From an uncultured Bacteroidota bacterium (GTDB lineage: Bacteria > Bacteroidota > Bacteroidia > B-17B0 > Aurantibacillaceae): a DNA stretch of 64,000 nucleotides. Every line of letters begins with the position of its first letter. Positions within the stretch are counted from its first letter, which is position 1. The translations under genes and the position numbers were made by a program. The stretch covers positions 62,001-126,000 of the forward strand of contig CAITNS010000079.1 in NCBI GenBank assembly GCA_903893815.1, written 5' to 3'. Positions 1 through 64,000 of the stretch are shown one piece after another. A model generated the notes under the pieces. The model had not been told where the DNA came from, did no database searches, and saw only the letters and a program-made list of their open reading frames with translations.

Positions 1-18
1 ATGGATAAAGTCGACTAG
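1..18 (+). CDS. possible 3' tail of an upstream gene
   Basis: The first bases form an open frame ending in TAG at 16-18, followed within 25 bp by a rho-independent terminator. This would fit the last codons of a plus-strand gene entering from the left. A second frame stays open to TAA at 38-40, so the frame cannot be decided from so short a stretch. Confidence 0.25.
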   Translation: MDKVD

Positions 19-40
19 TAATCACTTATGTTTTAATTAA

Positions 41-70
41 AGACCGATAACAGTAGTTGTCGGTCTTTTT
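41..70 (+). terminator. rho-independent terminator
   Basis: Perfect 7-bp stem AGACCGA (41-47) / TCGGTCT (60-66) with a 12-nt loop, running into a T tract. It closes whatever transcription unit enters from the left edge. Confidence 0.75.
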
Positions 71-175
71 TATTTGTATGTTTGAAAAATCTATAAAAAA
101 TAGAATAGGTATTATTAAAATTTATCTTAGTGTAACCGAAACTCTTAGTATTTATAATAAGCGAACATAAGTAAA

Positions 176-1258
176 ATGGGAATTTTAAGAACGATATTAG
201 CTTTAGCCGTGGTAGTTTACCACTCGTTTAAAATTTTCGGACTTCATATGTGTGGAGGGCAAGTAGCTGTGGAATCTTTTTACATGATTTCCGGTTTTTA
301 TATGGCTCTTGTTTTAAATGAAAAATATGTTGGCGTAGGGAGCTACAAAAAGTTTATATTAAGTCGGTTTTATCGTATTTTTCCGGTTTACTGGGTGGTT
401 TTGTTAGCTGCGCTTTTACTTTCTGTTATTGGGTATTTAACTTTTAATAAACCATTTTATTTATATAGATATATAAGTAATTACAACTGTTTATCTGGAT
501 TTACCATTTTTTATTTTGTTTTTGAAAATATTTTTGTTTTAGGACAGGATGTCCTTTATTTTTTGAGGTTAGATGAATTTTGCCAACCTATATTAACGTA
601 TAATGTATTGTCTTATAAACACACAGGCTTTCAGTATTTATTAGTGCCGCAAGCATGGTCTATTAGTGTAGAATTTATGTTCTATTTGATAGCGCCTTTT
701 TTAGTTACAAAAAAATACAAATGGCAATTATTATTAGTCATTATAGGAATAAGTGCAAAAGTGTTTTTCGACCATTATTATTATTTATGTTTTGATCCAT
801 GGACGTATCGGTTCTTTCCTTTTGAATTAGCCTTTTTTATAGCAGGGAGTTTGGCTTATCTATTTTATAAGCATATTCAAAATAAATCCATTTCACCAAT
901 TATGGGCTATGTTTTATTGTTTTTATGTGTGTTAGGTGTATTTGTAATTGATGAGATTAAAATAGAAGAAAATCTTCGTAATAGTTTGTTTTACACATTA
1001 GTGTTATGTTCATTACCTTATTTGTTTATTTCCTTTAAAAACAGCCGTATCGACCGCTACATAGGCGAATTATCCTTTTCATTGTACATCAGCCATCATA
1101 TTGTAATAAGTGTTCTAAGAGCTTATTTTTTTTCAAATACTCAATACATTAATTTTTACGGATATACAGTGGTTTTATGCTCCTTAATAATGGCTTATTT
1201 ACTACAAACTACGGTTGTAAAAGCAGTTGAGAAATATAGGGTAAAAAGATTTTCGTAA
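176..1258 (+). CDS. acyltransferase 3 family membrane protein
   Basis: A 360-residue polytopic membrane protein of the acyltransferase-3 (OafA/YrhL) family, which O-acylates cell-surface sugars or lipids in the inner membrane. The family signature is visible at the N-terminus: a short hydrophobic lead, then VVVYHSF with the conserved histidine, then GGQVAVESFYMISGFYMA, the usual (F/V)FF(I/V)SGF-type segment. About ten hydrophobic helices follow, and SLYISHHIVI near the C-terminus is also typical. The length fits the family. The start is set by the only ATG before the histidine motif. It stands alone between a terminator and the tRNA-Glu gene, so no pathway can be inferred and the acceptor is unknown. 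Very A+T-rich coding sequence with many phenylalanine and tyrosine codons, common in such proteins. Confidence 0.85.
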   Translation: MGILRTILALAVVVYHSFKIFGLHMCGGQVAVESFYMISGFYMALVLNEKYVGVGSYKKFILSRFYRIFPVYWVVLLAALLLSVIGYLTFNKPFYLYRYISNYNCLSGFTIFYFVFENIFVLGQDVLYFLRLDEFCQPILTYNVLSYKHTGFQYLLVPQAWSISVEFMFYLIAPFLVTKKYKWQLLLVIIGISAKVFFDHYYYLCFDPWTYRFFPFELAFFIAGSLAYLFYKHIQNKSISPIMGYVLLFLCVLGVFVIDEIKIEENLRNSLFYTLVLCSLPYLFISFKNSRIDRYIGELSFSLYISHHIVISVLRAYFFSNTQYINFYGYTVVLCSLIMAYLLQTTVVKAVEKYRVKRFS

Positions 1259-1274
1259 TTTTTTGAAATATTTT

Positions 1275-1304
1275 TTTGTAATAAAGAAAATAATCCTAAA
1301 TTTG
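1275..1304 (+). promoter_or_regulatory. Bacteroidota-type promoter of tRNA-Glu
   Basis: TTTG at 1275-1278 and TAAATTTG at 1297-1304 are separated by 18 bp, matching the Bacteroidota sigma-factor consensus (TTTG, about 19 bp, TAnnTTTG). The mature tRNA begins 50 bp downstream. Confidence 0.65.
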
Positions 1305-1354
1305 CACTCCATTAATTCAATGGCCTACGCTTTAAGCATTGGAAATGAATAAAT

Positions 1355-1426
1355 GGCCCGTTCGTCTAGGGGTTAGGACACGTCCCTTTCACGGATGAAA
1401 CACGGGTTCGATTCCCGTACGGGCTA
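1355..1426 (+). tRNA. tRNA-Glu (anticodon TTC)
   Basis: A full cloverleaf can be drawn. The acceptor stem GGCCCGT pairs with ACGGGCT, the D arm is GTCTAGGGGTTAGGAC, the anticodon stem CGTCC/GGATG encloses loop CTTTCAC with anticodon TTC, and the T arm contains GGTTCGATTCC. CCA is not encoded (the sequence continues CGA), so it must be added after transcription, in contrast to the tmRNA at 21735, which does encode CCA. Confidence 0.97.
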
Positions 1427-1438
1427 CGAAAGTAGTTC

Positions 1439-1469
1439 AACACCCATGCAAAAGCTTGGGTGTTTTTTT
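1439..1469 (+). terminator. terminator of tRNA-Glu
   Basis: Perfect 8-bp stem AACACCCA (1439-1446) / TGGGTGTT (1457-1464) followed by a T run, starting 12 nt after the tRNA. Confidence 0.85.
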
Positions 1470-1622
1470 ATAGAGAAAGATTTAGCTTTTATTTGATAAT
1501 TTTAAGATAAGTGATGAATGAAAGTATTTTCTATCGTCTTATGATGAAAATCAAGTTCTGAACTGATGATACTCAAATAAAAAAACTAAAAATTATGCTA
1601 TCCTAGTATAAAAATAAATAGC

Positions 1623-2024
1623 ATGACACCAGTAGAAAATTTACATTATGCCATTGGAGAGCTAGCTATTGCAGTAGCTCTTGCCGATGGTGAAATACAA
1701 AAGGAAGAGCGTGACCAATTTCATAAATTAGTGGAAACCGAGTTACGTAATAAATATTATGCTTTTGATATTTCTGATATTATTTTTAAAGTGATGGATA
1801 AGCAACAGGTTTCATCTACATCAGACGCATATAACTCGGCTTTGAAGGAAATAAAGATGAATAGTCATTATTTGAGTCCTGAATTAAAAGCAACTTTTAT
1901 TAAAGTAATGGAGAAAGTAGCTAATGCCTATAAGCCAGTAACAATAAATGAGATGTTATTGATTGAGAAATTTAAAGAAGATATTGCTCGTATATATGGA
2001 GACCCAGTTTATTATAGTAAGTAA
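1623..2024 (+). CDS. TerB-like domain protein
   Basis: A 133-residue soluble protein. The N-terminal stretch IAVALADGEIQKEER resembles the TerB / TerB-like helical domain, in which an acidic (A/D)DGxIxxxE turn recurs and may bind metal. No signal peptide or membrane segment is present. Family members occur in tellurite-resistance and phage-defence loci, but no ter genes are nearby, so a stress role is not supported here. The start is the only ATG near the upstream boundary. The gene is monocistronic: a terminator follows within 15 bp. Its cellular role is unknown, and the fold assignment is tentative because it rests on one motif. Confidence 0.6.
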   Translation: MTPVENLHYAIGELAIAVALADGEIQKEERDQFHKLVETELRNKYYAFDISDIIFKVMDKQQVSSTSDAYNSALKEIKMNSHYLSPELKATFIKVMEKVANAYKPVTINEMLLIEKFKEDIARIYGDPVYYSK

Positions 2025-2034
2025 TATGAAATTT

Positions 2035-2061
2035 AAAAGCACCAGAATTGGTGCTTTTTTG
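2035..2061 (+). terminator. rho-independent terminator
   Basis: 10-bp stem AAAAGCACCA (2035-2044) / TGGTGCTTTT (2049-2058), tetraloop GAAT, then T residues. The same stem sequence recurs at 42382. Confidence 0.85.
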
Positions 2062-2224
2062 TTATTACATAATGCATTTTCTTTAAAAGTTAAGCAACCA
2101 AAAAAAATAAAAGTGCTATGTTAAAAAAACCGAAAAGCTTAAATTATTAACCTTTAAAGTCATCCTAAATTAAAGTATTTTTATAATTTAGTATCATATT
2201 AGCTTTTAATTATAAAAATAAACT

Positions 2225-3046
2225 ATGAAAAAAATAGTATTAGTAGTAGCTGCAATAACCTGTTTAGTAACATCGGTTAGTGCTCAAAAAAAAGAGAAAC
2301 CATATAAAGAAATATTTTATAAAGATATCTTAACTGAATTTGATGATATTACCGTATCAACAAATAATGGCGTTTCTAAAAAGGAAATGACTAAGTTTAA
2401 ATTAAAAATTACAAATAAAACAAATGACGTTTTAATTTTTAAACCAGAGGAAAGTGTTATTAAAGCAGCAAAAGAAGTAAAGCCTAAAGAGAAATGGATG
2501 TACATTTATGCTTCAGAATCTGATTCAAAAGTAATTAATGCCATGGGTCCAGATTTTTTGACGCCCTATTCTTATGTTCTAAGTGGAATGTACAAAGTCT
2601 CTACTAGTGGTAAAGGAATTGAAACACCTAATTTTCAATTACCAGTTTCACAAAATGAATTTACTTCTGGGCCATTTACTTGTACCATGTTAAGCTTAAC
2701 TAAAGAATCAGATAAAACAGAAGTGAAGTTTGAGTGTAAATACACTGGTGATAAGGTAGGTGTAATTCAACCAGGAAGATCAGCAGTTAAATTACCAGAT
2801 GGAACTGAGATTGCAAACGAAAAAAAAGCAGGACTTTTATCTAGCAATAATCCAATTATTTTAATGAAAGGCAAATCAGAGAAAATAACTTTTAAATGGA
2901 ATAGAATGGCAGGCGGAAGAGCTCAAGATATGCAAAAAATTAAATTAGAGGTTTTATTCCGTAATACATTCTCTGAAGTTGAACTCGAAAAAATGAAAGA
3001 CGAAACTATCAATTTTGAAATTGATGAAACTTTAAGTAAAAAGTAA
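2225..3046 (+). CDS. exported protein of unknown function
   Basis: A 273-residue protein with a clear Sec signal peptide: MKKIVLVVAAITCLVTSVSA, cleavage before QKKEK. The mature part is rich in lysine, threonine and short beta-prone stretches such as FKLKITNKTNDVLIF, suggesting a periplasmic or surface beta-sandwich. There is no lipobox, no T9SS C-terminal domain and no recognisable catalytic motif. It is flanked by terminators on both sides and is probably transcribed alone. I do not recognise the family. Confidence 0.7.
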   Translation: MKKIVLVVAAITCLVTSVSAQKKEKPYKEIFYKDILTEFDDITVSTNNGVSKKEMTKFKLKITNKTNDVLIFKPEESVIKAAKEVKPKEKWMYIYASESDSKVINAMGPDFLTPYSYVLSGMYKVSTSGKGIETPNFQLPVSQNEFTSGPFTCTMLSLTKESDKTEVKFECKYTGDKVGVIQPGRSAVKLPDGTEIANEKKAGLLSSNNPIILMKGKSEKITFKWNRMAGGRAQDMQKIKLEVLFRNTFSEVELEKMKDETINFEIDETLSKK

Positions 3047-3070
3047 TTTTAATAATTTTTAAATTACAAT

Positions 3071-3096
3071 AGCCCGATTCTTCGGGCTATTTTTTT
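3071..3096 (+). terminator. rho-independent terminator
   Basis: 7-bp G+C-rich stem AGCCCGA (3071-3077) / TCGGGCT (3082-3088) followed by ATTTTTTT. It ends the 2225-3046 unit. Confidence 0.85.
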
Positions 3097-3111
3097 GTAC
3101 CTTGTTCCTCT

Positions 3112-4098
3112 GTGAAAAATAGTAAAACAAAAATAAATACGATGAAACTGGTTTTAGCAATCAGTTTTGTATTAATGGGATTAAAGTTTTTGGCTTATTA
3201 TTTAACACATTCTAATGCTATATTAACAGATGCGATAGAATCCATAGTCAATATATTAGCAGGTTCTTTCGCACTTTATAGTTTGTATTATGCCGCTAAA
3301 CCAAAAGATGAAGATCATCCGTATGGTCATGGTAAAATAGAGTTTTTATCCACTGGTGTTGAAGGGGGGATGGTAACCCTAGCAGGCGCAGCAATGCTAA
3401 TTAAAGGAATAGCTTCTGTTTTTAGTCCGCATGATTTGGAGAATGTGGATATTGGTTTGGCTATTTCTGTTTTCTCAGGATTAGTCAATTTTTTATTAGC
3501 CAGAGTTTTAATTAAAAAAGGTACTGCTTTACACTCTTCTACGATGGTTGCTGATGGCAAACATTTACTAACAGATACATGGAGTAGTGTAGGCTTAGTG
3601 ATTGGTTTAATTGTTATTTACTTTACTCATTTATTTTGGATTGATTATGTGATAACGATTGGCTTGGGTATTTTAATTATTTACACGGGAATTAATTTAG
3701 TGAAAGAATCTATTTTTAATTTATTGGATAAAGCAGATGTTGGGAAAATAGAACATTTAATTTCTGTACTTAATACTAAACGTAATCCAAGTTGGATAGA
3801 CATTCATAATCTTCGTGTTGTAAAATATGGTTCGGTAGTGCATGTAGATTGTCACATGACATTGCCATGGTATTATACTTTAGAAGAATCGCACAGAGAA
3901 GTGGATGATTTAGATAAATTAGCTACTATCGAATTTAGTCATGAAATAGAATTTTTTATACATGCGGATCCTTGTTTACCAAAATCTTGTTCTATTTGTG
4001 AAATGAAAGATTGCAAAGTGAGAAAAAATGATTTTGTAAAACGATTAGAGTGGAACATGAGTAATGTGTTGCCTGATACAAAGCATACGGCTAGTTAG
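3112..4098 (+). CDS. cation diffusion facilitator (CDF) metal transporter
   Basis: A 328-residue inner-membrane cation/proton antiporter of the CDF family, probably exporting Zn2+, Fe2+ or similar ions. Visible features: the second-helix motif ILTDAIESIVN, the loop signature HPYGHGKIEFLS, a fifth-helix DGKHLLTDTWSS supplying the metal-site histidine and aspartate, and a cytoplasmic C-terminal domain. The C-terminus carries a cysteine cluster, CLPKSCSICEMKDC, which may be a metal-sensing site. The listed start is GTG at 3112; ATG at 3142 is an in-frame alternative that removes ten polar residues. The stop overlaps the stop of the convergent polymerase gene by 4 bp. Confidence 0.88.
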   Translation: MKNSKTKINTMKLVLAISFVLMGLKFLAYYLTHSNAILTDAIESIVNILAGSFALYSLYYAAKPKDEDHPYGHGKIEFLSTGVEGGMVTLAGAAMLIKGIASVFSPHDLENVDIGLAISVFSGLVNFLLARVLIKKGTALHSSTMVADGKHLLTDTWSSVGLVIGLIVIYFTHLFWIDYVITIGLGILIIYTGINLVKESIFNLLDKADVGKIEHLISVLNTKRNPSWIDIHNLRVVKYGSVVHVDCHMTLPWYYTLEESHREVDDLDKLATIEFSHEIEFFIHADPCLPKSCSICEMKDCKVRKNDFVKRLEWNMSNVLPDTKHTAS

Positions 4099-5489
4099 TT
4101 TAACTCCTTCGCTTTATCTTTCAAAAATACTAATGCTACTTCACGTTCGTTAGGAATAATACCGTCCAAAATGGCATCTTTTAAAGCATTTTTTAAATCA
4201 CCTACTTTTTTGCAAGGAGCTAAATTAAATATCTCCATAATTTCTTCACCACTTACTGGAGGTTGCCAATTACGAATTTTATCTTTTTCTTCAAGTTCTT
4301 TTAATTTCTCACGAACTAACTCAAAGTTTTGTAAATAGCGTTTTACTTTATTTGGATTTTTAGTAGTAATATCTGCTTCGCATAATGCCATTAAATCATC
4401 TACTTCGTCGCCAGCTTCAAATAATACACGACGTATGGCACTATCTGTTATTTCTGTCTTAGCTAAAACAATAGGACGTAAATGCAGTAGTACTAACTTT
4501 TGTACGTACTTCATTTTTTCGTTTAACGGCAAACGCAAGCTTTCAAAAATTTTTGGAACCATACGAGCACCTTTATCTTCATGTCCGTGAAATGTCCATC
4601 CGTGTTCAGGCTCAAAACGTTTGGTAGCAGGTTTAGCAATATCATGTAAAATGGCGGCCCAACGCAACCATAAATTATTGCTCTTTTTTGCGGTGTTATC
4701 TAATACTTCTAAGGTATGGTAAAAATTATCTTTATGCGATTTGCCATTGATGGTTTCTACTCCATATAATTTCACCATTTCAGGAAAAATCAAATGCAAT
4801 AAACCTGTATCGAATAATAATTTGAAACCAACAGATGGAATAGGAGAGAGGATGATTTTATTTAATTCATCCGTTATGCGTTCTTTAGAAACAATACTAA
4901 TGCGTGATTTGTTTTTTGAAATGGCTTCTAACGATTCTTTTTCAATTGTGAATCCTAACTGTGATGAAAAACGAATAGCTCGCATCATGCGCAATGGATC
5001 ATCGCTATAAGTTACTTCTGGTTCTAAAGGTGTACGTAGAATTTTATTTTCTATATCTCTAACTCCATTAAAGGGATCTAATAATTTGCCAAAATTAGAT
5101 TTACTTAAACCAATAGCTAGTGCATTAATAGTAAAGTCTCTTCTATCTTGGTCATTTTCTAAAGTACCATCTTCAACAATTGGTTTGCGAGAATCGCGGT
5201 TATAAGATTCTTTGCGGGCACCCACAAATTCAATTTCTAAATCATTGATTTTAACCTGAGCTGTTCCGAAGTTCTTAAAAACAGAAAGATGAGCGTCTTC
5301 TCCTAATTGTTTATGAACTAATTCTGCGAGTTCAATTCCTTTTCCTATCGTAACTATGTCAATATCTTTACTTTCTCGTCCTAAATAAATATCACGCACA
5401 AAGCCACCAATCACATAGGCATCAACTCCTAATTGATTTGCGCAATCGGCAATGGTTTTAAATATAGGATGAGTTAAATGCTTGTCCAC
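4095..5489 (-). CDS. CCA tRNA nucleotidyltransferase / poly(A) polymerase with HD domain
   Basis: A 464-residue class II nucleotidyltransferase that adds or repairs the CCA end of tRNA, or acts as a related poly(A) polymerase. The catalytic head has IGGFVRDIYLG followed by KDIDIV with the two metal-binding aspartates, and DQDRRDFTINALA, the family B motif. A C-terminal HD domain is marked by AAILHDIAKPAT, a 2',3'-phosphohydrolase-like module common in this subfamily. The tRNA-Glu in this window lacks an encoded CCA, so such an enzyme is needed. The start codon is GTG at 5489; no ATG gives a longer product. Convergent with the CDF gene. Confidence 0.9.
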   Translation of the reverse strand: MDKHLTHPIFKTIADCANQLGVDAYVIGGFVRDIYLGRESKDIDIVTIGKGIELAELVHKQLGEDAHLSVFKNFGTAQVKINDLEIEFVGARKESYNRDSRKPIVEDGTLENDQDRRDFTINALAIGLSKSNFGKLLDPFNGVRDIENKILRTPLEPEVTYSDDPLRMMRAIRFSSQLGFTIEKESLEAISKNKSRISIVSKERITDELNKIILSPIPSVGFKLLFDTGLLHLIFPEMVKLYGVETINGKSHKDNFYHTLEVLDNTAKKSNNLWLRWAAILHDIAKPATKRFEPEHGWTFHGHEDKGARMVPKIFESLRLPLNEKMKYVQKLVLLHLRPIVLAKTEITDSAIRRVLFEAGDEVDDLMALCEADITTKNPNKVKRYLQNFELVREKLKELEEKDKIRNWQPPVSGEEIMEIFNLAPCKKVGDLKNALKDAILDGIIPNEREVALVFLKDKAKELN

Positions 5490-5520
5490 TTAGTAAAAGT
5501 AAGGGTAATTTTTGGATATT

Positions 5521-5617
5521 TAACCGCAGAGGACGCGAAGTTTTAGCGCCAAGAATGCAAAGTAATTATCAATTTTCTTAGTGCCCTCTGCGCAAATACT
5601 CTGTCTCTTTGCGGTTA
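5521..5617. repeat. imperfect palindromic intergenic element (ACCGCARAG type)
   Basis: The left end reads TAACCGCAGAGGACGCGAAG and the right end, read on the other strand, TAACCGCAAAGAGACAGAG, so the 97-bp stretch is an imperfect inverted repeat able to fold on itself. Both arms carry GCGC/GCAAAG-like steps. It fills the gap between two minus-strand genes. Confidence 0.6.
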
Positions 5618-5646
5618 GATTCTTTTAGTATGAGCGGGAACTATTT

Positions 5647-5940
5647 TTATGAATACTTCACCAATTTATCTTCAAAAAATAAATCTTTATTACCAGCATG
5701 CATTTTCATATTAATTAGCAACTCTTCGCAACCGCTGTTTAACGTGGTTGTTCTAATTTTATTTACTAAATCAAAAATTTCTTTATAAGTCCCTTCTACT
5801 ACAGTTTCAAACGGACAAACCAAATGTTTTAGTTTAGATTCTTTAATGCAAGTAATGGCTTTATCAATTAATTCAATTTTATCAGCAGTACATTTCGTTG
5901 GCAATAGTTGAATGGTAACGTTAATTTTAAAGTTATTCAT
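5647..5940 (-). CDS. MTH1187/YkoF-like thiamine-binding family protein
   Basis: A 97-residue protein with the compact ferredoxin-like fold expected for the MTH1187/YkoF (thiamine_BP, formerly DUF77) family. The diagnostic stretch is CPFETVVEGTYKEIFDLVNK near residues 42-61, and the whole protein is one such domain. Some family members bind thiamine pyrimidine or thiamine itself in transport systems; no thiamine genes are visible nearby, so the ligand is unproven. It sits 64 bp downstream of the SRPBCC gene on the same strand and may be the last gene of the pyrE unit. Cytoplasmic, no signal sequence. Confidence 0.7.
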   Translation of the reverse strand: MNNFKINVTIQLLPTKCTADKIELIDKAITCIKESKLKHLVCPFETVVEGTYKEIFDLVNKIRTTTLNSGCEELLINMKMHAGNKDLFFEDKLVKYS

Positions 5941-6004
5941 GATGTTTGTTTAGATAGTAAATGTATGAAGGATTTGCGATGTCTTGTAGTGATGACAAGA
6001 TATT

Positions 6005-6403
6005 TTAAATACTTAAAGCCGCTAATTTACTAGACATGGTATTTACCAATTCTCTTAAAGGTTTTTCAGCCATAGCTTTAATAAAAGGATTCATATCACC
6101 TTCTAATTCAACGTTGGTTTGTTGATTTTCTAATAAATGAATATGAAGAGTGAATATAAATTTAGCAATGCCAGTTGTTTCAAATGTAATTCTAGATTTA
6201 GGTAAACGTTCCTTAATTTTAATAGTTAAGGGCATTAAACCTTTAATACCAAATGAACATTGTTCGGAGCTACATTCAAAATCTTGAATTTTATCTTCTG
6301 GCAATAAATGTTTAAAATTATTGAAGTCACCCATAAAATCAAACAACGTATCGGTTGATGATTTTGCAGAATGAGTTTCGCTTAGTATACTAAAATGCGC
6401 CAA
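6005..6403 (-). CDS. SRPBCC (START-like) domain protein
   Basis: A 132-residue protein resembling the SRPBCC/polyketide-cyclase-like fold, a helix-grip domain that holds hydrophobic ligands. It begins with a strand (HFSILSETHSAKSS), then DTLFDFMGDFNNFKHLLP, the typical 'F..l.D..n...llP' helix of membrane-association variants, and ends with a long amphipathic helix. It begins 9 bp after the pyrE stop codon, so the two are almost certainly co-transcribed, an arrangement I recall for Bacteroidota pyrE loci. The ligand is unknown. Confidence 0.75.
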   Translation of the reverse strand: MAHFSILSETHSAKSSTDTLFDFMGDFNNFKHLLPEDKIQDFECSSEQCSFGIKGLMPLTIKIKERLPKSRITFETTGIAKFIFTLHIHLLENQQTNVELEGDMNPFIKAMAEKPLRELVNTMSSKLAALSI

Positions 6404-6412
6404 GAGAATAAA

Positions 6413-7057
6413 TTATTGTTTCCAGGTTGAAGGACTTTCTCTCCATTGTTTTAATGACTCTAAATCTGCTTCATTAATATATTTGTGCTTTAAAGCCACT
6501 TCAATTAATGTATTGTAATCACATAAAGTAGTTAAAGTACAATTTGCTTTTTTCATGTTTTCAGTTGCTACATCAAAACCATAAGTGAAAATAGCAACCA
6601 TACCTTTTACATTACAACCTTTTTCACGCAAAGCATCTACTGCCTTAATACTGCTTCCGCCAGTCGAAATTAAATCTTCAATCACAACAACGCTTTGATC
6701 TTTTTCTACAACACCTTCTACCATATTGGTTAAGCCATGTTTTTTTGCTTCGCTACGAACATACACAAATGGTAATCCCATGTCTTGAGCAATTAATGCG
6801 CCTTGAGCAATCCCACCTGTTGCTACGCCTGCAATTACATCTGGTTTACCAAATTGTTCGTTAATCACGTTCACATATTGTTGACGGATATAAGTTCTAA
6901 TTTGTGGATAAGATAATGTTTTGCGGTTGTCGCAGTAAATAGGTGATTTCCAACCCGAAGCCCAAGTAAATGGTTGTTCTGGTTGAAGTTTAATTGCTTT
7001 GATTTGTAATAAAAATTCGGCAACTTTATGCGCGGCATCAAATGGTGTCATTGTCAT
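6413..7057 (-). CDS. pyrE: orotate phosphoribosyltransferase
   Basis: A 214-residue type I phosphoribosyltransferase converting orotate and PRPP to orotidine 5'-monophosphate in de novo pyrimidine synthesis. The PRPP-binding loop is VVVIEDLISTGGSS with adjacent acidic residues, and RSEAKKHGLTNMVEG is the flexible catalytic loop carrying the lysine pair and histidine. FTWASGWKSPIYCDNR is the N-terminal orotate-site segment. Length is normal. Two in-frame ATGs lie six bases apart (MTMT), so the start is uncertain by two residues. It is the first gene of a minus-strand unit with the SRPBCC and thiamine-binding-like genes and is divergent from the Nudix gene. Confidence 0.96.
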   Translation of the reverse strand: MTMTPFDAAHKVAEFLLQIKAIKLQPEQPFTWASGWKSPIYCDNRKTLSYPQIRTYIRQQYVNVINEQFGKPDVIAGVATGGIAQGALIAQDMGLPFVYVRSEAKKHGLTNMVEGVVEKDQSVVVIEDLISTGGSSIKAVDALREKGCNVKGMVAIFTYGFDVATENMKKANCTLTTLCDYNTLIEVALKHKYINEADLESLKQWRESPSTWKQ

Positions 7058-7103
7058 AGGGGGTTAAAAATAGCAGTATTTACGGTACAAAACACATCAA
7101 ATT

Positions 7104-7712
7104 ATGAACATTACGATATATTATTTGTCGAAAAAAATTATCCTTCAACAAAAAAATCAAAGTACAGAAAATCAATCATTTAAAAATTTAGATGCTTTAA
7201 AAAAATCAGAAATACTAGATGAGTTTGTTAAATTTGCAGATGAACCTTCAGCAACTTTATTAACTTTTGAAACCGAAAATTTAGAAAACGGACTTGATAA
7301 ATTTAGAAAAGCATTCAAATACATTTATGCAGCTGGTGGTTTAATTGAAAAAGGCGATGCCTTTTTGTTCATTTTTAGGTTAAAGCGATGGGATTTACCA
7401 AAAGGTAAATTAGATATGGGAGAAGGGCCTGAAGAAGCAGCCATTAGAGAATGTGAAGAGGAATGTGGTATTACTCAATTAACTATCACCAAAACGTTAG
7501 AACCAACTTATCATATTTATCCTCATAAAGGTGCATATGCACTTAAAAAAACATACTGGTATAGCATGACTACCAGGCATGAAGGTACTTTAGTGCCTCA
7601 ATTAGAGGAAAGTATAGAAAAAGTAGAGTGGTTTAATAAAGCCCAAATTAAAGAGCTGGTGATTTCAAATACTTACCCAGCTATTTTACAGGTGATTAAC
7701 GATTTAGTTTAA
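7104..7712 (+). CDS. Nudix hydrolase
   Basis: A 202-residue Nudix enzyme hydrolysing an X-linked nucleoside diphosphate. The Nudix box is complete: GKLDMGEGPEEAAIRECEEE followed by CGI, matching GX5EX7REUXEEXGU. About 70 residues precede the Nudix fold, longer than minimal MutT proteins. KRWDLPKGKLDMGE is typical of a Bacteroidota subgroup annotated only as NUDIX domain protein, so the substrate cannot be named. It is divergent from pyrE with a 46-bp gap; the ORF has only this ATG near the boundary. A palindromic repeat follows directly after the stop. Confidence 0.88.
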   Translation: MNITIYYLSKKIILQQKNQSTENQSFKNLDALKKSEILDEFVKFADEPSATLLTFETENLENGLDKFRKAFKYIYAAGGLIEKGDAFLFIFRLKRWDLPKGKLDMGEGPEEAAIRECEEECGITQLTITKTLEPTYHIYPHKGAYALKKTYWYSMTTRHEGTLVPQLEESIEKVEWFNKAQIKELVISNTYPAILQVINDLV

Positions 7713-7713
7713 G

Positions 7714-7785
7714 CCCTCTCCCTCGGGGAGAGGGAAGCGCTCCCTTCTCCATGAGGGAGAAGGGTCGGGGATGAGGGAGCCTCAC
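7714..7785. repeat. G+C-rich double-hairpin intergenic repeat
   Basis: Two adjacent hairpins: CCCTCTCCC (7714-7722) / GGGAGAGGG (7726-7734), and CCCTTCTCC (7742-7750) / GGAGAAGGG (7756-7764), then GGGGATGAGGGAGCC. The base composition contrasts sharply with the A+T-rich surroundings. It begins 2 bp after the Nudix stop and may also terminate its transcript. Confidence 0.7.
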
Positions 7786-7833
7786 TTTCACTAAATAATT
7801 TAGAAAAATAATCTAAACTTATTTAGAATTCTT

Positions 7834-7841
7834 TATATTTG
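7834..7841 (+). promoter_or_regulatory. promoter -7 box of the LacI-type regulator gene
   Basis: TATATTTG at 7834-7841 matches TAnnTTTG, 28 bp before the ATG. It sits among repeated TTTAGA/TCTAAA half-sites between about 7797 and 7847, a plausible autoregulatory operator for a LacI-family protein, though the half-sites are not perfectly symmetrical. Confidence 0.5.
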
Positions 7842-7868
7842 TTTAGACAAGTTATAAATTAAACACTC

Positions 7869-8894
7869 ATGGGTATTAAAAAAACATTGTTAGAAGACAT
7901 TGCCAAAGAACTAAATGTATCAAAAACATTAGTGTCAATGGTTATTAACGGCAAAGGCGATGCTTACGGCATTAGTAAAAAAACACAAGAAAAAGTGTTA
8001 GCCAAGGCAGGAGAAATGGAATATACACCAAATGTGTTTGCTCGTGCCTTAAGAACTGGTAAAAGTCATTTAATTGGATTACTGGTAGCGGATATTTCCA
8101 ATCCTTTTTATTCAAACATTGCTAAGTATGTTGAAAAAGAATTAGCTGCAAAAGGTTATAATTTAATGATTTGCAGTACAGATGAGAATGTAGAGCGAGA
8201 AGAGAAGTTAATTAGTTTATTTGCCGAACAACACATGATTGATGGATTAATCATTGCCACTACCAATACATCTGGCGAATACTTTAAAAAGGAGCGTTTA
8301 CGTAATTTTCCCATTGTGTTTATTGATCGTTACTTGCCAGATATTGAATCTAATTATGTAGTGGCAAATAATTATCAAGGTTCTTTTGAATTAACCGATT
8401 TATTAATTCATAAAGGATGTAAAAATATTTTAGCTCTAAACATCACACCTTCTCACATCAGTTCGTTAACAGAACGTATAAAAGGTTATAAGGATGCTTT
8501 AAAAAAATATGATATTCCATTTAAAGAAGAAAATTTAATGGAAATTTCTTTCAATAACATTCAAAAAGATGTGAGAGAAAAATTATTGAAACGCTTAAAA
8601 CAATCTAATAAAATTGATGCGATTTATACCTTGAATAATCATATTGCGACTGCTTGTTTAAATGTATTTAATGAGATTGGATTTGATGCCAAAAAAGAAG
8701 GCGTTTTATTTGCTTCTTTTGATGATATCAGCTTATTTGATTTCGTAAAACCAAACATTATTTCTGTATCTCAACCAGTTGAGCAGATTGGAATTGAAGC
8801 GGCTAACCTTGCATTACAATTAATCGACGATAAGGATAATATCTCTAGCGTTAAAAAGATTGTACTGCCAACTTCTATTATTTCTAGGAATTAA
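7869..8894 (+). CDS. LacI/GalR family transcriptional regulator
   Basis: A 341-residue DNA-binding repressor. The N-terminal helix-turn-helix is LLEDIAKELNVSKTLVSMVI, followed by the hinge region YTPNVFARALRTGKS and a periplasmic-binding-protein-like core opening with LIGLLVADISNPFYSNIA. Length is normal for LacI-family proteins, which respond to sugars or nucleosides. No sugar operon lies next to it, so the effector is unknown. The upstream TTTAGA repeats suggest autoregulation. The start is the ATG 28 bp after a strong -7 box. Confidence 0.92.
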   Translation: MGIKKTLLEDIAKELNVSKTLVSMVINGKGDAYGISKKTQEKVLAKAGEMEYTPNVFARALRTGKSHLIGLLVADISNPFYSNIAKYVEKELAAKGYNLMICSTDENVEREEKLISLFAEQHMIDGLIIATTNTSGEYFKKERLRNFPIVFIDRYLPDIESNYVVANNYQGSFELTDLLIHKGCKNILALNITPSHISSLTERIKGYKDALKKYDIPFKEENLMEISFNNIQKDVREKLLKRLKQSNKIDAIYTLNNHIATACLNVFNEIGFDAKKEGVLFASFDDISLFDFVKPNIISVSQPVEQIGIEAANLALQLIDDKDNISSVKKIVLPTSIISRN

Positions 8895-8913
8895 GATTTG
8901 GTAATTAATGTTA

Positions 8914-9150
8914 GGGTGTGCCGGCGCAAAAGAGACAGCGCCGTCGGGCTGACCCGCTGCAATCTTTGTATACGCTACTTCTATACAAAGGATTTTCGCT
9001 TGCATCCCTCACACGAACTTACCATTAAATTCCTCATTTAAATTTCAAACCTTATTAACGCCCGCACGAGGGATTGTCGCGAAAACCCTTTTTTGAGGTA
9101 CGAAAAAAAGATTGAAGCAAAAGCCCGGTCCGCTTTTCGCGGACGTGCCC
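8914..9150. repeat. large palindromic intergenic element, copy 1
   Basis: A roughly 237-bp G+C-rich element inside the 328-bp gap between the LacI and lpdA genes. Its two ends are related in inverted orientation: GGGTGTGCCGGCGC at the left against GGGCACGTCCGCG read inward from the right; then CAATCTTTGTATACG against CAATCTTTTTTTCG; then AAAGGATTTTCGC against AAGGGTTTTCGC; then ATCCCTCACACG against ATCCCTCGTGCG near the centre. The arms also contain small hairpins such as GGCGC/GCGCC. No protein can be read from it. A second, more degenerate copy is at 33831. Confidence 0.75.
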
Positions 9151-9222
9151 AAATAATAATTTTAATAACTATTACTTAAATGAAAAAACCTTTATATTAG
9201 CACCACTAAAAACACACACACT

Positions 9223-10611
9223 ATGAACTACGATGTTATTGTTATAGGAAGCGGACCGGGCGGTTATGTTACTGCAATTCGCGCTTCTCAATTAGGATTA
9301 AAAACTGCAATTATTGAAAGAGAAAGCCTAGGAGGTATTTGCCTTAATTGGGGTTGCATACCAACTAAAGCTTTATTAAAAAGTGCTCAAGTATTCGAAT
9401 ACTTAAATCACTCAAAAGAATACGGAATTAGTGCAGATAATATCAAAGCTGATTTTGGTGCAGTTATTAAACGTAGCCGCGATGTAGCTGACGGTATGAG
9501 TAAAGGCATTCAGTTCTTAATGAAAAAGAACAAGATTGATGTCATTATGGGAACTGCTACAGTTAAAGTTGGAAAAAAAGTAGAGGTAAAAGCAGCTGAT
9601 GGAAAAGTAAGTACCGTTGAAGGGAAACATATTATTATAGCAACAGGAGCTCGCTCTCGTGAGTTGCCAAACTTACCGCAAGATGGTAAAAAAATTATTG
9701 GTTACCGTGAAGCAATGACTTTACCTAAATTACCAAAAACAATGGTAGTTGTTGGTTCAGGAGCTATTGGTGTTGAGTTCGCGTATTTTTATGCAACCAT
9801 GGGAACTAAAGTAACCATAGTGGAATTTATGCCAAACATTGTTCCTGTAGAAGATGAAGAAGTATCTAAGCAATTAGAAAAATCGTTAAAGAAAACAGGT
9901 ATCGAAATTATGACAGAAGCATCTGTTGAGAGTGTAGATACAAAAGGAGATATTAGCAAAGTAAATGTAAAAACAAAAACGGGTAATGTTGTTTTAGAAG
10001 CTGAAATCGTTTTATCTGCAGTAGGTATCGAAGCACACATTACAGGTTTAGGTTTAGAAACTGTGGGTATTGCAACCGATAAAGGTAAAATTGTAGTTGA
10101 TAAATATTATGCTACAAACGTACCAGGATATTATGCTATTGGTGATTGCGTTCCTGGACAAGCTTTAGCACACGTTGCTTCAGCAGAAGGTATTACTTGT
10201 GTTGAGAAAATTGCTGGTGTTCATACTGAGCCAATTGATTACAACAATATCCCAGGTTGTACGTATTGCCAGCCAGAAGTTGCTTCTGTTGGTATGACAG
10301 AAAAACAAGCAAAGGAAAAAGGATATACTTTAAAAGTTGGTAAATTTCCATTCTCTGCATCAGGTAAAGCAAGTGCTTCGGGTGCAAAAGACGGATTTAT
10401 TAAATTAATTTTTGATGCTAAATATGGTGAGTTATTAGGAGCTCACATGATTGGTGCTAATGTTACGGAAATGATTGCTGAAATAGTTGCTATTCGTAAA
10501 TTAGAAACAACGGGACATGAGTTAATTAAAACAATTCACCCACATCCAACGATGAGCGAAGCTATTATGGAAGCTGCTGCTGCTGCATATGGTGAAGTAA
10601 TACATTTATAA
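9223..10611 (+). CDS. lpdA: dihydrolipoyl dehydrogenase
   Basis: A 462-residue FAD enzyme that reoxidises dihydrolipoamide in the E3 step of the 2-oxoacid dehydrogenase or glycine-cleavage complexes. The FAD motif GSGPGGY is at residues 9-15, the redox-active pair C40/C45 lies in GGICLNWGCIP, the NAD-binding motif is GSGAIGVEF, and the C-terminal HPHPTMSE supplies the catalytic histidine-glutamate pair. Full length for the family. It stands alone, with a TATATTAG box about 25 bp upstream as probable promoter and a terminator 20 bp after the stop; the E1/E2 genes are not in this window. Confidence 0.96.
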   Translation: MNYDVIVIGSGPGGYVTAIRASQLGLKTAIIERESLGGICLNWGCIPTKALLKSAQVFEYLNHSKEYGISADNIKADFGAVIKRSRDVADGMSKGIQFLMKKNKIDVIMGTATVKVGKKVEVKAADGKVSTVEGKHIIIATGARSRELPNLPQDGKKIIGYREAMTLPKLPKTMVVVGSGAIGVEFAYFYATMGTKVTIVEFMPNIVPVEDEEVSKQLEKSLKKTGIEIMTEASVESVDTKGDISKVNVKTKTGNVVLEAEIVLSAVGIEAHITGLGLETVGIATDKGKIVVDKYYATNVPGYYAIGDCVPGQALAHVASAEGITCVEKIAGVHTEPIDYNNIPGCTYCQPEVASVGMTEKQAKEKGYTLKVGKFPFSASGKASASGAKDGFIKLIFDAKYGELLGAHMIGANVTEMIAEIVAIRKLETTGHELIKTIHPHPTMSEAIMEAAAAAYGEVIHL

Positions 10612-10631
10612 TTTTTATAATTAATGTTTTT

Positions 10632-10660
10632 AAAGGCACAATAATAATGTGCCTTTTTTT
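10632..10660 (+). terminator. terminator of lpdA
   Basis: 9-bp stem AAAGGCACA (10632-10640) / TGTGCCTTT (10649-10657) with an 8-nt loop and T tract. Confidence 0.85.
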
Positions 10661-10677
10661 GTATTAAAATACTTAAT

Positions 10678-11805
10678 TCAAAAATCTAGAAGTTTCTCCT
10701 TCTCTATAAAATTAATTTGTACTTCTTTCGAATCGGTTTGTGTGAGTTGAATAATATAATGATGAGCGTTTCTAAAGATACGATACTCTGGAACACAAGG
10801 CACGTTTAGTTCTTCTTCTACCCATTTTTTAATATATAATACATTATGATCAACATTTGTGGTGCAAAATGCTTTTAAATCTTTAGGTAATCGTTTATAG
10901 GCTTTGTCCGTCAAAATTAACTGACATTCATTTAAGTTTGACGAATATAATGAGCTTGATAAATAAGAATCATATTGGTTATTTAAACTAAAGATAGGGA
11001 AGATGAGCATTAAGGTAATCACGATATAAAAACTCAATCCTTTAAATAAAAAGGAAATGTCAAAAAAGCGTTCTTGTTTAACGTCAGCAAAAAGTAGTAA
11101 TACTAATGCTATCATGATAATATTCCAAGGCCAAACAACGGAGTTATAAGATTTACCTGTTGGACCTAACATGATTAAAATTAAAATATGCATCAGTATT
11201 ACTAAAGGAACAATTATAAACCGAAATTGCTTTACGAGTAATAATACGCCAATACTTAATTCAAAATAGGGAATCACATAACCAAATTTAGTTACAATGC
11301 CTAGCTGTCGTTTTGATAATACAGTATCAAAAGCACTAATCATCCATTCAAAAGTATCTGGTACAAAAGAAGAATTCATTTTTTGAATCCCACTAAAGAT
11401 GTAAATCAAGGCCACCAGCATCTGTAGCGAAATAAAGACCGTGGTATAATTATTAGGTTCATCTACACGATGTCTGTAAAATAATAAAATAAATAAGATT
11501 AAGATGTAATTATAAAACCAAGGTTGTAAACGGTTTTGATCATCAAAACACATATACACTGAAAAGATAATTAATAATACAGTAGGAAACTTTTTTTGTG
11601 TACTAAACGAAAATACAATCAATAAAATTAAAACCGATAATTGAATGTAATCGTAAGGGTAGGGCACTCCAAAATAATCTTCTATCAATGTTGTTTTTGG
11701 AAACCATCTATCTCCCGCCCATAAAGGATGGCTTAAAATAATGGACGCTAACAAGCCAATAAGAACGGTTAATTTAATTAATTGAAGGCGTTGTGTTAAG
11801 CGCAT
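10678..11805 (-). CDS. polytopic membrane protein, HTTM/gamma-carboxylase-like
   Basis: A 375-residue protein with about eight to nine hydrophobic helices and a soluble C-terminal tail. DQNRLQPWFYNY in the loop after the third helix and IYIFSGIQKMNSSF recall the membrane part of HTTM / vitamin K-dependent gamma-carboxylase-like and DoxX-like proteins, but no catalytic residues can be assigned. Translation starts one base after the stop of the acetyltransferase gene (TAA G ATG), so the two are translationally coupled. Function unknown; the family link is tentative. Confidence 0.6.
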   Translation of the reverse strand: MRLTQRLQLIKLTVLIGLLASIILSHPLWAGDRWFPKTTLIEDYFGVPYPYDYIQLSVLILLIVFSFSTQKKFPTVLLIIFSVYMCFDDQNRLQPWFYNYILILFILLFYRHRVDEPNNYTTVFISLQMLVALIYIFSGIQKMNSSFVPDTFEWMISAFDTVLSKRQLGIVTKFGYVIPYFELSIGVLLLVKQFRFIIVPLVILMHILILIMLGPTGKSYNSVVWPWNIIMIALVLLLFADVKQERFFDISFLFKGLSFYIVITLMLIFPIFSLNNQYDSYLSSSLYSSNLNECQLILTDKAYKRLPKDLKAFCTTNVDHNVLYIKKWVEEELNVPCVPEYRIFRNAHHYIIQLTQTDSKEVQINFIEKEKLLDF

Positions 11806-11806
11806 C

Positions 11807-12328
11807 TTATTTGTAATTTTCTTTTTTTAGTTCGTAAACAACAGATTCTATATTATCAAGCAAACTGTCTTTTAAATAAGTCATTCCCAATTTTTTGAAT
11901 ACATTGATAGATGCCGTGTTTTCTTTCATGGCGTCACCAATAATTCGATTTAAATTAAAATGCTTGAATCCATAATCTATACATGCTTTAGCCGATTCAG
12001 TTGCGTAACCTTTTCCCCAGGCACTTTCTAATAATCGGTAACCTATATCTGTTTCTTTTGTATCTGTATGAAATTTTAAACCGCACCAGCCTATGGGATT
12101 TCCAGTTTCTTTCTCAGCAACTAACCACCGTCCGTATCCATTTTCTTTATATTGGTTCATGACGTACTGAACTATTTTTTCTGCTTCTTCAATCGTTTTA
12201 AATGATGAGTCTCCAGTATATTTTACAACATTGTAATTTGAATTTAGTGTAAAGAAAAACGGAGCGTCACTTAAAACATGTTCTCTTATTATTAAACGTT
12301 CGGTTTCTAAAATGATGTCGTGTGGCAT
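11807..12328 (-). CDS. GNAT family N-acetyltransferase (RimJ/RimL-like)
   Basis: A 173-residue acetyl-CoA-dependent transferase. It begins with ETERLIIREHVLSDAPFFF, the usual RimJ/RimL opening, and contains ETDIGYRLLESAWGKGYATE, the acetyl-CoA-binding motif A with the R/Q-x-x-G-x-G/A-like loop, then NTASINVFKKLGM, the motif B helix. Members acetylate ribosomal protein N-termini, small molecules or antibiotics; the substrate here is unknown. It is the first gene of a two-gene unit with the downstream membrane protein. Confidence 0.88.
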   Translation of the reverse strand: MPHDIILETERLIIREHVLSDAPFFFTLNSNYNVVKYTGDSSFKTIEEAEKIVQYVMNQYKENGYGRWLVAEKETGNPIGWCGLKFHTDTKETDIGYRLLESAWGKGYATESAKACIDYGFKHFNLNRIIGDAMKENTASINVFKKLGMTYLKDSLLDNIESVVYELKKENYK

Positions 12329-12344
12329 AATTGTACTAAAATAA

Positions 12345-12370
12345 AAAAAGAGATATTGCTATCTCTTTTT
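12345..12370 (-). terminator. terminator of the SPFH gene
   Basis: 11-bp stem AAAAAGAGATA (12345-12355) / TATCTCTTTTT (12360-12370), tetraloop. On the minus strand it lies 21 bp after the SPFH stop codon and ends in a T run; it separates this gene from the acetyltransferase unit. Confidence 0.8.
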
Positions 12371-12391
12371 AAATGGTAATGTTATGCACAA

Positions 12392-14329
12392 TTATTTTTT
12401 AGTATCGGGGTCTGTATGAGGTTTCTCTTCTACATTCTTACCCATGTTTTTTGATACTTCTTCTAATAATTTTAATCCTAATAATCCGCTGATAGGGCCG
12501 TTAGCTCCATCGCCGTTACCGCCAGTAATTAATACATCTGGAATCACTTTGATTTTATCTTTACCTATTGCTTCCGTTACTTTTAATCGGCTGAAATTAT
12601 CGCCTCCCATGGCTTCAACTGCCAATCGGTAAGATTCTGCATTTGATTTACCTACTGCTAAAATACTTTGTGCTTCGGCTGTACCGGTTACCGATATTTT
12701 CTCTGCATTTGCATTTGCGAGCATTTTTACTTTCTCTGCTTCTGCATTGGCAGATAATTTTGTTTTCTCCGCATCAGCTGCTGCAATTACTTTTAAACGA
12801 TCGGCTTCTGCGTTTGATGAAATTTTTACACTTTGTGCTTCACCTGTTGCTTTCTTCACGGCTGCATCGGCAATACGCTCAGATATTAATACACCTTGAT
12901 CAGCTTTTACAATTTCCTTTTGCATATCAGCAACCGCAGTTTCTTTTTCTAAAGCCTGACGAGTTACCTCTGCACGTTTTTGAGTTTCAAATGTTGTGTT
13001 TTGCTCTTCAGCAATTTTTCGATCTGTTAATGTTTTCATTAAACTTTCTGGCGGCACGATATCACCAATTAAGGTATCAACACCATTTACATTGTATTGG
13101 TCTAACACTTGACTGATTTTTGATTTAGCAGCATCCTGACGTTCTTTACGAGTGCTTAAGAAAGCAATCACATCACTATCTTGAGCCGAGTTACGGAAGT
13201 AGTTACCAATAGTTGGTTCTAATACCTGTCCAACTAAATTCATCATACTACCAAAACGCGCAATTACTTTTGGTGCTTCAGTTGTTGGAATATGAATAAT
13301 TTGAGAGACATCTAAATTGAAAGGGAAACCATCTTTTGAACGTACCGTAATAGTCGATAAGTTTTTATCTAACTGATGTGATTCGCTTCGAGCATTAGCC
13401 CAGTTTAATACTAAGTTAGTAGTTGGAACTAGTTCTACACGCATAATAAAGGTATTCACTGGATATTTACCAGGCCCTAATGGTTCAGCCCAAACACCTT
13501 TTTCGCCTTTACTTACAATATTACCGTGTTTAAACTCAGTACCACTTAAATCTTTTCCTTCTGAACCTACATAAGAAATAACAACGCCTACATAACCAAT
13601 AGGAATCTCTGTCATTTTAATTTGTTCCACTTGTATAAACCAAGGATTTAAATAATATGAACCTGCTAAAATAATCTCTGGCTGTAAACCTTTGTTACCA
13701 TTAGCTTCTAGGAAAGCATCACAATCTTGGAAGTTATTGTGTCCCAATACTTGCTTACCTGCAATGTTGCCTTCTTCAATTGGCATACCATCCATCGTCG
13801 TTACAATGCCAACCATATTCTCATTGATATGAGTCATGTCGTATGTGCTGATTTCAAATAAGAAGGTATTGATACGATATGAACCAGCAGTAATAATAGC
13901 CGATTGGCGACCTTTACGTCCACCATTTCTTAAAAAGGCTTCCGAATCTTGAAACGAATCGCAATCTACTTTACGAGCTAAGATAAATCCTGTTTCTAAT
14001 TGCTTTCCATCTTTAGCAACTACTAAACCAATTTTTCCTTCTGGAATAACAGTAAACGACTGTTGTGTAATCTCATATTGCCAAATCCATTTCCAAAAAT
14101 AAATTCCAGGGGCAAGAGGTTGCGCTTGAAAACCAGCTTCTCCATTAATAGCAATGATGCGTCCTGCAGGTAATTCCTTATTAGCACCAAATAGTACAAA
14201 TTTTTTGGTGACTAATCCAATTTTGTCTTCTGGGATAATAATGATTCCGAATAAACGGAAAATTAATTTGTAAGAGATTAATAAAATAATGGGAATAATT
14301 ACCCACCAATACGTTAAAATAATATTCAT
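12392..14329 (-). CDS. SPFH/Band 7 (flotillin-like) membrane protein with N-terminal repeats
   Basis: A 645-residue membrane-anchored scaffold protein. It starts with one transmembrane helix (ILTYWWVIIPIILLISY), then four repeats of about 65-75 residues each opening with an I-P/N-x-x-x-(I/V)-G-(L/I/V)-V motif (IPEDKIGLV, IPEGKIGLV, INENMVGIV, IPIGYVGVV). The SPFH domain follows (TVRSKDGFPFNLDVSQIIHI), then a long alanine/glutamate coiled coil with repeated NAEAEK units, and a C-terminal VIPDVLITGGNG segment. Flotillin-type proteins organise membrane microdomains. The longer ORF runs to 14386, but the ATG at 14329 places the membrane helix next to the start and is preferred. Monocistronic. Confidence 0.85.
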   Translation of the reverse strand: MNIILTYWWVIIPIILLISYKLIFRLFGIIIIPEDKIGLVTKKFVLFGANKELPAGRIIAINGEAGFQAQPLAPGIYFWKWIWQYEITQQSFTVIPEGKIGLVVAKDGKQLETGFILARKVDCDSFQDSEAFLRNGGRKGRQSAIITAGSYRINTFLFEISTYDMTHINENMVGIVTTMDGMPIEEGNIAGKQVLGHNNFQDCDAFLEANGNKGLQPEIILAGSYYLNPWFIQVEQIKMTEIPIGYVGVVISYVGSEGKDLSGTEFKHGNIVSKGEKGVWAEPLGPGKYPVNTFIMRVELVPTTNLVLNWANARSESHQLDKNLSTITVRSKDGFPFNLDVSQIIHIPTTEAPKVIARFGSMMNLVGQVLEPTIGNYFRNSAQDSDVIAFLSTRKERQDAAKSKISQVLDQYNVNGVDTLIGDIVPPESLMKTLTDRKIAEEQNTTFETQKRAEVTRQALEKETAVADMQKEIVKADQGVLISERIADAAVKKATGEAQSVKISSNAEADRLKVIAAADAEKTKLSANAEAEKVKMLANANAEKISVTGTAEAQSILAVGKSNAESYRLAVEAMGGDNFSRLKVTEAIGKDKIKVIPDVLITGGNGDGANGPISGLLGLKLLEEVSKNMGKNVEEKPHTDPDTKK

Positions 14330-14443
14330 AATTTTTTGTTTTTTGTAGAGTAAATGTATAAAGGAAACGAATATACCTTTAGGCATTTTATGAACTAAAA
14401 ATGATGGTTATGAACTATTATACTATAATGAAAATAAAAAAAA

Positions 14444-14583
14444 TAACCACATAGTAACATAGAAAAAAACAGGTAGGAGATGTAGTATACAGAAAAATAG
14501 ATTTTTACACATAGGGCTATGATGCAAGTGCAACTCCTTATACACACCTCTAATTTAGTGTAATATATGTGTCTATGTGGTTA
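14444..14583. repeat. imperfect palindromic intergenic element (ACCACATAG type)
   Basis: The left end is TAACCACATAGTAACATAG and the right end, on the other strand, TAACCACATAGACACATA: inverted copies about 100 bp apart. It fills most of the 269-bp gap between the SPFH and L,D-transpeptidase genes. The layout resembles the element at 5521 although the sequence differs. Confidence 0.6.
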
Positions 14584-14598
14584 AAAAATACTGGTCGG

Positions 14599-15360
14599 TT
14601 AATCCTTAAAAGAATATCGTCCTTTAGCATCTGTTAACACTTTACGAGTGGCATGATTTTTTTCAAAATAATCGTAAGCAGGTTTTAATGAATTCCAAAA
14701 GGTGAGTTTGTCCTTTGAATAATTTGCTACCAAAAATTTTATGTTTTCGGTGGTCATCTTTGCAGGAAAAATATCAACTTTTACAATTCTATTTCTGTTT
14801 TTTACTTCTAAGCATAACACATACAATTCTTTTATTTTATCATCTGTCATTGGTAAGCATCCAATAGTAACACAATTACCATGAATCATAATAGCACCTC
14901 CAGCATTTTTACTGGTTTTTAAAATAACATCGCTGGTATTAGGATAGCTTACTCGCATGCTTAAATAATAGTTACTTGTTGGGTTAAATAAATCAACGGT
15001 ATAAAATCCTTCTGGCACTAGTCCGTCGCCTTCTTGTCGTTTTGGGCCTAAATCTCCACTGCTAGCGCAGATCTCATAGGTCTTAAATAATTTGTACGAT
15101 GTTGCATCTGTATTTTTTAACCACACTTCTAGTTTTTTATCATGCTTAAAGGCACGTATATAAATGTCGTAATTTTCAGAATTGATAGAAATAGCTTTGA
15201 TACCCTCTTTTAATGTTGTCCATTTATTGTCATAAGCATCTTTTACCTTGCTGTATTTTAATTGTGCAGCTTTAAAAGTGGAAGTCTTTACCTGTGCTAC
15301 CGAAAAACAAGTGGTTAATACAACTAACAACCCAATATGAATAACATTTTTAAATAGCAT
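14599..15360 (-). CDS. exported L,D-transpeptidase (YafK-like)
   Basis: A 253-residue protein with a signal peptide (LLVVLTTCFSVAQ). It carries the L,D-transpeptidase/YkuD catalytic signature in its YafK-like form: IMIHGNCVTIGCLPM, with H160 and the catalytic C168. LGPKRQEGDGLVPEGFY upstream is the family 'K..EGD..TPEG.Y' motif with R instead of the usual spacing. These periplasmic enzymes form 3-3 peptidoglycan cross-links or attach or release proteins at diaminopimelate. Single gene on the minus strand, divergent from the DivIC-like gene with a 58-bp gap. Confidence 0.88.
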   Translation of the reverse strand: MLFKNVIHIGLLVVLTTCFSVAQVKTSTFKAAQLKYSKVKDAYDNKWTTLKEGIKAISINSENYDIYIRAFKHDKKLEVWLKNTDATSYKLFKTYEICASSGDLGPKRQEGDGLVPEGFYTVDLFNPTSNYYLSMRVSYPNTSDVILKTSKNAGGAIMIHGNCVTIGCLPMTDDKIKELYVLCLEVKNRNRIVKVDIFPAKMTTENIKFLVANYSKDKLTFWNSLKPAYDYFEKNHATRKVLTDAKGRYSFKD

Positions 15361-15418
15361 GACATATGTTTTAGGTTAAAATTACTTTTATATCAATTAA
15401 AATTAAGGTTTTTATCAA

Positions 15419-15703
15419 ATGCTAATTCTTAAAATATTAAAAAATAAATACTTTTTGGTGATTATAGGCTTAATCGTATGGCTTTTGTATTTTGATAAAA
15501 ACGACGTGTTTACTCAATTTGATTTGGTAAGTAAGTGCAATAAATTGAATGCGGAGAAGGAGTATTACATAGCCGAAATAGAAAACAATAAAAAAGAGAT
15601 TCTTGAATTACAAACTAATAAAGAAAGCTTAGAAACCTTTGCTCGCGAAAAATACTTAATGAAACGCGATAACGAAGACGTGTTTGTTTTAGTAAAGAAA
15701 TAA
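15419..15703 (+). CDS. FtsB/DivIC-like septum formation protein
   Basis: A 94-residue bitopic membrane protein of the septum-formation-initiator family. It has a short cytoplasmic N-terminus, one transmembrane helix (YFLVIIGLIVWLLYF), a coiled coil (residues about 40-70) and the family ending LETFAREKYLMKRDNEDVFVL. FtsB/DivIC bridges FtsL and FtsQ/DivIB in the divisome and acts in the periplasm. Size matches the family. It is divergent from the L,D-transpeptidase gene, so the two cell-wall genes share an upstream region. In many Bacteroidota the gene is near eno, which is not seen here. Confidence 0.85.
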   Translation: MLILKILKNKYFLVIIGLIVWLLYFDKNDVFTQFDLVSKCNKLNAEKEYYIAEIENNKKEILELQTNKESLETFAREKYLMKRDNEDVFVLVKK

Positions 15704-15743
15704 GTCCGAATAAATTTCACCAATTTTAATTACCGTTTTTATA

Positions 15744-15785
15744 CGAATATACGAATCAGTGTATGTGCTAGGATTCGTATATTCG
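15744..15785. repeat. perfect 14-bp inverted repeat (ACGAATATACGAAT type)
   Basis: CGAATATACGAATC (15744-15757) and GATTCGTATATTCG (15772-15785) are exact inverted copies with a 14-nt spacer. It lies between the convergent DivIC-like and dehydrogenase genes and could act as a two-way terminator, but there is no T tract, and the sequence looks like a dispersed repeat unit. Confidence 0.65.
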
Positions 15786-15798
15786 CATGTTTTAGTAA

Positions 15799-17004
15799 TT
15801 AGTATGCGTAATCACTTAAGTACTCAAAGTTAGCAGTTAATTTACCTTCTTTACAAATACTAGCTCGCTCAATAATAGCATCAACATCGTCTTTAAATAA
15901 AAATGGTAAAACACGCTCCATCAAATCTTTCCCAAAATCATCACTCGCATCACGAGGCAATTCACAAGGTAAATTATCAACTGCCATAATACAAATGGTT
16001 TCCTTATTAAATGGAACGTCCTCTTTATCTGTTTTAGGATTGTACCCATAAAAAGGTTTATCAATTGTACTTGCTCTTAAAGTCGTTGGAACACTTCCAT
16101 CAATATCACAAGTAATATCAGCTACCACACTCATTTTAAAATCAGCAGCTTTCATGTCCTCTGTCGTATACATTTTAGGTGAACGCGGATCCCAAAAGTG
16201 TGCTGAAATAAAAATATCGGTTGCTTTAGTAAATGGAGAAAACTTAGAGACAAAATGTTCAGGGTGTTTAAAGAAATCATTCAAGTCAAAATTATGGTCA
16301 TCCGGGCGTTCTACATAATCTCTTGGATTTAACTGACAATATACAGGCTCTCTGAACGATGCCATTAAAAATTCTTCGGGAGTTACTTTTCTTATTCTTA
16401 AAGCCGATAATGTTTCGATAGCGCCATTAGCTACGCGACCACCGCCTGTTAATGCAATTTTAATATTTGGTAATTTCACACGTTTTAATTCCTCTTCCAT
16501 TTCAGCTCTGTCGCGACATAAATTAGCTGGTTTAATTTGGAATAAATCATATTTACGTCCGTAACCTAAAATACCATTGTAAGCACCTACAATCCCCGCA
16601 TAACGTCCAAACCCAATTATACGATTATGGTTTTTGTCAGTTAAAGTTTCGTAGTCAATCATTTGGATTTTCTTCTCGATTAAGGTCTTCATTAACTTAA
16701 TATTATGAGCCTGTTTTTTGATGGTATGAGAAAAGAAAAAGTATTTTTTACCTGGAATCAAGTTCTCTTTTTGGACCTCTTTTACACCCATTAACACATC
16801 ACAATCGCTTAAATCTTCTTGTAAGGTTAATCCAAATGCCAAATATTCTTCATCGCTGTAACATCTAATTATACTAGGTTGAATAACAATTTCTAAGTTC
16901 GGGTAAGAACGCAGTAATTCAGTACAAATTAGTGGGGTTAATGGAACTCGTTTATCTGGTGGAGATTTTTCTTCGCGAAGAACACCGATTTTAAATTTTG
17001 ACAT
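15799..17004 (-). CDS. saccharopine/alanine dehydrogenase-like NAD(P)-dependent oxidoreductase
   Basis: A 401-residue cytoplasmic enzyme of the alanine dehydrogenase / saccharopine dehydrogenase (lysine-forming) superfamily. The N-terminal domain opens with IGVLREEKSPPDKRVPLTP, the shared substrate-domain motif with the catalytic lysine/arginine pair, and the Rossmann core holds IKIALTGGGRVANGAIE. ADITCDIDGSVPTT is the conserved late motif. Bacteroidota homologues are often named saccharopine dehydrogenase, but no lysine-pathway genes are adjacent, so the real substrate is open. Single gene with an A+T-rich upstream region of 123 bp. Confidence 0.82.
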   Translation of the reverse strand: MSKFKIGVLREEKSPPDKRVPLTPLICTELLRSYPNLEIVIQPSIIRCYSDEEYLAFGLTLQEDLSDCDVLMGVKEVQKENLIPGKKYFFFSHTIKKQAHNIKLMKTLIEKKIQMIDYETLTDKNHNRIIGFGRYAGIVGAYNGILGYGRKYDLFQIKPANLCRDRAEMEEELKRVKLPNIKIALTGGGRVANGAIETLSALRIRKVTPEEFLMASFREPVYCQLNPRDYVERPDDHNFDLNDFFKHPEHFVSKFSPFTKATDIFISAHFWDPRSPKMYTTEDMKAADFKMSVVADITCDIDGSVPTTLRASTIDKPFYGYNPKTDKEDVPFNKETICIMAVDNLPCELPRDASDDFGKDLMERVLPFLFKDDVDAIIERASICKEGKLTANFEYLSDYAY

Positions 17005-17127
17005 ATATATAGCCTGTTTAAATTTTTAGTAAAAGTTTATAATTAGTTATTAAAAAAAATAGGAATTCTATAGAATTGTCTTATTTTTATACAAATATAC
17101 ACGCATTGTTTAAATTAAAAACAGCCT

Positions 17128-19497
17128 ATGAAATATATCTTTACTACCCTTGTTTTAGTTTTAGCATCACTTAATATCTTCAGTCAATGCCCTGCTGGTA
17201 ATGTGGAAGTTAAAATCGTATTAACTACTGATAATTATGCAGCTGAAACCACGTGGCAGTTAAAAAATAAATTTGGCATTGTTTTAATGTCAAATGGCAC
17301 ATTAACTAACGCTACCACTTTTACAAACACAATATGTGTTCCATCAGCAGGATGTTTAAGCTTTACGATTAATGATAGTTTTGGAGATGGAATTTGCTGT
17401 AATTACGGTATTGGTAATTTTCAAATATATGTTAATAATATTTTACAAACCAACAATAATGGGCAGTTTGCGGGTGTTTATAATTACTATTTTAATTGTG
17501 GACCAGGGGAGAGTTGCCAAACGGCTATTGCTGTAAATACAGGTACTTACACAGCACCTGGCAATGAGTATTATTATAAATTTAAACCTGCTCAAGTTGG
17601 TTTATATACTGTATCTACTTGTTCTTTAAGTTCATGCGATACAAAATTATGGGTGTACGAAAATTGTACAGGACCTTTTACTACTAATAATACAGGTACT
17701 ATACTATATAATGATGATTTCTGTGGTTTGCAATCTGAAATATCGGGTGCTTTAGATTCATCAAAAACCTATATTGTAAGAGTAGGGTCTTATAATAACT
17801 CTTGCACAGGAGCTATTAATTTTGCTATCAACTATCAAGGACCAATTTCAGGTTGTACTACGTTTAGTGCATGTAATTATAATCCTTTAGCCACTATTGA
17901 TGATGGTAGTTGTGTGTATTATCCAAGTCCATTATGCACAGCGCCCGATTTAACTATTGTTCAACCACAATTTATTAGTTCATTAAGTTTAGGAACCGTG
18001 AATGCTGGCCCAGGCGATTGTAGAGTAACTGAAAGTTGTTTAAATGGTTATGGAGTGAGAACGGTAATTAATTTTGATACATATATTAAAAATATAGGAA
18101 CTCAAGATTATTATATTGGAGATCCTGGTAATAATCCAGGACAATTTACAACTAACAATTGTCATGGACATGCTCACTACGAGGGATATGCAGAGTATCG
18201 TTTATATAAACCAAATGGACAAGCTATTCCTATTGGATTTAAAAATGGATTTTGCGTATTAGATTATGATGGTTGCCCAGACGGAGGACAGGCTAAGTTT
18301 TCGTGCGGAAACATGGGAATATCTAAACAATGTGGTGATATTTATGCCGCTGGTTTAGATTGCCAATGGATTGATATTACGGATGTAGATACGGGGAATT
18401 ATGTAATGGCTGCAAAAGTAAACTGGGATCAATCGGCAGATGCCCTTGGCCATTTTGAAAGTAATTATCAAAATAACTGGGCACAAGCTTGTATTAAAAT
18501 TACGGCTAATTCATCTGGACAAAAAGGATTTACCTTATTAGCTTCTTGCCCTTCTTATTCGGATTGTGCAGGAAATCAATTTGGAAATGCTGTTGTAGAT
18601 TGTAATGGGACATGCAACGGAACCGTTAAAATGGGAGATTTGAATAATAGTGGAACTCAACAAATAGTAGACGGACAGCTTTATGTCAATCAAATTTTAA
18701 ATAGCAGCATTACTGCTAATAGTTGTAATGATTTAAATAATACTGGCACCATTACTGTTTGGGATGCAGCTTTAATGGCTAATTGCGTCAATCATGGATC
18801 AAGCATTAATACCAATTGTTTATTTCCTAGAGGTAATTTAAACCCTAATCATACCGCTACTTTAAGTATTGGAAATATAGATGTGTCCCAAAATTATTTT
18901 GATGTATATATTAAAAATCCTACGGCCCGTATTTTAGGATATGAGTTTACCATTAGCGGCGCTACTATTTTAAATGTAGTGAATTTGGTTCCAACAAATG
19001 TATATCCCGAAACACCAGATTTTTTAGTTGGTGGCAATAAAGTTATTTGTGTATCCTTTAAAGATTCATCTATTGCTAAAAATGTGAACTCTCAACCTTT
19101 ATGCAGAATTTACTACACAAACGGTTCAGGAAGTATTTGCATCAATAGTGCCATCGAAATAGTAAACAAAGCTTATGAAGCCATTAATAAAGTGGTAGCT
19201 AACAATTGCTTTTTAGTTACAGGAGTATCACAAATGCTCGATAAAAATCACTATTTCTCTGTGATTCCAAATCCTGCAAATGATGTGATTCAGTTAACAG
19301 GTTTCACTAAAAATGCTGAAAAGTCGTTAATCGAAATCAAAGATATTTCTGGAAGATTATTGTATCAAGAAACATTGTTGTTAAACGAATCATTTAATCA
19401 TTCCATTAGTTTAGCAGATTACAAATCAGGAGTGTATTATATCACTTTATCATCAAATGCTGGTTCGGCTACCAAACCAGTAGTGTTGGTGAAGTAA
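17128..19497 (+). CDS. secreted lysyl oxidase-like protein with T9SS sorting domain
   Basis: A 789-residue exported protein. Signal peptide residues 1-19; a beta domain (about 20-125) with NDSFGDGICC; a second domain (about 126-238); a GCTTFSACNYNPLATIDDGS linker motif (242-261) seen in many T9SS proteins; then a lysyl oxidase domain (about 273-458). It has the copper-ligand run CHGHAH (H346, H348, H350), the cofactor-forming lysine in GFKNGFC (K372) and tyrosine in GDIYAAGLDCQWIDITDV (Y406), 34 residues apart as expected for the lysine tyrosylquinone pair (35 in human LOX). A dockerin-like part (about 502-555) and a C-terminal sorting domain (about 709-789, VIPNPANDVIQL) follow. Likely oxidises lysine side chains outside the cell. 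Confidence 0.85.
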   Translation: MKYIFTTLVLVLASLNIFSQCPAGNVEVKIVLTTDNYAAETTWQLKNKFGIVLMSNGTLTNATTFTNTICVPSAGCLSFTINDSFGDGICCNYGIGNFQIYVNNILQTNNNGQFAGVYNYYFNCGPGESCQTAIAVNTGTYTAPGNEYYYKFKPAQVGLYTVSTCSLSSCDTKLWVYENCTGPFTTNNTGTILYNDDFCGLQSEISGALDSSKTYIVRVGSYNNSCTGAINFAINYQGPISGCTTFSACNYNPLATIDDGSCVYYPSPLCTAPDLTIVQPQFISSLSLGTVNAGPGDCRVTESCLNGYGVRTVINFDTYIKNIGTQDYYIGDPGNNPGQFTTNNCHGHAHYEGYAEYRLYKPNGQAIPIGFKNGFCVLDYDGCPDGGQAKFSCGNMGISKQCGDIYAAGLDCQWIDITDVDTGNYVMAAKVNWDQSADALGHFESNYQNNWAQACIKITANSSGQKGFTLLASCPSYSDCAGNQFGNAVVDCNGTCNGTVKMGDLNNSGTQQIVDGQLYVNQILNSSITANSCNDLNNTGTITVWDAALMANCVNHGSSINTNCLFPRGNLNPNHTATLSIGNIDVSQNYFDVYIKNPTARILGYEFTISGATILNVVNLVPTNVYPETPDFLVGGNKVICVSFKDSSIAKNVNSQPLCRIYYTNGSGSICINSAIEIVNKAYEAINKVVANNCFLVTGVSQMLDKNHYFSVIPNPANDVIQLTGFTKNAEKSLIEIKDISGRLLYQETLLLNESFNHSISLADYKSGVYYITLSSNAGSATKPVVLVK

Positions 19498-19505
19498 TAT
19501 TTTGT

Positions 19506-19569
19506 GGCTTCGGCTCCGCTTAGGAGCCGATTGAAACTTCGGACACTGAGTGGAGCCGAAGTGAAAGCC
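19506..19569. repeat. CTTCGGCTCC-type palindromic repeat, copy 1
   Basis: CTTCGGCTCCGCTTAG at the left and CTGAGTGGAGCCGAAG at the right are inverted with two mismatches; the centre is GAGCCGATTGAAACTTCGGACA. Related copies lie at 25922 and 53309. Confidence 0.65.
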
Positions 19570-19640
19570 TCAATCCTTTTTAATTATTTTTCTCATAAAC
19601 CCAAATCATTTTATAAATTTGGTTTTAAAACCCAAACTCT

Positions 19641-21134
19641 ATGAAATTCCTTTTTAGCTTTGTCATCATTTGCATCTCTTTTCAATTATCCATTGCGCAA
19701 GGTAATTTCATAAAAGATAGTTTAGATGTTTATATCAAACGTGAAATGACTCGCTGGAATTTACCTGGCTTAGCTATTGCTATTGTAAAAGATGGAAAAG
19801 TAGTTTTAATGAAAGGTTACGGATATGCCGATGTTGCTAAGAAAACATCAGTAACCGAAAATACCGAATTTCAAATTGCCTCTAATAGTAAAGCGTTTAC
19901 TGGAACATCGGTTGCCTTGTTAGAATATTATGGAAAATTGAAGTTAGATGATTTGGTGAAAACGCATTTACCATACTTTAAAATGCAAGATGATTATTTA
20001 ACCAATCATGTGACGATTAGAGATGTTTTATCGCACCGCATTGGCTACGAAACGTTTCAAACTGATTTATTAAACTGGGCTGGCACAAAAAGCAGAAAAG
20101 AGCTTGTAGAGAATATGGCAAACGTAACACCTAAATTTGGGTTTAGAGAAAAGTATGGTTACTGCAATATGGGTTTTGTAACTGCTGGCGAAGTTATTTT
20201 AGCAGCAAGCGATACAACTTGGGATGATTATTTAACATACCATTATTTTAATCCATTAGGCATGACAAGAACAGGAACGACCTTTCAAAATTTTATCACT
20301 TCTCCAAATGCATCAAAAGCTTATACGTTGTTAAATGGAAATTTATTTGAAATCATGCCATCAAAAGTGGATAATATTGGTGCAGCTGGCTCTATCACGT
20401 CTAATGTAAATGATTTAAGTAAATGGGTGATGATGCAATTAGATAATGGAAAATATAACGGCAAGCAAGTTGTACCTTCTGAAGTAATTCAAAAAACAAG
20501 AGAATCAAATACCATTGTGGGGCAGGGTAGAGGAAAAGGAAATAGCTTTAATACTTACGGTTTAGGTTGGTTTTTAAAAGATAAGTTTGGTAAAAAAATA
20601 GTAACGCACGATGGAGGTGCGAATGGCTTTTTAAGTAAAACTGTTTTAGTTCCAGAAGATAAATTTGGATACGTGATTTTAACTAACAGCGACGGACAAT
20701 ATTTATTTGACGCCATTGATGCTCAAATTATGAATGATATAACTAATCAGCCTTATGTAAATGTAAGTGCCTTTTATTATAATGGATTTAAAGAAGGTTA
20801 CGATGAAGAGCAGGCAGTTATTAAAACTTTAAAGAAAGAAGTGGCTGCTTATAAAGCTCCCGCAGATGCTTATAAAAAATTGTCTGGTGTATACACTAAT
20901 AAAGTATATGGTAAAATTACTATTGAAGCTAAAGATGGTTTTGGAGAAGTGAGTTTTGAATTCCACCCACAATACAAAGGCAAGATTCAATTTAAAAGCC
21001 CCACAGCGATGATGATTGAGTATAATGATGCATCATCTTTAGGCGTGAAAGAAATTAAAGTAACCGATAAAACAATTGAAATAAAAGTGAATGAATTTGT
21101 AGATATGGATACATATCTCTTTACAAAAATCTAA
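19641..21134 (+). CDS. exported serine hydrolase, beta-lactamase (class C/PBP4*) family
   Basis: A 497-residue protein with a signal peptide (FSFVIICISFQLSIA, then QGNF). It has the three active-site elements of the serine beta-lactamase-like fold: SNSK in QIASNSKAFTG, YCN in KYGYCNMGF, and HDGGANGF as the third (KTG-equivalent) motif. A C-terminal domain of about 100 residues (from YKKLSGVYTNKVYGK) resembles DUF3471. Such enzymes are D-aminopeptidases, esterases or muropeptidases; true beta-lactam resistance is not implied. The stop overlaps by 4 bp the end of the convergent broken gene. Confidence 0.88.
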   Translation: MKFLFSFVIICISFQLSIAQGNFIKDSLDVYIKREMTRWNLPGLAIAIVKDGKVVLMKGYGYADVAKKTSVTENTEFQIASNSKAFTGTSVALLEYYGKLKLDDLVKTHLPYFKMQDDYLTNHVTIRDVLSHRIGYETFQTDLLNWAGTKSRKELVENMANVTPKFGFREKYGYCNMGFVTAGEVILAASDTTWDDYLTYHYFNPLGMTRTGTTFQNFITSPNASKAYTLLNGNLFEIMPSKVDNIGAAGSITSNVNDLSKWVMMQLDNGKYNGKQVVPSEVIQKTRESNTIVGQGRGKGNSFNTYGLGWFLKDKFGKKIVTHDGGANGFLSKTVLVPEDKFGYVILTNSDGQYLFDAIDAQIMNDITNQPYVNVSAFYYNGFKEGYDEEQAVIKTLKKEVAAYKAPADAYKKLSGVYTNKVYGKITIEAKDGFGEVSFEFHPQYKGKIQFKSPTAMMIEYNDASSLGVKEIKVTDKTIEIKVNEFVDMDTYLFTKI

Positions 21135-21653
21135 AGAGATGTAATCACATTGATCATTTTTAATAATTGGCTTTCGCTCTTTGAGTATAAAAGATTCATA
21201 TTTTCTTGCCACGCATAAATAATATAGCTATAGCCATCTTTAAGTTTAGTAAAATATCGCAAACAATTATAAGACTTAGCTTTAGTTTTAGCATCCACAA
21301 AGTTTGAGCGACATGTTTCAAAAGAAAAATTTTCGTTTACCGATTTTTCAATTTTCTCAATATTTACAAAATGTAAATTGCGAATAAACTCACGCTTTGT
21401 CGAAACTAATCCGCCAACTGGAAAGGCATAACCTACTAAATTGTATTTGCCATTAGCATCAAGTTTACTAAATGCTACACCTGAACATTTCACATGTCAT
21501 TCACACCTTTGTCCAAATTTAAAGAATCAGTAAATTCATTAGCCTTCAAGTTATTGGATAATGTATATTTTAATTTTAAGGCTTTTGATTTGATGGGTTG
21601 ATAAAATGCAGCCATAGAAGCGCAAACTAGAAGGATAGAACGATTTTTCTCAT
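21131..21653 (-). pseudogene. exported hypothetical protein interrupted by two frameshifts
   Basis: The open part (21131-21493) begins only at a GTG and encodes 120 residues with no signal. Reading upstream on the same strand, ATG at 21653 starts MRKIVLSF and hits TAG. Shifting one base back there gives LVCASMAAFYQPIKSKALK and about 50 residues ending NDM-stop at 21494-21496. Shifting one base back again enters KCSGVAFSKLDANGKY. Spliced together this is one protein of roughly 175 residues with a convincing signal peptide. Either the gene is decaying through two one-base changes or the assembly has two base errors. Family unknown. Confidence 0.6.
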
Positions 21654-21706
21654 GGTAATTTTTTCTTAAATATAATTAAAAAGTCACATTCAACTTTAAA
21701 ATGTTG

Positions 21707-21714
21707 TATCTTTG
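21707..21714 (+). promoter_or_regulatory. promoter -7 box of ssrA
   Basis: TATCTTTG fits TAnnTTTG and lies 20 bp before the mature tmRNA 5' end. Confidence 0.6.
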
Positions 21715-21734
21715 AACTAGTTCTTTAAAATTAT

Positions 21735-22103
21735 GGGCCCGACCGGTTTTGACAGCGAGCGCGGTTGGTATGTAAGCAGGTGGTGCGTTGTGGATATGGC
21801 ACCCTAAACTCAACTCTCAAACTTTTATTCGGCGAAGAGAATTCTTACGCTATGGCTGCTTAGTCCAAGACTAACCAACCTTTGCAAACCTTGTAGCAAC
21901 GTTGCTTAGCGACGAGAATTTTGCATCATAAATTAGCAACTTGTTTCAGTGATGATGTTATCTGAAACAATATTAGCATCTAAGTTTAAGTTTGGTATGA
22001 ATATAAGCCTGACTTGAATCGAAAACCAATTATGTTCTAAACTTTGTAGAAAGCATATTAATTCCTTGTTTGGACGAGAGTTCGAATCTCTCCGGGTCCA
22101 CCA
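21735..22103 (+). ncRNA. ssrA: transfer-messenger RNA (tmRNA)
   Basis: The 5' end GGGCCCGACC and 3' end CGGGTCCACCA form a 7-bp acceptor stem (one G-T pair), and GAGTTCGAATCTC is the T arm. The resume codon GGC at 21831 opens a tag frame reading GEENSYAMAA, ending at TAG 21861-21863, with the hydrophobic AMAA tail recognised by tail-specific proteases. CCA is encoded at 22101-22103. tmRNA with SmpB rescues stalled ribosomes. Its 3' end is a classic integration target, and fragments resembling it recur at 23533 and 24948. Confidence 0.95.
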
Positions 22104-22145
22104 ATTGCAAATTCGCAACTTATTGCGGATTTGCAATTTTTTTTT
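22103..22145 (+). terminator. terminator of ssrA
   Basis: Long stem AATTGCAAATTCGCAA (22103-22118) / TTGCGGATTTGCAATT (22123-22138) with one mismatch, loop CTTA, then an eight-T run. It overlaps the putative integration core. Confidence 0.85.
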
Positions 22146-22158
22146 CTTTCAAATAAGC

Positions 22159-23271
22159 TTATGATTTCAATATGCGAATAAGATCGTTATTGATATAGAA
22201 AACTTCTTTCCCTTCTTGATGTGGTGATACAATTCCAATATCAGTTAATTCATGCATATATTTTGTAAGTGTAGTTCTACTTCTAACTTCTAGTAATTCA
22301 CCAATTTTTCTAGGTTTAATGTAAGGTTGCGAAAATAAAAGCTGATTAAGTTCTAAGCTATACCACTTTAATTTTCCTTTTGCATGTTGATGAGTAGCTT
22401 GCATCTGGCTTAAGATCTCATCAATTGTTTGATTTGTTTCCTTTGCCATTATTTCAACTGCAGTTAGCATATAATTCAACCAAGGCTTCCATGCATTTCG
22501 AGTTGTTACACCAGCTAAATTAGCATAGTAATCATCCTTATGATTTAAGATGTACTTACTTAAAAACAAAACTGGATGAGATAATAATTCTTGATGAACC
22601 AAGTATAGTAAATTTAATATTCTTCCTGTTCTTCCATTACCATCTGTAAAAGGATGTATAGCTTCCAATTGGTAATGACCAATAACCATTTTAAAAAGAG
22701 GATCAATGGGGTATTTCTTATGATCGTTTAAAAATTCAATTAAATTCTTTATTTTTTTCTCTATTACTCCAGTACCTCGAGGGGGTGTATAAATAATTTC
22801 TCCGGGTTTAAACTCACTTTGTCCCCTTTTAATTACGACTTGCGATTGAGGCGGACGAATACCCTGACGAGTGTTTTTAATTTGTTGAAATACTTTTACA
22901 ATTGTTGCTTCATCTAATTTGTTTTTTGATTTAATCGTATTGTATCCTTTCCATAAAGCTTCACGGTAACGAAGAACTTCTTTTGTTGCATTATCTGTTG
23001 CTTCTTCTCTTAGGGTATCTGAAACAGCTTTATAGAGTTCGTCATCTGTAGTAAAAATATTTTCTATTGCTGTTGATGTTTGTGCCTCTTGCAATGTTAT
23101 TGTGTTCACTAACATCGTTGGGTTTGGTATCCTCATAATATTTCTATTTAGCTCTGCTAAGGCCCTTGAGGCAATACCCCACTTTAACAATATATCTTTA
23201 TCAAATATGATGTCAGATGGTGGTAAGTCTGGCAAATCATTATATGGTATATTTCTATCGAATTTCTTCAT
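22159..23271 (-). CDS. Fic family protein (class II, N-terminal inhibitory motif)
   Basis: A 370-residue Fic-domain enzyme, expected to transfer AMP or another nucleotide phosphate to a target hydroxyl. The Fic motif is canonical, HPFTDGNGRTGR (H206-R217). The class II inhibitory helix is STAIEN (S66, E70, N71), matching (S/T)xxxE(G/N), so it should be auto-inhibited. A winged-helix-like C-terminus (IGELLEVRSRTTLTKYMHEL) probably binds DNA. It lies between the ssrA 3' end and a partial copy of that end at 23533, on the opposite strand to ssrA. Palindromes over its promoter suggest autoregulation. No antitoxin gene is adjacent. Probably acquired DNA. Confidence 0.9.
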   Translation of the reverse strand: MKKFDRNIPYNDLPDLPPSDIIFDKDILLKWGIASRALAELNRNIMRIPNPTMLVNTITLQEAQTSTAIENIFTTDDELYKAVSDTLREEATDNATKEVLRYREALWKGYNTIKSKNKLDEATIVKVFQQIKNTRQGIRPPQSQVVIKRGQSEFKPGEIIYTPPRGTGVIEKKIKNLIEFLNDHKKYPIDPLFKMVIGHYQLEAIHPFTDGNGRTGRILNLLYLVHQELLSHPVLFLSKYILNHKDDYYANLAGVTTRNAWKPWLNYMLTAVEIMAKETNQTIDEILSQMQATHQHAKGKLKWYSLELNQLLFSQPYIKPRKIGELLEVRSRTTLTKYMHELTDIGIVSPHQEGKEVFYINNDLIRILKS

Positions 23272-23275
23272 TTTT

Positions 23276-23380
23276 TATATGTCCATTATTTAGTTAAAAA
23301 TGAACATATAGCAAATATATGTTCAAATATGGACAAATACAAACTATATGTCCAATATTTTACAAAATATGGACATATAG
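23276..23380 (-). promoter_or_regulatory. promoter and multi-site operator of the first fic gene
   Basis: On the minus strand, TTTG (23343-23340) and TATATTTG (23319-23312) are 20 bp apart, a textbook promoter. Repeated TATATGTCC/GGACATATA half-sites cover it: CTATATGTCC (23344-23353) with GGACATATAG (23371-23380); GAACATATAG (23302-23311) with TATATGTTC (23316-23324), straddling the -7 box; and single half-sites at 23276-23284 and 23331-23335. The Fic protein's own winged helix is the obvious candidate binder. Confidence 0.7.
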
Positions 23381-23422
23381 TGATTTCGTGTTTATTTTTA
23401 GCTAAAAACTATACCTGACAAG

Positions 23423-23453
23423 TTTCTCATGTATAGTTTTTATACATGAGAAA
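23423..23453. other. perfect 13-bp hairpin between the two fic units
   Basis: TTTCTCATGTATA (23423-23435) and TATACATGAGAAA (23441-23453) are exact inverted copies around a GTTTT loop. It could end transcription coming from the second fic gene or be an element-end structure; no strong T tract follows on either strand. Confidence 0.55.
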
Positions 23454-23532
23454 ATACGCTCTTTTTCAGAGGAAACTTTAAATGCTTAAATATTGCTTTA
23501 ACACACTTATTTTATTGAGATCTTCAAGAAAA

Positions 23533-23600
23533 GAGTTCGAAAAAATGTCGGTGGAGTCCATCAATTGCAAATTCGCTTTTTATTACAGATTTAAGATTTT
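23533..23600. repeat. att-like partial copy of the ssrA 3' end (site 2)
   Basis: GAGTTCGAA (23533-23541) and CAATTGCAAATTCGC (23562-23576) are identical to the tmRNA T-arm segment (22078-22086) and to the sequence from its CCA end into its terminator (22102-22116). TCCA precedes the second block in both. The downstream bases ATTACAGATTTAAGATTTTT still resemble the ssrA terminator. This is the pattern left when an element integrates at the 3' end of ssrA. Five extra bases separate the blocks here. Confidence 0.7.
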
Positions 23601-23722
23601 TAATAATTTTAAAATCGATGCGATTTTATTTAAATCTTAAAAAAAGAATTCAAAGAATATCGGATGAGTCTATTACCTCTAGATCTCTTTTAAATAAAAT
23701 GATTTTGGTGACTTTGCAATTC

Positions 23723-24772
23723 TTAAAAATAAGTTTTGACAGCAAATTCAAATTGGTCTATAAAAATTTTCTTAAATGCGCTAATGTTATTTTGCTCGTA
23801 AAAAATCAACATAGCTTTTTTATAATCTATTGAATCAACCGTTCTAAATGAAATAGGGCAGTAGTTGTTATTTATTAATATTGCATTACTTATGATCCTA
23901 GCAGTTCTTTTATTACCATCTGCAAAAGCTTGTATGTAGGAAATTAAGACTAAAACAAACAATGCTTTTGTAAAAACATTATCTTGATGATTTACTAATT
24001 TGCATAGTTGCTCAAGAGCTTCTTTTATTTGAAATTCGTTATCCAATGGCTTGTAATTAGTTCCTGAAATACCAACCCGCCGCTTTCTAATGTTTCGATC
24101 GATGTCTAACTCTTTTACTAAAATACTATGAATATCCTCAATGCTTGATATTGTTAATGGTTTTATATATTTTGGATTTTTAATAATAAAATCTAAGGCA
24201 GCCTTATGATTTAAAAGCATAGTTGCTTCGTCTTTCGTTTTTCCAGAAGCTGTTTCTTTTTCTTTTAATAATCGTTCTGTTTCTAACAAGGAATATGTAT
24301 TACCTTCAATTTGAGAAGACTTCCAACTTAAGTCAATCGCCAATCTTTCAAGCTCTTTTTTATATTCAGAATCAGTAAGTTTTAATGTGTTTTCTTTATA
24401 CTGATTTTGTAGGTTATTTAAATAATTAATTTCCTCATTTGTAAATACAGATACTTTGTTTAACGTTTCTGCTATTAGTGAATGATTAAAATTATTTTTA
24501 ATATCCCTTTCATCAATCTCTTTTTGAAAATATTCATCAACATCAACAAAACGAATGAGTTCATAGGCTTCACTTATTTCATATTTAGTACTTTTTCCGT
24601 TACCGGAAACAGTAATCAAGTTTTCTGCTAATAAAAGTTTAATAGCTCTTTTAATGGTTGCATAAGCGAAATCATTTTTTAAATCTTCATGAATTTCCTT
24701 TGAAGAACATAAAGGATTTAAATTGATAAAATTTAAAATTAATTTTTTTATATCTTTATTTGATTTAGCCAT
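23723..24772 (-). CDS. Fic family protein with atypical Fic motif and N-terminal winged helix
   Basis: A 349-residue Fic-domain protein. The N-terminal 70 residues look like a winged helix (CSSKEIHEDLKNDFAYATIK). A class II inhibitory helix follows, SSQIEG (S152, E156, G157). The Fic motif reads QAFADGNKRTAR (residues 281-292), so the catalytic histidine of HxFx(D/E)GNxRxxR is glutamine while the phosphate-binding loop is intact. It may be unable to transfer nucleotides by the usual mechanism. It is not a close copy of the first fic gene. It lies between att-like sites 2 and 3 and has its own palindromic operator. Confidence 0.88.
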   Translation of the reverse strand: MAKSNKDIKKLILNFINLNPLCSSKEIHEDLKNDFAYATIKRAIKLLLAENLITVSGNGKSTKYEISEAYELIRFVDVDEYFQKEIDERDIKNNFNHSLIAETLNKVSVFTNEEINYLNNLQNQYKENTLKLTDSEYKKELERLAIDLSWKSSQIEGNTYSLLETERLLKEKETASGKTKDEATMLLNHKAALDFIIKNPKYIKPLTISSIEDIHSILVKELDIDRNIRKRRVGISGTNYKPLDNEFQIKEALEQLCKLVNHQDNVFTKALFVLVLISYIQAFADGNKRTARIISNAILINNNYCPISFRTVDSIDYKKAMLIFYEQNNISAFKKIFIDQFEFAVKTYF

Positions 24773-24784
24773 TGTAACTATTTG

Positions 24785-24860
24785 TAGCTCACAAATATAC
24801 TATTTATAGCTCAATATTGTCTTGTATTGAGCTACATTTTTAAATTATTTGAGCTTAATT
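24785..24860 (-). promoter_or_regulatory. promoter and palindromic operator of the second fic gene
   Basis: On the minus strand TATATTTG (24799-24792) is a perfect -7 box 20 bp before the ATG. TAGCTCAATA (24807-24816) and TATTGAGCTA (24825-24834) are exact inverted copies just upstream; further TAGCTCA (24785-24791) and TGAGCT (24850-24855) half-sites flank them. The sequence differs from the operator of the first fic gene. Confidence 0.65.
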
Positions 24861-24947
24861 GAGAGTGATTAAATCTAAAATTACTGTTTTTTATTCTTCA
24901 AAAGTAACCTATAAAAAACAGATAATTTATTGATTTCCAGGTAAAAA

Positions 24948-24984
24948 GAGTTCGATAATAAGTCCTTAGACTCCACCAATCGCA
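24948..24984. repeat. att-like site 3, degenerate copy of the ssrA 3' end
   Basis: GAGTTCGA (24948-24955) and TCCACCAATCGCA (24972-24984) match the tmRNA T-arm and CCA end with one mismatch. It aligns to site 2 without gaps over 36 bp, with the same block spacing, and lies 1415 bp from site 2, against 1455 bp from ssrA to site 2. Confidence 0.55.
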
Positions 24985-25032
24985 GCCATTAAAAGTAAAT
25001 TTGAAATATCAGATGAAGAGAATAAAATTAAA

Positions 25033-25350
25033 ATGTTATTTCCTGACAGTTGCTTTAAAAGCTTGAATCAAGCAATTATATCTGGAGTTCTATGTAAAAT
25101 AACAAATTATACATGTAAACCTACTTCTGAGTTTCAAATGACATTAATGATTATTACATTGTCAAAAGGTTCAAATGAAACAAGTATTATAAATATTTTA
25201 CATAACTATTTCCCTAATATTGATAGTGCGCAAGAATTTAAAGCAGGGAAACTCGAAGGATTAATATATCAATCCTACTCTTGTGGAGTTCCTGTTGAGA
25301 ATTTTATTGGAATTAGTAAAAATAAGATTTATCACTATACTGAAACATGA
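25033..25350 (+). CDS. uncharacterised ORF, 5' part of a split reading frame
   Basis: A 105-residue frame from ATG 25033. The frame is open further upstream, to codons overlapping att-like site 3 (24970), so the natural start may have been lost. It has a short conserved-looking cysteine/tyrosine stretch (LIYQSYSCGVPVENFIGIS) but no recognised domain, signal peptide or membrane helix. It ends at TGA 25348-25350, yet the next ORF continues in exactly the same frame after four codons. It may be a fragment of one interrupted gene. Family unknown. Confidence 0.45.
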   Translation: MLFPDSCFKSLNQAIISGVLCKITNYTCKPTSEFQMTLMIITLSKGSNETSIINILHNYFPNIDSAQEFKAGKLEGLIYQSYSCGVPVENFIGISKNKIYHYTET

Positions 25351-25362
25351 TGCGGAGATAGT

Positions 25363-25803
25363 TTGAGTGTTAAGGAGTCTAATTTGAAAAACTTGTTGTT
25401 TGATGCAAAAAGTCAAAATCTAAGAACTCTTTTGATAAATAAAACAGAAAAAAACGAATCAGCAACCAATAAGAAGAATCCCTTAAAAACAAATGAGCCA
25501 AAAGAAGATTTGATTCTCACCGCTATTTCATCAGAAAATAACAATAGTATCAGAATAGATATCGCATTTAAAGTATACAAAATAAATACGGATACAGTTC
25601 TCTATTTTGTAAGACAACAGTATTATGCTTTGGAGTCTACCTTTCAGAAATCTATAGCTTGTGATTTTAAAAAAGGTATATCAAAAGAAATAATTTCCTA
25701 TCCAAATATTTGCTATTCGGTAAAATTATTTAAAAAAAGTTCGGATATTAATCCTTATAAATCTATAGTTATTTCCTACACTGTTAATAACGAACGGAAA
25801 TAG
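25363..25803 (+). CDS. uncharacterised ORF, 3' part of a split reading frame
   Basis: A 146-residue frame from a TTG at 25363, in the same frame as the preceding ORF and 12 bases after its TGA. Read through, the two give one polypeptide of about 255 residues or more. The second half has a lysine/asparagine-rich linker (KTEKNESATNKKNPLKTNEP), then a beta-rich part (DIAFKVYKINTDTVLYFVRQ). No known domain is recognised. No start better than TTG exists, which favours a stop-interrupted gene over two genes. Probably part of the accessory region after ssrA. Confidence 0.45.
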   Translation: MSVKESNLKNLLFDAKSQNLRTLLINKTEKNESATNKKNPLKTNEPKEDLILTAISSENNNSIRIDIAFKVYKINTDTVLYFVRQQYYALESTFQKSIACDFKKGISKEIISYPNICYSVKLFKKSSDINPYKSIVISYTVNNERK

Positions 25804-25921
25804 TATGTCCAAAAGGAGCGTTATTTAAACCCTGTTCAATTCCTTTTAAAGATTACATTGTAACTTTTGGAAAGGAACGATCAGCGCTAGCTAATCTCTC
25901 TTTTTGTATATATCTTCGATA

Positions 25922-25994
25922 CTTCGACTGTGCTCAGGAGCCGCCACAACGACTGATTGAAATTTAGGACACTTAGAATAGAGGAATAGAAGTG
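25922..25994. repeat. CTTCGACTC-type palindromic repeat, copy 2 (degenerate)
   Basis: CTTCGACTGTGCTCAGGAGCCG, then GATTGAAATTTAGGACACTTAGAAT, then GAATAGAAGTGC. It follows the layout of the copy at 19506 (left arm, GAGCCG, GATTGAAA, GGACACT, right arm ending GAAGTG) with decay in the right arm. Confidence 0.55.
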
Positions 25995-26035
25995 CACCGT
26001 TTTTAACTAATCTTAAATCAACCCAATTTTTATAA

Positions 26036-27583
26036 CTAAGGTTTCTTTTTTAGTAAAAAGTCTTTGGTATTTTCTGGCTGAAATGGGAGGTCGTAAATAA
26101 TAAAATCAGTCACTACTTCCTCATAACCATCTGCCTTTATGTTTAAGGTATAATTACCTGGCGTAAGTGCCATCAAGTATTTGCCTGTTTTTTGTATAGG
26201 CACAAATTTTAATACTTCTTTACTATCGGGTTTAGAAGCTAATATATTAATCTCAATAGAAACGTTACTCGAATCTGAAGTATGCACATAACCTGTTATA
26301 ATGCAATAGCGGGTATCAACTTCGTTGAATTTTATTTTATAAATATCTCGGTCGCCAAAGCCACCATCTTTAATTGCCGATACATAGGCATAGGCTCCAT
26401 CACTTACCATATTTATATTATCATTATCGTAAGTATCGTTAATAGGGTAACCTAAATTTTGAGGTTCGCTCCAAGCTTTTTGTGAATCGTTCCATTGGCT
26501 TTTAAATAAATCGTAACCGCCCATGCTCGTGTGCCCTTCGCTGGCAAAATACAAGGTATTACCATCTTTACTTAAATGAGGAAAATCTTCGTTATACACA
26601 GTATTAATGTTTTCGCCTAAATCTTGAGGTTTAGCCCATTTTCCATTACTTAATTTACGAATAATATAAAGGTCTTTTTGTCCAGCGCCGTCTTTACGTT
26701 TACTAGCAAATACAAACACATCGCCTGCATCGTTCATGCTACCGCTAGTTTCAAAGCCTTCGTTAATTTTTGAATCAAGTCGTTCAATTTTTTTGTAGCC
26801 AATGCCGTTTTTGTTTAGCTCGGTAGTATATAAATTTCCAAGGCTATCAATGTGATCAATATAAACACTCAACCTTTTACCATCTGGGCTAATGCCAACA
26901 GCTTGTTCGTCATATTTAGTATTAATTGTGGGACCAATGCTTTTAAGGTCTTCCCACTTACCATCTTTTGGTACAGCTAAATAAATATCGGAAGGGTGGT
27001 AGCCATCCATCTCTGGCTTTGCTCCAACTTTATCTGGGCGGCGAGAGGTAAAAAATAAAATGGACTCATCATCGGGAGTTAATGGATAATAATCAGGGAA
27101 CTCCGAATTGATAGTGTTACCTAAGTTTGTAAATGTTACATCTATAGGATTTTTAATCAATTCTTTGGCATGCAAACAGGTTTCTATTTGACGTTCAATT
27201 ATAGGTGCTAAATTTCTATCGGCTTCAATTCTAGCATTAATGTATGTGTAAATAGCTTTATCAAATTGTAAATTGTGTTGGTAAGCTTGTCCTAAATAAT
27301 ATAAGGGTTCGGCATCGAGTTTTAATTTAGGGATTGAGGATTCAAACAAATCAATAATTTGTTTAGGATTACTTTTTGTTTTTAATAGGCATTTACCCAA
27401 TTGGAATTTAAACTCATCGTTATCTGGATTTTTTTTAATCAACTTTTCATACAAAGGAATAGCGGCTTTATAATTACCCATGGATAATAAATCCGTAATT
27501 TTTTCTTCGGTTTGGTCGGGTGTCTGCGCCATCACACTAAGTGAAGCAAAAAAATAAAGAGAGAGTATTATAAGGTGCTTCAC
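26036..27583 (-). CDS. exported TPR/PD40 beta-propeller protein with carboxypeptidase-regulatory-like domain
   Basis: A 515-residue exported protein: signal peptide (IILSLYFFASLSVMA, then QTPD), two to three TPR repeats (about 20-135), then a WD40-like PD40 propeller with FPDYYPLTPDDESILFFTSR, QAVGISPDGKRLSVY and DFPHLSKDGNTLYFASEGH, and a C-terminal beta-sandwich (ITGYVHTSDSSNVSIEINIL ... GNYTLNIKADGYE). It resembles the PorE/OmpA-type T9SS-associated proteins but lacks the OmpA peptidoglycan-binding domain. The ORF extends to 27625, but a promoter box lies inside it, so GTG 27583 just before the signal peptide is chosen. Single gene. Confidence 0.82.
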   Translation of the reverse strand: MKHLIILSLYFFASLSVMAQTPDQTEEKITDLLSMGNYKAAIPLYEKLIKKNPDNDEFKFQLGKCLLKTKSNPKQIIDLFESSIPKLKLDAEPLYYLGQAYQHNLQFDKAIYTYINARIEADRNLAPIIERQIETCLHAKELIKNPIDVTFTNLGNTINSEFPDYYPLTPDDESILFFTSRRPDKVGAKPEMDGYHPSDIYLAVPKDGKWEDLKSIGPTINTKYDEQAVGISPDGKRLSVYIDHIDSLGNLYTTELNKNGIGYKKIERLDSKINEGFETSGSMNDAGDVFVFASKRKDGAGQKDLYIIRKLSNGKWAKPQDLGENINTVYNEDFPHLSKDGNTLYFASEGHTSMGGYDLFKSQWNDSQKAWSEPQNLGYPINDTYDNDNINMVSDGAYAYVSAIKDGGFGDRDIYKIKFNEVDTRYCIITGYVHTSDSSNVSIEINILASKPDSKEVLKFVPIQKTGKYLMALTPGNYTLNIKADGYEEVVTDFIIYDLPFQPENTKDFLLKKKP

Positions 27584-27602
27584 AAAATAATAATTAGTAT
27601 AA

Positions 27603-27610
27603 CAAATATA
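27603..27610 (-). promoter_or_regulatory. promoter -7 box of the PD40 gene
   Basis: TATATTTG on the minus strand, 19 bp before the GTG at 27583 and inside the longest ORF, which argues against the upstream ATG at 27625. Confidence 0.55.
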
Positions 27611-27896
27611 AAGGATTGAATTCATATTTGGTACTTTTTGAGTTTTAAATTAAGGCTGGTATATAAACAGATACCATTTCTGTGTTTCAACTTAGACCTT
27701 ATTTTCATTTGTTTTAATGGCCTTGATGGGAACGTTTTAACAACTCCTAGGTATAAAATGTTCTTTTCTCTTTTGATTCTTTTACAGTCAAATTTGTAAA
27801 TAAGTATTCAAGCTTTAATGACATTTTTTTGAGTTGGCTTTTTAGTTTCTTTTTTCATCAAGGAAAAAAGAAAAAATAAAGTATAAGAGATAAGTA

Positions 27897-28226
27897 CTAA
27901 GAAACCGTAGTATAAGATTCTTTTTTAAGTAACATCGCTTTAGTAACAGCCTCTTGTTTTAATTTATCTGCTATTTCAAGTGGATGCGTTTCCAATAATG
28001 TTTCGTAAACACTTACACCAACTAATAAAAGTTCGTCGCATTGCGTTTGTGTATAGGCATGCTCAATCGCTAAATTGCAAATGAGTTTATATTTTGCAGG
28101 AATACCTTTTAAATTAAACTTTGGTTTCACCTTTATCTTTTTAATGGAAGGCGTTACCGCTTTAGTAACCTTTGTAGGTTTGCGTTTAGGTAAAGTTCTG
28201 CTATTTACTTTTTGGGCTGGGCGCAT
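27897..28226 (-). CDS. small basic protein of unknown function
   Basis: A 109-residue cytoplasmic protein. The first 45 residues are very rich in lysine, proline and threonine (KRKPTKVTKAVTPSIKKIKV), the rest is helical (NLAIEHAYTQTQCDELLLVG). The basic disordered tail suggests nucleic-acid binding, but no domain is recognised. Start is the only ATG. About 310 bp of A+T-rich sequence separates it from the PD40 gene, holding only a weak hairpin at 27846-27873; nothing else is seen there. Confidence 0.55.
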   Translation of the reverse strand: MRPAQKVNSRTLPKRKPTKVTKAVTPSIKKIKVKPKFNLKGIPAKYKLICNLAIEHAYTQTQCDELLLVGVSVYETLLETHPLEIADKLKQEAVTKAMLLKKESYTTVS

Positions 28227-28401
28227 GAGAGTTTAAAGATAAATGTATTTTTTGATTAAATAAGTAAGTCTATAAATTAATGGTAAAGTAAATTAAATAA
28301 CTCTGTACTATGTTTCACTCATTTTAGCAATTTTTATCACACCAAGGCATGCTGATATTTAACTTTTTGCATAAATTTGAAGAATAAAAATTATATATAA
28401 T

Positions 28402-28824
28402 ATGAAAGCGATATTTACACTACTATTAATTACTTCGGGCTTATTTAGCTCATACGCTCAAGCACCTGTTTGGAAAAAAGAACAATTAATGCCTACTAAA
28501 GAGTTGTCTGATAAAATAACCACCAATGCCAAAGACAAACCTTTGATTTTTAATGTTGGTCCTATGGAAAACATTAAAGGTGCTCAAGCAGTTGGTGCAG
28601 CAACTAATGCCACGTTTAGTACTAAAATTTTGTCGTACTTAACTATGGAAAGTAAAACAAAGCCAGTGGTTGTTTACTGTGGATGTTGCTCATATTCAAG
28701 CTGCCCTAATATTAAACCAGCTTACGATATTTTAATGGCTCAAGGATTTAAAAATACAAAAGTACTAGAGTTACCTGAAGGGATTAAACCTGATTGGGTA
28801 GCTAAGGGTTACCCAACGGAATAA
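28402..28824 (+). CDS. exported rhodanese-like protein
   Basis: A 140-residue periplasmic protein: signal peptide (LLLITSGLFSSYAQ), then a rhodanese-like fold with LIFNVGPMENIKGAQAVGAA as the first strand and DVR-like region and PVVVYCGCCSYSSCPNIKPA as the active-site strand and loop. The loop has four cysteines (CGCC...C), more than the single sulfur-carrying cysteine of classical rhodanese, so a redox or metal-handling role is possible. The helix after the loop (YDILMAQGFKNTKVLELPEG) follows the rhodanese plan. Monocistronic, with a strong terminator. Confidence 0.75.
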   Translation: MKAIFTLLLITSGLFSSYAQAPVWKKEQLMPTKELSDKITTNAKDKPLIFNVGPMENIKGAQAVGAATNATFSTKILSYLTMESKTKPVVVYCGCCSYSSCPNIKPAYDILMAQGFKNTKVLELPEGIKPDWVAKGYPTE

Positions 28825-28830
28825 GAAAGG

Positions 28831-28857
28831 AAGCTGTCTCATAATGACAGCTTTTTT
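28831..28857 (+). terminator. rho-independent terminator
   Basis: 8-bp stem AAGCTGTC (28831-28838) / GACAGCTT (28846-28853), T run following. Confidence 0.85.
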
Positions 28858-28929
28858 ATTTCACTATTCTTTACTTAAATTTGATAAACAAAAAATAACC
28901 GCATCTGTTTTACGTAAAACAAATAAACC

Positions 28930-30075
28930 ATGAGTAAAGACATACCACGCCGAAACTTTTTAAATCGTTCGTTGTTTGCTTTAGCCACAGCTATGGCAGC
29001 GCCATCTGTATCTTTTTCCGAATCATTTAAAAAAGCTTTTCAATCTAATAACTCCGTTATGAATCCTATATTATCAACTAAACCTCTTGGTTTTCAATGG
29101 GAAACCGCTGATCCCTTTTTATTTTGCGTACACCATGAAGACAATTTCCCCAATGGAAACGAGCAAATGGCTCCAGATGCTAAATATCTAAATGGTCGCC
29201 ACATGGGGGATGATTTTATTATTAAAGATGGTTTTAGAATGTATCATGGTAAATCCGTCCCAGGATTTCCTGGGCACCCGCATCGTGGCTTTGAAACAAT
29301 TACCGTGGTGAGAAAAGGAATTGTGGATCATGCCGATTCGATGGGAGCAGCAGGTCGTTATGGTAATGGCGATGTGCAGTGGATGACAGCAGGTAAGGGC
29401 GTGCAACATTCTGAAATGTTTCCGTTAATTCATGCGGATAAAGAAAATACAATGGAGCTATTTCAAATTTGGTTGAACTTACCAAAGAAACATAAAATGG
29501 TAGAACCTCATTTTAAAATGTTTTGGAGAGAATCTATTCCAAATCAAATTCATATAGATGCGACTAATAAAAAAACAGTTGTCGAAGTGATTGCAGGAAC
29601 ATTGGATAAATTGCAAGCACCAACACCGCCGCCAGATTCGTGGGCAGCAGATACCGCAAATCAAGTGGCAGTTTGGAATTTAAAAATGGAAGCAGGGGCA
29701 AGCTTCACCATTCCTAAAGCATCGGCTGGTATTAACCGTACTATTTATTTTTATGAAGGAAAAGATATTACTGTGGCCGGCACCGTTATTTCTCACTACC
29801 ACGCTATTGAATTAAAAGCAGATGTGGATGTTGAAATAAAAGCGACAGAAGAAACCAGTATTTTAATGCTACAAGGTAAACCTATTGGTGAACCAGTGAT
29901 GCAATATGGTCCGTTTGTGATGAACACAAAGCAAGAAATTAACGAGGCTTTTGAAGATTACCATAAAACACAATTTGGTGGTTGGCCTTGGAAACGCTAC
30001 GATCAAGTACATGATAGAAACAAAAGTCGTTTTGCGAAATATGCAGATGGTAAATTAGAAGAAAAGAATTCATAG
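28930..30075 (+). CDS. pirin family protein with N-terminal Tat-like signal
   Basis: A 381-residue bicupin of the pirin family. The N-terminal cupin has the metal-binding motif GHPHRGFETITVV and later GVQHSEMF, giving the usual His/His/His/Glu set. Pirins bind Fe and some act as quercetin dioxygenases. Unusually, about 42 residues precede the cupin: IPRRNFLNRSLFALATAMAA, a twin-arginine-type signal, which would place this pirin outside the cytoplasm. An internal ATG at M43 (MNPILSTKP) would remove it. A cytochrome-like lipoprotein gene follows 16 bp downstream, consistent with a shared exported redox role. Confidence 0.85.
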   Translation: MSKDIPRRNFLNRSLFALATAMAAPSVSFSESFKKAFQSNNSVMNPILSTKPLGFQWETADPFLFCVHHEDNFPNGNEQMAPDAKYLNGRHMGDDFIIKDGFRMYHGKSVPGFPGHPHRGFETITVVRKGIVDHADSMGAAGRYGNGDVQWMTAGKGVQHSEMFPLIHADKENTMELFQIWLNLPKKHKMVEPHFKMFWRESIPNQIHIDATNKKTVVEVIAGTLDKLQAPTPPPDSWAADTANQVAVWNLKMEAGASFTIPKASAGINRTIYFYEGKDITVAGTVISHYHAIELKADVDVEIKATEETSILMLQGKPIGEPVMQYGPFVMNTKQEINEAFEDYHKTQFGGWPWKRYDQVHDRNKSRFAKYADGKLEEKNS

Positions 30076-30091
30076 TTTAAACTTTAATTAA

Positions 30092-30424
30092 ATGAAAAAA
30101 ATAGTAAGCTTATTTGCAGTATTAGTGTTGTTCTTCGCAATGTTTATTTCTTGTAAAAAGAAAAATAAGGAAGATACTCAAGTATCCTATACGCCGTCTT
30201 GTTCTTCAAGCACTCCTTCATTTTCCGCTACCGTGAAGCCTTTAATTCAGAGCGCTTGTGTTAATTGTCATAGTGAGTACAGCACGTACACTCAAATCAG
30301 TTCTTCTTCAAGTTCAATTCGTTCTAGCATAGTAAGCGGCTCTATGCCAAAGGGTACAACTTTATCTGAAGGTCAAAAAAACAGTATCGTATGTTGGATA
30401 GATGCTGGAAAACCGAATAATTAA
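30092..30424 (+). CDS. cytochrome c-like lipoprotein
   Basis: A 110-residue lipoprotein: hydrophobic signal, lipobox FISC with cysteine acylation, then a basic KKKNK stretch. The mature part has one heme c attachment motif, CVNCH, and a downstream methionine in GSMPKGTTLSEGQ that fits a distal ligand, followed by CWIDAGKPNN, a pattern common at the end of Bacteroidota cytochrome-like domains. Serine-rich between. It begins 16 bp after the pirin stop codon, so the two are probably one unit. A convergent gene ends one base away. Confidence 0.78.
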   Translation: MKKIVSLFAVLVLFFAMFISCKKKNKEDTQVSYTPSCSSSTPSFSATVKPLIQSACVNCHSEYSTYTQISSSSSSIRSSIVSGSMPKGTTLSEGQKNSIVCWIDAGKPNN

Positions 30425-30425
30425 T

Positions 30426-31163
30426 TTATTTTAAAGGTGTTTCTCCCAAAATCCACATGGCTTTTTTTGCTCGTTTTAATTTTAAGCTAAATGCATCAAT
30501 CGAAAATTTTTGAATATGATCAACCGCTTCATCAACAGAATCGGTAAACAAAATCAATTGTAAATCCTCTTGATTAATCGTTTGCTCTTGAGCCATTTTT
30601 AAAATATGAGCGATTAAACTTTTATGAAAATCAACACCCATAATCACAATAGGAAACTTTTCGGTTTTATGAGTTTGCACTAAAGTTAAAGCTTCAAAAA
30701 ATTCATCTAAGGTTCCAAAACCACCAGGCATCACAACAAAGGCAAATGAATATTTACGAAGCAATTCTTTTCTTACAAAAAAATAGTCGAGGGTTACAAA
30801 AGTATCTAAGTAGATATTATGAAATTGTTCTTTTGGTAACACAATATTGCAACCTATAGAAAGTCCGTCAACATCTTTAGCACCTCTGTTTGCTGCTTCC
30901 ATGATACCTGGGCCACCACCGGTCATAATAGCGAAACCTAAATCAGCAATTTTAGAAGACACTTCTCGAGTTAATTTGTAATAGGCATGATCTTCTTTAA
31001 ATCTTGCTGAACCAAACACCGTTACGCATGGACCAATAAAATGCAATTTACGAAGTCCCACAATTAATTGATGGAATACGCTAAAGGCATATTTTAGCTC
31101 AGACCAACGTGAGCGCGGGCCATCTAAGAATTGTTTTTCTTCAGGATGTATGTCTTTATTCAT
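30426..31163 (-). CDS. LOG family (TIGR00730) Rossmann-fold protein
   Basis: A 245-residue protein of the LOG/TIGR00730 family, many of which cleave cytokinin-type nucleoside monophosphates to base and ribose 5-phosphate. Conserved blocks: VTVFGSARF at the first strand, MTGGGPGIMEAANRGA, and VVMPGGFGTLDE, the PGGxGTxxE signature with the catalytic glutamate. About 30 residues precede the fold, as in the longer class. The natural substrate in non-plant bacteria is uncertain. It lies 11 bp downstream of the helicase gene on the same strand, so it is likely co-transcribed. Confidence 0.88.
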   Translation of the reverse strand: MNKDIHPEEKQFLDGPRSRWSELKYAFSVFHQLIVGLRKLHFIGPCVTVFGSARFKEDHAYYKLTREVSSKIADLGFAIMTGGGPGIMEAANRGAKDVDGLSIGCNIVLPKEQFHNIYLDTFVTLDYFFVRKELLRKYSFAFVVMPGGFGTLDEFFEALTLVQTHKTEKFPIVIMGVDFHKSLIAHILKMAQEQTINQEDLQLILFTDSVDEAVDHIQKFSIDAFSLKLKRAKKAMWILGETPLK

Positions 31164-31174
31164 ACAGTAAAAAA

Positions 31175-32317
31175 CTAAAAGCCTTTTAAATTAATTTCGT
31201 TGCCATTAATTTGTGTCACGTGTTTTCCCATCTTTTTCTGAATCACTTTAAAGTGATGTTCTTCTTCAGGAGAAATTAAAGAAATAGCTTCTCCAGATGC
31301 TTCGGCACGACCAGTTCTACCAATACGGTGAATGTAATCTTTAGGCGAACGAGGTAATTCATAATTAATCACATAAGGTAAAAACTTAATGTCGATACCA
31401 CGCGCCATTAAATCGGTAGCTACTAATACTTTTACTTTGCCCTCTTTAAAAAAGTTTAAGGCTTCGTTTCTGGCTTCTTGACTTTTTTTACTGTGTATTG
31501 CAAAAGCATCAACACCATTCTGACTTAATTTTAAAGCAATAGCATCCGCTCTTTGAACAGATGAAGCAAATACCAATACTTGTTTTATTTTTTGTGATTT
31601 AATAATATAACGTAATAAAGGACCTTTTTTTTCTTCAGCAATTAAATAAGCAAACTGCTTTATTAAATCTAAATTTTTGACTTCTTCTTCAACTTTAACA
31701 ACAACTGGGTTGCGTAATAAATTACGATTGATGTTATTTAAATCATCACTTAGTGTGGCCGAGAATAAAAGGTTTTGTCGCATTTTAGGAAGCAAGCCAA
31801 ATATTTTGCTCATCTCTTCTTTAAAGCCCAAATTCAACATTTTATCAGCTTCATCTAATACTAATATTTTAATGGCTGATAAAGACACTGCTCTGTTAGA
31901 AATTAAATCTAATAACCTTCCTGGAGTGGCTACTAAAATTTCTACACCTTGCAATTCAATCATTTGTGGATTAATAGATACTCCACCGTACACCGCCATA
32001 CTTTTTACCTTGTTAGGTAAATTAGCACTTAATACTTTTACGACGTCGCATACTTGTATGGCTAACTCACGCGTCGGTACTAAAACCAAAGCACGTACAT
32101 GTCGGTTTTTGGAACCTACACCATCTTGAAACATTTGTAAAATAGGTAATACAAAACTGGCTGTTTTACCAGAACCCGTTTGTGCAATTCCTAAGATATC
32201 TTTTCCCGCTAAAATTGCTGGGATCGCTTCTTTCTGAATAGGGTAGGGTTGCGTATATTTTTGTTCGGTTAAGGTTTTTACTAAATCGGTTGATAATCCA
32301 AGTTTCGAAAAAGGCAT
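31175..32317 (-). CDS. DEAD-box RNA helicase (1 of 3)
   Basis: A 380-residue minimal DEAD-box helicase that unwinds RNA during ribosome assembly, decay or cold growth. Motifs in order: Q motif (YPIQKEAIPAI), I (AQTGSGKTA), Ia (PTRELA), Ib (TPGR), II (VLDEADKML), III (SAT), IV (VLVFASSVQ), V (ATDLMARGID) and VI (HRIGRTGRA). The C-terminal tail is short (about 20 residues after motif VI), without the long basic extension of many DeaD/RhlE proteins. Upstream gene of a two-gene unit with the LOG-family gene. Divergent from helicase 2 with a 179-bp gap. Confidence 0.93.
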   Translation of the reverse strand: MPFSKLGLSTDLVKTLTEQKYTQPYPIQKEAIPAILAGKDILGIAQTGSGKTASFVLPILQMFQDGVGSKNRHVRALVLVPTRELAIQVCDVVKVLSANLPNKVKSMAVYGGVSINPQMIELQGVEILVATPGRLLDLISNRAVSLSAIKILVLDEADKMLNLGFKEEMSKIFGLLPKMRQNLLFSATLSDDLNNINRNLLRNPVVVKVEEEVKNLDLIKQFAYLIAEEKKGPLLRYIIKSQKIKQVLVFASSVQRADAIALKLSQNGVDAFAIHSKKSQEARNEALNFFKEGKVKVLVATDLMARGIDIKFLPYVINYELPRSPKDYIHRIGRTGRAEASGEAISLISPEEEHHFKVIQKKMGKHVTQINGNEINLKGF

Positions 32318-32438
32318 GTTATGTTTTTGATTGTAAATATACTATATATTATATAACGCTGATGACACTGGTTTTGTATGATCAAATATGCTTTTTTTGA
32401 AACTTGATAAATATCCAAATCATATAAAATCATAAACA

Positions 32439-32479
32439 ATCTGCGTTATCTGCGTTCTATTTATTATACACTATATTTG
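32439..32479 (+). promoter_or_regulatory. promoter of helicase 2 with CTGCGTT direct repeat
   Basis: TATATTTG at 32472-32479 is a -7 box 17 bp before the ATG. Just upstream, ATCTGCGTTATCTGCGTTC (from 32439) is a tandem 9-bp repeat that may be a remnant of a dispersed element or an operator. Confidence 0.5.
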
Positions 32480-32496
32480 CACTTTATAAAAATCTC

Positions 32497-33810
32497 ATGA
32501 ACTACACATCTATCCTTTCGCATTTTAATATTACTGAACTCAACCACATGCAGAAAGCAACTTTGGAAGCTATTCCAAAACCAAATGATGTGGTGTTAAT
32601 TTCTCCTACGGGTTCAGGAAAAACATTGGGATTTTTATTGCCAATCCTTCCATTATTAGAAGAAGACAAAACAGGTGTACAAGTTTTAATACTAGTTCCT
32701 TCACGCGAATTAGCTATTCAAATTGAACAAGTGTTTAAGCAAATGAGCACCCAATACAAAATTAATTGTTGTTATGGAGGACACTCAGTTCGTATCGAAG
32801 AAAATAATTTTCAGCATCCACCAGCAGTATTGGTTGGTACACCAGGTAGAATAGAACATCACTTGCGTCGTAAAAATTTAATCGTAGATGATATAAAAAC
32901 ATTGATCCTAGATGAGTTTGATAAATCCTTAGAGTTTGGTTTTAAAGACGAAATGGAATTTATTATTGGAGAATGTAAGCACTTAAAAAAACGCATCCTT
33001 ACATCAGCCACCGCTTTAAAAGAAATTCCAGATTTTGTTGGTTTAAAACACAGTGTAGAGTTAAATTATACCACCGAGCATAAAGAAATGAAATCGGCTT
33101 TAGTGGTAAAAGCAGTCAGGGTAGAAGGTGATGATAAATTAGAAGCTTTGATGTTATTGTTAGGAAAGATTAATTCTAAATCAACGATTGTATTTTGTAA
33201 TCATCGTGAGGCTGTGAATCGTATCTCGGAACAATTAGAATTACATAAGGTAGATCATGGTTATTATCATGGTGGCTTGGAACAAATTGATAGAGAAAAA
33301 ACATTAATCAAATTGCGCAACGGTAGTATTAATTTATTAATCACTACCGATTTAGCAGCGCGTGGTTTAGATATACCAGAAATTGATGCAGTGATTCATT
33401 ACCAATTTCCTGCAACGGAAGATGTGATGATACATCGCAACGGAAGAACCGCTCGAATGAACGCCAACGGAACCGCTTATTTTTTACTAGACATTAATGA
33501 CCATTTACCGAAATTTTTAGATGTTATTCCTGAAGAAGAAACCTTACCAAAAAAATTAACGCTTCCTGCACCATGCGAATGGAAGACTTTATACATTGGC
33601 GCTGGCAAAAAAGACAAAATTAATAAAATGGATATTGTGGGCATGTTTTTGCAAAAAGGTCAATTACAAAAAGATGAATTAGGAAAGATTGAGGTTTTAG
33701 ATCATTCGGCTTATGTAGCCGTTAAGGCTTCTAAAATCATGAAGGTTCTTCAATTGATCAAAGAAGAAAAGATTAAAAATAGAAAGATTAAAATGGAGGT
33801 TTCTTCTTAA
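32497..33810 (+). CDS. DEAD-box RNA helicase with DEFD motif II (2 of 3)
   Basis: A 437-residue RNA helicase. Motif I is SPTGSGKTLG, Ia PSRELA, Ib TPGR, III TSAT, V TTDLAARGLD and VI HRNGRTAR. Motif II reads ILDEFDKSLE, DEFD instead of DEAD; the DE pair that coordinates Mg-ATP is kept. Motif VI also departs from HRIGRTGR. About 80 residues after the helicase core (WKTLYIGAGKKDKINKMDIV ... KIMKVLQLI) look like the DbpA-type RNA-binding domain, which in Escherichia coli recognises 23S rRNA; this link is tentative. Transcribed from its own promoter. Confidence 0.9.
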   Translation: MNYTSILSHFNITELNHMQKATLEAIPKPNDVVLISPTGSGKTLGFLLPILPLLEEDKTGVQVLILVPSRELAIQIEQVFKQMSTQYKINCCYGGHSVRIEENNFQHPPAVLVGTPGRIEHHLRRKNLIVDDIKTLILDEFDKSLEFGFKDEMEFIIGECKHLKKRILTSATALKEIPDFVGLKHSVELNYTTEHKEMKSALVVKAVRVEGDDKLEALMLLLGKINSKSTIVFCNHREAVNRISEQLELHKVDHGYYHGGLEQIDREKTLIKLRNGSINLLITTDLAARGLDIPEIDAVIHYQFPATEDVMIHRNGRTARMNANGTAYFLLDINDHLPKFLDVIPEEETLPKKLTLPAPCEWKTLYIGAGKKDKINKMDIVGMFLQKGQLQKDELGKIEVLDHSAYVAVKASKIMKVLQLIKEEKIKNRKIKMEVSS

Positions 33811-33830
33811 TTTTTTCATGTTAACAGTTT

Positions 33831-33990
33831 GGGCGTGCTGGCGCAAAAGAGCCATCGCCGTGGGGCATTTAGTTACAATTTTTCACTTCACTTGGTTACT
33901 TGAAATGATTTATATGACAGTACCTCACGCAAGCCGGTGTTAATAGAGAAGTGTGAATTTTAAATTTAGCACGAGGGATGTAAGCGGAAA
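33831..33990. repeat. large palindromic intergenic element, copy 2 (degenerate)
   Basis: GGGCGTGCTGGCGCAAAAGAG and ATCGCCGTGGGGC at the left match copy 1 at 8914 closely; ACCTCACGC and GCACGAGGGAT further on match its centre. The arms have lost most internal pairing. It occupies part of the 531-bp gap between helicases 2 and 3. The rest of the gap (33991-34341) holds promoter-like boxes and otherwise nothing I recognise. Confidence 0.7.
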
Positions 33991-34231
33991 TTAATTTAGC
34001 ATTGAGTTTATTTTGATTTTCTGGCCTTATATAGTTAGTTTCATCGGTAATGTAATTACTTGTTTTTTAGTAAAATCCTAAGCCGTTAACAAGAATGGTA
34101 AAAAAAAGAAAGGATAAAATAGCTTTCATACGGTATGATTGTAAATGAGAGATACTAAATTAAGATAATCCTCTCAGAAACCCTTTTAAGGATAATATTT
34201 TAATTAATTAGGTTATTGTTAATAAAGTGTT

Positions 34232-34239
34232 TATATTTG
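34232..34239 (+). promoter_or_regulatory. promoter -7 box of helicase 3
   Basis: TATATTTG at 34232-34239; a second candidate, TATGTTTG, is at 34268-34275. The first implies a 5' untranslated region of roughly 95 nt, long for this genome and reminiscent of cold-shock mRNAs with structured leaders. Confidence 0.45.
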
Positions 34240-34341
34240 TGTACTTCTTTTGAAGACTGTATTATAATATGTTTGTAAATGCCAATTGCCATTCTGATAT
34301 ACTTTACATTTTTCTTTTAAAGTATAAATAAACAACACTTA

Positions 34342-35472
34342 ATGACATTTACAGAATTAAAATTAATCAAACCGCTGCTTACCGCGCTTGATAAAAAAGG
34401 ATACAAAGAACCGTCTCCCATTCAACAACAGTCGATACCACACATTTTATTAGGAAAAGATATTTTTGGTTGTGCTCAAACGGGCACAGGTAAAACCGCT
34501 GCTTTTGCATTACCAATTTTACAATTGATGGATGCTAATAAAAAACCAAATCAACACCGAGAAATTAAAGCCTTGATTTTAGCTCCAACTCGCGAATTAG
34601 CAACTCAAATTAGCGAAAACTTTAAAGAATATGGCGAAAACTTAGGTTTTAAACATGCTGTTGTTTTTGGAGGAGTTTCTCAGTTTCATCAAGTAGTGGC
34701 TATTAAATCAGGTATCGATATTTTAATTGCAACTCCTGGTCGTTTATTAGATTTGATGCAACAAGGCGTTATCAAATTAGGTTCTATTGAATATTTTGTA
34801 TTAGATGAAGCGGATCGTATGTTAGATATGGGATTTATTAACGATATGAAAAAAGTGATAGCTAAGTTACCTGTAAAAAGACAAACCATGTTTTTTTCAG
34901 CAACTGCAGCACCAAATATCATGAAGTTAGCTAATACCATTTTAAATAATCCAGTAAGTGTGGCTGTTAATCCAGTTTCATCAACTGCTACTTTAATTAA
35001 GCAAACCGTTTACTTCGTTCAAAAAACAAAGAAATCTGCTTTATTGAAATTTATTTTAGAAGATAGGAAAATTAATCACGTATTAATTTTTACACGAACT
35101 AAGCACGGAGCGGATAAAGTAGCTAAAGCTTTAAATGCCTATAAGATTAAAGCGGAAGCCATTCATGGTAATAAGTCTCAAAATAATAGAGAAAAAGCAT
35201 TGAAAGGATTTAAAGATAGAACCATTAATGTGTTAGTGGCTACAGATATTGCTTCACGAGGTATTGATGTAGATAAATTGACGCATGTCATTAACTACGA
35301 AATTCCTGAACAAGCCGAAGCTTATGTGCATAGAATTGGAAGAACAGGAAGAGCAGGAGAGAGCGGAGAAGCAATATCATTATGCAGCCACGAAGAATTG
35401 CCTTACTTTAAAGGCATACAAAAATTAATTAAAAAAGATATAGATGTTGTGAAAAAACATCCTTATTCTTAA
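34342..35472 (+). CDS. DEAD-box RNA helicase, RhlE-like (3 of 3)
   Basis: A 376-residue DEAD-box helicase with all canonical motifs: Q (PSPIQQQSIP), I (AQTGTGKTA), Ia (PTRELA), Ib (TPGR), II (VLDEADRMLDMGF), III (SAT), IV (VLIFTRTKHG), V (ATDIASRGID), VI (HRIGRTGRAGE). The DEADRMLDMGF wording and motif IV are typical of RhlE, which helps ribosome maturation and cold growth; the short C-terminus lacks the basic tail. It is directly followed by two cold-shock protein genes on the same strand, supporting a cold-response role. Confidence 0.93.
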   Translation: MTFTELKLIKPLLTALDKKGYKEPSPIQQQSIPHILLGKDIFGCAQTGTGKTAAFALPILQLMDANKKPNQHREIKALILAPTRELATQISENFKEYGENLGFKHAVVFGGVSQFHQVVAIKSGIDILIATPGRLLDLMQQGVIKLGSIEYFVLDEADRMLDMGFINDMKKVIAKLPVKRQTMFFSATAAPNIMKLANTILNNPVSVAVNPVSSTATLIKQTVYFVQKTKKSALLKFILEDRKINHVLIFTRTKHGADKVAKALNAYKIKAEAIHGNKSQNNREKALKGFKDRTINVLVATDIASRGIDVDKLTHVINYEIPEQAEAYVHRIGRTGRAGESGEAISLCSHEELPYFKGIQKLIKKDIDVVKKHPYS

Positions 35473-35547
35473 ACAGCATTGTGGCTATTATCAATTAGTG
35501 ATAAGGTGACAATAAATAAAATAAATAATAACAAAAAAAACAAAAAA

Positions 35548-35736
35548 ATGAAAAACGGAGTAGTAAAATTTTACAACGAAGCAAAAGGTTTCGGGTTTAT
35601 TAAAGAAGAAAATGGTCCAGAGATCTTTGTTCATGCAACAGGTTTACAAGAAGAAATTCGCGAAAACGATAACGTTGTATTTGACGTGCAAGAAGGTAAA
35701 AAAGGATTAAACGCAGTTAACGTTAAGTTAGCTTAA
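35548..35736 (+). CDS. cold-shock protein, CspA family (1 of 2)
   Basis: A 62-residue single cold-shock domain that binds single-stranded RNA and DNA as an RNA chaperone. RNP1 is KGFGFIK and RNP2 is IFVHA. The ORF extends upstream to 35479, but the ATG at 35548 gives the standard length and identical start to the next gene. It begins 76 bp after helicase 3 and 29 bp before its near-copy, with an A-rich leader. Confidence 0.93.
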   Translation: MKNGVVKFYNEAKGFGFIKEENGPEIFVHATGLQEEIRENDNVVFDVQEGKKGLNAVNVKLA

Positions 35737-35765
35737 TCAATAAAAAACAATTAAAATATATAACA

Positions 35766-35954
35766 ATGAAAAACGGAGTAGTAAAATTTTACAACGAAGC
35801 TAAAGGTTTCGGATTCATCAAAGAAGATAACGGAACTGAAATTTTCGTTCACGCAACAGGTTTACAAGAAGAAATTCGCGAAAACGATAACGTTGTATTT
35901 GATGTACAAGATGGTAAAAAAGGGTTAAATGCAGTAAACGTTAAGTTAGCTTAG
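35766..35954 (+). CDS. cold-shock protein, CspA family (2 of 2)
   Basis: A 62-residue cold-shock domain differing from its upstream neighbour at three positions only (E to D twice, P to T once). RNP motifs KGFGFIK and IFVHA are unchanged. The pair is a recent or conversion-homogenised tandem duplication. A strong terminator follows 18 bp after the stop, closing the helicase-csp-csp unit. Confidence 0.94.
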   Translation: MKNGVVKFYNEAKGFGFIKEDNGTEIFVHATGLQEEIRENDNVVFDVQDGKKGLNAVNVKLA

Positions 35955-35972
35955 TATTTAATATAATTCAAA

Positions 35973-36005
35973 AAAACTCCTACTATCACTAGTAGGAGTT
36001 TTTTT
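35973..36005. terminator. rho-independent terminator, probably bidirectional
   Basis: 10-bp stem AACTCCTACT (35975-35984) / AGTAGGAGTT (35991-36000), extended by A/T pairs, T tract on the plus strand and A tract on the other side. Lies between the convergent csp and DUF983 genes. Confidence 0.85.
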
Positions 36006-36016
36006 ATGCAAAAAAA

Positions 36017-36388
36017 TTATTTTTTACTGGGGTCGTAGGAGACAAATAAATTGATGTAAATCAAACGAGAGGTTCTCATAGTCCAAGGAAACAAAAAAAC
36101 TACTAAACAGAAAAATAAAAAGAGGTACCAAACTAAATCCATGTTAAAAATAACTACTGATAATAGAAAAAGTGCTACACCAAGTGCAATATTTACACCG
36201 TAGCTTACATACATTGCACCATAATAGAAGCCCACTTCTTTATTAAAAAATTCGCCACAGTGTGGGCAGCTATTATGCATTTTAATAAAGCCTGCTTTGT
36301 ATGGATTTTTATTTATGAAAAATTCTCCCTCTTGGCATTTAGGGCATTTGTTAGAGAAAATTGAATAGAACTTAGTGCCTTTGAACAT
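36017..36388 (-). CDS. DUF983 zinc-ribbon membrane protein
   Basis: A 123-residue protein. The N-terminal half has two CxxC pairs (CPKCQEG and CPHCGEFF) spaced 24 residues apart, a probable zinc ribbon, and KEVGFYYGAMYVSYGVN, characteristic of DUF983. Two transmembrane helices follow (ALGVALFLLSVVIFNM and YLFLFFCLVVFLFPW). The family is widespread in Bacteroidota, often next to cytochrome oxidase genes, and has no assigned function. It begins 13 bp downstream of the MBL/rhodanese gene stop, suggesting co-transcription. Confidence 0.85.
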   Translation of the reverse strand: MFKGTKFYSIFSNKCPKCQEGEFFINKNPYKAGFIKMHNSCPHCGEFFNKEVGFYYGAMYVSYGVNIALGVALFLLSVVIFNMDLVWYLFLFFCLVVFLFPWTMRTSRLIYINLFVSYDPSKK

Positions 36389-36401
36389 AATAAGAGGTGC
36401 T

Positions 36402-37877
36402 TTACAAAAGCGTTAATTTTAATTTTTTTGAGAATAATCTCAAGAAGAATGATGTTTTTGTTTTCGCTTTTTTTGCTTCTTCGGTTTTACAAGCTGTTGT
36501 GACTATTTTAACATTGGTTTTTTGAATGGCTCCAAAACCACCAGCTACGTCTACTAATTTTTCATAACCATTTCTTTTTAAAATAGAAGCGGCTATCATA
36601 CTTCTGTATCCACCAGCGCAGTGAATATGATATTCTTTTTCTTTTGATAAAGAATCTTTCCAATCGGTAATGAAATCTAATGGATTAGAGTTTACACTAC
36701 ATAAATGACTTGACTCGTATTCTCCTGGTTTTCTAACATCTAATACATCAATGGTAGAGTTAGACAATTTTTCAGAAAACTCATCTGCAGTAATAGATAA
36801 AATAGAGGAAGTGGTATTTCCTGCATGTTTCCATTCATCTACGCCGCCATCAATAAATCCAATACAGTTATCGTAACCAACTCTGCTTAAACGCATCACT
36901 GTTTCTTCTTCTCTACCATTTGGTGCTACTAAAATAATAGCTTGTTTCAAATCTGTAATTAAAGCTCCAACCCATGGTGCAAATTGACCATCAATACCAA
37001 TAAAAAGTGAATTAGGAATATGTTCGGCGGCAAATTCGTTTGGTTTACGAACATCTAAAATAATAGCATTATTGGTTTGTAGTAAATGTTTTGCATCGTT
37101 AACCGTTAATGCCTTCGTTCCTTTTGAAGTAACTGTATCGTAATTGTCGTAACCTGTTTTGTTTAACTGTGCATTTTTGGCAAAATATTGTGGAGCTGGT
37201 AAAATACCTGTTGTTAATTCTTTTATGAATTCTGTTTTACTAATATTAGCTAAAGCGTAATTTGTTTTTTTCTGATTACCTAAAGTGTCAAAAGTTTCTT
37301 TACTCATGTTTTTACCACAAGCAGAGCCAGCACCGTGGGCAGGATAAACAATCACATCATCAGGTAAAGTCATGATTTTATTGCGTAACGAATCAAATAA
37401 CATTCCTGCTAAATCTTCTTGTGTTAAATTAGATTTAATAGCTAAATCAGGTCGACCAACATCACCAATAAATAAAGTGTCGCCAGTAAAAATACAGTGA
37501 GGTTTATTATTTTCATCTAACAATAAAAAAGTAGATGATTCTAATGTATGACCAGGTGTGTGAAGTACTTTAATAGTTAATTTACCAACTTTAAATTCTT
37601 GATTATCTGATGCTATTGTACTTTTAAAATCAGTTGTTGCATTTGGGCCAAAAATAATTTCAGCTTCTGTATGCTTAGCTAAATCTAAATGTCCCGAAAC
37701 AAAATCAGCATGAAAATGCGTTTCAAAAATGTACTTAATTTTTGCGTTATTTTTAACTGCCAAATCCAAATAAGGTTTATATTCTCGTAATGGATCAATA
37801 ATGGCTGCTTCGCCTTCTGATTGTAAAAAGTAAGCGCCTTGTGCAAGGCAACTTGTATATAATTGTTCTACTATCAT
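36402..37877 (-). CDS. MBL-fold hydrolase fused to two rhodanese domains (persulfide dioxygenase-like)
   Basis: A 491-residue cytoplasmic fusion. Residues 1-220 are a glyoxalase-II-like beta-lactamase fold with THFHADFVSGH (H54, H56, D58, H63), LHTPGHT, FTGDTLFIGDVGR and PAHGAGSACG, the iron-site set of persulfide dioxygenases, which oxidise glutathione or bacillithiol persulfide to sulfite. Two rhodanese domains follow. The first lacks the active cysteine (VAPNGREE), the second has it (HIHCAGGYRS). The pattern fits enzymes of sulfide detoxification that deliver persulfide through the C-terminal rhodanese. First gene of a unit with the DUF983 gene. Confidence 0.88.
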   Translation of the reverse strand: MIVEQLYTSCLAQGAYFLQSEGEAAIIDPLREYKPYLDLAVKNNAKIKYIFETHFHADFVSGHLDLAKHTEAEIIFGPNATTDFKSTIASDNQEFKVGKLTIKVLHTPGHTLESSTFLLLDENNKPHCIFTGDTLFIGDVGRPDLAIKSNLTQEDLAGMLFDSLRNKIMTLPDDVIVYPAHGAGSACGKNMSKETFDTLGNQKKTNYALANISKTEFIKELTTGILPAPQYFAKNAQLNKTGYDNYDTVTSKGTKALTVNDAKHLLQTNNAIILDVRKPNEFAAEHIPNSLFIGIDGQFAPWVGALITDLKQAIILVAPNGREEETVMRLSRVGYDNCIGFIDGGVDEWKHAGNTTSSILSITADEFSEKLSNSTIDVLDVRKPGEYESSHLCSVNSNPLDFITDWKDSLSKEKEYHIHCAGGYRSMIAASILKRNGYEKLVDVAGGFGAIQKTNVKIVTTACKTEEAKKAKTKTSFFLRLFSKKLKLTLL

Positions 37878-37971
37878 TTTACTATTAATTAATAAACAAA
37901 ATTACCAAATAAAGCGTTTAAAAAATGCTCAAAATTAGAGTATTATCATAGACTTAATAACCGAATACGTG

Positions 37972-40047
37972 CTATTTCATATCATTAATTACATTACTCG
38001 CTTCAAAAATATAATTGTCTTTTTGAACGTTTTTAATCCATTTAATCTCTTTATTCAGTTTAATAGTATCATTCTTTAATACTTCTTTATCATAGTTTGA
38101 TAAATCAGCCGTAAAGGTTTTGATGTCAACTTTCAATTCATCATACTTTTTATATTGCTCGCGCAATTCATTTTGCTCAGCTCTATATTTCTCCAATTTT
38201 AAATTATACTTGGTATCATCTTTTTTAGCTTTTAATTCTTTTGATTGCGTTTCGATTAATTTAAAAGCAGCACTTGTTTTTACACGTTCTACACTTCCTT
38301 TTTTTACTTTAAGATAGTTAATTGCGTTGTATTCGTCATATGTTGCTTTCATAATTTCATCCCAAGGCATTGGATAGTCTAATTCTTTTTCTCCAACTTC
38401 AATATAGGCATAAGGGTCTGGTAAAACTACATCTGGCATCACCCCTTTTAATTGGGTTGCTCCACCATTAATTCTATAAAATTTTTGATTAGTAATTTTC
38501 ACTTCGCCCAAAGGTTTAATAGTATCAAATTGTGGTAAAACAGCGGGGTCTAAATTGTAAAAAGACTGAACGGTTCCTTTTCCAAAACTTTGTGTTCCAA
38601 TAATTACTCCGCGCTTGTAATCTTGAATAGCTGCTGCTAAAATTTCAGAGGCTGATGCGCTTCCATGATTTACCATAATTGCTAATGGTCCATCCCATGT
38701 AACATCCGTATTTTTATCATCCATCACATATACTCTACCTGATTTATCCTTTACTTGTACCACTGGTCCACGAGGAATAAACAAGCCTGTCATTTCAACT
38801 ACTTCTTGTAAAGATCCACCGCCATTATCTCGTAAGTCAATAATAATACCTTCCACTCCTTGAGCTTTTAATTTCTCAATTTCTTTTTTCATGTCAGCCG
38901 AACAACGGTGAGCGCCATTACGCGTAAAATCGGCGTAAAACATCGGTAAATAGATATAGCCAATTTTCTTTTTATTATTTAAAATAGCTGATTTAGCATA
39001 GGTTTCATCCATTTCAATCACATCTCTTATAATTGGAATGACTTTATATGAACCGTCTGGTTTTTTGATAGTTAATCGAACTTCAGTTCCTTTTTTCCCT
39101 TTTATTAAATCAATGGCGTCATCCATTTCCATATTGGTAATATCAACAGCCTCTTTTGCACCTTGTGCTACTTTATGAATTTCATCGCCTGCTTTTAATT
39201 CGCCTTGTTTAAATGAAGGAGAGCCAACAATGACTTCTGATACTTTTAAAATCCCATCTTTTGCTTGTAAACGAGCTCCAATACCTTCGAACTGTCCGCT
39301 CATACTTTGGTCAAATTTCTTTTTTTCTTTTGGAGCAAAATATTCGGTGTGTGGATCGTACAAACCAGTAATGGTGTTAACGTATGTAGAAAAACGGTCT
39401 TTATTATTGATTTTATTTAATCGTTTAAACCAATCAATATTAGCTTTTAGGGTTTTACGACGAGCATCCACTTCTAAACTATCAAATGTTTTTTCTGTAA
39501 ATACCGAATCTTTTTTTGCTTTTGCTTTCTCTTGTCCAGTTAACATTTCATCCAAACGAGATAAGGTTTGATATTTCAACATCTTTGTCCATTCAGTTTT
39601 CAATTCTTTTTCGCTAGAAGCGTATTTTAATTTTTCGCCATCTGTTTCATAATCTTCATCTATCGAATAGTTAAATGGTGTAGCTAAAATTTCTTTTGCC
39701 CAATCTTCTTTTTCTTTAATACGTTTAGCAATAGTTTCAGTTGATAGTTTATAAAAATCAAAAGTACCATTGGTAATTTCATCATCTATGCTTTTTTTGT
39801 ATTTACTCATTGCATCAACATCACTTTGGAGTAAAAACTTTTTACTCATGTCGATACGCTTTAAATAAAGGTTATAGGCTTTCTCGCTAAAATCGTCGTC
39901 TACTTTTAACGGACTGTAGTGCGCTTGATTTAAAACAGACATTAAAATATCTTGTAATATTTGATTTTTATCGAACTGATAAAACGTAAATGAACAAAGA
40001 CTAACTATAAATACTAACAGTGCGGGTTTTATGATTTTTTTATGCAT
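37972..40047 (-). CDS. C-terminal processing (tail-specific) protease, S41 family
   Basis: A 691-residue serine protease anchored or exported by an N-terminal helix (IIKPALLVFIVSLCSFTFY). A PDZ domain (about 230-310, VGSPSFKQGELKAGDEIHKV) precedes the S41 core, with NHGSASASEI carrying the nucleophile and GTQSFGKGTVQ the general-base lysine, and a C-terminal DUF3340-like helical part. Prc/Tsp proteases degrade or trim periplasmic proteins, including tmRNA-tagged ones in some bacteria. The ORF extends to 40119, but ATG 40047 is chosen: a -7 promoter box lies at 40061-40054 inside the extension. Confidence 0.92.
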   Translation of the reverse strand: MHKKIIKPALLVFIVSLCSFTFYQFDKNQILQDILMSVLNQAHYSPLKVDDDFSEKAYNLYLKRIDMSKKFLLQSDVDAMSKYKKSIDDEITNGTFDFYKLSTETIAKRIKEKEDWAKEILATPFNYSIDEDYETDGEKLKYASSEKELKTEWTKMLKYQTLSRLDEMLTGQEKAKAKKDSVFTEKTFDSLEVDARRKTLKANIDWFKRLNKINNKDRFSTYVNTITGLYDPHTEYFAPKEKKKFDQSMSGQFEGIGARLQAKDGILKVSEVIVGSPSFKQGELKAGDEIHKVAQGAKEAVDITNMEMDDAIDLIKGKKGTEVRLTIKKPDGSYKVIPIIRDVIEMDETYAKSAILNNKKKIGYIYLPMFYADFTRNGAHRCSADMKKEIEKLKAQGVEGIIIDLRDNGGGSLQEVVEMTGLFIPRGPVVQVKDKSGRVYVMDDKNTDVTWDGPLAIMVNHGSASASEILAAAIQDYKRGVIIGTQSFGKGTVQSFYNLDPAVLPQFDTIKPLGEVKITNQKFYRINGGATQLKGVMPDVVLPDPYAYIEVGEKELDYPMPWDEIMKATYDEYNAINYLKVKKGSVERVKTSAAFKLIETQSKELKAKKDDTKYNLKLEKYRAEQNELREQYKKYDELKVDIKTFTADLSNYDKEVLKNDTIKLNKEIKWIKNVQKDNYIFEASNVINDMK

Positions 40048-40053
40048 AGTAAA

Positions 40054-40061
40054 CAAATTTA
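40054..40061 (-). promoter_or_regulatory. promoter -7 box of the tail-specific protease gene
   Basis: TAAATTTG on the minus strand, only 6 bp before ATG 40047. Transcription would start at or next to the A of the start codon, implying a leaderless or nearly leaderless mRNA. Confidence 0.45.
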
Positions 40062-40271
40062 AGGGAAATATTAATAAGTATTGGTATGGGTTATAACGGA
40101 TAATATCCGTTAGTAACATTCATTTAAAATATATTATTTAAGTTAACAATAAATTTAAGGCTTCTTTGCTAATTAAAACACCATAAAACTTACTATTTGT
40201 TTAAACTTTGTTAATTCAGGGCAAGCCTAAACCATTACATTTACCATTCAATTTTTAAACAGATTTGTGCC

Positions 40272-41327
40272 ATGATAGATTTTACACGTTCAGAATTAAC
40301 TCAGTTTGTTATACACTATGTTGGAAATAAAGGTTTGGGAGAAGAGTTAACGCTTAGCGAAAAACAAATACAAATTAGTGATGATTTTTTGAAAGATACT
40401 GTGATGCGTTATTTAACGTCGCCTTTTAAAACTGATATTTACTACCAGTTTAAATCAAAATACGAAATGCATTACCATGATGTACAAAGCTATGCAACTG
40501 ATGTTTTTGCTTCACAAAATAAATTTATAGAAAGCAGTAAACATTTTGCTGAACACTTGTTTAATCAATCGATGCACCCAAAAATTAAAGGCGGTGAGTT
40601 TTATACATGTTACTTTAAAGATTGTAATATCGACGGTGTTATTTGCGATGCTATTGGATTATTTAAAACAGAAAATAAAGATACCTATTTAAAGGTTTTC
40701 CAACACATGGATAACTTTGATGTAGAATGTGATAACGGCATTAACATTAATAAGCTAGATAAAGGCTGTATTATTTTTAATACCGAATCAGAAAAGGGAT
40801 ATAAGATAAGTATTGTTGATACAAACAATAAAATAGCTGACTGTGCTTTTTATTGGGTTGAAGATTTTTTGAATACGAAAATGAAGGAGAACGCTTACTT
40901 CCATACTTCTCATTTTATTGATACTTGTAAAGGGTTTTGCGAAGAGGTTTTAACAGAAGGTAATAATGTAACTAAGCAAGATCAAATGATGATGCTTAAT
41001 AAGAGTACTAGTTTTTTTAAAGAAAAAGATAAGTTCGATATTAAGGAATTTGAAAAAGAGATTTTACCTCAATCCGAATTAAAAGAAGCATTTAGAGATT
41101 ATCGTCAGACATATAATGATAAAATGGATTTAACAGCCATTGATGACTTTGAAATATCTCCAACAGCAGTTAAAAAAAATCAAAAATTCATGAAGAGCAT
41201 TGTTAAATTAGATAAGAATTTTCATATTTATGTTCATGGCAGACACGATTACGTTGAGAAAGGTTATGATGAAGAAAAAGGGTTGAAATTCTATAAATTG
41301 TTCTACACTAATGAGGATTTTGGGTAA
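40272..41327 (+). CDS. nucleoid-associated protein, NdpA/YejK family
   Basis: A 351-residue cytoplasmic protein of the 37-kDa nucleoid-associated (YejK/NdpA) family, which in Escherichia coli associates with the chromosome and topoisomerases. Recognised from the N-terminal pattern (VIHYVGNKGLGEELTLSE, LTSPFKTDIYYQF) and the C-terminal AVKKNQKFMKSIVKLDKNFH preceding HIYVHG. No membrane segment. In Bacteroidota such genes are also found in defence islands, but here the context is housekeeping. It has its own upstream region, divergent from the protease. Confidence 0.78.
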   Translation: MIDFTRSELTQFVIHYVGNKGLGEELTLSEKQIQISDDFLKDTVMRYLTSPFKTDIYYQFKSKYEMHYHDVQSYATDVFASQNKFIESSKHFAEHLFNQSMHPKIKGGEFYTCYFKDCNIDGVICDAIGLFKTENKDTYLKVFQHMDNFDVECDNGININKLDKGCIIFNTESEKGYKISIVDTNNKIADCAFYWVEDFLNTKMKENAYFHTSHFIDTCKGFCEEVLTEGNNVTKQDQMMMLNKSTSFFKEKDKFDIKEFEKEILPQSELKEAFRDYRQTYNDKMDLTAIDDFEISPTAVKKNQKFMKSIVKLDKNFHIYVHGRHDYVEKGYDEEKGLKFYKLFYTNEDFG

Positions 41328-41416
41328 TTAACAATTTCATCTTAATTTTTTTTGTATTTTTAGTAGTTCTTAAGCCATATTTACTTATTTTAGAGCAAAA
41401 TTTTATACCATTATTT

Positions 41417-42376
41417 GTGTTAATTAATAAAAAAAATATATCACTAGTTGTATTATTAATAGGATTATCTGTAAATTCTTTGTATTCTCAAGCTTTGGCA
41501 AGACCTAATGCTTGGAAAAAATACAGGAAAGAAGTAACTTTTAATATTGGAGCTTCTGGTTTTTTAGGGGATTTAGGAGGTAGAAATACAATCGGAAAAG
41601 ATTATAGCCCAGTAGATTTAGAGTTAGCAGCAACAAGACCTGCTGTTAGCGCTGGTTTTAGATATAAGTTAAATAAAAACATTAATTGGCATTCCAACTT
41701 TAATTACCTTTTATTATCAGGTAATGACAATTTAACTTCAGAACAAAACAGAAATAATCGTAATCTAAGTTTTAGATCGAGTGTTTATGAATTAACTACA
41801 AGAGTGGAGTTTGGAATTTCTTCTTTTAAAAGACCTGGTGTTTACAGCTTAAAAAAATCGTTGGTTAGAACAAGTAAAACTCGTGCATATGAGTTATTAG
41901 GTTTTATTGGAGTAGGAGTTTTCTATTTTAATCCTAAAGCAATAAATCCAACTACCAATAAATATGTGGCATTGCAACCTCTGCATACTGAAGGACAAGG
42001 TTTACCAGGTGGACCAAAACAATACAAAAGAGTGTCAATAAGTTTACCTGTAGGTGTGGCTTTGCATGTTATTTTAAATAAATATTGGTCAGTAGGGATG
42101 GAACTTAGTTATAGAAAAACCTTTACTGATTATATTGATGATGTTAGTACAACTTATTATGATAAAGCTGCATTAGAAGCTGCTTATGGACCAACTTCAG
42201 CTTTAATGTCTGATCCAAATATAGGTAATATTCCAACTGCAACTGCTCCAAATGCTGATGGAACAGGTGCACAAAGAGGCGATAAAGAGAAGGATTCTTT
42301 TATGTCATTTCAAATTACAGTTGGAAGGTTCTTTCCACCTAAAAGAGGTAAAACAAAATTACGTTCTAAATTCTAA
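41417..42376 (+). CDS. outer membrane beta-barrel protein, DUF6089/PorG-like (1 of 2)
   Basis: A 319-residue outer-membrane protein. GTG start, signal peptide (VVLLIGLSVNSLYS, then QALARP), then a barrel with FNIGASGFLGDLGG at the first strand, NRNLSFRSSVYELTTRVEF, TEGQGLPGGPKQYKRVSIS and TFTDYIDDVSTTYYD, the signature set of the DUF6089 / PorG-like family; PorG is a T9SS outer-membrane component. An Arg/Lys-rich tail (PPKRGKTKLRSKF) ends it, perfectly conserved in its neighbour apart from one residue. Two proteins with T9SS signals are encoded in the window, so a secretion role is plausible but unproven. Confidence 0.8.
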   Translation: MLINKKNISLVVLLIGLSVNSLYSQALARPNAWKKYRKEVTFNIGASGFLGDLGGRNTIGKDYSPVDLELAATRPAVSAGFRYKLNKNINWHSNFNYLLLSGNDNLTSEQNRNNRNLSFRSSVYELTTRVEFGISSFKRPGVYSLKKSLVRTSKTRAYELLGFIGVGVFYFNPKAINPTTNKYVALQPLHTEGQGLPGGPKQYKRVSISLPVGVALHVILNKYWSVGMELSYRKTFTDYIDDVSTTYYDKAALEAAYGPTSALMSDPNIGNIPTATAPNADGTGAQRGDKEKDSFMSFQITVGRFFPPKRGKTKLRSKF

Positions 42377-42381
42377 ATTTG

Positions 42382-42407
42382 AAAAGCACCAGATTGGTGC
42401 TTTTTTT
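42382..42407 (+). terminator. rho-independent terminator
   Basis: 10-bp stem AAAAGCACCA (42382-42391) / TGGTGCTTTT (42395-42404), 3-nt loop, T run. It separates the two PorG-like genes. Confidence 0.85.
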
Positions 42408-42451
42408 ATTATATAATTGTTAAATGTCAGACAATTATTAAAATCATTTTA

Positions 42452-42459
42452 TATATTTG
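42452..42459 (+). promoter_or_regulatory. promoter -7 box of the second PorG-like gene
   Basis: TATATTTG at 42452-42459 overlaps the TTG that would open the longest ORF (42457). This argues for the downstream ATG at 42517 as the true start, with a 5' leader of about 50 nt. Confidence 0.6.
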
Positions 42460-42516
42460 ATAACTTTGTCATCTAATGAAAAAGGTATTATTTTTGTAAA
42501 AATTGATTATTTATTG

Positions 42517-43473
42517 ATGTACTATTTACGGTTATTTATAATTATATATTTTGTCCTCATTTTTGATGCAGCTTATGCTCAAGGTGGGTTTACTAGGCCA
42601 AATGACTGGAAAAAATACCGTAAGGAAGTTGTTTTTCAGGTTGGGGCATCAATTTTTTTAGGAGATTTGGGTGGACTAAATAGAATTGGAACCGATTTCA
42701 GTCCTGTTGATGTTGAATTTGTTTTAACGCGTCCTGCTATTAGTTTAGGTTATCGTTACAAATTAGCGAAAAACTTTAATATTCATTCTAGTTTCAATTA
42801 TTTACTTGTAGCAGGTGATGATAAATTAACAACAGAAAAATTCAGAAGTAATAGAAATTTAAATTTTAAATCTAACATATTTGAGTTAGCAGTTAGGGCA
42901 GAAGTCTCATTATTTGCTAGTCAAGTTGGTCATAGATATGGAATTAAAAAAACCTTAAAACGCCGTCACAAAGGCAAATCAAATGAATTTATTTTATTCG
43001 TAGGAGTTGGCGGTTTTTATTACAATCCAAAAGGGAGGAATCCAGCAACTGGTCAATTTGAAAAGTTATACCCTATGCATACAGAAGGACAAGGCTTACC
43101 AGGTGGACCAAAACAATACAAACGCATTTCTATCAGTATACCTATGGGAATCGCGTGGCGTATGACTTTAAATAAATTGTGGTGTATTGGTTTAGAATAT
43201 AGTTATAGGAAAACATTTACGGATTATATTGATGACGTTAGTACTACTTATTATCCTGACAAAGTTCTTTTCGTAGATACTTATGGACCAAAAGCTTTAG
43301 CTATTTCTGATCCAAATTTGGGTAATATACCTAATGCTACTGCCCCAAATGGTGATGGTACAGGAGCGCAAAGAGGAGATAAAGAAAAGGATTCTTATAT
43401 GTCGATACAATTTACTGTTGGACGGTTTTTTCCACCTAAACGTAGAAAAACAAAATTACGTTCAAAGTTCTAG
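42517..43473 (+). CDS. outer membrane beta-barrel protein, DUF6089/PorG-like (2 of 2)
   Basis: A 318-residue paralogue of the preceding gene: FQVGASIFLGDLGG, NRNLNFKSNIFELAVRAEV, TEGQGLPGGPKQYKRISIS, TFTDYIDDVSTTYY, same C-terminal KTKLRSKF. Signal peptide YYLRLFIIIYFVLIFDAAYA, then QGGF. The main difference is a longer basic stretch near residue 150 (KTLKRRHKGKSNE). The terminator and separate promoter mean the copies can be expressed independently. ATG 42517 chosen because the longer ORF begins inside the promoter. The stop is 3 bp from that of the convergent IMPase gene. Confidence 0.82.
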   Translation: MYYLRLFIIIYFVLIFDAAYAQGGFTRPNDWKKYRKEVVFQVGASIFLGDLGGLNRIGTDFSPVDVEFVLTRPAISLGYRYKLAKNFNIHSSFNYLLVAGDDKLTTEKFRSNRNLNFKSNIFELAVRAEVSLFASQVGHRYGIKKTLKRRHKGKSNEFILFVGVGGFYYNPKGRNPATGQFEKLYPMHTEGQGLPGGPKQYKRISISIPMGIAWRMTLNKLWCIGLEYSYRKTFTDYIDDVSTTYYPDKVLFVDTYGPKALAISDPNLGNIPNATAPNGDGTGAQRGDKEKDSYMSIQFTVGRFFPPKRRKTKLRSKF

Positions 43474-43475
43474 TT

Positions 43476-44264
43476 TTACTTAAAGTTTTCTTGAATAATA
43501 GTTTTAAAAACAGGTTCTAAAAAGGTGTTTGTTGCTACTATTTCTTTACCAAATAACCAATTTTGCTTTGATTTAAAGTCACATACAGTTCCACCTGCTT
43601 CCTTCACAATTAAGGCGCCTGCAGCAACGTCCCAAGGATTTAAGTTATATTCAAAAAAAGCATCTACTCGCCCGCAAGCTAAATAACATAAATCTGCAGC
43701 TGCTGCACCAATTCTTCGAATACCGTGCGTATTTTTCATTAAATAAGTTAAGGTTTGAATGTAATTGTCTAACCTCGAAAAATTGTAAATAGGAAAACCT
43801 GTAGCAATTAAACTATCCGACAAGGTCTTTCTATCAGATACAGAAATTTTGTTTTCATTTAAAAACGCACCACCATCTTTATAAGCCCAAAAACATTCAT
43901 TTTGAGCTACTTCATAAACAACACCTATAATGATGTCGCCTTTATATTCTAAAGCAATACTGATAGCATAACAAGGAATTCCATGAATAAAATTAGTTGT
44001 GCCATCCAAAGGATCTACTATCCAATTAAAATCTTTTATTTCTGATTTGGTGTTTTCTTCAACAATAAACCCAGCATCAGGAAAAATTAAAGAGAGCTTT
44101 TCTACTATTAATTTTTCAGATGTTTTATCTACGTAGCTCACCAAATCGTTTAAACCCTTTACTTCAACATTCGAATATGAAAAGGTTTTGCGCTCTGTTC
44201 GGATAAATTCTCCAACTATTTTTGCACAAGCAATTACTTCTTGAGTTATTTTATGTAAGTCCAT
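43476..44264 (-). CDS. inositol monophosphatase family protein (SuhB-like)
   Basis: A 262-residue Mg2+-dependent phosphatase. The metal-site motifs are FIVEENTKSE (glutamate), IVDPLDGTTNFIHG (two aspartates) and NPWDVAAGALIVKEAGG (third aspartate). Family members hydrolyse inositol monophosphate or related sugar phosphates, and SuhB also joins the rRNA antitermination complex; no inositol pathway genes are nearby. Full length. Divergent from the aminotransferase with 146 bp between; no feature recognised in that gap. Confidence 0.92.
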   Translation of the reverse strand: MDLHKITQEVIACAKIVGEFIRTERKTFSYSNVEVKGLNDLVSYVDKTSEKLIVEKLSLIFPDAGFIVEENTKSEIKDFNWIVDPLDGTTNFIHGIPCYAISIALEYKGDIIIGVVYEVAQNECFWAYKDGGAFLNENKISVSDRKTLSDSLIATGFPIYNFSRLDNYIQTLTYLMKNTHGIRRIGAAAADLCYLACGRVDAFFEYNLNPWDVAAGALIVKEAGGTVCDFKSKQNWLFGKEIVATNTFLEPVFKTIIQENFK

Positions 44265-44410
44265 TTTATGATTTTAATTAGGTAAAATTACAGATTAACC
44301 CGATAGCAATTATAAAAAAGACTACGGTTTTAAAATAATCAGAAACAGTTGTAAACATTATTTTGTAGTGATAAGGATTATATATATTTTTCTACCAAAA
44401 TTAATTTACA

Positions 44411-45694
44411 ATGAGCATTTCACTACAAACACCAAAATCAAAAGTATCTAAATTAGCCGAAAACATTATTGGCTCCGAAATTATTAAACTGGCTGGAGAA
44501 GTTAATGAGAAAATAAAGCAAGGCGAGAAAATATATAACATGACGATAGGAGATTTTAATCCTAAAGAATTTCCCATTCCAACTGAATTAAAACAATATA
44601 TCGTTGATGCTTATTTTGATGATCAAACTAATTATCCAGCGGCTGATGGTATGTTAGAATTGCGTAATGCGGTTTCTAACTTGTTAAAAGAGCGCGGAAA
44701 TTTAGATTATAAAAATGATGAGATTTTAGTTGCTGGTGGTGCACGACCTGTTATTTATAGTATTTTTAGGGCATTAGTTGATCCTAGCGATACTGTTATT
44801 TTTGCTGTTCCATCTTGGAATAATAATCACTATTCTTATTTGAATTCTGCAAATGCAGTTGTAATTGAAGCAACTCCCGAACAAAACTTTATGCCTACGG
44901 CGGCAGATATTAAACCTCATATTCATAATGCAACATTGGTTGCATTATGCTCTCCTCAAAACCCAACTGGTACTATTTTTAGTAAAGAAGGATTAGAAGA
45001 AATCTGCGATATGATTTTAGCAGAAAATATTCGCCGTGGACCCGATTCAAAACCAGTGTATTTAATGTACGATCAAATTTACTGGGCATTAACCTTTGGT
45101 AACAATAAACATTACAATCCAGTAGTATTACGTCCTGAAATGAAAGCATATACTGTTTTTGTGGATGGTATTTCTAAATCATTAGCAGCAACGGGTGTGA
45201 GAGTAGGATGGAGCATGGGACCAAAAGCTATTATTGATAAAATGAAAGCTATTTTAACTCATGTTGGTGCCTGGGCTCCAAAAGCAGAGCAAATGGCAAC
45301 TGCTAAGTATTTAAGTAATTTACCAATGTATGATGCTTTTATTGAAGAGCAAAAAACCAAAGTAATTACTCGTTTAGATGGGTTCTATAAAGGATTTCAA
45401 GACCTTAAAAAGGAAGGCTTTAAAGTAGATGCTATTACACCGCAAGCTGCTATATATTTAACGATTAAGTTTGATTTACACGGCATGAAAACTGCTGATG
45501 GTAATGTTTTATCAACTACTAAAGATATTACTAAATTCATATTAGATGAAGCAAAATTAGCCGTTGTTCCTTTTTATGCGTTTGGCGCTTCTGATAATTC
45601 GCCTTGGTATCGTATGTCGGTTGGAACGTGTAAGGTTAACGATGTTCCAGATGTGATTTCTAATTTAAGAAATGCACTGAATAAGTTATCTTAA
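44411..45694 (+). CDS. pyridoxal phosphate-dependent class I/II aminotransferase
   Basis: A 427-residue fold-type I aminotransferase, aspartate-aminotransferase-like. CSPQNPTGTIF contains the cofactor-contacting asparagine, DQIYWALTF the aspartate/tyrosine pair, and VDGISKSLAATGVRVGW the lysine that binds pyridoxal phosphate. PWYRMSVGTCK holds the substrate-carboxylate arginine. The substrate pair is not certain; Bacteroidota homologues are called aspartate or aromatic aminotransferase. Single gene on its own, 88 bp before the secreted PNGase-like gene. Confidence 0.92.
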   Translation: MSISLQTPKSKVSKLAENIIGSEIIKLAGEVNEKIKQGEKIYNMTIGDFNPKEFPIPTELKQYIVDAYFDDQTNYPAADGMLELRNAVSNLLKERGNLDYKNDEILVAGGARPVIYSIFRALVDPSDTVIFAVPSWNNNHYSYLNSANAVVIEATPEQNFMPTAADIKPHIHNATLVALCSPQNPTGTIFSKEGLEEICDMILAENIRRGPDSKPVYLMYDQIYWALTFGNNKHYNPVVLRPEMKAYTVFVDGISKSLAATGVRVGWSMGPKAIIDKMKAILTHVGAWAPKAEQMATAKYLSNLPMYDAFIEEQKTKVITRLDGFYKGFQDLKKEGFKVDAITPQAAIYLTIKFDLHGMKTADGNVLSTTKDITKFILDEAKLAVVPFYAFGASDNSPWYRMSVGTCKVNDVPDVISNLRNALNKLS

Positions 45695-45782
45695 TTTTTT
45701 TATTAGCAATACTATAATAGCCTGTATATATATTGCAGGTTATTTGTTTTTATAAGTATATTTACTATAACAATTTAGTGAA

Positions 45783-47732
45783 ATGAAAAATATCATAATC
45801 AGCTTACTATTATCAATTACAATTATCCCTGAAGCATTTGCAAATCCAGGTGATACAACATGGGTAACTATTTATAACTTACGTAAAATCACTCAATATG
45901 GTAATTACGATACTTCGTCGGTATTACCAATTGGTAAAACTTATCGTAAAATTAGATTGCATTACATTTTAGGTCGTTATGCTTGTCCTAGTGGTACACA
46001 ATATTGTGGATCTTGGGATTACACAACACAAGTATATGTAAAACCAGCAAATGCAGATACTATGGAAATTGCGCGTATTATAACACCATACGCAACAGAT
46101 TGGTTAGGGACAAATAGAAAACATGATTTTGTAGTTGATGTTTCGGATTACGCATCGGTGCTAAATGGAAATTTAGATTTTAGGTATAAATACGATGGTT
46201 ATTCTTGGGGTTTTACCTTAACATTAAAATTAGAAATGATTGAAGGAACTCCACCAATGGATGCTCTTTCGGCTGAAAATATTTATGATGGTTATTATGC
46301 TTATGGCAATACATCTAATCCAATCGAAAATTATTTAGTTGAAAAACCTTTTCAATACAACTCACCAGTTGCGAAAGCATTTGTGAAAAATACCATTAGT
46401 GGTCATGGTTCAGATGATAATGGTTGTGGAGAGTTTTGTAGCAAATATTATGATTTAAAAATTAATGGAACTGCTGTTTCTCAAAAACAATTATGGAAAA
46501 GCGATTGTGGTAAAAATGATATTTATCCGCAAACTGGAACTTGGTTATATGATAGAGCGAATTGGTGTCCTGGACAAGTTGTTTTTCCTATCGCTCATGA
46601 TGTGACATCTTTAACATCTCCTGCTTCTACATTTTCTGTTGATGTAGATATGGAACCATATGTATCGCCAACGCAATCAAATACAGGTGGTTATAATATC
46701 GTATCTCAATTAATTTCTTACAGTTCACCAAACTTTAGTACCGACGTTTCTATTGAAGATATTGTAGCGCCAACCAACGATCCTAATTATTTTCGGTCTA
46801 ATAATATTTGTTCTAATCCTAAAATTAAAATAAAAAACGTAGGAACAAACCCAATTACTTCAGTGGTTTTTAGCTATAATTTAAATGGAGTTTCGCCAAC
46901 AACTTATACGTGGACAGGCAACTTAGCATTTTTACAAGATACCATTGTTGAATTAGGAACAGCATTAGCTTTGTATAATGGTGTAGTAATTAATCAGTTT
47001 AATGTATCTATTACCAATGTAAATGGAGGATTAGGTGACCAAAATTCTGATAATAATACTTACACCTCTGCGTTTAATAATGTAAAAGTATATCCAACTA
47101 AATTTGTTATTTTCATGATAACAAATGCGGCAACAAGTGCTATAAATCCTGGCTATAACGAATCGCACTGGGAATTAAAAAACGATGCCGGAACCCTAAT
47201 AGCCAGCAGAACTAATGTATCAAATAGTACAACTTACAGAGATACTGTAGATTTGTTAGATGGCTGTTATACTTTTACGATGAATGATGATGGTTGCGAT
47301 GGCGTATCTTGGTGGGCATACCAATATTACACACCAAATCCCGGATCTGGAAGTATTAGATTTAATAAATTGAGTCCTGCAATTCCATTAAAAAATTTTA
47401 ATGGAGATTTTGGTTGTCAAATCACAGAGAGATTTATTGTGAGTAGTGCGGTAACTGGAATTGAAAAAACTGAGTCAACGGCAAAATTTATGTTATATCC
47501 AAATCCAGCAACATCAAAAATTAATGTGTTATTTGATATGTCTGAATTGCAAACAATTAATTATACTATTACAGATATAACTGGAAAAGAAGTTAAAACG
47601 GGGAAATTTAATAATATTGGTGCCGACGTTTATCCAATTGAATTAGATAATTTATTAAGTGGTATGTATTTTATGACTTGTAAATTTGATAAAGGAGGAG
47701 TTATCACTCAAAAATTCACTATCAACAACTAA
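45783..47732 (+). CDS. secreted PNGase F-like protein with T9SS sorting domain
   Basis: A 649-residue exported protein related to peptide-N-glycosidase F, which releases N-linked glycans by cleaving the glycosylamine bond to asparagine. Signal peptide 1-20. The two PNGase F domains span about 22-310: GSWDY with D79 is a candidate for the catalytic aspartate, and ISGHGSDDNGCGEFCSKYYD (E217) with GTWLYDRANWCPGQ is the hallmark of the C-terminal domain. A CARDB-like linker, a beta domain with FTMNDDGCDGVSWW related to the N-terminal domain of the lysyl-oxidase-like protein, and a T9SS domain (MLYPNPATSKINV) follow. Probably active on environmental glycoproteins. Confidence 0.85.
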   Translation: MKNIIISLLLSITIIPEAFANPGDTTWVTIYNLRKITQYGNYDTSSVLPIGKTYRKIRLHYILGRYACPSGTQYCGSWDYTTQVYVKPANADTMEIARIITPYATDWLGTNRKHDFVVDVSDYASVLNGNLDFRYKYDGYSWGFTLTLKLEMIEGTPPMDALSAENIYDGYYAYGNTSNPIENYLVEKPFQYNSPVAKAFVKNTISGHGSDDNGCGEFCSKYYDLKINGTAVSQKQLWKSDCGKNDIYPQTGTWLYDRANWCPGQVVFPIAHDVTSLTSPASTFSVDVDMEPYVSPTQSNTGGYNIVSQLISYSSPNFSTDVSIEDIVAPTNDPNYFRSNNICSNPKIKIKNVGTNPITSVVFSYNLNGVSPTTYTWTGNLAFLQDTIVELGTALALYNGVVINQFNVSITNVNGGLGDQNSDNNTYTSAFNNVKVYPTKFVIFMITNAATSAINPGYNESHWELKNDAGTLIASRTNVSNSTTYRDTVDLLDGCYTFTMNDDGCDGVSWWAYQYYTPNPGSGSIRFNKLSPAIPLKNFNGDFGCQITERFIVSSAVTGIEKTESTAKFMLYPNPATSKINVLFDMSELQTINYTITDITGKEVKTGKFNNIGADVYPIELDNLLSGMYFMTCKFDKGGVITQKFTINN

Positions 47733-47791
47733 TAATTACACGAAAAAGGGATTTTATTAAAAAAAAGAGGATTAATTGTGAATAACTATTG

Positions 47792-47820
47792 TTTGTTTAA
47801 CAAAATACCTTATATTTGTA
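47792..47820 (+). promoter_or_regulatory. promoter of rpsO
   Basis: TTTG at 47792-47795 and TATATTTG at 47813-47820, 17 bp apart; ATG 36 bp downstream. Confidence 0.7.
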
Positions 47821-47855
47821 GCCCTATTTATAGATAACATTAAACGAATAATAAC

Positions 47856-48125
47856 ATGTATTTAACATCAGAAGTAAAGAAAGACATTTTTAAAAAACAC
47901 GGTGGTAGCGATAAAAACACTGGTTCAGCTGAATCTCAAGTGGCATTATTTACTCACCGTATAGACCATTTAACAGGTCACTTAAAAGTTAACAAAAAAG
48001 ATTTTGGAACACAACGTGCCTTATTAAACCTAGTAGGGAAGCGTCGTGCATTATTAGATTATTTAAAAAATACCGATATTATGCGTTACCGTGCGGTTAT
48101 TAAAGTATTAGATATCCGTAAATAA
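47856..48125 (+). CDS. rpsO: 30S ribosomal protein S15
   Basis: An 89-residue ribosomal protein that binds 16S rRNA helices 20-22 and helps form bridge B4 with the large subunit. Family hallmarks: HGGSDKNTGSAESQVALFT, HRIDHLTGHLKVNKKDFGT and LLNLVGKRRALLDYLKN. Exact family length. It precedes pnp, the classical rpsO-pnp order, but a strong terminator separates them here. Confidence 0.98.
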   Translation: MYLTSEVKKDIFKKHGGSDKNTGSAESQVALFTHRIDHLTGHLKVNKKDFGTQRALLNLVGKRRALLDYLKNTDIMRYRAVIKVLDIRK

Positions 48126-48147
48126 TAATGGGTTCTTATTAATTTTG

Positions 48148-48183
48148 AAAGGCATTTCGAGAAATCGAGATGCCTTTCTTTTT
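48148..48183 (+). terminator. terminator between rpsO and pnp
   Basis: 13-bp stem AAAGGCATTTCGA (48148-48160) / TCGAGATGCCTTT (48165-48177) with a GAAA tetraloop and T run. Confidence 0.88.
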
Positions 48184-48260
48184 TTTAATTATATTTACAG
48201 AAATATTTAAACAAATATAAATCCGTACCAAAAACGTTGGTACACAAAACAAAAAACAAG

Positions 48261-50402
48261 ATGTCACAAATTGGAATTCAACATTCATTCGATCTAGGAG
48301 ATGGAAGAATAGTAACCCTAGAAACAGGGAAATTAGCTAAACAAGCTGATGGAGCAGTAGTAGTAAAATTAGGTGCAACAATGATTTTAGCAACTGTTGT
48401 AAGTAACAAAGAAGCAAAAGAAGGTGTAGATTTTTTACCTTTAACAGTAGATTATCAAGAAAAATATGCGGCTACAGGCCGTTTTCCTGGCGGATTCTTC
48501 CGTCGTGAAGCAAAATTATCTGATTACGAAGTATTAATTTCTCGTATTGTTGATAGAGCAATGCGTCCTCAGTTTCCAGATGATTACCATGCTGATACAC
48601 AAATCATGTTATCATTAATTTCATCTGATAAAAAAACAATGCCAGATGCATTAGTAGGATTAGCAGCTTGTGCAGCAGTAGCGGTTTCTGATATTCCATT
48701 CAACGGAATTATTTCAGAAGTTCGTGTAGCAAAAATTGATGGTAAATTATGTATCAATCCTGATGCTGATATTTTACCAACGGCAACATTAGAAATGATT
48801 GTAGCAGCTACTGAAACTGATATCTCCATGGTAGAAGGTGAAATGAGCGAAGTATCTGAAGCAGAAATGTTAGAGGCGATTAAATTTGCACACGAAGCCA
48901 TTAAAGTTCAAATTAACGCCATCAAAGAATTTGCTATTAAAGCAGGTTTAAAACCAAAACGTGAATATTGCCATGAAAACAATGATGCTGATTTAAAAGC
49001 CGCAGTTTCTAAAGCAACATTTGATAAAGTATATGCTTGTGCTAAACAAGGTAATCCAAATAAAAACGAGCGTAAAGTAAACTTTAAAGCCATTTTAACT
49101 GAATATAAAGCAACTTTTACTCCTGAAGAATTAAAAGAAAAAGAAGCGTTAATCAACAAGTATTATCACGATGTAGAGTATGATGCAGTTCGTCAGGCTA
49201 CATTAGATACACAAATTCGTTTAGACGGTCGTAAGACAAATCAAATTCGTCCAATTTGGAGTGAAGTAGGGTATTTACCTGCTGCTCACGGTTCAGCTAT
49301 CTTCCAACGTGGAGAAACTCAGTCGTTAACAACAGTTACTTTAGGTACAGGAAAAGATGCTCAGTTAATTGATGGTGCATTTTATCGTGGAGAAACTAAA
49401 TTTATTTTACATTATAACTTCCCTGGTTTTTCAACTGGTGAAGCAAAACCTAACCGTGGTGTAGGTCGTCGTGAAGTAGGACATGGTAATTTAGCTATGC
49501 GTGCATTGTCTAAAGTTGTACCAACTGACACACCTTATACTGTTCGTGTGGTTTCTGATATTTTAGAATCTAACGGTTCTTCATCTATGGCTACAGTTTG
49601 CGCTGGTACATTAGCTTTGATGGATGCAGGTGTGAAAATTGCTAAACCAGTTACTGGTATTGCAATGGGTTTAATTACTAATGATAAAGGTCAATACGCT
49701 GTATTATCTGATATCTTAGGCGATGAAGATCATTTAGGTGATATGGATTTTAAAATCTGTGGAACTAAAGACGGTATCACGGCCGTACAAATGGATTTAA
49801 AAGTAAATGGTTTACCTTATGAAGTAATGGAAAAAGCGTTAGCGCAAGCGCGCGAAGGTCGTCTGCATATCATGGGTGAAATCATGAAAACAATTGATGC
49901 TCCTCGTGCTGATTACAACGAAAACGTTCCTCGTTTTGAAGTTATTATTATACCTCAGGAATTTATTGGTGCAATTATCGGACCTGGAGGAAAAGTAATT
50001 CAAGATATCCAAAAGAAAACTGGTGCTACGATTTCAATTACTGAAGTTGATAACAGCGGACGTGTTGAAATTTTTGCTGAAAAATTAGAAGACTTAAAAG
50101 CAGCTGTTGCTCGTATCAAAGCAATTGTAGCTATACCAGAAGTTGGAGAAACTTACGAAGCAAAAGTAAAATCAATTATGCCTTATGGTGCATTTGTTGA
50201 ATTTATGCCAGGTAAAGAAGGTTTATTACACATTAGCGAGTACGACTGGAAACGTATTGATTCATTAGAAGGATTAGTAAAAGAAGGAGATATGGTTAAT
50301 GTAAAATACATTGGAACAGATCCTAAAAATGGTAAAGCAAAATTATCTCGTAAAGCATTAATTGCTAAACCAGAAACTGCTACCGAAGAAAATAAAGCGT
50401 AG
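48261..50402 (+). CDS. pnp: polyribonucleotide nucleotidyltransferase (PNPase)
   Basis: A 713-residue 3'-5' phosphorolytic exoribonuclease of RNA decay. Two RNase PH domains are visible: the first with [25 protein letters not shown]-type sequence, the second with [16 protein letters not shown]-like sequence and [20 protein letters not shown], followed by a KH domain ([20 protein letters not shown]) and an S1 domain ([19 protein letters not shown]). The longest ORF starts at a TTG (48237); ATG 48261 ([10 protein letters not shown]) is the standard start. Terminator 20 bp after the stop. Confidence 0.97.
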
Positions 50403-50421
50403 TATAAAATATCAACATGTA

Positions 50422-50454
50422 AAAAGCTATTCTCAATTTTGGAGAATAGCTTTT
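50422..50454 (+). terminator. terminator of pnp
   Basis: 13-bp stem AAAAGCTATTCTC (50422-50434) / GAGAATAGCTTTT (50442-50454), loop of 7 nt. Confidence 0.88.
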
Positions 50455-50464
50455 CTGTTTTAGT

Positions 50465-50472
50465 TATATTTG
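50465..50472 (+). promoter_or_regulatory. promoter -7 box of the acetyltransferase gene
   Basis: TATATTTG at 50465-50472, only 3 bp before ATG 50476; the longest ORF would start inside the box. If the promoter is real the mRNA has no leader. Confidence 0.5.
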
Positions 50473-50475
50473 CAA

Positions 50476-51036
50476 ATGCTTGAAGTAAATTTTGTTCCAT
50501 TTCCAGTTTTAGAAACAGAACGTTTAGTTTTGCGAAGAACAACTTTGTATGATGCGAATGATTATTTTTATTTAAGAAGCAGTCCTGAAGCAATGAAACA
50601 TATTTGCAAGCCATTGCAAAAATCAGTTGAAGAAACAAAAGAAATGATTTACAAGATTAATGAGATGATAGCATTCAATGATGGTATTTCTTGGGCAGTG
50701 TGTTTAAAAAATAATTCTAAAATGATTGGTAGTGTTTCTTTTCATAGGATTTATAAAGATCATTACCGAGCTGAGATTGGTTATATGCTTCATCCAGATT
50801 ATTGGAGATTGGGTATTATTAGTGAGGCAGTTGATGCTATTATAAATTATGGATTTAATACACTTCAGTTCCATTCCATTGAAGCTCATATTGATCCTAC
50901 TAATATTGGTTCCGAAAAACTACTTCAGAAATTTAACTTTGTAAAAGAAGCTCATTTTAAAGAAAATTATTTCTTCAACGGAAAATTTTTAGACACGGCT
51001 GTTTATTGTTTATTAAATCCTTCTTCCCATAAATAG
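50476..51036 (+). CDS. GNAT family N-acetyltransferase
   Basis: A 186-residue acetyltransferase of the RimJ/RimL type: VLETERLVLRRTTLYDANDY at the start, YRAEIGYMLHPDYWRLGI as the acetyl-CoA-binding motif A region, and NIGSEKLLQKFNFVKEAHF as motif B. Substrate unknown. ATG 50476 is used instead of the ORF's TTG at 50470, which lies inside the promoter box. The rlmF gene begins 4 bases after the stop, so both are probably translated from one mRNA. Confidence 0.88.
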   Translation: MLEVNFVPFPVLETERLVLRRTTLYDANDYFYLRSSPEAMKHICKPLQKSVEETKEMIYKINEMIAFNDGISWAVCLKNNSKMIGSVSFHRIYKDHYRAEIGYMLHPDYWRLGIISEAVDAIINYGFNTLQFHSIEAHIDPTNIGSEKLLQKFNFVKEAHFKENYFFNGKFLDTAVYCLLNPSSHK

Positions 51037-51039
51037 TAA

Positions 51040-52005
51040 TTGAAAAATTCGTCAAATATTTTAGCTGAAGAAAAAAGCGGATTACATCCTCGAAACAAAC
51101 ACCGCCCTCGTTATGATTTCAACGTATTAATTGATGTTTGTCCCGAATTAAAACAATATGTTTCTATTAATAAATTTAATATCGAAACGATTGATTTTAC
51201 AAATTCTCTAGCTGTTAAATCATTAAATCAAGCTTTATTAAAGCAGTTTTATAATATCCAACATTGGGATATCCCTCAAAACTATTTATGCCCGCCAATA
51301 CCAGGGCGTGTAGATTATATTCATTATATAGCGGATGTATTAAGTTCAAGTAATGGTGGTATTATTCCAAAAGGTAAAGCAGTTAACGTTTTTGATATTG
51401 GTGTAGGTGCAAATTGCATCTATCCATTACTTGGTCATCAAGAATATGGTTGGCAATTTATAGGTTCAGAGATTGATCTGAAAGCACTTAAAGTCGCTAA
51501 GCAAATAGTTGAGTCTAACTCCTTATCCAATTATATAGACATTAGGCATCAAATTAATGCGTCTTTTATTTTTAATGGTATTATAAAACCAACCGAACAA
51601 ATAGATATAACACTATGTAATCCTCCATTTCATTCTTCGGCAGCAGAAGCAAATGCAGGCAGCCAGAAAAAATGGAAAAACTTAGGTCATAAAAAAACAG
51701 AAAAACCAGTTTTAAACTTTGGAGGACAAACATCAGAGCTTTGGTGCAAAGGTGGTGAAGTTGCTTTTATTTCAAAAATGATTGAAGAAAGTGCTAATAT
51801 TAAACAACAGTGTTTATGGTTTACAAGTTTAGTCTCTAAAAGCGAAAATTTACCAGCTATTTATAGTGTCTTAAAAAAAGTAGGAACTATTTCTATTAAA
51901 ACAATCAATATGTCTCAAGGCAATAAAATCAGCAGGCTAGTAGCTTGGACTTTTTTATCTGAAACTCAACACATACAATGGAGTTTAAAACGATGGAAAT
52001 CCTAA
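51040..52005 (+). CDS. rlmF: 23S rRNA (adenine(1618)-N6)-methyltransferase
   Basis: A 321-residue SAM-dependent enzyme that methylates N6 of A1618 in 23S rRNA. The N-terminal signature LHPRNKHRPRYDFNVLI and QHWDIPQNYLCPPIPGRVDY are specific to RlmF, as are VFDIGVGANCIYPLLG (SAM site), ITLCNPPFHSS (NPPF catalytic motif) and LNFGGQTSELWCKGGE. The start is TTG at 51040, since no ATG or GTG precedes the conserved region and the previous gene ends 4 bases upstream. Confidence 0.95.
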   Translation: MKNSSNILAEEKSGLHPRNKHRPRYDFNVLIDVCPELKQYVSINKFNIETIDFTNSLAVKSLNQALLKQFYNIQHWDIPQNYLCPPIPGRVDYIHYIADVLSSSNGGIIPKGKAVNVFDIGVGANCIYPLLGHQEYGWQFIGSEIDLKALKVAKQIVESNSLSNYIDIRHQINASFIFNGIIKPTEQIDITLCNPPFHSSAAEANAGSQKKWKNLGHKKTEKPVLNFGGQTSELWCKGGEVAFISKMIEESANIKQQCLWFTSLVSKSENLPAIYSVLKKVGTISIKTINMSQGNKISRLVAWTFLSETQHIQWSLKRWKS

Positions 52006-52122
52006 AAGTTACAAGGTAAGAAGTCTTTAATTAACAAATGCCTTTTGAATACTAACTTGTTTGACTCTTTCTATTTTTAAGTTTTTTTACTAAGATTGTA
52101 GGAAGTACTAAACCATACACTC

Positions 52123-53301
52123 TTGAACGCATTGAAATATATAATCCCACTTCTCTTTTTTTCTTTTTTAATTGTTAACTGTAACGAAACCGAAGGCTCA
52201 GAAAAAAAAAGCAATTATAACACTCCCGAAAAACCAGTTGTTCAATCTAAAATTGACTCCGTAAAATACAAAGCAGAGATTTATAGATTAGATACCTTAT
52301 TTACAAAACTTTACAAAGCAGATGCTTTTAATGGTAATGTTTTAATTGCTAAAGGAAAAAATATCATCTATCAAAAATCATTTGGATATGGTATTAAAGA
52401 AAAAAATATTTTATTAAACGATTCATCAATCTTTCAATTAGCATCCGTTTCAAAAGTAATTACAGGCGTTGCAACATTATTACTTTACGAACAAGGTAAG
52501 TTAAAATTAGAAACTAAAGTATCTGATATTTTAGCTGATTTCCCCTACAAAGATGTAACCGTAAAACACTTGTTATCTCATCGCTCTGGATTACCTAACT
52601 ACACCTATTTTTGCGGAGAGTTTTTATCTGATTCAATTTGTAGCTTAAGTAACCAAAACATGTTGGATATAATGATTAAACATAAACCTAAAGCATATTT
52701 AAACCCAGGTTTACGTTTTAATTATTGTAATACTAACTATGCGCTATTAGCTCTAATTGTAGAAAAGATTTCTCAAAAAAGTTATGCTACATTTTTAAAA
52801 GAAGAATTATTTACGCCATTAGGCATGAACCATAGCTATACAGCTTTAAATATTGATAGTACTAAAGAATACATCACTCGAGGTTACACCATGAAATACG
52901 GTTGTGTGGCTAATGATAGATACGATGGAGTAGTAGGTGATAAAGGAATTTACACAACGACTTATGATTTGTTTTTATTAAGCACCGCTTTATATCAACA
53001 CAAACTATTAGCAAATACAACCCAAGAACTTGCTTTTTCGCCTCATAGTAAAGAAGTAAAAACACATAATTATGGTTACGGATGGAGAATGAGAAACATG
53101 AACGATTCAGCCAAAGAAGTATTTCATAATGGATGGTGGCATGGTTACCGTACTTCATTTCATCGCCGTTTAAAAGATAGTTTAACAGTAATTGTTTTAA
53201 GTAATCGCTTAAATAAAAGTGTGTATTCAACTTGGCGTATTTATGCGGCCATTGATGGTCCAAAAGCAGTTAGTGTAAAACAGGAAACTGACGAAGAGTA
53301 G
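52123..53301 (+). CDS. serine hydrolase lipoprotein, beta-lactamase/D-alanyl-carboxypeptidase-like
   Basis: A 392-residue probable lipoprotein: hydrophobic signal and lipobox LIVNC, then a polar linker. Active-site motifs of the serine beta-lactamase-like fold are SVSK in LASVSKVITG, YCN in FNYCNTNYAL and HNGWWHGY as the third motif. Penicillin-binding-protein-like esterases and peptidases share this fold; substrate unknown. It is distinct from the hydrolase at 19641, lacking the C-terminal DUF3471-like domain. The start is TTG (52123), with a second TTG nine bases on. Single gene. Confidence 0.85.
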   Translation: MNALKYIIPLLFFSFLIVNCNETEGSEKKSNYNTPEKPVVQSKIDSVKYKAEIYRLDTLFTKLYKADAFNGNVLIAKGKNIIYQKSFGYGIKEKNILLNDSSIFQLASVSKVITGVATLLLYEQGKLKLETKVSDILADFPYKDVTVKHLLSHRSGLPNYTYFCGEFLSDSICSLSNQNMLDIMIKHKPKAYLNPGLRFNYCNTNYALLALIVEKISQKSYATFLKEELFTPLGMNHSYTALNIDSTKEYITRGYTMKYGCVANDRYDGVVGDKGIYTTTYDLFLLSTALYQHKLLANTTQELAFSPHSKEVKTHNYGYGWRMRNMNDSAKEVFHNGWWHGYRTSFHRRLKDSLTVIVLSNRLNKSVYSTWRIYAAIDGPKAVSVKQETDEE

Positions 53302-53308
53302 GTGCTAT

Positions 53309-53339
53309 TGTCACACTGAGCGGAGTCGAAGTGTAGACA
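53309..53339. repeat. GAGCGGAGTCGAAGTG-type repeat, copy 3 (short)
   Basis: TGTCACACTGAGCGGAGTC followed by GAAGTGTAGACA: the right arm of the element seen at 19506 and 25922, with outer TGTC/GACA able to pair. Confidence 0.55.
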
Positions 53340-53358
53340 ATATCCAAATTAAATTTCA

Positions 53359-53366
53359 TATCTTTG
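53359..53366 (+). promoter_or_regulatory. promoter -7 box of the dihydrouridine synthase gene
   Basis: TATCTTTG, 4 bp before the ATC codon proposed as the start at 53371. Confidence 0.5.
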
Positions 53367-53370
53367 CATC

Positions 53371-54357
53371 ATCGTAAAAATTGCTAATATAGAATTAGGA
53401 GATTTCCCATTATTACTTGCACCTATGGAAGATGTAAGTGATCCGCCATTTAGATATGTTTGCAAAAAATATGGTGCTGATTTAATGTATACCGAATTTA
53501 TTAGCAGCGAAGGATTAATTCGTGACGCTATTAAAAGTCGTAAAAAGTTAGACATTTTTGATTACGAAAAACCAATTGGTATTCAAATATTTGGTGGTGA
53601 TGAAGAAGCGATGGCAATGTCTGCAAAAATTGTAGATGCTACGCAACCTGATTTATTGGATATTAATTTTGGCTGTCCTGTAAAAAAAGTAGTTTGTAAA
53701 GGAGCAGGAGCAGGTGTTTTAAAAGATGTAGATTTAATGGTACGCTTAACCAAAGCAGTTGTAAAATCAACAAATTTACCCGTAACTGTAAAAACACGTT
53801 TAGGTTGGGACGATAGTATGATTAATATTATGGAGGTAGCAGAACGCTTGCAGGATGTTGGCGTTAAAGCGTTAACTGTGCATGGCAGAACTCGTGCTCA
53901 AATGTACAAGGGAAATGCAAACTGGGAACCAATAGCAGCAGTTAAAAATAATCCACGTATGCACATTCCTATTTTTGGAAATGGCGATATCACTAATCCT
54001 GAAAAAGCATTAGAATATAAAAACAAATACGGTTTGGATGGTATGATGATTGGTCGCGCGAGCATTGGCTATCCTTGGATTTTTAACGAGATAAAACATT
54101 TTTTTAAAACAGGTGAACATCTTGCCAGACCAACTTTAGAAAATAGAGTAGAGGTTGCTCTTGCTCATTTTGATAAATCTATAGAATGGAAAGGTCCTAA
54201 ATTAGGTGTTTTAGAAATGCGTCCACATTATACAAATTACTTTAAAGGCATTGATCATTTTAAAGATACACGAATGAAGTTAGTAACCACTTATAATATC
54301 GAAGAAATTAGAGAATTGTTATTTTCTATTCCTGATAAATATAGAGAGCTAGCATAA
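53371..54357 (+). CDS. tRNA-dihydrouridine synthase (DusB-like), apparent ATC start
   Basis: About 328 residues; an FMN enzyme reducing uridines in tRNA. LLLAPMEDVSDPPFR is the FMN-binding opening, LDINFGCPVKKVV carries the catalytic-cysteine region, and VHGRTRAQMYKG, GNGDITNPEKA and GRASIGYPW are standard Dus motifs. The first ATG (53425) falls inside the PMEDVSD motif and would delete the first barrel strand. The 18 codons before it are clearly coding (VKIANIELGDFPLLLAP), matching the usual MVKI-type N-terminus, but the position of the initiator is ATC (53371), with ATT 53380 as an alternative. No ATG, GTG or TTG is available in frame after the nearby promoter. Confidence 0.88.
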   Translation: MVKIANIELGDFPLLLAPMEDVSDPPFRYVCKKYGADLMYTEFISSEGLIRDAIKSRKKLDIFDYEKPIGIQIFGGDEEAMAMSAKIVDATQPDLLDINFGCPVKKVVCKGAGAGVLKDVDLMVRLTKAVVKSTNLPVTVKTRLGWDDSMINIMEVAERLQDVGVKALTVHGRTRAQMYKGNANWEPIAAVKNNPRMHIPIFGNGDITNPEKALEYKNKYGLDGMMIGRASIGYPWIFNEIKHFFKTGEHLARPTLENRVEVALAHFDKSIEWKGPKLGVLEMRPHYTNYFKGIDHFKDTRMKLVTTYNIEEIRELLFSIPDKYRELA

Positions 54358-54360
54358 AAA

Positions 54361-54390
54361 AATCGGACTGCATTAGTCCGATTTTTTATT
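54361..54390. terminator. bidirectional terminator between dus and valS
   Basis: 9-bp stem AATCGGACT (54361-54369) / AGTCCGATT (54375-54383) flanked by A and T runs; serves both convergent genes. Confidence 0.85.
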
Positions 54391-54402
54391 ATTAAAATCA
54401 AA

Positions 54403-57048
54403 TTAACCTAAAACTGATAATTGTTCATCTAAGGATTTAATTTTAGATAAAGTATCGCTTTCTTTTTTGCGCTCACTAGCAATAATTTCAGGCTTCGCAT
54501 TAGCAACAAATTTCTCGTTTGATAATTTAATTTGTACCGATTTTAAGAAACCTTTGTTATAGTCTAATTCTTTAGTTAAACGTTCAATTTCATCTTCCTT
54601 ATTTAAGTTTTGAGCTAAAGGAATATAAAACTCAGTGGTTTTAATTTGGAAAGAGAAAGCTCCTTCTACTTTATCTTTAGTATATGAGAAAGAAGATAGG
54701 TTGGCTAACTTAATAATTGTGCTATCAAAATAAGAACGAGTCGCTTCTGATTTTTCAATCACCTCTAATTTTTCTTTCGGAGATAATTGTTTTTGAGCAC
54801 GCACGTTACGCACCATAGCTACTAACTCTTTACTTACTTCAAACTCTGCTAATTGTTTTTTATCTAAATCAGCTTTTACAGAAGGCCATTCAGCAACAAT
54901 GATACAATCTTTTGCATCACGTTCTTTTATTAAATGCCAAATTTCTTCAGTAATAAAAGGCATCCACGGGTGCATAATTTTTAATAACGATTCCAAGTAA
55001 CTAATGGTTGCATCATACGTTACTTTATCAATTGGCTGCGCTTTTCCGTCAATAAAATCAGGCTTAATTGCTTCTAAATACCAGGCACAGAAATCGTCCC
55101 ATACTAATTTATAGGTTGCCATTAAGGCATCACTCATTCTGTATTTTGAATAATGATCATTAATGATTTCTAACTGCTCAGATAATTTATTGTCGAACCA
55201 AGTAATAGCTGATTTTTGGGCTTCTGATTGAACTGCACTTGAATCTACTTCAAATCCTGCGATTAAACGAAATGCATTCCAAACTTTATTAGCGAAGTTT
55301 CTTCCTTGCTCGCAATAGCTTTCGTCAAACATTAAATCGTTTCCAGCGGGCGAACATAATAGCATACCAACACGCACTCCATCAGCACCATATTTTTCAA
55401 TCAAGTCGAGTGGGTCAGGAGAGTTTCCTAAACTCTTACTCATCTTGCGTCCTAATTTATCTCTTACAATACCTGTTAAGTATACATTGCTAAAAGGTTT
55501 TTCACCCATCCATTCGTAACCTGCAATGGCCATACGTGCTACCCAAAAGAATAAAATTTCTGGAGCCGTTACTAAATCATTAGTAGGGTAGTAATAGTTT
55601 AAATCTTCATTAGCATTTGCTTTTCCATTTCTAATAACAGCAGGATCAAATACAGTAATTGGCCACAACCACGATGAGAACCACGTATCCAAAACATCTT
55701 CGTCTTGAGATACTTTTTCAATTTTCAATGTTTCATTTTCAATTTTTAATTTCTCAAATGCCTCATTGATATCTTTCGCTACTACTGTATTTCCTTTATC
55801 ATCATACCATGCCGGAATACGTTGACCCCACCATAATTGACGGCTAATGCACCAATCGTGTACATTTTCCATCCAGTGTTTGTAGGTGTTGATGAACTTG
55901 TCTGGAATTAATTTAATCTCTCCATTCAAAACATTGTCTAAAGCTGGTTTACTAACGTTTTCCATCTTTAAAAACCATTGCATACTCAAACGTGGCTCTA
56001 TAACGGCGTTTGTACGTTCGCTATATCCAACTTTATTTTTTATCTCTTCTATTTTTGTAACTAAGCCTTGCTCTTCTAAATCTTTAATAATTTGTTTACG
56101 GCAAGCAAAACGCTCCATACCAACATACGCACCAGCTGCTTCAGAAATGGTTCCATTTTGATTTAAAACATCAATGGTTTGTAATTTATGTTTTTGTCCT
56201 AAATTAAAGTCATTGATATCGTGGGCTGGGGTTACTTTCAAGGTTCCTGTTCCAAATTCTTTATCAACGTATTCATCAAAAATAATTGGCACTATACGGT
56301 TGACAACTGGCACAATAACATTCTTCCCTTTTAAGTGAGTATAACGTTCATCCGTTGGATTTACACAAACTGCTGTATCTCCCATAATGGTTTCAGGTCG
56401 TGTAGTGGCTACCGTCATGAACTCATCAGAATCTTCAATTTTATATTTAACGTAAACTAATTTGCTTTGGGCTTCTTTATGTATTACCTCTTCATCACTT
56501 ACAGCAGTTAATCCTTGAGGATCCCAGTTTACCATACGAACGCCACGGTAAATATTGCCTTTATTGTATAAATCAATAAACACATCAATAACCGCTTCAC
56601 TCATTGGTTCATCCATGGTAAATTTAGTTCTATCCCAATCGCAGCTAGCACCAAGCTTTTTCAATTGTTCTAAAATAATTCCACCGTATTTTTCTTTCCA
56701 ACCCCAAGCGTGTTTTAAAAAATCTTCTCTGCTTAAATCTGATTTATTAATACCTTGTTCCTTCAATAATGCAACAACTTTAGCTTCGGTAGCAATACTT
56801 GCATGATCTGTTCCTGGAACCCAACAAGCGTTAAATCCTAACATACGAGCACGACGTATTAATACATCTTGAATGGTATTATTTAACATATGTCCCATGT
56901 GTAAAACCCCAGTAACATTAGGCGGTGGGATTACAATAGTATAAGGAGTACGATTATCAGGTGTTGATTTAAAGAATTTGTTATCTAGCCAATATTGGTA
57001 CCAGGTCTTTTCGGCTTGAGCAGAATTATATGTTTTAGCGATTTCCAT
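54403..57048 (-). CDS. valS: valyl-tRNA synthetase
   Basis: An 881-residue class I aminoacyl-tRNA synthetase charging tRNA-Val with editing of threonine. The HIGH motif is LHMGHMLNN, the KMSKS motif GRKMSKSLGNSPDP, and the editing domain has TTRPETIMGDTAV. The C-terminal coiled coil (LTKELDYNKGFLKSVQIKL) is the ValS tRNA arm. The ORF extends to 57096, but ATG 57048 (MEIAKTYNSAQAE) is the conventional start. A promoter box lies 31 bp upstream. Confidence 0.97.
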   Translation of the reverse strand: MEIAKTYNSAQAEKTWYQYWLDNKFFKSTPDNRTPYTIVIPPPNVTGVLHMGHMLNNTIQDVLIRRARMLGFNACWVPGTDHASIATEAKVVALLKEQGINKSDLSREDFLKHAWGWKEKYGGIILEQLKKLGASCDWDRTKFTMDEPMSEAVIDVFIDLYNKGNIYRGVRMVNWDPQGLTAVSDEEVIHKEAQSKLVYVKYKIEDSDEFMTVATTRPETIMGDTAVCVNPTDERYTHLKGKNVIVPVVNRIVPIIFDEYVDKEFGTGTLKVTPAHDINDFNLGQKHKLQTIDVLNQNGTISEAAGAYVGMERFACRKQIIKDLEEQGLVTKIEEIKNKVGYSERTNAVIEPRLSMQWFLKMENVSKPALDNVLNGEIKLIPDKFINTYKHWMENVHDWCISRQLWWGQRIPAWYDDKGNTVVAKDINEAFEKLKIENETLKIEKVSQDEDVLDTWFSSWLWPITVFDPAVIRNGKANANEDLNYYYPTNDLVTAPEILFFWVARMAIAGYEWMGEKPFSNVYLTGIVRDKLGRKMSKSLGNSPDPLDLIEKYGADGVRVGMLLCSPAGNDLMFDESYCEQGRNFANKVWNAFRLIAGFEVDSSAVQSEAQKSAITWFDNKLSEQLEIINDHYSKYRMSDALMATYKLVWDDFCAWYLEAIKPDFIDGKAQPIDKVTYDATISYLESLLKIMHPWMPFITEEIWHLIKERDAKDCIIVAEWPSVKADLDKKQLAEFEVSKELVAMVRNVRAQKQLSPKEKLEVIEKSEATRSYFDSTIIKLANLSSFSYTKDKVEGAFSFQIKTTEFYIPLAQNLNKEDEIERLTKELDYNKGFLKSVQIKLSNEKFVANAKPEIIASERKKESDTLSKIKSLDEQLSVLG

Positions 57049-57078
57049 GCTTTGTATTAAAAATTTTGTTAAATTTCG

Positions 57079-57086
57079 CAAAAATA
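57079..57086 (-). promoter_or_regulatory. promoter -7 box of valS
   Basis: TATTTTTG on the minus strand (TAnnTTTG), 31 bp before ATG 57048 and within the longest ORF, supporting the inner start. Confidence 0.5.
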
Positions 57087-57134
57087 GTGATACCAAACCA
57101 TATCGATACTATATTTATGGCACGATATTAGAAT

Positions 57135-57142
57135 TATTTTTG
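57135..57142 (+). promoter_or_regulatory. promoter -7 box of the DUF1573 cluster
   Basis: TATTTTTG (57135-57142), 28 bp before the first DUF1573 gene, back to back with the valS promoter. Confidence 0.5.
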
Positions 57143-57170
57143 AACTATAAAAAACAAAACAAATTATACA

Positions 57171-57671
57171 ATGAAAAAATTAATTTACACCCTAGGATTT
57201 GTTGCTTTCTTAAGCACTTTATCAATTGCACAAGAAGTTCACAGCGCTAATGATGGTCACAACCATGGTGCAGCCGCTCCAACAACAACAATAACAAGTA
57301 CTGCTGATATCAAATTTGATAAAATGGTTCATGATTATGGAAACATTATGCAAGGTGATAATGGTGAATGTGTATTTAAATTTAAAAATACAGGTAAAGA
57401 GCCATTAATTATCACTATGTGCCAAGGTTCTTGTGGTTGTACAGTTCCTCAATGTCCAAAAGACCCAATTTTACCAGGTAAATCAGGAGAAATTAAAGTA
57501 AAATACGATTCTAATAGAGTAGGTCCAATCAGTAAATCAGTATCTGTTCAATCTAACGCAAAAACAGGAACTCAAACTTTACAAATTAAAGGAAACATTG
57601 CTGCTAAACCAGTTGAAGAGGCATTTCCTACAAATACACCTTCTCAAGGTGCTCCATTAGAGAAAAAATAA
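57171..57671 (+). CDS. exported DUF1573 protein (1 of 3)
   Basis: A 166-residue protein with a signal peptide (LGFVAFLSTLSIAQ), a His-rich stretch (HSANDGHNHGAAAP) and one DUF1573 domain, an ASH/immunoglobulin-like beta-sandwich. Family marks: FDKMVHDYGNIMQGD at the first strand, KFKNTGKEPLIIT, CQGSCGCTVPQCPKDPILPG, IKVKYDSNRVGP. No enzyme activity is known for the family; the conserved cysteine pair of CGC may form disulfides or bind metal. The His-rich leader is not in the two downstream copies. Confidence 0.88.
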   Translation: MKKLIYTLGFVAFLSTLSIAQEVHSANDGHNHGAAAPTTTITSTADIKFDKMVHDYGNIMQGDNGECVFKFKNTGKEPLIITMCQGSCGCTVPQCPKDPILPGKSGEIKVKYDSNRVGPISKSVSVQSNAKTGTQTLQIKGNIAAKPVEEAFPTNTPSQGAPLEKK

Positions 57672-57698
57672 TTTAATTTAATTTAAAACCCAAATAAA

Positions 57699-58157
57699 AT
57701 GAAAAAAGTATTCGCAGCAGTAGCATTGTTTATTGGTTTAGGCTTTGCAGCAAACGCTCAAGAAAGTGGTTCAGTTGTTCCAAGTATTGACCCAAATGCT
57801 CCAGAAATGAAATTTGAAGCAGAAGTCTTAGATTTTGGGACTGTAAAATTTGATGCTAACGGCGTTCGTGAATTCAAAATAAAAAATGTTGGTAAATCTC
57901 CTTTAACTATTTCTAATGTTCAAGGTCAGTGTGGTTGTACAGCAACTACTATTGATGGTAAACCAGGTTGGCCTCAAGAACCAATTTTACCAGGTAAAGC
58001 AGCCAGCATTAAAGTAAAATACGATACAAAACGCCCTGGTCCTTTCGAGAAAAATGTAACTATTACATCTAATGCAAAAGAGCCTAGCAAAGTTGTAAAA
58101 ATTAAAGGTGTAGTCGAAGCTGCTCCGGCAGCAGCAACAACTCCTGATGCAAAATAA
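57699..58157 (+). CDS. exported DUF1573 protein (2 of 3)
   Basis: A 152-residue paralogue: signal peptide (AVALFIGLGFAANAQ), then AEVLDFGTVKFDANGVREFK, NVQGQCGCTATTIDGKPGW, EPILPGKAASIKVKYDTKRP. Starts 28 bp after copy 1 and is probably on the same mRNA. The C-terminal tail is Ala/Pro-rich (VEAAPAAATTPDAK). Function unknown as for copy 1. A terminator hairpin follows 17 bp after its stop, but that hairpin lies inside the start of copy 3. Confidence 0.88.
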   Translation: MKKVFAAVALFIGLGFAANAQESGSVVPSIDPNAPEMKFEAEVLDFGTVKFDANGVREFKIKNVGKSPLTISNVQGQCGCTATTIDGKPGWPQEPILPGKAASIKVKYDTKRPGPFEKNVTITSNAKEPSKVVKIKGVVEAAPAAATTPDAK

Positions 58158-58554
58158 TCAATATAATATACTTAAAAACCCTTTCAGAAATGGAAGGGTT
58201 TTTTATTTCAGCTTGTTTTTAATTAGCCTAGTTAGTTATGCCCAACCTCAGTTAAAATTTTCTGAAACTAAAAAAAACTTTGGGTTAGTAAAAAAAGGCG
58301 AGTTAGTGACGATGGAATATAGTTTTACAAATACTGGAAATCAGCCAGCTATAATTACCGAAGCTAAAGTAGAATGCTCGTGCACTACTGTTGAGTATAC
58401 AAAACAACCGATTGCCCCAAATCAATCGGATAAAATTGTAGTAAAATTCGATACCAAATCAGTTTACGACAGACAAGATAGAATTGTAGAAATCATATCG
58501 AATGCTAAAAATTCTAATCAAAAAATTAGATTTAAAGGCGTTGTGTTAAAATAG
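58147..58554 (+). CDS. exported DUF1573 protein (3 of 3), overlapping start
   Basis: A 135-residue paralogue: KKNFGLVKKGELVTMEYSFT, NTGNQPAIITEAKVECSCTT, PIAPNQSDKIVVKFDTKS. Here CSCT replaces the CGCT of copies 1 and 2. The start ATG (58147) overlaps the last 11 bases of copy 2 in another frame. The signal peptide (FYFSLFLISLVSYAQ) begins only about residue 19, and the preceding bases double as a terminator stem. No other in-frame ATG gives a complete signal peptide. Confidence 0.82.
   Translation: MQNNQYNILKNPFRNGRVFYFSLFLISLVSYAQPQLKFSETKKNFGLVKKGELVTMEYSFTNTGNQPAIITEAKVECSCTTVEYTKQPIAPNQSDKIVVKFDTKSVYDRQDRIVEIISNAKNSNQKIRFKGVVLK
58174..58204 (+). terminator. intrinsic terminator inside the start of DUF1573 gene 3
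   Basis: AACCCTTTC (58177-58185) pairs with GGAAGGGTT (58192-58200) with one G-T pair, extended by A/T pairs, loop AGAAAT, T run. It lies within codons 10-20 of the third DUF1573 gene, so transcription read-through or ribosome passage decides its expression. Confidence 0.65.
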
Positions 58555-58567
58555 ATTTCTATCTTTA

Positions 58568-59512
58568 ATAACCAAAAAATCATCTTTTATCAAAGCTAAT
58601 TTTCTCATAGTTTTTATTATTACTTTAAACACTTTGCTTGTTTCTCAGAGCATCATTCCTTTTAAAGAAAATAGTAAATGGGGGTATAAAAAAGATTCTA
58701 AAGTTGTTATTATTCCAGAATATGATACGGCTTTTGCTTTTGATAAAACAGGTCAAATAGCATTAGTGGCTAATAAAAACAAGTTTAATAAAGAAGTTAA
58801 TCCAATATCGGGCGAAGAGGAATATAATTACGATTACAGTTATATTGACTATAAAAACAATAAACTAAAGATACAAGCCGAACATTTTCCTGATAGTATG
58901 TTCATTTTTCCACATCAACAGGAATTACATTTAAGTTATAGAGATTCTTCTAATTATTTTAAAATACTGTTTCAAGGTAAATTGTATTTACTGAATAAAA
59001 ACGGAAAGCAATTATCTTCTGGATTTGATAATATTACTGAAACAAAAGCCAAAGGTTATTTTGAAACTGAAAACTATTCAAAATTCGAGAAAAAAGTTGT
59101 CCGAATTAAAGGTTTAATTGATTCGACAGGTTTTCAGGTTGTAAAATGTAAATATCATTCAATCAATATTAATAAAGAAGATAGCTCGATATATTGTTGT
59201 AGCGCCGTTTTTAATGCTAAACTTAATGATGATGTATTTAACTACAAAGGAAAATTAATCTATTCGAGTATAAAACATATTGAGTTTTCTTCAAAAACAT
59301 TGCACATTATAAAATCCTATTCCCCACGCGAAGAGTTTATTGTTGAAAATACAAAAACAGGAGAAACTTATTATTTAGATGGTGAAAGCATTCGTTATTT
59401 AAAAAATAATAAAGCTGCCCTTATTAAAAATAATAATTTGTATGTAATTGATTTGTTGACTCAAAAAAAACAAAAGTTAGATAAGGAAACTTATTTATAT
59501 AGCACATATTAG
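58568..59512 (+). CDS. exported WG-repeat-like protein, apparent ATA start
   Basis: About 314 residues. IIPFKENSKWGYKKDSKVVI and IPEYDTAFAF match the WG-repeat pattern (KWGYId..G..vIP..YD.a..F); later repeats are weak (LYLLNKNGKQLSSGFDNIT). The first usable start codon, TTG 58634, would cut off a fine signal peptide: upstream in frame are KKSSFIKANFLIVF and ITLNTLLVSQS. The only plausible initiator before it is ATA at 58568, since stops or lack of ATG/GTG/TTG exclude others. Expected in periplasm or on the surface; function unknown. It starts 13 bp after DUF1573 gene 3. Confidence 0.75.
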   Translation: MTKKSSFIKANFLIVFIITLNTLLVSQSIIPFKENSKWGYKKDSKVVIIPEYDTAFAFDKTGQIALVANKNKFNKEVNPISGEEEYNYDYSYIDYKNNKLKIQAEHFPDSMFIFPHQQELHLSYRDSSNYFKILFQGKLYLLNKNGKQLSSGFDNITETKAKGYFETENYSKFEKKVVRIKGLIDSTGFQVVKCKYHSININKEDSSIYCCSAVFNAKLNDDVFNYKGKLIYSSIKHIEFSSKTLHIIKSYSPREEFIVENTKTGETYYLDGESIRYLKNNKAALIKNNNLYVIDLLTQKKQKLDKETYLYSTY

Positions 59513-59521
59513 AGGATAGAG

Positions 59522-59953
59522 ATGGAATTTATTAGACTAGATATATCAGATATGTCGCTTCATCAAGAAGCAGCAAAACAACTTATCCATTTTGCAAAGG
59601 AGCAACGTATTTTTTTATTTGAGGCTCCAATGGGCGCAGGTAAAACTACTTTTATAAAATCGTTATGTGAGTTTTTAAACGTAAATGATACTATGAGTAG
59701 CCCTACATATTCAATTGTAAATGAATATTATACTAATTCAAAATCGAAACTGTATCACTTTGATTTATACCGATTAAAATCATCTGAAGAATTGTTTGAA
59801 ATTGGATTTAAAGATTATATTGAATCTGGTAATTATGTGTTTATTGAATGGCCTGATTTAGCGCTTCCATTTTTAGATTCTTATCTGAGAATTATCATAA
59901 AAATCGAAAACAATAATCGTTATCTTTGCGCCGAATCTATAAAAAATTCATAA
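59522..59953 (+). CDS. tsaE: tRNA threonylcarbamoyladenosine biosynthesis ATPase
   Basis: A 143-residue P-loop ATPase that works with TsaB and TsaD to install threonylcarbamoyl on A37 of ANN-decoding tRNAs. Walker A is EAPMGAGKTTFIKSL; MSSPTYSIVNEY is the family switch segment; LYHFDLYRLKSSEEL and VFIEWPDLA are the remaining signatures. Standard length. Follows the WG gene by 9 bp; the next gene begins in TAATG overlap with its stop, but has its own promoter inside tsaE. Confidence 0.95.
   Translation: MEFIRLDISDMSLHQEAAKQLIHFAKEQRIFLFEAPMGAGKTTFIKSLCEFLNVNDTMSSPTYSIVNEYYTNSKSKLYHFDLYRLKSSEELFEIGFKDYIESGNYVFIEWPDLALPFLDSYLRIIIKIENNNRYLCAESIKNS
59921..59928 (+). promoter_or_regulatory. promoter -7 box inside the end of tsaE
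   Basis: TATCTTTG at 59921-59928, 24 bp before ATG 59953 of the barrel gene. The longest ORF of that gene starts inside the box. Confidence 0.5.
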
Positions 59954-60792
59954 TGAAAGTTAGTATCTTATTACTGTTATCTTTTCTATCTATATCGGTT
60001 TTCTCTCAAACTGAAGCTGCAAATACTCCAAGTGTTTCGTCAGTAAAAAAAAGAGGGAATTTTTATTTTTTATGGGGTTATACCCGCGCTAAATACAGTA
60101 AAAGTACTATTCAATTTAAAGATCGTTCAAATACCTATTACCCAGCAACAGGGCGTTACCATGATTATGATTTTACTATCTACGAAGCTACTGCTAAAGA
60201 TAGACCAGATTTTGAGGATATTTCAGACGTTGCTAATATTACCATTCCTCAATTTGTGGCTAGAATAGGTTATTATTTTAACAATAAACAAGATTTTGGT
60301 ATTGAATTAAATTACGACCACACAAAATATGTGGTTGATAATTATCAAACTGTGCATGTGCAAGGTACTTTTAATGGAAATTATGTTGATAAGGATACTA
60401 TTTTAGATCCTAGTAATTTTTTACATTACGAACATACCGATGGGGCAAATTTTTGGATGATAAACTTTATAAAACGTTGGAAATTTTACGAGCCTTCAAA
60501 GTATTTTAATATTGGTTTAATTGGTAAACCAGGCGCTGGGGTTGTTATTCCACGTACAGACGTTACCATATACGGTACTCGTGTTAATAACAATTGGAAC
60601 TTAGCAGGTTGGATAGTTGGTGCTGAAGGAGGAATTAGAATAGAGTTTTTAAAATACGGTGTGTTTGAATTTGTAGGAAAAGGCTCTTATGCCGATTATC
60701 GGAGAGGGTTTATACTCGGAAAAGGTGGTGGAAGATCTAATCACCACTTTTTTACAGGTCAACTAACCATGACATTCGGAGCTACTTTTTAA
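59953..60792 (+). CDS. exported outer-membrane barrel-like protein
   Basis: A 279-residue protein with signal peptide ([15 protein letters not shown]). The mature part alternates short polar/aromatic strands ([54 protein letters not shown]), the last ending in phenylalanine, typical of an outer-membrane beta-barrel. No family name can be given. ATG 59953 overlaps the tsaE stop (TAATG). Convergent with ribH, the stops overlapping by 4 bp. Confidence 0.75.
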
Positions 60793-61304
60793 AACCCAAT
60801 CTTACCTTTACCTAATTCAAAACTGTTTTTAAGGCACAACATTTTAATAGCCGTTACAGCAGCTTCATCGCCCTTATTTCCATGTTTTCCTCCGGTTCTA
60901 TCTTCTGCTTGCTCTTGAGTATTAACGGTTAATACGCCAAAAATAAAAGGCTTATTATATTTTAAATTTAAGTTAGTAATTCCTTTTGCTACTGCATCAC
61001 AAATAAAGTCGAAATGTTTCGTATCTCCTTGAATTACACAACCAATGCAAATAATAGCATCTACTTGTCCTAATTCGGCCATGTATTGCGCACCAAGTGT
61101 TAATTCAAAGGCTCCAGGCACAGTTTTAGTAACTATGTTTTCGGGCTTGGCGCCATGCTTTAATAATGTATCATGAGCACCTTTCATTAAACCGCTTGTT
61201 ATAGCATGGTTCCATTCTGCCCAAACAATACCAAATTTCATGTCTGCTGCGTTAGGTACATCAGAACCTTCGAACGCGGATAAATTTTTTAATTCACTTG
61301 CCAT
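60789..61304 (-). CDS. ribH: 6,7-dimethyl-8-ribityllumazine synthase
   Basis: A 171-residue enzyme of riboflavin synthesis, condensing the ribityl-uracil intermediate with dihydroxybutanone phosphate. Family marks: [20 protein letters not shown] at the substrate loop, [32 protein letters not shown] with the catalytic histidine, and [18 protein letters not shown]. The C-terminus ([13 protein letters not shown]) is standard. Other rib genes are not in the window. It follows the TPR gene on the same strand but a terminator lies between, so it probably has its own promoter. Confidence 0.96.
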
Positions 61305-61324
61305 AATTCTATCTTAGTTAAAAC

Positions 61325-61355
61325 AAAAAAAGGTGACATCACATCACCTTTTTTT
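61325..61355 (-). terminator. terminator after the TPR gene
   Basis: 12-bp stem AAAAAAAGGTGA (61325-61336) / TCACCTTTTTTT (61344-61355), 7-nt loop; on the minus strand it lies between the TPR gene and ribH. Confidence 0.85.
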
Positions 61356-61373
61356 AATTATTGTTTGTTGTAA

Positions 61374-62132
61374 TTATTGAATGTTTCCTAAAGTTTTAAC
61401 TCTTGCAATGTATTTATCTACTTCGCGAGCTTCGCTACTTTTAGCAAATTCATTTTTTAAACGCTCATAAGTCGCTAAAGCCTCAGTATAATTAGCTTTT
61501 TGCTCGTAAGCAAAAGCTGCTTTTTTTAAGTAAATAGGAGTTGTAAAATCATTATTTGATTGTTCAGCTGCTTTTAAATAAAACTTAATAGCTTCGTCAA
61601 TATTATTTAACTCCATGTTTGCATCTCCAATTGCTCCAGTGGCAACAGGTGCAACCATTTCATCTTTACCGTTAAATGTCTCTAAAGCCTCAATAGCTTC
61701 AGCAAATTTACCAGTGCGCAATAAACAAATACCTGCATAATAGTTAGCTAAGTTACCAGTTTTGGTAGCACCAAAATTATCAGCAATTTCATTAAAACCC
61801 ATCATAGTCTTAGGTCCATCAGCAGTTTGAACATTTAAGCCACCATTTAAAGCTACTAAAAAACTATCTTTTTCGAAGTAAGTTTGTGCAAAAAAAGCTT
61901 CGTTATTAGCTTCTTTTTCTTGACCAGGTAACCAGTAAAATTTATAGAAACTGAAGAGTGCTACAATAGCTAAAATAGCGCCACCACCATAAGTAATAGC
62001 TTTTTTGTTTTTTTCGTAAAACACTTCTAATCCACCAAAATCTGTATTATTTGCAGATGATTTTTTAATGGATGATGGTTTAACAACATTACTACTTTCT
62101 ACTTGCTCAATTTGTTCGATTTCTTCAGACAT
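61374..62132 (-). CDS. membrane-anchored TPR protein (YfgM-like)
   Basis: A 252-residue protein with a charged cytoplasmic N-terminus (about 40 residues), one transmembrane helix (AITYGGGAILAIVALFSFYK) and four to five TPR-type helix pairs (ATGAIGDANMELNNIDEAI, AYEQKANYTEALATYERL). This plan resembles YfgM/BamD-like periplasmic scaffold proteins that assist envelope protein assembly; the specific role is not known. Preceding ribH in this order is common in Bacteroidota as I recall. The start ATG is the only one before the acidic N-terminus. Confidence 0.8.
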   Translation of the reverse strand: MSEEIEQIEQVESSNVVKPSSIKKSSANNTDFGGLEVFYEKNKKAITYGGGAILAIVALFSFYKFYWLPGQEKEANNEAFFAQTYFEKDSFLVALNGGLNVQTADGPKTMMGFNEIADNFGATKTGNLANYYAGICLLRTGKFAEAIEALETFNGKDEMVAPVATGAIGDANMELNNIDEAIKFYLKAAEQSNNDFTTPIYLKKAAFAYEQKANYTEALATYERLKNEFAKSSEAREVDKYIARVKTLGNIQ

Positions 62133-62223
62133 ATTAAATTAAAATTTTGAGTTGCGAAGATAAATAAAATTATCTACTTATAAAAAAAGAAAATAGGGGC
62201 ACTTTTCAACCTAAATACGCTCA

Positions 62224-62604
62224 TTACTCCTCCGTAACAGCAATGTTTTTTGTCATATTTTCTCTATTTCTTATAGAAATTGAGGTTCCTCCGCTAACTT
62301 TATACGGATAAGGGATATCCATATCTAAACCTACGGCATATATATAGTAGGTTCCTTTATAAAAATCGATGCTATAATTTCCTTGATTGTCAGCCGTTAC
62401 AGATGTATTATAAGTGGTGCCATCGTCGCTAGGAAACTCAGACGTATTATATTTAATATAAACGACCGCATTAGGAATTGGTACCCCGTGGTGTTCAACT
62501 ACACCTTTTAAAGTGGCTTTTCCGCCAACTTGATTTTTTTTACAAGCAACCGTAATGCTCAGTAATAAAAAGATAAACGATAATTTTAAAAGAGTAGATT
62601 TCAT
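62224..62604 (-). CDS. lipoprotein with carboxypeptidase-regulatory-like domain
   Basis: A 126-residue lipoprotein: lipobox ITVAC followed by KKNQ. The mature part is one transthyretin/CarboxypepD_reg-like beta-sandwich (KATLKGVVEHHGVPIPNAVV, TADNQGNYSIDFYKGTYYIY), usually a binding or stability module. It starts 11 bp downstream of the MbnH-like gene stop, making it the third gene of an operon-like row. Role unknown; possibly an accessory of the copper/heme pair. Confidence 0.8.
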   Translation of the reverse strand: MKSTLLKLSFIFLLLSITVACKKNQVGGKATLKGVVEHHGVPIPNAVVYIKYNTSEFPSDDGTTYNTSVTADNQGNYSIDFYKGTYYIYAVGLDMDIPYPYKVSGGTSISIRNRENMTKNIAVTEE

Positions 62605-62615
62605 TTGATGTTGAA

Positions 62616-63650
62616 TTAAAAGTTATTATCAGAAAAACGGGAATCGGTTAAATATTTTGTGTCGGTTAAGGTTTTTAAAAAGGCAATTAAATCGGCTTTA
62701 TTTTGAGGAGTTAATGGAATGCCACCCACTAATTGTGTTTCTAAAGTGGGACTTGCCACAATTCCAGAATTATAATGCTCTAAACACTGGTTTAAACTTG
62801 TGAAACGTCCATCATGCATGTATGGTTCCGATTTTTCAATGTTTCGTAAAGAGGGCGTTTTAAATTTATATCTATCAGCAGCAGCTCCGGTTATATGGGC
62901 TCTTCCGCTATCATTATAAACTACATTTATACTTAACCCATTATTTCGAAACTGATAATCTGTAAATAAAGGCTCTGTATGGCAAGAAGCACATTTTTGA
63001 ACAAATAAATTATAACCACTTTGTTCTTGAGCTGTAAAACTTTCTTTACCGGATTTAACTAGATCGTACTTACTGTTATACGAATACATCGTTCCCATAA
63101 ATTGAGCGATAGCTCTAAAAATACGTTGAGAATTAACTAAATCACTACCAAAGGCTTTTGTAAATAACTGTTTATACTTACCACTTGATGATAGTTTAGT
63201 CACCACATTGGTCATGGTTTCATTCATTTCAACTGGGTTAGTGATAGGCGCTAAAGGCATTACTTCGATATTTAATATACCGCCATCATGCATAAATGTG
63301 GGGCTCCAGTTTAAATTTTGAAGTACAGGTGCATTTCTATTACCTAATAAACCATTAATACCATGACTCACATCATGACCAGAATGAGCAAACGCGGCAA
63401 ATTGCTGGTGACAAGAGCCACAGGAAATAGTATTATCAGCTGATAAAATAGGATCGTAAAATAAAGTTCTACCTAATGTAAAACCATCGGCGGTTAAGGT
63501 ATTGGCACTGTAGGTATAAACTGGAGCAGGCCATCCTGGTGGCACAATTTCTTTTACATCGTCTTCTCCAATAATTGGTTTTATTTCAGGATCAACAGAG
63601 CATGATGAAAATAGTTGAACTAAGAAAAATATGTATATTAATTGTTTCAT
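62616..63650 (-). CDS. di-heme cytochrome c peroxidase-like protein (MbnH/MauG type)
   Basis: A 344-residue lipoprotein (FSSC lipobox) with two heme c sites, CGSCH and CASCH, in a MauG/bacterial cytochrome-c-peroxidase fold. TLGRTLFYDPILSADNTISC, HDVSHGINGLLGNRNAPVLQ and SPTFMHDGG, with SLRNIEKSEPYMHDGRF in the second half, follow the family. It is directly coupled (TAATG) to an MbnP-like gene. In known MbnH/MbnP pairs, the di-heme MbnH oxidises a tryptophan of MbnP to kynurenine, allowing copper binding; whether that holds here is inference from the pairing. Confidence 0.85.
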   Translation of the reverse strand: MKQLIYIFFLVQLFSSCSVDPEIKPIIGEDDVKEIVPPGWPAPVYTYSANTLTADGFTLGRTLFYDPILSADNTISCGSCHQQFAAFAHSGHDVSHGINGLLGNRNAPVLQNLNWSPTFMHDGGILNIEVMPLAPITNPVEMNETMTNVVTKLSSSGKYKQLFTKAFGSDLVNSQRIFRAIAQFMGTMYSYNSKYDLVKSGKESFTAQEQSGYNLFVQKCASCHTEPLFTDYQFRNNGLSINVVYNDSGRAHITGAAADRYKFKTPSLRNIEKSEPYMHDGRFTSLNQCLEHYNSGIVASPTLETQLVGGIPLTPQNKADLIAFLKTLTDTKYLTDSRFSDNNF

Positions 63651-64000
63651 TAATTCACAACCGATGTTACTGTAAACATATTAGCGTAATTATCTGCAAT
63701 CGCACTCGATTCAGCTGTAATCCCAGTAATGACATTTGAATTATTAAAATTGTCAAAATTAGGGCTTGTAAACCAAGCGCCTAAATCGGCTTTTAAATTT
63801 AAAATTGGGATGTGGTTTTGTGTACAATTTGCTGCGTTGGGAAACGTGAGGTTAACAGTTCTTAAAGCATTATCTTTTCCTTCGAATCCTCCAATATGAT
63901 AAACAATCTTATTTGTTTGTTCTGAAGATTGAGGCGAGTGCCCCTCCATCTTAGCCATAATATAACCAGTATTCCATCCCCAAAACATATCGTTCATTGG
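63650..64000 (-). CDS. MbnP-like copper-binding protein, C-terminal part (cut by window edge)
   Basis: The last 116 codons of a gene running off the right end. MFWGWNTGYIMAKMEGHSPQ and KIVYHIGGFEGKDN match the MbnP family pattern (tryptophan-rich W.W..GY..-..EG...F.YH.GG), and FPNAANCTQNHIPILNLKAD fits its C-terminal part. The stop overlaps the start of the downstream MbnH-like gene by one base. The N-terminal signal and first half lie outside the window. Tryptophans in FWGWN are candidates for oxidation by the partner. Confidence 0.75.
   Translation of the reverse strand, partial: PMNDMFWGWNTGYIMAKMEGHSPQSSEQTNKIVYHIGGFEGKDNALRTVNLTFPNAANCTQNHIPILNLKADLGAWFTSPNFDNFNNSNVITGITAESSAIADNYANMFTVTSVVN

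Follow-up and report, generated by a model that had tools for sequence, protein, structure and literature searches.

The described systems closest to the one analyzed here include the ssrA islands of Dehalococcoides, in which tandem elements lie behind ssrA and integration is attributed to DsiB, a CcrB-like integrase (PMC3146451). According to the account given there, the gene for a 540-residue serine recombinase lies on the reverse strand beside attL, and 16 of the islands carry an integration module and 15 do not (PMC3146451). In the case of SCC, the CcrA/CcrB serine recombinases mediate the site-specific insertion of cassettes at one gene (PMC3146451). An attP located inside the integrase gene is described for the int gene of phage Mx8, which gains a new 3' end upon integration (PMC6070905), and for the SSV-type integrases (PMC4383910).

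The window studied here, a stretch of 64,000 nucleotides, contains behind its ssrA gene what are very probably three integrated elements stacked one after another. Each of these would stem from an integrative element of a large serine recombinase (LSR) targeting the 3' end of ssrA, with the integrase gene (int) lost and the cargo gene and a short C-terminal coding remnant (hereafter the tail) retained.

Organization of the region behind ssrA

Three copies of the two-block pattern GAGTTCGA..TCCAyCAATyGCA are present in the window (22078-22109, 23533-23569 and 24948-24984); 40 dinucleotide-shuffled windows contained none. The threefold repeat reported in an earlier note on this DNA is thus confirmed. 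That note had also placed a single minus-strand Fic gene in each interval and considered the two Fic proteins to be different in layout, both of which hold for the genes listed below (genomes used for comparison are given G numbers, G070 being the closest).

21735-22103, plus strand: ssrA (tmRNA), located by ARAGORN and Rfam; its 3' end is the putative left half of attB
22097-22101: core TCCAC common to ssrA and the elements; the junction position is taken from the G070 alignment and from LSR genes running through ssrA
22102-22146, plus strand: head of element 1, a terminator-like inverted repeat starting directly after the core; by position the putative right half of attP
22159-23271, minus strand: Fic-A, 370 aa, SoFic-type (Fic_N + Fic + SoFic-like_C), cargo of element 1
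23478-23561, minus strand: tail of element 1, codons for the native C-terminus of an LSR presumably lost (MDSTDIFSNSFLEDLNKISVLKQYLSI, then stop); putative attR/attP left half
23557-23561: core TCCAT of tail 1
23562-23603, plus strand: head of element 2, a degenerate repeat resembling head 1
23723-24772, minus strand: second Fic gene, 349 aa, Fic domain only, cargo of element 2
24881-24976, minus strand: tail of element 2, a worn copy of the LSR C-terminal codons (VESKDLLSNSFYLEINKLSVF.., then stop)
24972-24976: core TCCAC of tail 2
24988-25803, plus strand: remnant of element 3, a pseudogene corresponding to the cargo gene (307 aa) of the array in G084
25873-26030, no strand: native chromosomal flank, where homology with the ssrA-downstream region of G070 resumes

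The pseudogene of element 3 lacks its start and is split into two frames, and a motif scan of the window recovered no tail behind it. Head 1 has 6 open codons in frame and is not LSR-coding; as neither it nor head 2 resembles LSR sequence, the right half of attP may be dead in both.

Sites 2 and 3 have GAGTTCGA and TCCA.CAAT.GCA in common with ssrA and differ from it in spacing and in the middle. The earlier note had derived them from the ssrA 3' end, but a better reading is that they form the left half of attP and consist of codons from the LSR's own C-terminus. Their likeness to the end of ssrA, which shares with them the TCCAC core and the head of the next element, reflects common descent only in part. 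The second site (GAGTTCGAAAAAATGTCGGTGGA), with up to 3 mismatches allowed, was found at 22 places in 16 of the 87 genomes of the family, two of which (G011 and G055) were set aside as they lie inside a gene that we take to be purD-like; the reversed pattern had no match in the same 87 genomes. A scan of public contigs with the pattern recovered 16 stretches, nine of them MAG contigs already in the set (Bacteroidota), and two others (L122 and L130) represent further tails.

Tails and recombinase genes running through RNA genes

Translated from the minus strand, sites 2 and 3 give a conserved peptide about 28 residues long (VDSTDIFSNSF.EDL..L..LK). Using a tail motif built without the window's own sequences, a protein-motif scan of the window recovered tail 1 (56.9 bits) and tail 2 (23.3 bits) as its top two matches, the next best scoring 8.2 bits and the best of 40 shuffled windows 18.1 bits. 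In four other loci, LSR C-terminal sequence runs in frame into the tail, and the fragments upstream of it match LSRs with E-values of 1e-5 to 1e-17. Judged from these sequences, the enzyme belongs to the large serine recombinases, and the tail peptide represents the native C-terminus of such a protein.

Among 32 non-redundant tails the third codon position is more variable than the second (p = 8e-6) and the first (p = 4e-4), and a stop occurs at codon 27-31 in 21 of them. These tails were picked by peptide score, which favors amino-acid conservation; hence, the fairer test is that on 20 tails picked by DNA alone and confined to codons outside the pattern, with its weaker p-values of 0.03 and 0.005 and with two tails retained that look like chance matches. 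Likewise, 16 tails match profile A2 by construction, since it was made from them. The first codon varies (GTG, ATG, TTG, CAG, GCA), and the tails with early stops in G084, G040 and G038 indicate that some tails are dead. In G048, the tail of a unit located behind tRNA-Phe is weak (E = 0.35) and its core is GTCTGC.

A scan of 73 ssrA ends in three frames each, which covered 72 out of 75 genomes containing a match to ssrA, revealed an open reading frame of at least 200 codons crossing the ssrA 3' end in 10 of the 72 genomes, in the same frame in all ten; the remaining two frames were never open for more than 90 codons. All ten match other LSRs of the set (37-86%), and the three that were scanned matched the Resolvase, Recombinase and Zn-ribbon models, the last of these under its cut-off in two. 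The final codons of these genes are antisense ssrA, and six aligned LSRs with 24-38% identity to the first share the ssrA-coded end VDP..FE..SK. As int takes its last codons from antisense ssrA, attP is likely to lie inside int. Among the ten, G050 is interrupted by a stop, G011 and G058 run off their contigs, and G013 has a foreign N-terminus.

The same type of ending extends to tRNA genes. Of the 28 LSR genes that could be read in the family (30 loci, 2 cut off), 21 have their end within a tRNA or tmRNA gene in antisense, two of these with an overlap of 6 bases only, as against 5 of 24 in the class outside the family (29 loci, 5 cut off) and 4 of 57 in viral contigs (the best 80 of 209 loci, 23 cut off), all counted by the reading frame over the match. 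The family loci are the best match per genome in 30 of 57 genomes at E <= 0.001 and the class loci the best matches at E <= 1e-12, so these groups were not drawn alike.

These observations suggest the following mechanism. In the free element attP would lie within int, about 28 codons before its stop, and strand exchange at the TCCAC core would join ssrA to the 3' part of int. After integration the last int codons would be read from antisense ssrA (VDP..FE..SK, then stop), and the terminator-like repeat behind ssrA would then lie within int. The native last 28 or so codons would remain at the far end as the tail, marking the right end of the element. In the elements of the window, int would have been lost, with the terminator-like head, a single cargo gene and the tail remaining. 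With repeated insertion at one ssrA, the newest elements would lie closest to it, an order suggested by the perfect tail 1, the worn tail 2 and the tail-less pseudogene of element 3.

Insertion, cargo and rival explanations

The insertion boundary can be read from the alignment with the closest genome, which runs through 22105 and resumes from 25873: the 3,767 bp between these points in the window correspond to 133 bp in G070. Comparable empty sites are indicated by flanks in other genomes: to the right of the tail, the flank in G053 corresponds to bases 1-216 after the ssrA gene of G005, and that in G036 to bases 1-96 after the ssrA gene of G073. In G036 the element starts at the final 57 bases of ssrA, which lie at the end of a contig; with the full ssrA on another contig, the element might sit at an orphan end. 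In G025 and G035 the Fic cassette lies behind a second copy of the ssrA end, about 200 bp from ssrA, rather than behind ssrA itself. In other genomes different genes precede the same type of repeat (redoxin + SpoIIE, FAD oxidoreductase, secreted proteins, DUF4143 ATPase and others). Thus, the earlier proposal of successive insertions of small elements at ssrA gains support from the empty site, the matching flanks and the varied cargo, and one Fic gene between each pair of repeats is true of the window but does not apply as a rule.

A search with PF07508 found no LSR in the own genome. This agrees with the earlier view that no integrase is on board and that one acts in trans, or with loss; movement would therefore need help in trans, at present from the LSR of another element, and the window, being devoid of an LSR, appears to hold int-less derivatives. 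No free circular form was seen, and none of the viral loci kept (the best 80 of 209) had a tail motif. Searches of plasmid, phage and viral sequences recovered distant LSRs only, with at most 34% identity in viral contigs (the best 80 of 209) and 22-27% among the plasmid and phage matches listed.

Fic-A possesses the Fic_N, Fic and SoFic C-terminal domains and matches the PADLOC SoFic model (E = 1.8e-100), and scores 348.7 against the NCBIfam SoFic equivalog, under the cut-off of 550; it is predicted to be a Fic gene of this known phage-defense type. It recurs in other genera behind ssrA, tRNA-Arg and orphan ssrA-like ends. Its DNA is 98.5% identical (395 bp) to that of G049, a 66% complete genome among compared genomes that are mostly drafts, though the ssrA genes are only 84% identical; the corresponding values for G025 are 89.6% and 79%. 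In G000 the Fic-A unit bears the tail type found with the other Fic gene of G080 and G035, indicating that recombination between units also occurs.

Integrons are arrays of small cassettes, each with a conserved end site, and the arrays seen here, with one conserved site, one or a few genes per unit and gene content varying by genome, might on that model use the ssrA end as attI and the tails as attC, with a tyrosine recombinase acting on folded single strands of the latter. However, folding of both strands of 24 tails yielded z-scores of -2.5 to +1.6 relative to shuffles, with no consistent excess and hence no single-strand fold of the attC type; the tails are protein-coding, and the enzyme abutting the junction in frame is an LSR, rendering this model highly implausible. 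Decayed tyrosine-integrase islands at ssrA, with the repeats as degenerate copies of its 3' end (the usual signature of tRNA islands), are unlikely but deserve slightly more weight, given a 441-aa tyrosine integrase behind ssrA in G017 and copies of the ssrA 3' end 46 kb away in that genome and 15.5 kb away in G032. Over 26 bases, these copies show a 96% match to the ssrA end of the window, which is not the case for sites 2 and 3: the latter depart from it in spacing and middle and match the LSR C-terminus, and the tails are LSR-coding. PF00589 matches are present in 87 of 87 family genomes, their counts showing by eye no evident link to the tails, and seven tyrosine-integrase C-terminal ends looked, as we take them, Xer-like.

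The tails could also be thought of as small antitoxin-like genes of the Fic genes, spread by homologous recombination of the ssrA flanks, which are conserved enough for it. The 27-codon frame in the window opens with ATG and lies upstream of Fic-A, and the SoFic gene of E. coli H397 is accompanied by an antitoxin gene of 47 residues, though downstream of it (PMC12249575). Against this, tails close units that are devoid of Fic genes (redoxin, FAD oxidoreductase, TPR-SpoIIE, DUF4143 and others), their first codon is sometimes not a start, and the peptide extends upstream into LSR sequence in the four loci noted above; we accordingly give this origin hardly any credence.

Beyond this locus, we tentatively propose that the Bacteroidota might hold a broad class of LSRs acting at tRNA and tmRNA 3' ends, with int lying across att. 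Integration would swap the conserved C-terminal tail (Leu 15, 18 and 21, helix-like) for antisense codons and might thereby act as a built-in switch, turning the integrase down or altering the direction of its action; int would supply the terminator of the target RNA, and int-less single-gene derivatives, some of them defense genes, would ride along as cassette arrays. If confirmed, the ending of LSR genes of the family inside antisense tRNA or tmRNA genes would add numerous new integrase/att pairs at sites that are universal and conserved, an alteration of the integrase protein that is coupled to integration and open to testing, and a possible route for the spread of single-gene defense systems such as SoFic.

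Comparison with known systems

What is new here are LSR genes that end inside tRNA or tmRNA genes, and arrays of single-gene cassettes, the known relatives being the Dehalococcoides ssrA islands, SCC and the int-spanning attP of Mx8 and SSV. None of the titles and abstract openings listed in searches of the open literature names a class of tRNA-targeting LSRs or such cassette arrays in Bacteroidota. SCC elements form composite arrays, include cargo elements without a recombinase and target rlmH; they differ from the present elements in this protein-gene target and in their two recombinases, and we know of no swap of the integrase C-terminus in them. As far as the published account goes, the Dehalococcoides islands resemble the present elements in their tandem arrangement behind ssrA, the reverse-strand serine recombinase and the presence of islands without the module. 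Their repeat, however, is a 20 bp copy of ssrA with insertion in the T-loop. The present elements have their junction at TCCAC and a right-end repeat made up of the integrase's own C-terminal codons; they occur in the Bacteroidota, and their units can be as small as about 1.4 kb, with a single gene. With respect to Mx8 and SSV, the Islander paper mentions the two in a text that confines the term 'integrase' to tyrosine recombinases, whereas the enzyme here is an LSR. The likeness to integrons lies in the arrays of small cassettes with a conserved site each; in contrast to integrons, there is no folding attC here, the conserved sites encode protein, and it is an LSR that is found at the junction.

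Arrangement behind ssrA and the point of insertion

The two-block repeat occurs three times in the window, at 22078-22116, 23533-23576 and 24948-24984, as the earlier note had it, and in none of 40 dinucleotide shuffles; as likewise claimed there, the intervals hold two minus-strand Fic genes of dissimilar layout. The features are:

21735-22103, ssrA (tmRNA)
22102 to the core at 23561, element 1, with Fic-A as cargo and a perfect tail (the codons of the right end)
22159-23271, minus strand, Fic-A, a SoFic-type gene
up to 24976, element 2, with the second Fic gene as cargo and a worn tail
23723-24772, minus strand, second Fic gene
element 3, a broken copy, lacking its start, of a 307-aa gene with an intact counterpart in the related genome G084

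The motif score of the element 2 tail is 23.3 bits against 56.9 for that of element 1 (shuffled windows reach at most 18.1), and the motif scan found no tail after element 3 in the window. This increase of decay away from ssrA fits the entry of newer elements beside it. With up to three mismatches, the second-site pattern was recovered at 22 places in 16 of the 87 family genomes, of which two, within a purD-like gene, were left out of consideration; the reversed pattern was recovered nowhere.

The predicted empty site, with the ssrA terminator followed by the PD40 region, is present in G070, the nearest relative by ssrA (99%). Its alignment with the window runs through ssrA to 22105 and resumes at 25873, continuing through the PD40 gene; the intervening 3,767 bp of the window correspond to 133 bp in G070, with a terminator-like repeat of its own, and neither Fic gene was found in this stretch. 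Similarly, the right flank of a tail in G053, separated from ssrA by ~36 kb, corresponds to bases 1-216 behind the G005 ssrA (70.5% identity), and that in G036 to bases 1-96 behind the G073 ssrA (79%). The G036 element (2.5 kb) begins at the last 57 ssrA bases at a contig end, the full ssrA being on another contig. From these empty-site and flank matches the insertion point is placed, by sequence comparison, at TCCAC, the final bases of the tmRNA gene ahead of CA.

Several other features were observed around ssrA. A second copy of its 3' end (AATCTCTCCGG.TCCAC) lies at the end of a palindrome-bearing spacer, ~200-300 bp behind ssrA in G025, G035 and G032 and ~160 bp behind tRNA-Arg in G002 (loci L059, L066, L069 and L098). 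Conventional islands at ssrA are also seen (L068, L069; G017:C24 and G032:C55): a 441-aa tyrosine integrase is located behind ssrA in G017, and ssrA-end copies, at a distance of 46 kb in G017 and of 15.5 kb in G032, are 96% identical over 26 bases to the window ssrA. In the G075 ssrA (L029/L034, G075:C58:135694-135982) a stretch near the tag-coding part, query positions 85-167, is missing, possibly through an assembly fault, and the ARAGORN tag ATKLKIGLI* in G040 and G042 (L111, L200), in place of GEENSYAMAA*, is probably a misplaced call.

Tails and the recombinase gene

The derivation of the second and third sites from the ssrA 3' end, proposed in the earlier note, has to be abandoned, as the tails are native C-terminal codons of a large serine recombinase (LSR). 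On the minus strand, in a frame starting at GTG (the complement of CAC within TCCAC), they read V-[DE]-S-T-D-I-F-S-N-S-F-x-E-D-L-x-x-L-x-x-L-K. Codon position 3 is the most variable (p = 8e-6 versus position 2 and 4e-4 versus position 1) across 32 non-redundant tails picked by peptide score, 21 of which have a stop at codon 27-31; in 20 tails picked by DNA alone, codons outside the pattern gave p = 0.03 and 0.005. A profile of 16 peptides, which the 16 tails used to build it match by construction, recovered 44 sites, distributed over 29 of the 87 genomes (E < 1e-4, counted by hand); none of the open frames that contain them is longer than 128 codons. As candidate folding sites the tails were rejected, folding no better than shuffles.

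At four loci, in G067, G048, G038 and a Flavobacteriales MAG, LSR C-terminal sequence runs in frame into the tail peptide (fragment-versus-LSR E-values 1.5e-10, 1.2e-5, 9.8e-18 and 5.5e-10, respectively). This continuity identifies the tail as the C-terminus native to the LSR and places attP inside int, the LSR gene, such that integration would exchange the last ~28 LSR residues for antisense-ssrA codons.

A survey of 73 ssrA ends from 72 genomes, with three frames per end, revealed a minus-strand open frame, 200 codons or longer, that crosses the 3' end in ten genomes (G010, G011, G013, G022, G034, G042, G048, G050, G053 and G058). In all ten it equals the tail-peptide frame and matches other LSRs of the set, the other two frames never exceeding 90 codons. 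Seven are longer than 500 codons; the G050 frame is interrupted by a stop, those of G011 and G058 leave the contig, and the G013 N-terminus is foreign. The three proteins scanned are LSRs with Resolvase and Recombinase domains, the Zn-ribbon falling under the cut-off in two, and six aligned LSRs (24-38% identity to the first) share the ssrA-coded end VDP..FE..SK. By reading, an inverted repeat followed by T's directly behind ssrA lies within the int coding end.

Taking the best match of each of 30 family genomes, the LSR locus overlaps the 3' part of either a tmRNA gene or a gene for tRNA-Leu, -Val, -Arg, -Ser, -Cys, -Lys or -Met in 21 of 28 readable loci, two of them by just 6 bases. The overlap recurs in 5 of 24 readable loci (of 29) of the same class outside the family and in 4 of 57 (of 80) on viral contigs; in each of these 30 cases the LSR gene is antisense to the RNA gene.

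A search of the window's own genome (99.99% complete) for LSRs (PF07508) found none, and the head of element 1, directly behind ssrA, no longer has LSR coding; the latter suggests that the window elements may be immobile at present. The earlier observation that no integrase is visible stands for the window; mobilisation in trans is what one would infer.

Cargo, defence and lateral spread

As anticipated in the earlier note, different genes accompany the same kind of repeat in other genomes.

Units ending in such tails and their cargo
G002, behind tRNA-Arg: redoxin and PAS-SpoIIE protein
G025, three-tail array: FAD oxidoreductase, FG-GAP proteins
G036: TPR-SpoIIE protein
G084: Oxidored_FMN enzyme with HxlR regulator, 307-aa protein
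G038: DUF4143 ATPase
G058: transglutaminase-like protein
G048, behind tRNA-Phe, tail weak: T9SS-type protein

Fic-A itself lies behind ssrA in G025 and G040, behind tRNA-Arg in G032 and behind orphan ssrA-like ends in G038 and G049, and is also present in G030 and G084. Although G049 belongs to a different genus, its Fic-A DNA is 98.5% identical to that of the window over 395 bp, versus 84% for ssrA of the same pair, which we read as lateral spread. Mini-elements that carry no gene and measure ~0.32 and ~0.46 kb from ssrA to tail, at L053 (G059) and L216 (G031), look like deletion products; in the G059 head the LSR frame is still open for 86 codons. Upstream of the Fic-A unit of G030 (L103, 1-400), a sequence of ~105 bp with GGAGAGATC..AATCTCC palindromes is repeated in tandem.

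Fic-A contains the Fic motif as HPFTDGNGR. The usual form of this motif is HPFx[DE]GN[GK]R; the second Fic protein has IQAFADGNKRTAR in its place, its catalytic His seemingly exchanged for Gln. Fic-A was recognised by the PADLOC SoFic model (E 1.8e-100), the Fic protein of the G080 unit likewise matches SoFic (E 3e-114), and SoFic is described in PMC12249575 as an anti-phage protein working via abortive infection. The DUF4143 cargo of G038 matches the candidate system PDC-S01; a scan of seven further cargo proteins gave nothing for five of them and, for the other two, hits to generic TPR or CARF models only. Adjoining the G035 Fic unit is a RelA/SpoT-domain protein (L066, 11377-12696, plus strand) matching the candidate defence system PDC-S33.

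Relationship to known systems

According to PMC3146451, islands stand in tandem at ssrA in Dehalococcoides, with a serine recombinase beside attL; about half of them lack this module, and SCC is the model stated for these islands. An attP inside int is described for Mx8 (PMC6070905) and SSV (PMC4383910), and the Islander paper (PMC4383910) gives serine-family integrases as not known to target tRNA genes. The present case brings these features together, combining an LSR, a tDNA/tmRNA 3' end, an int-spanning attP and arrays of very small cargo elements.
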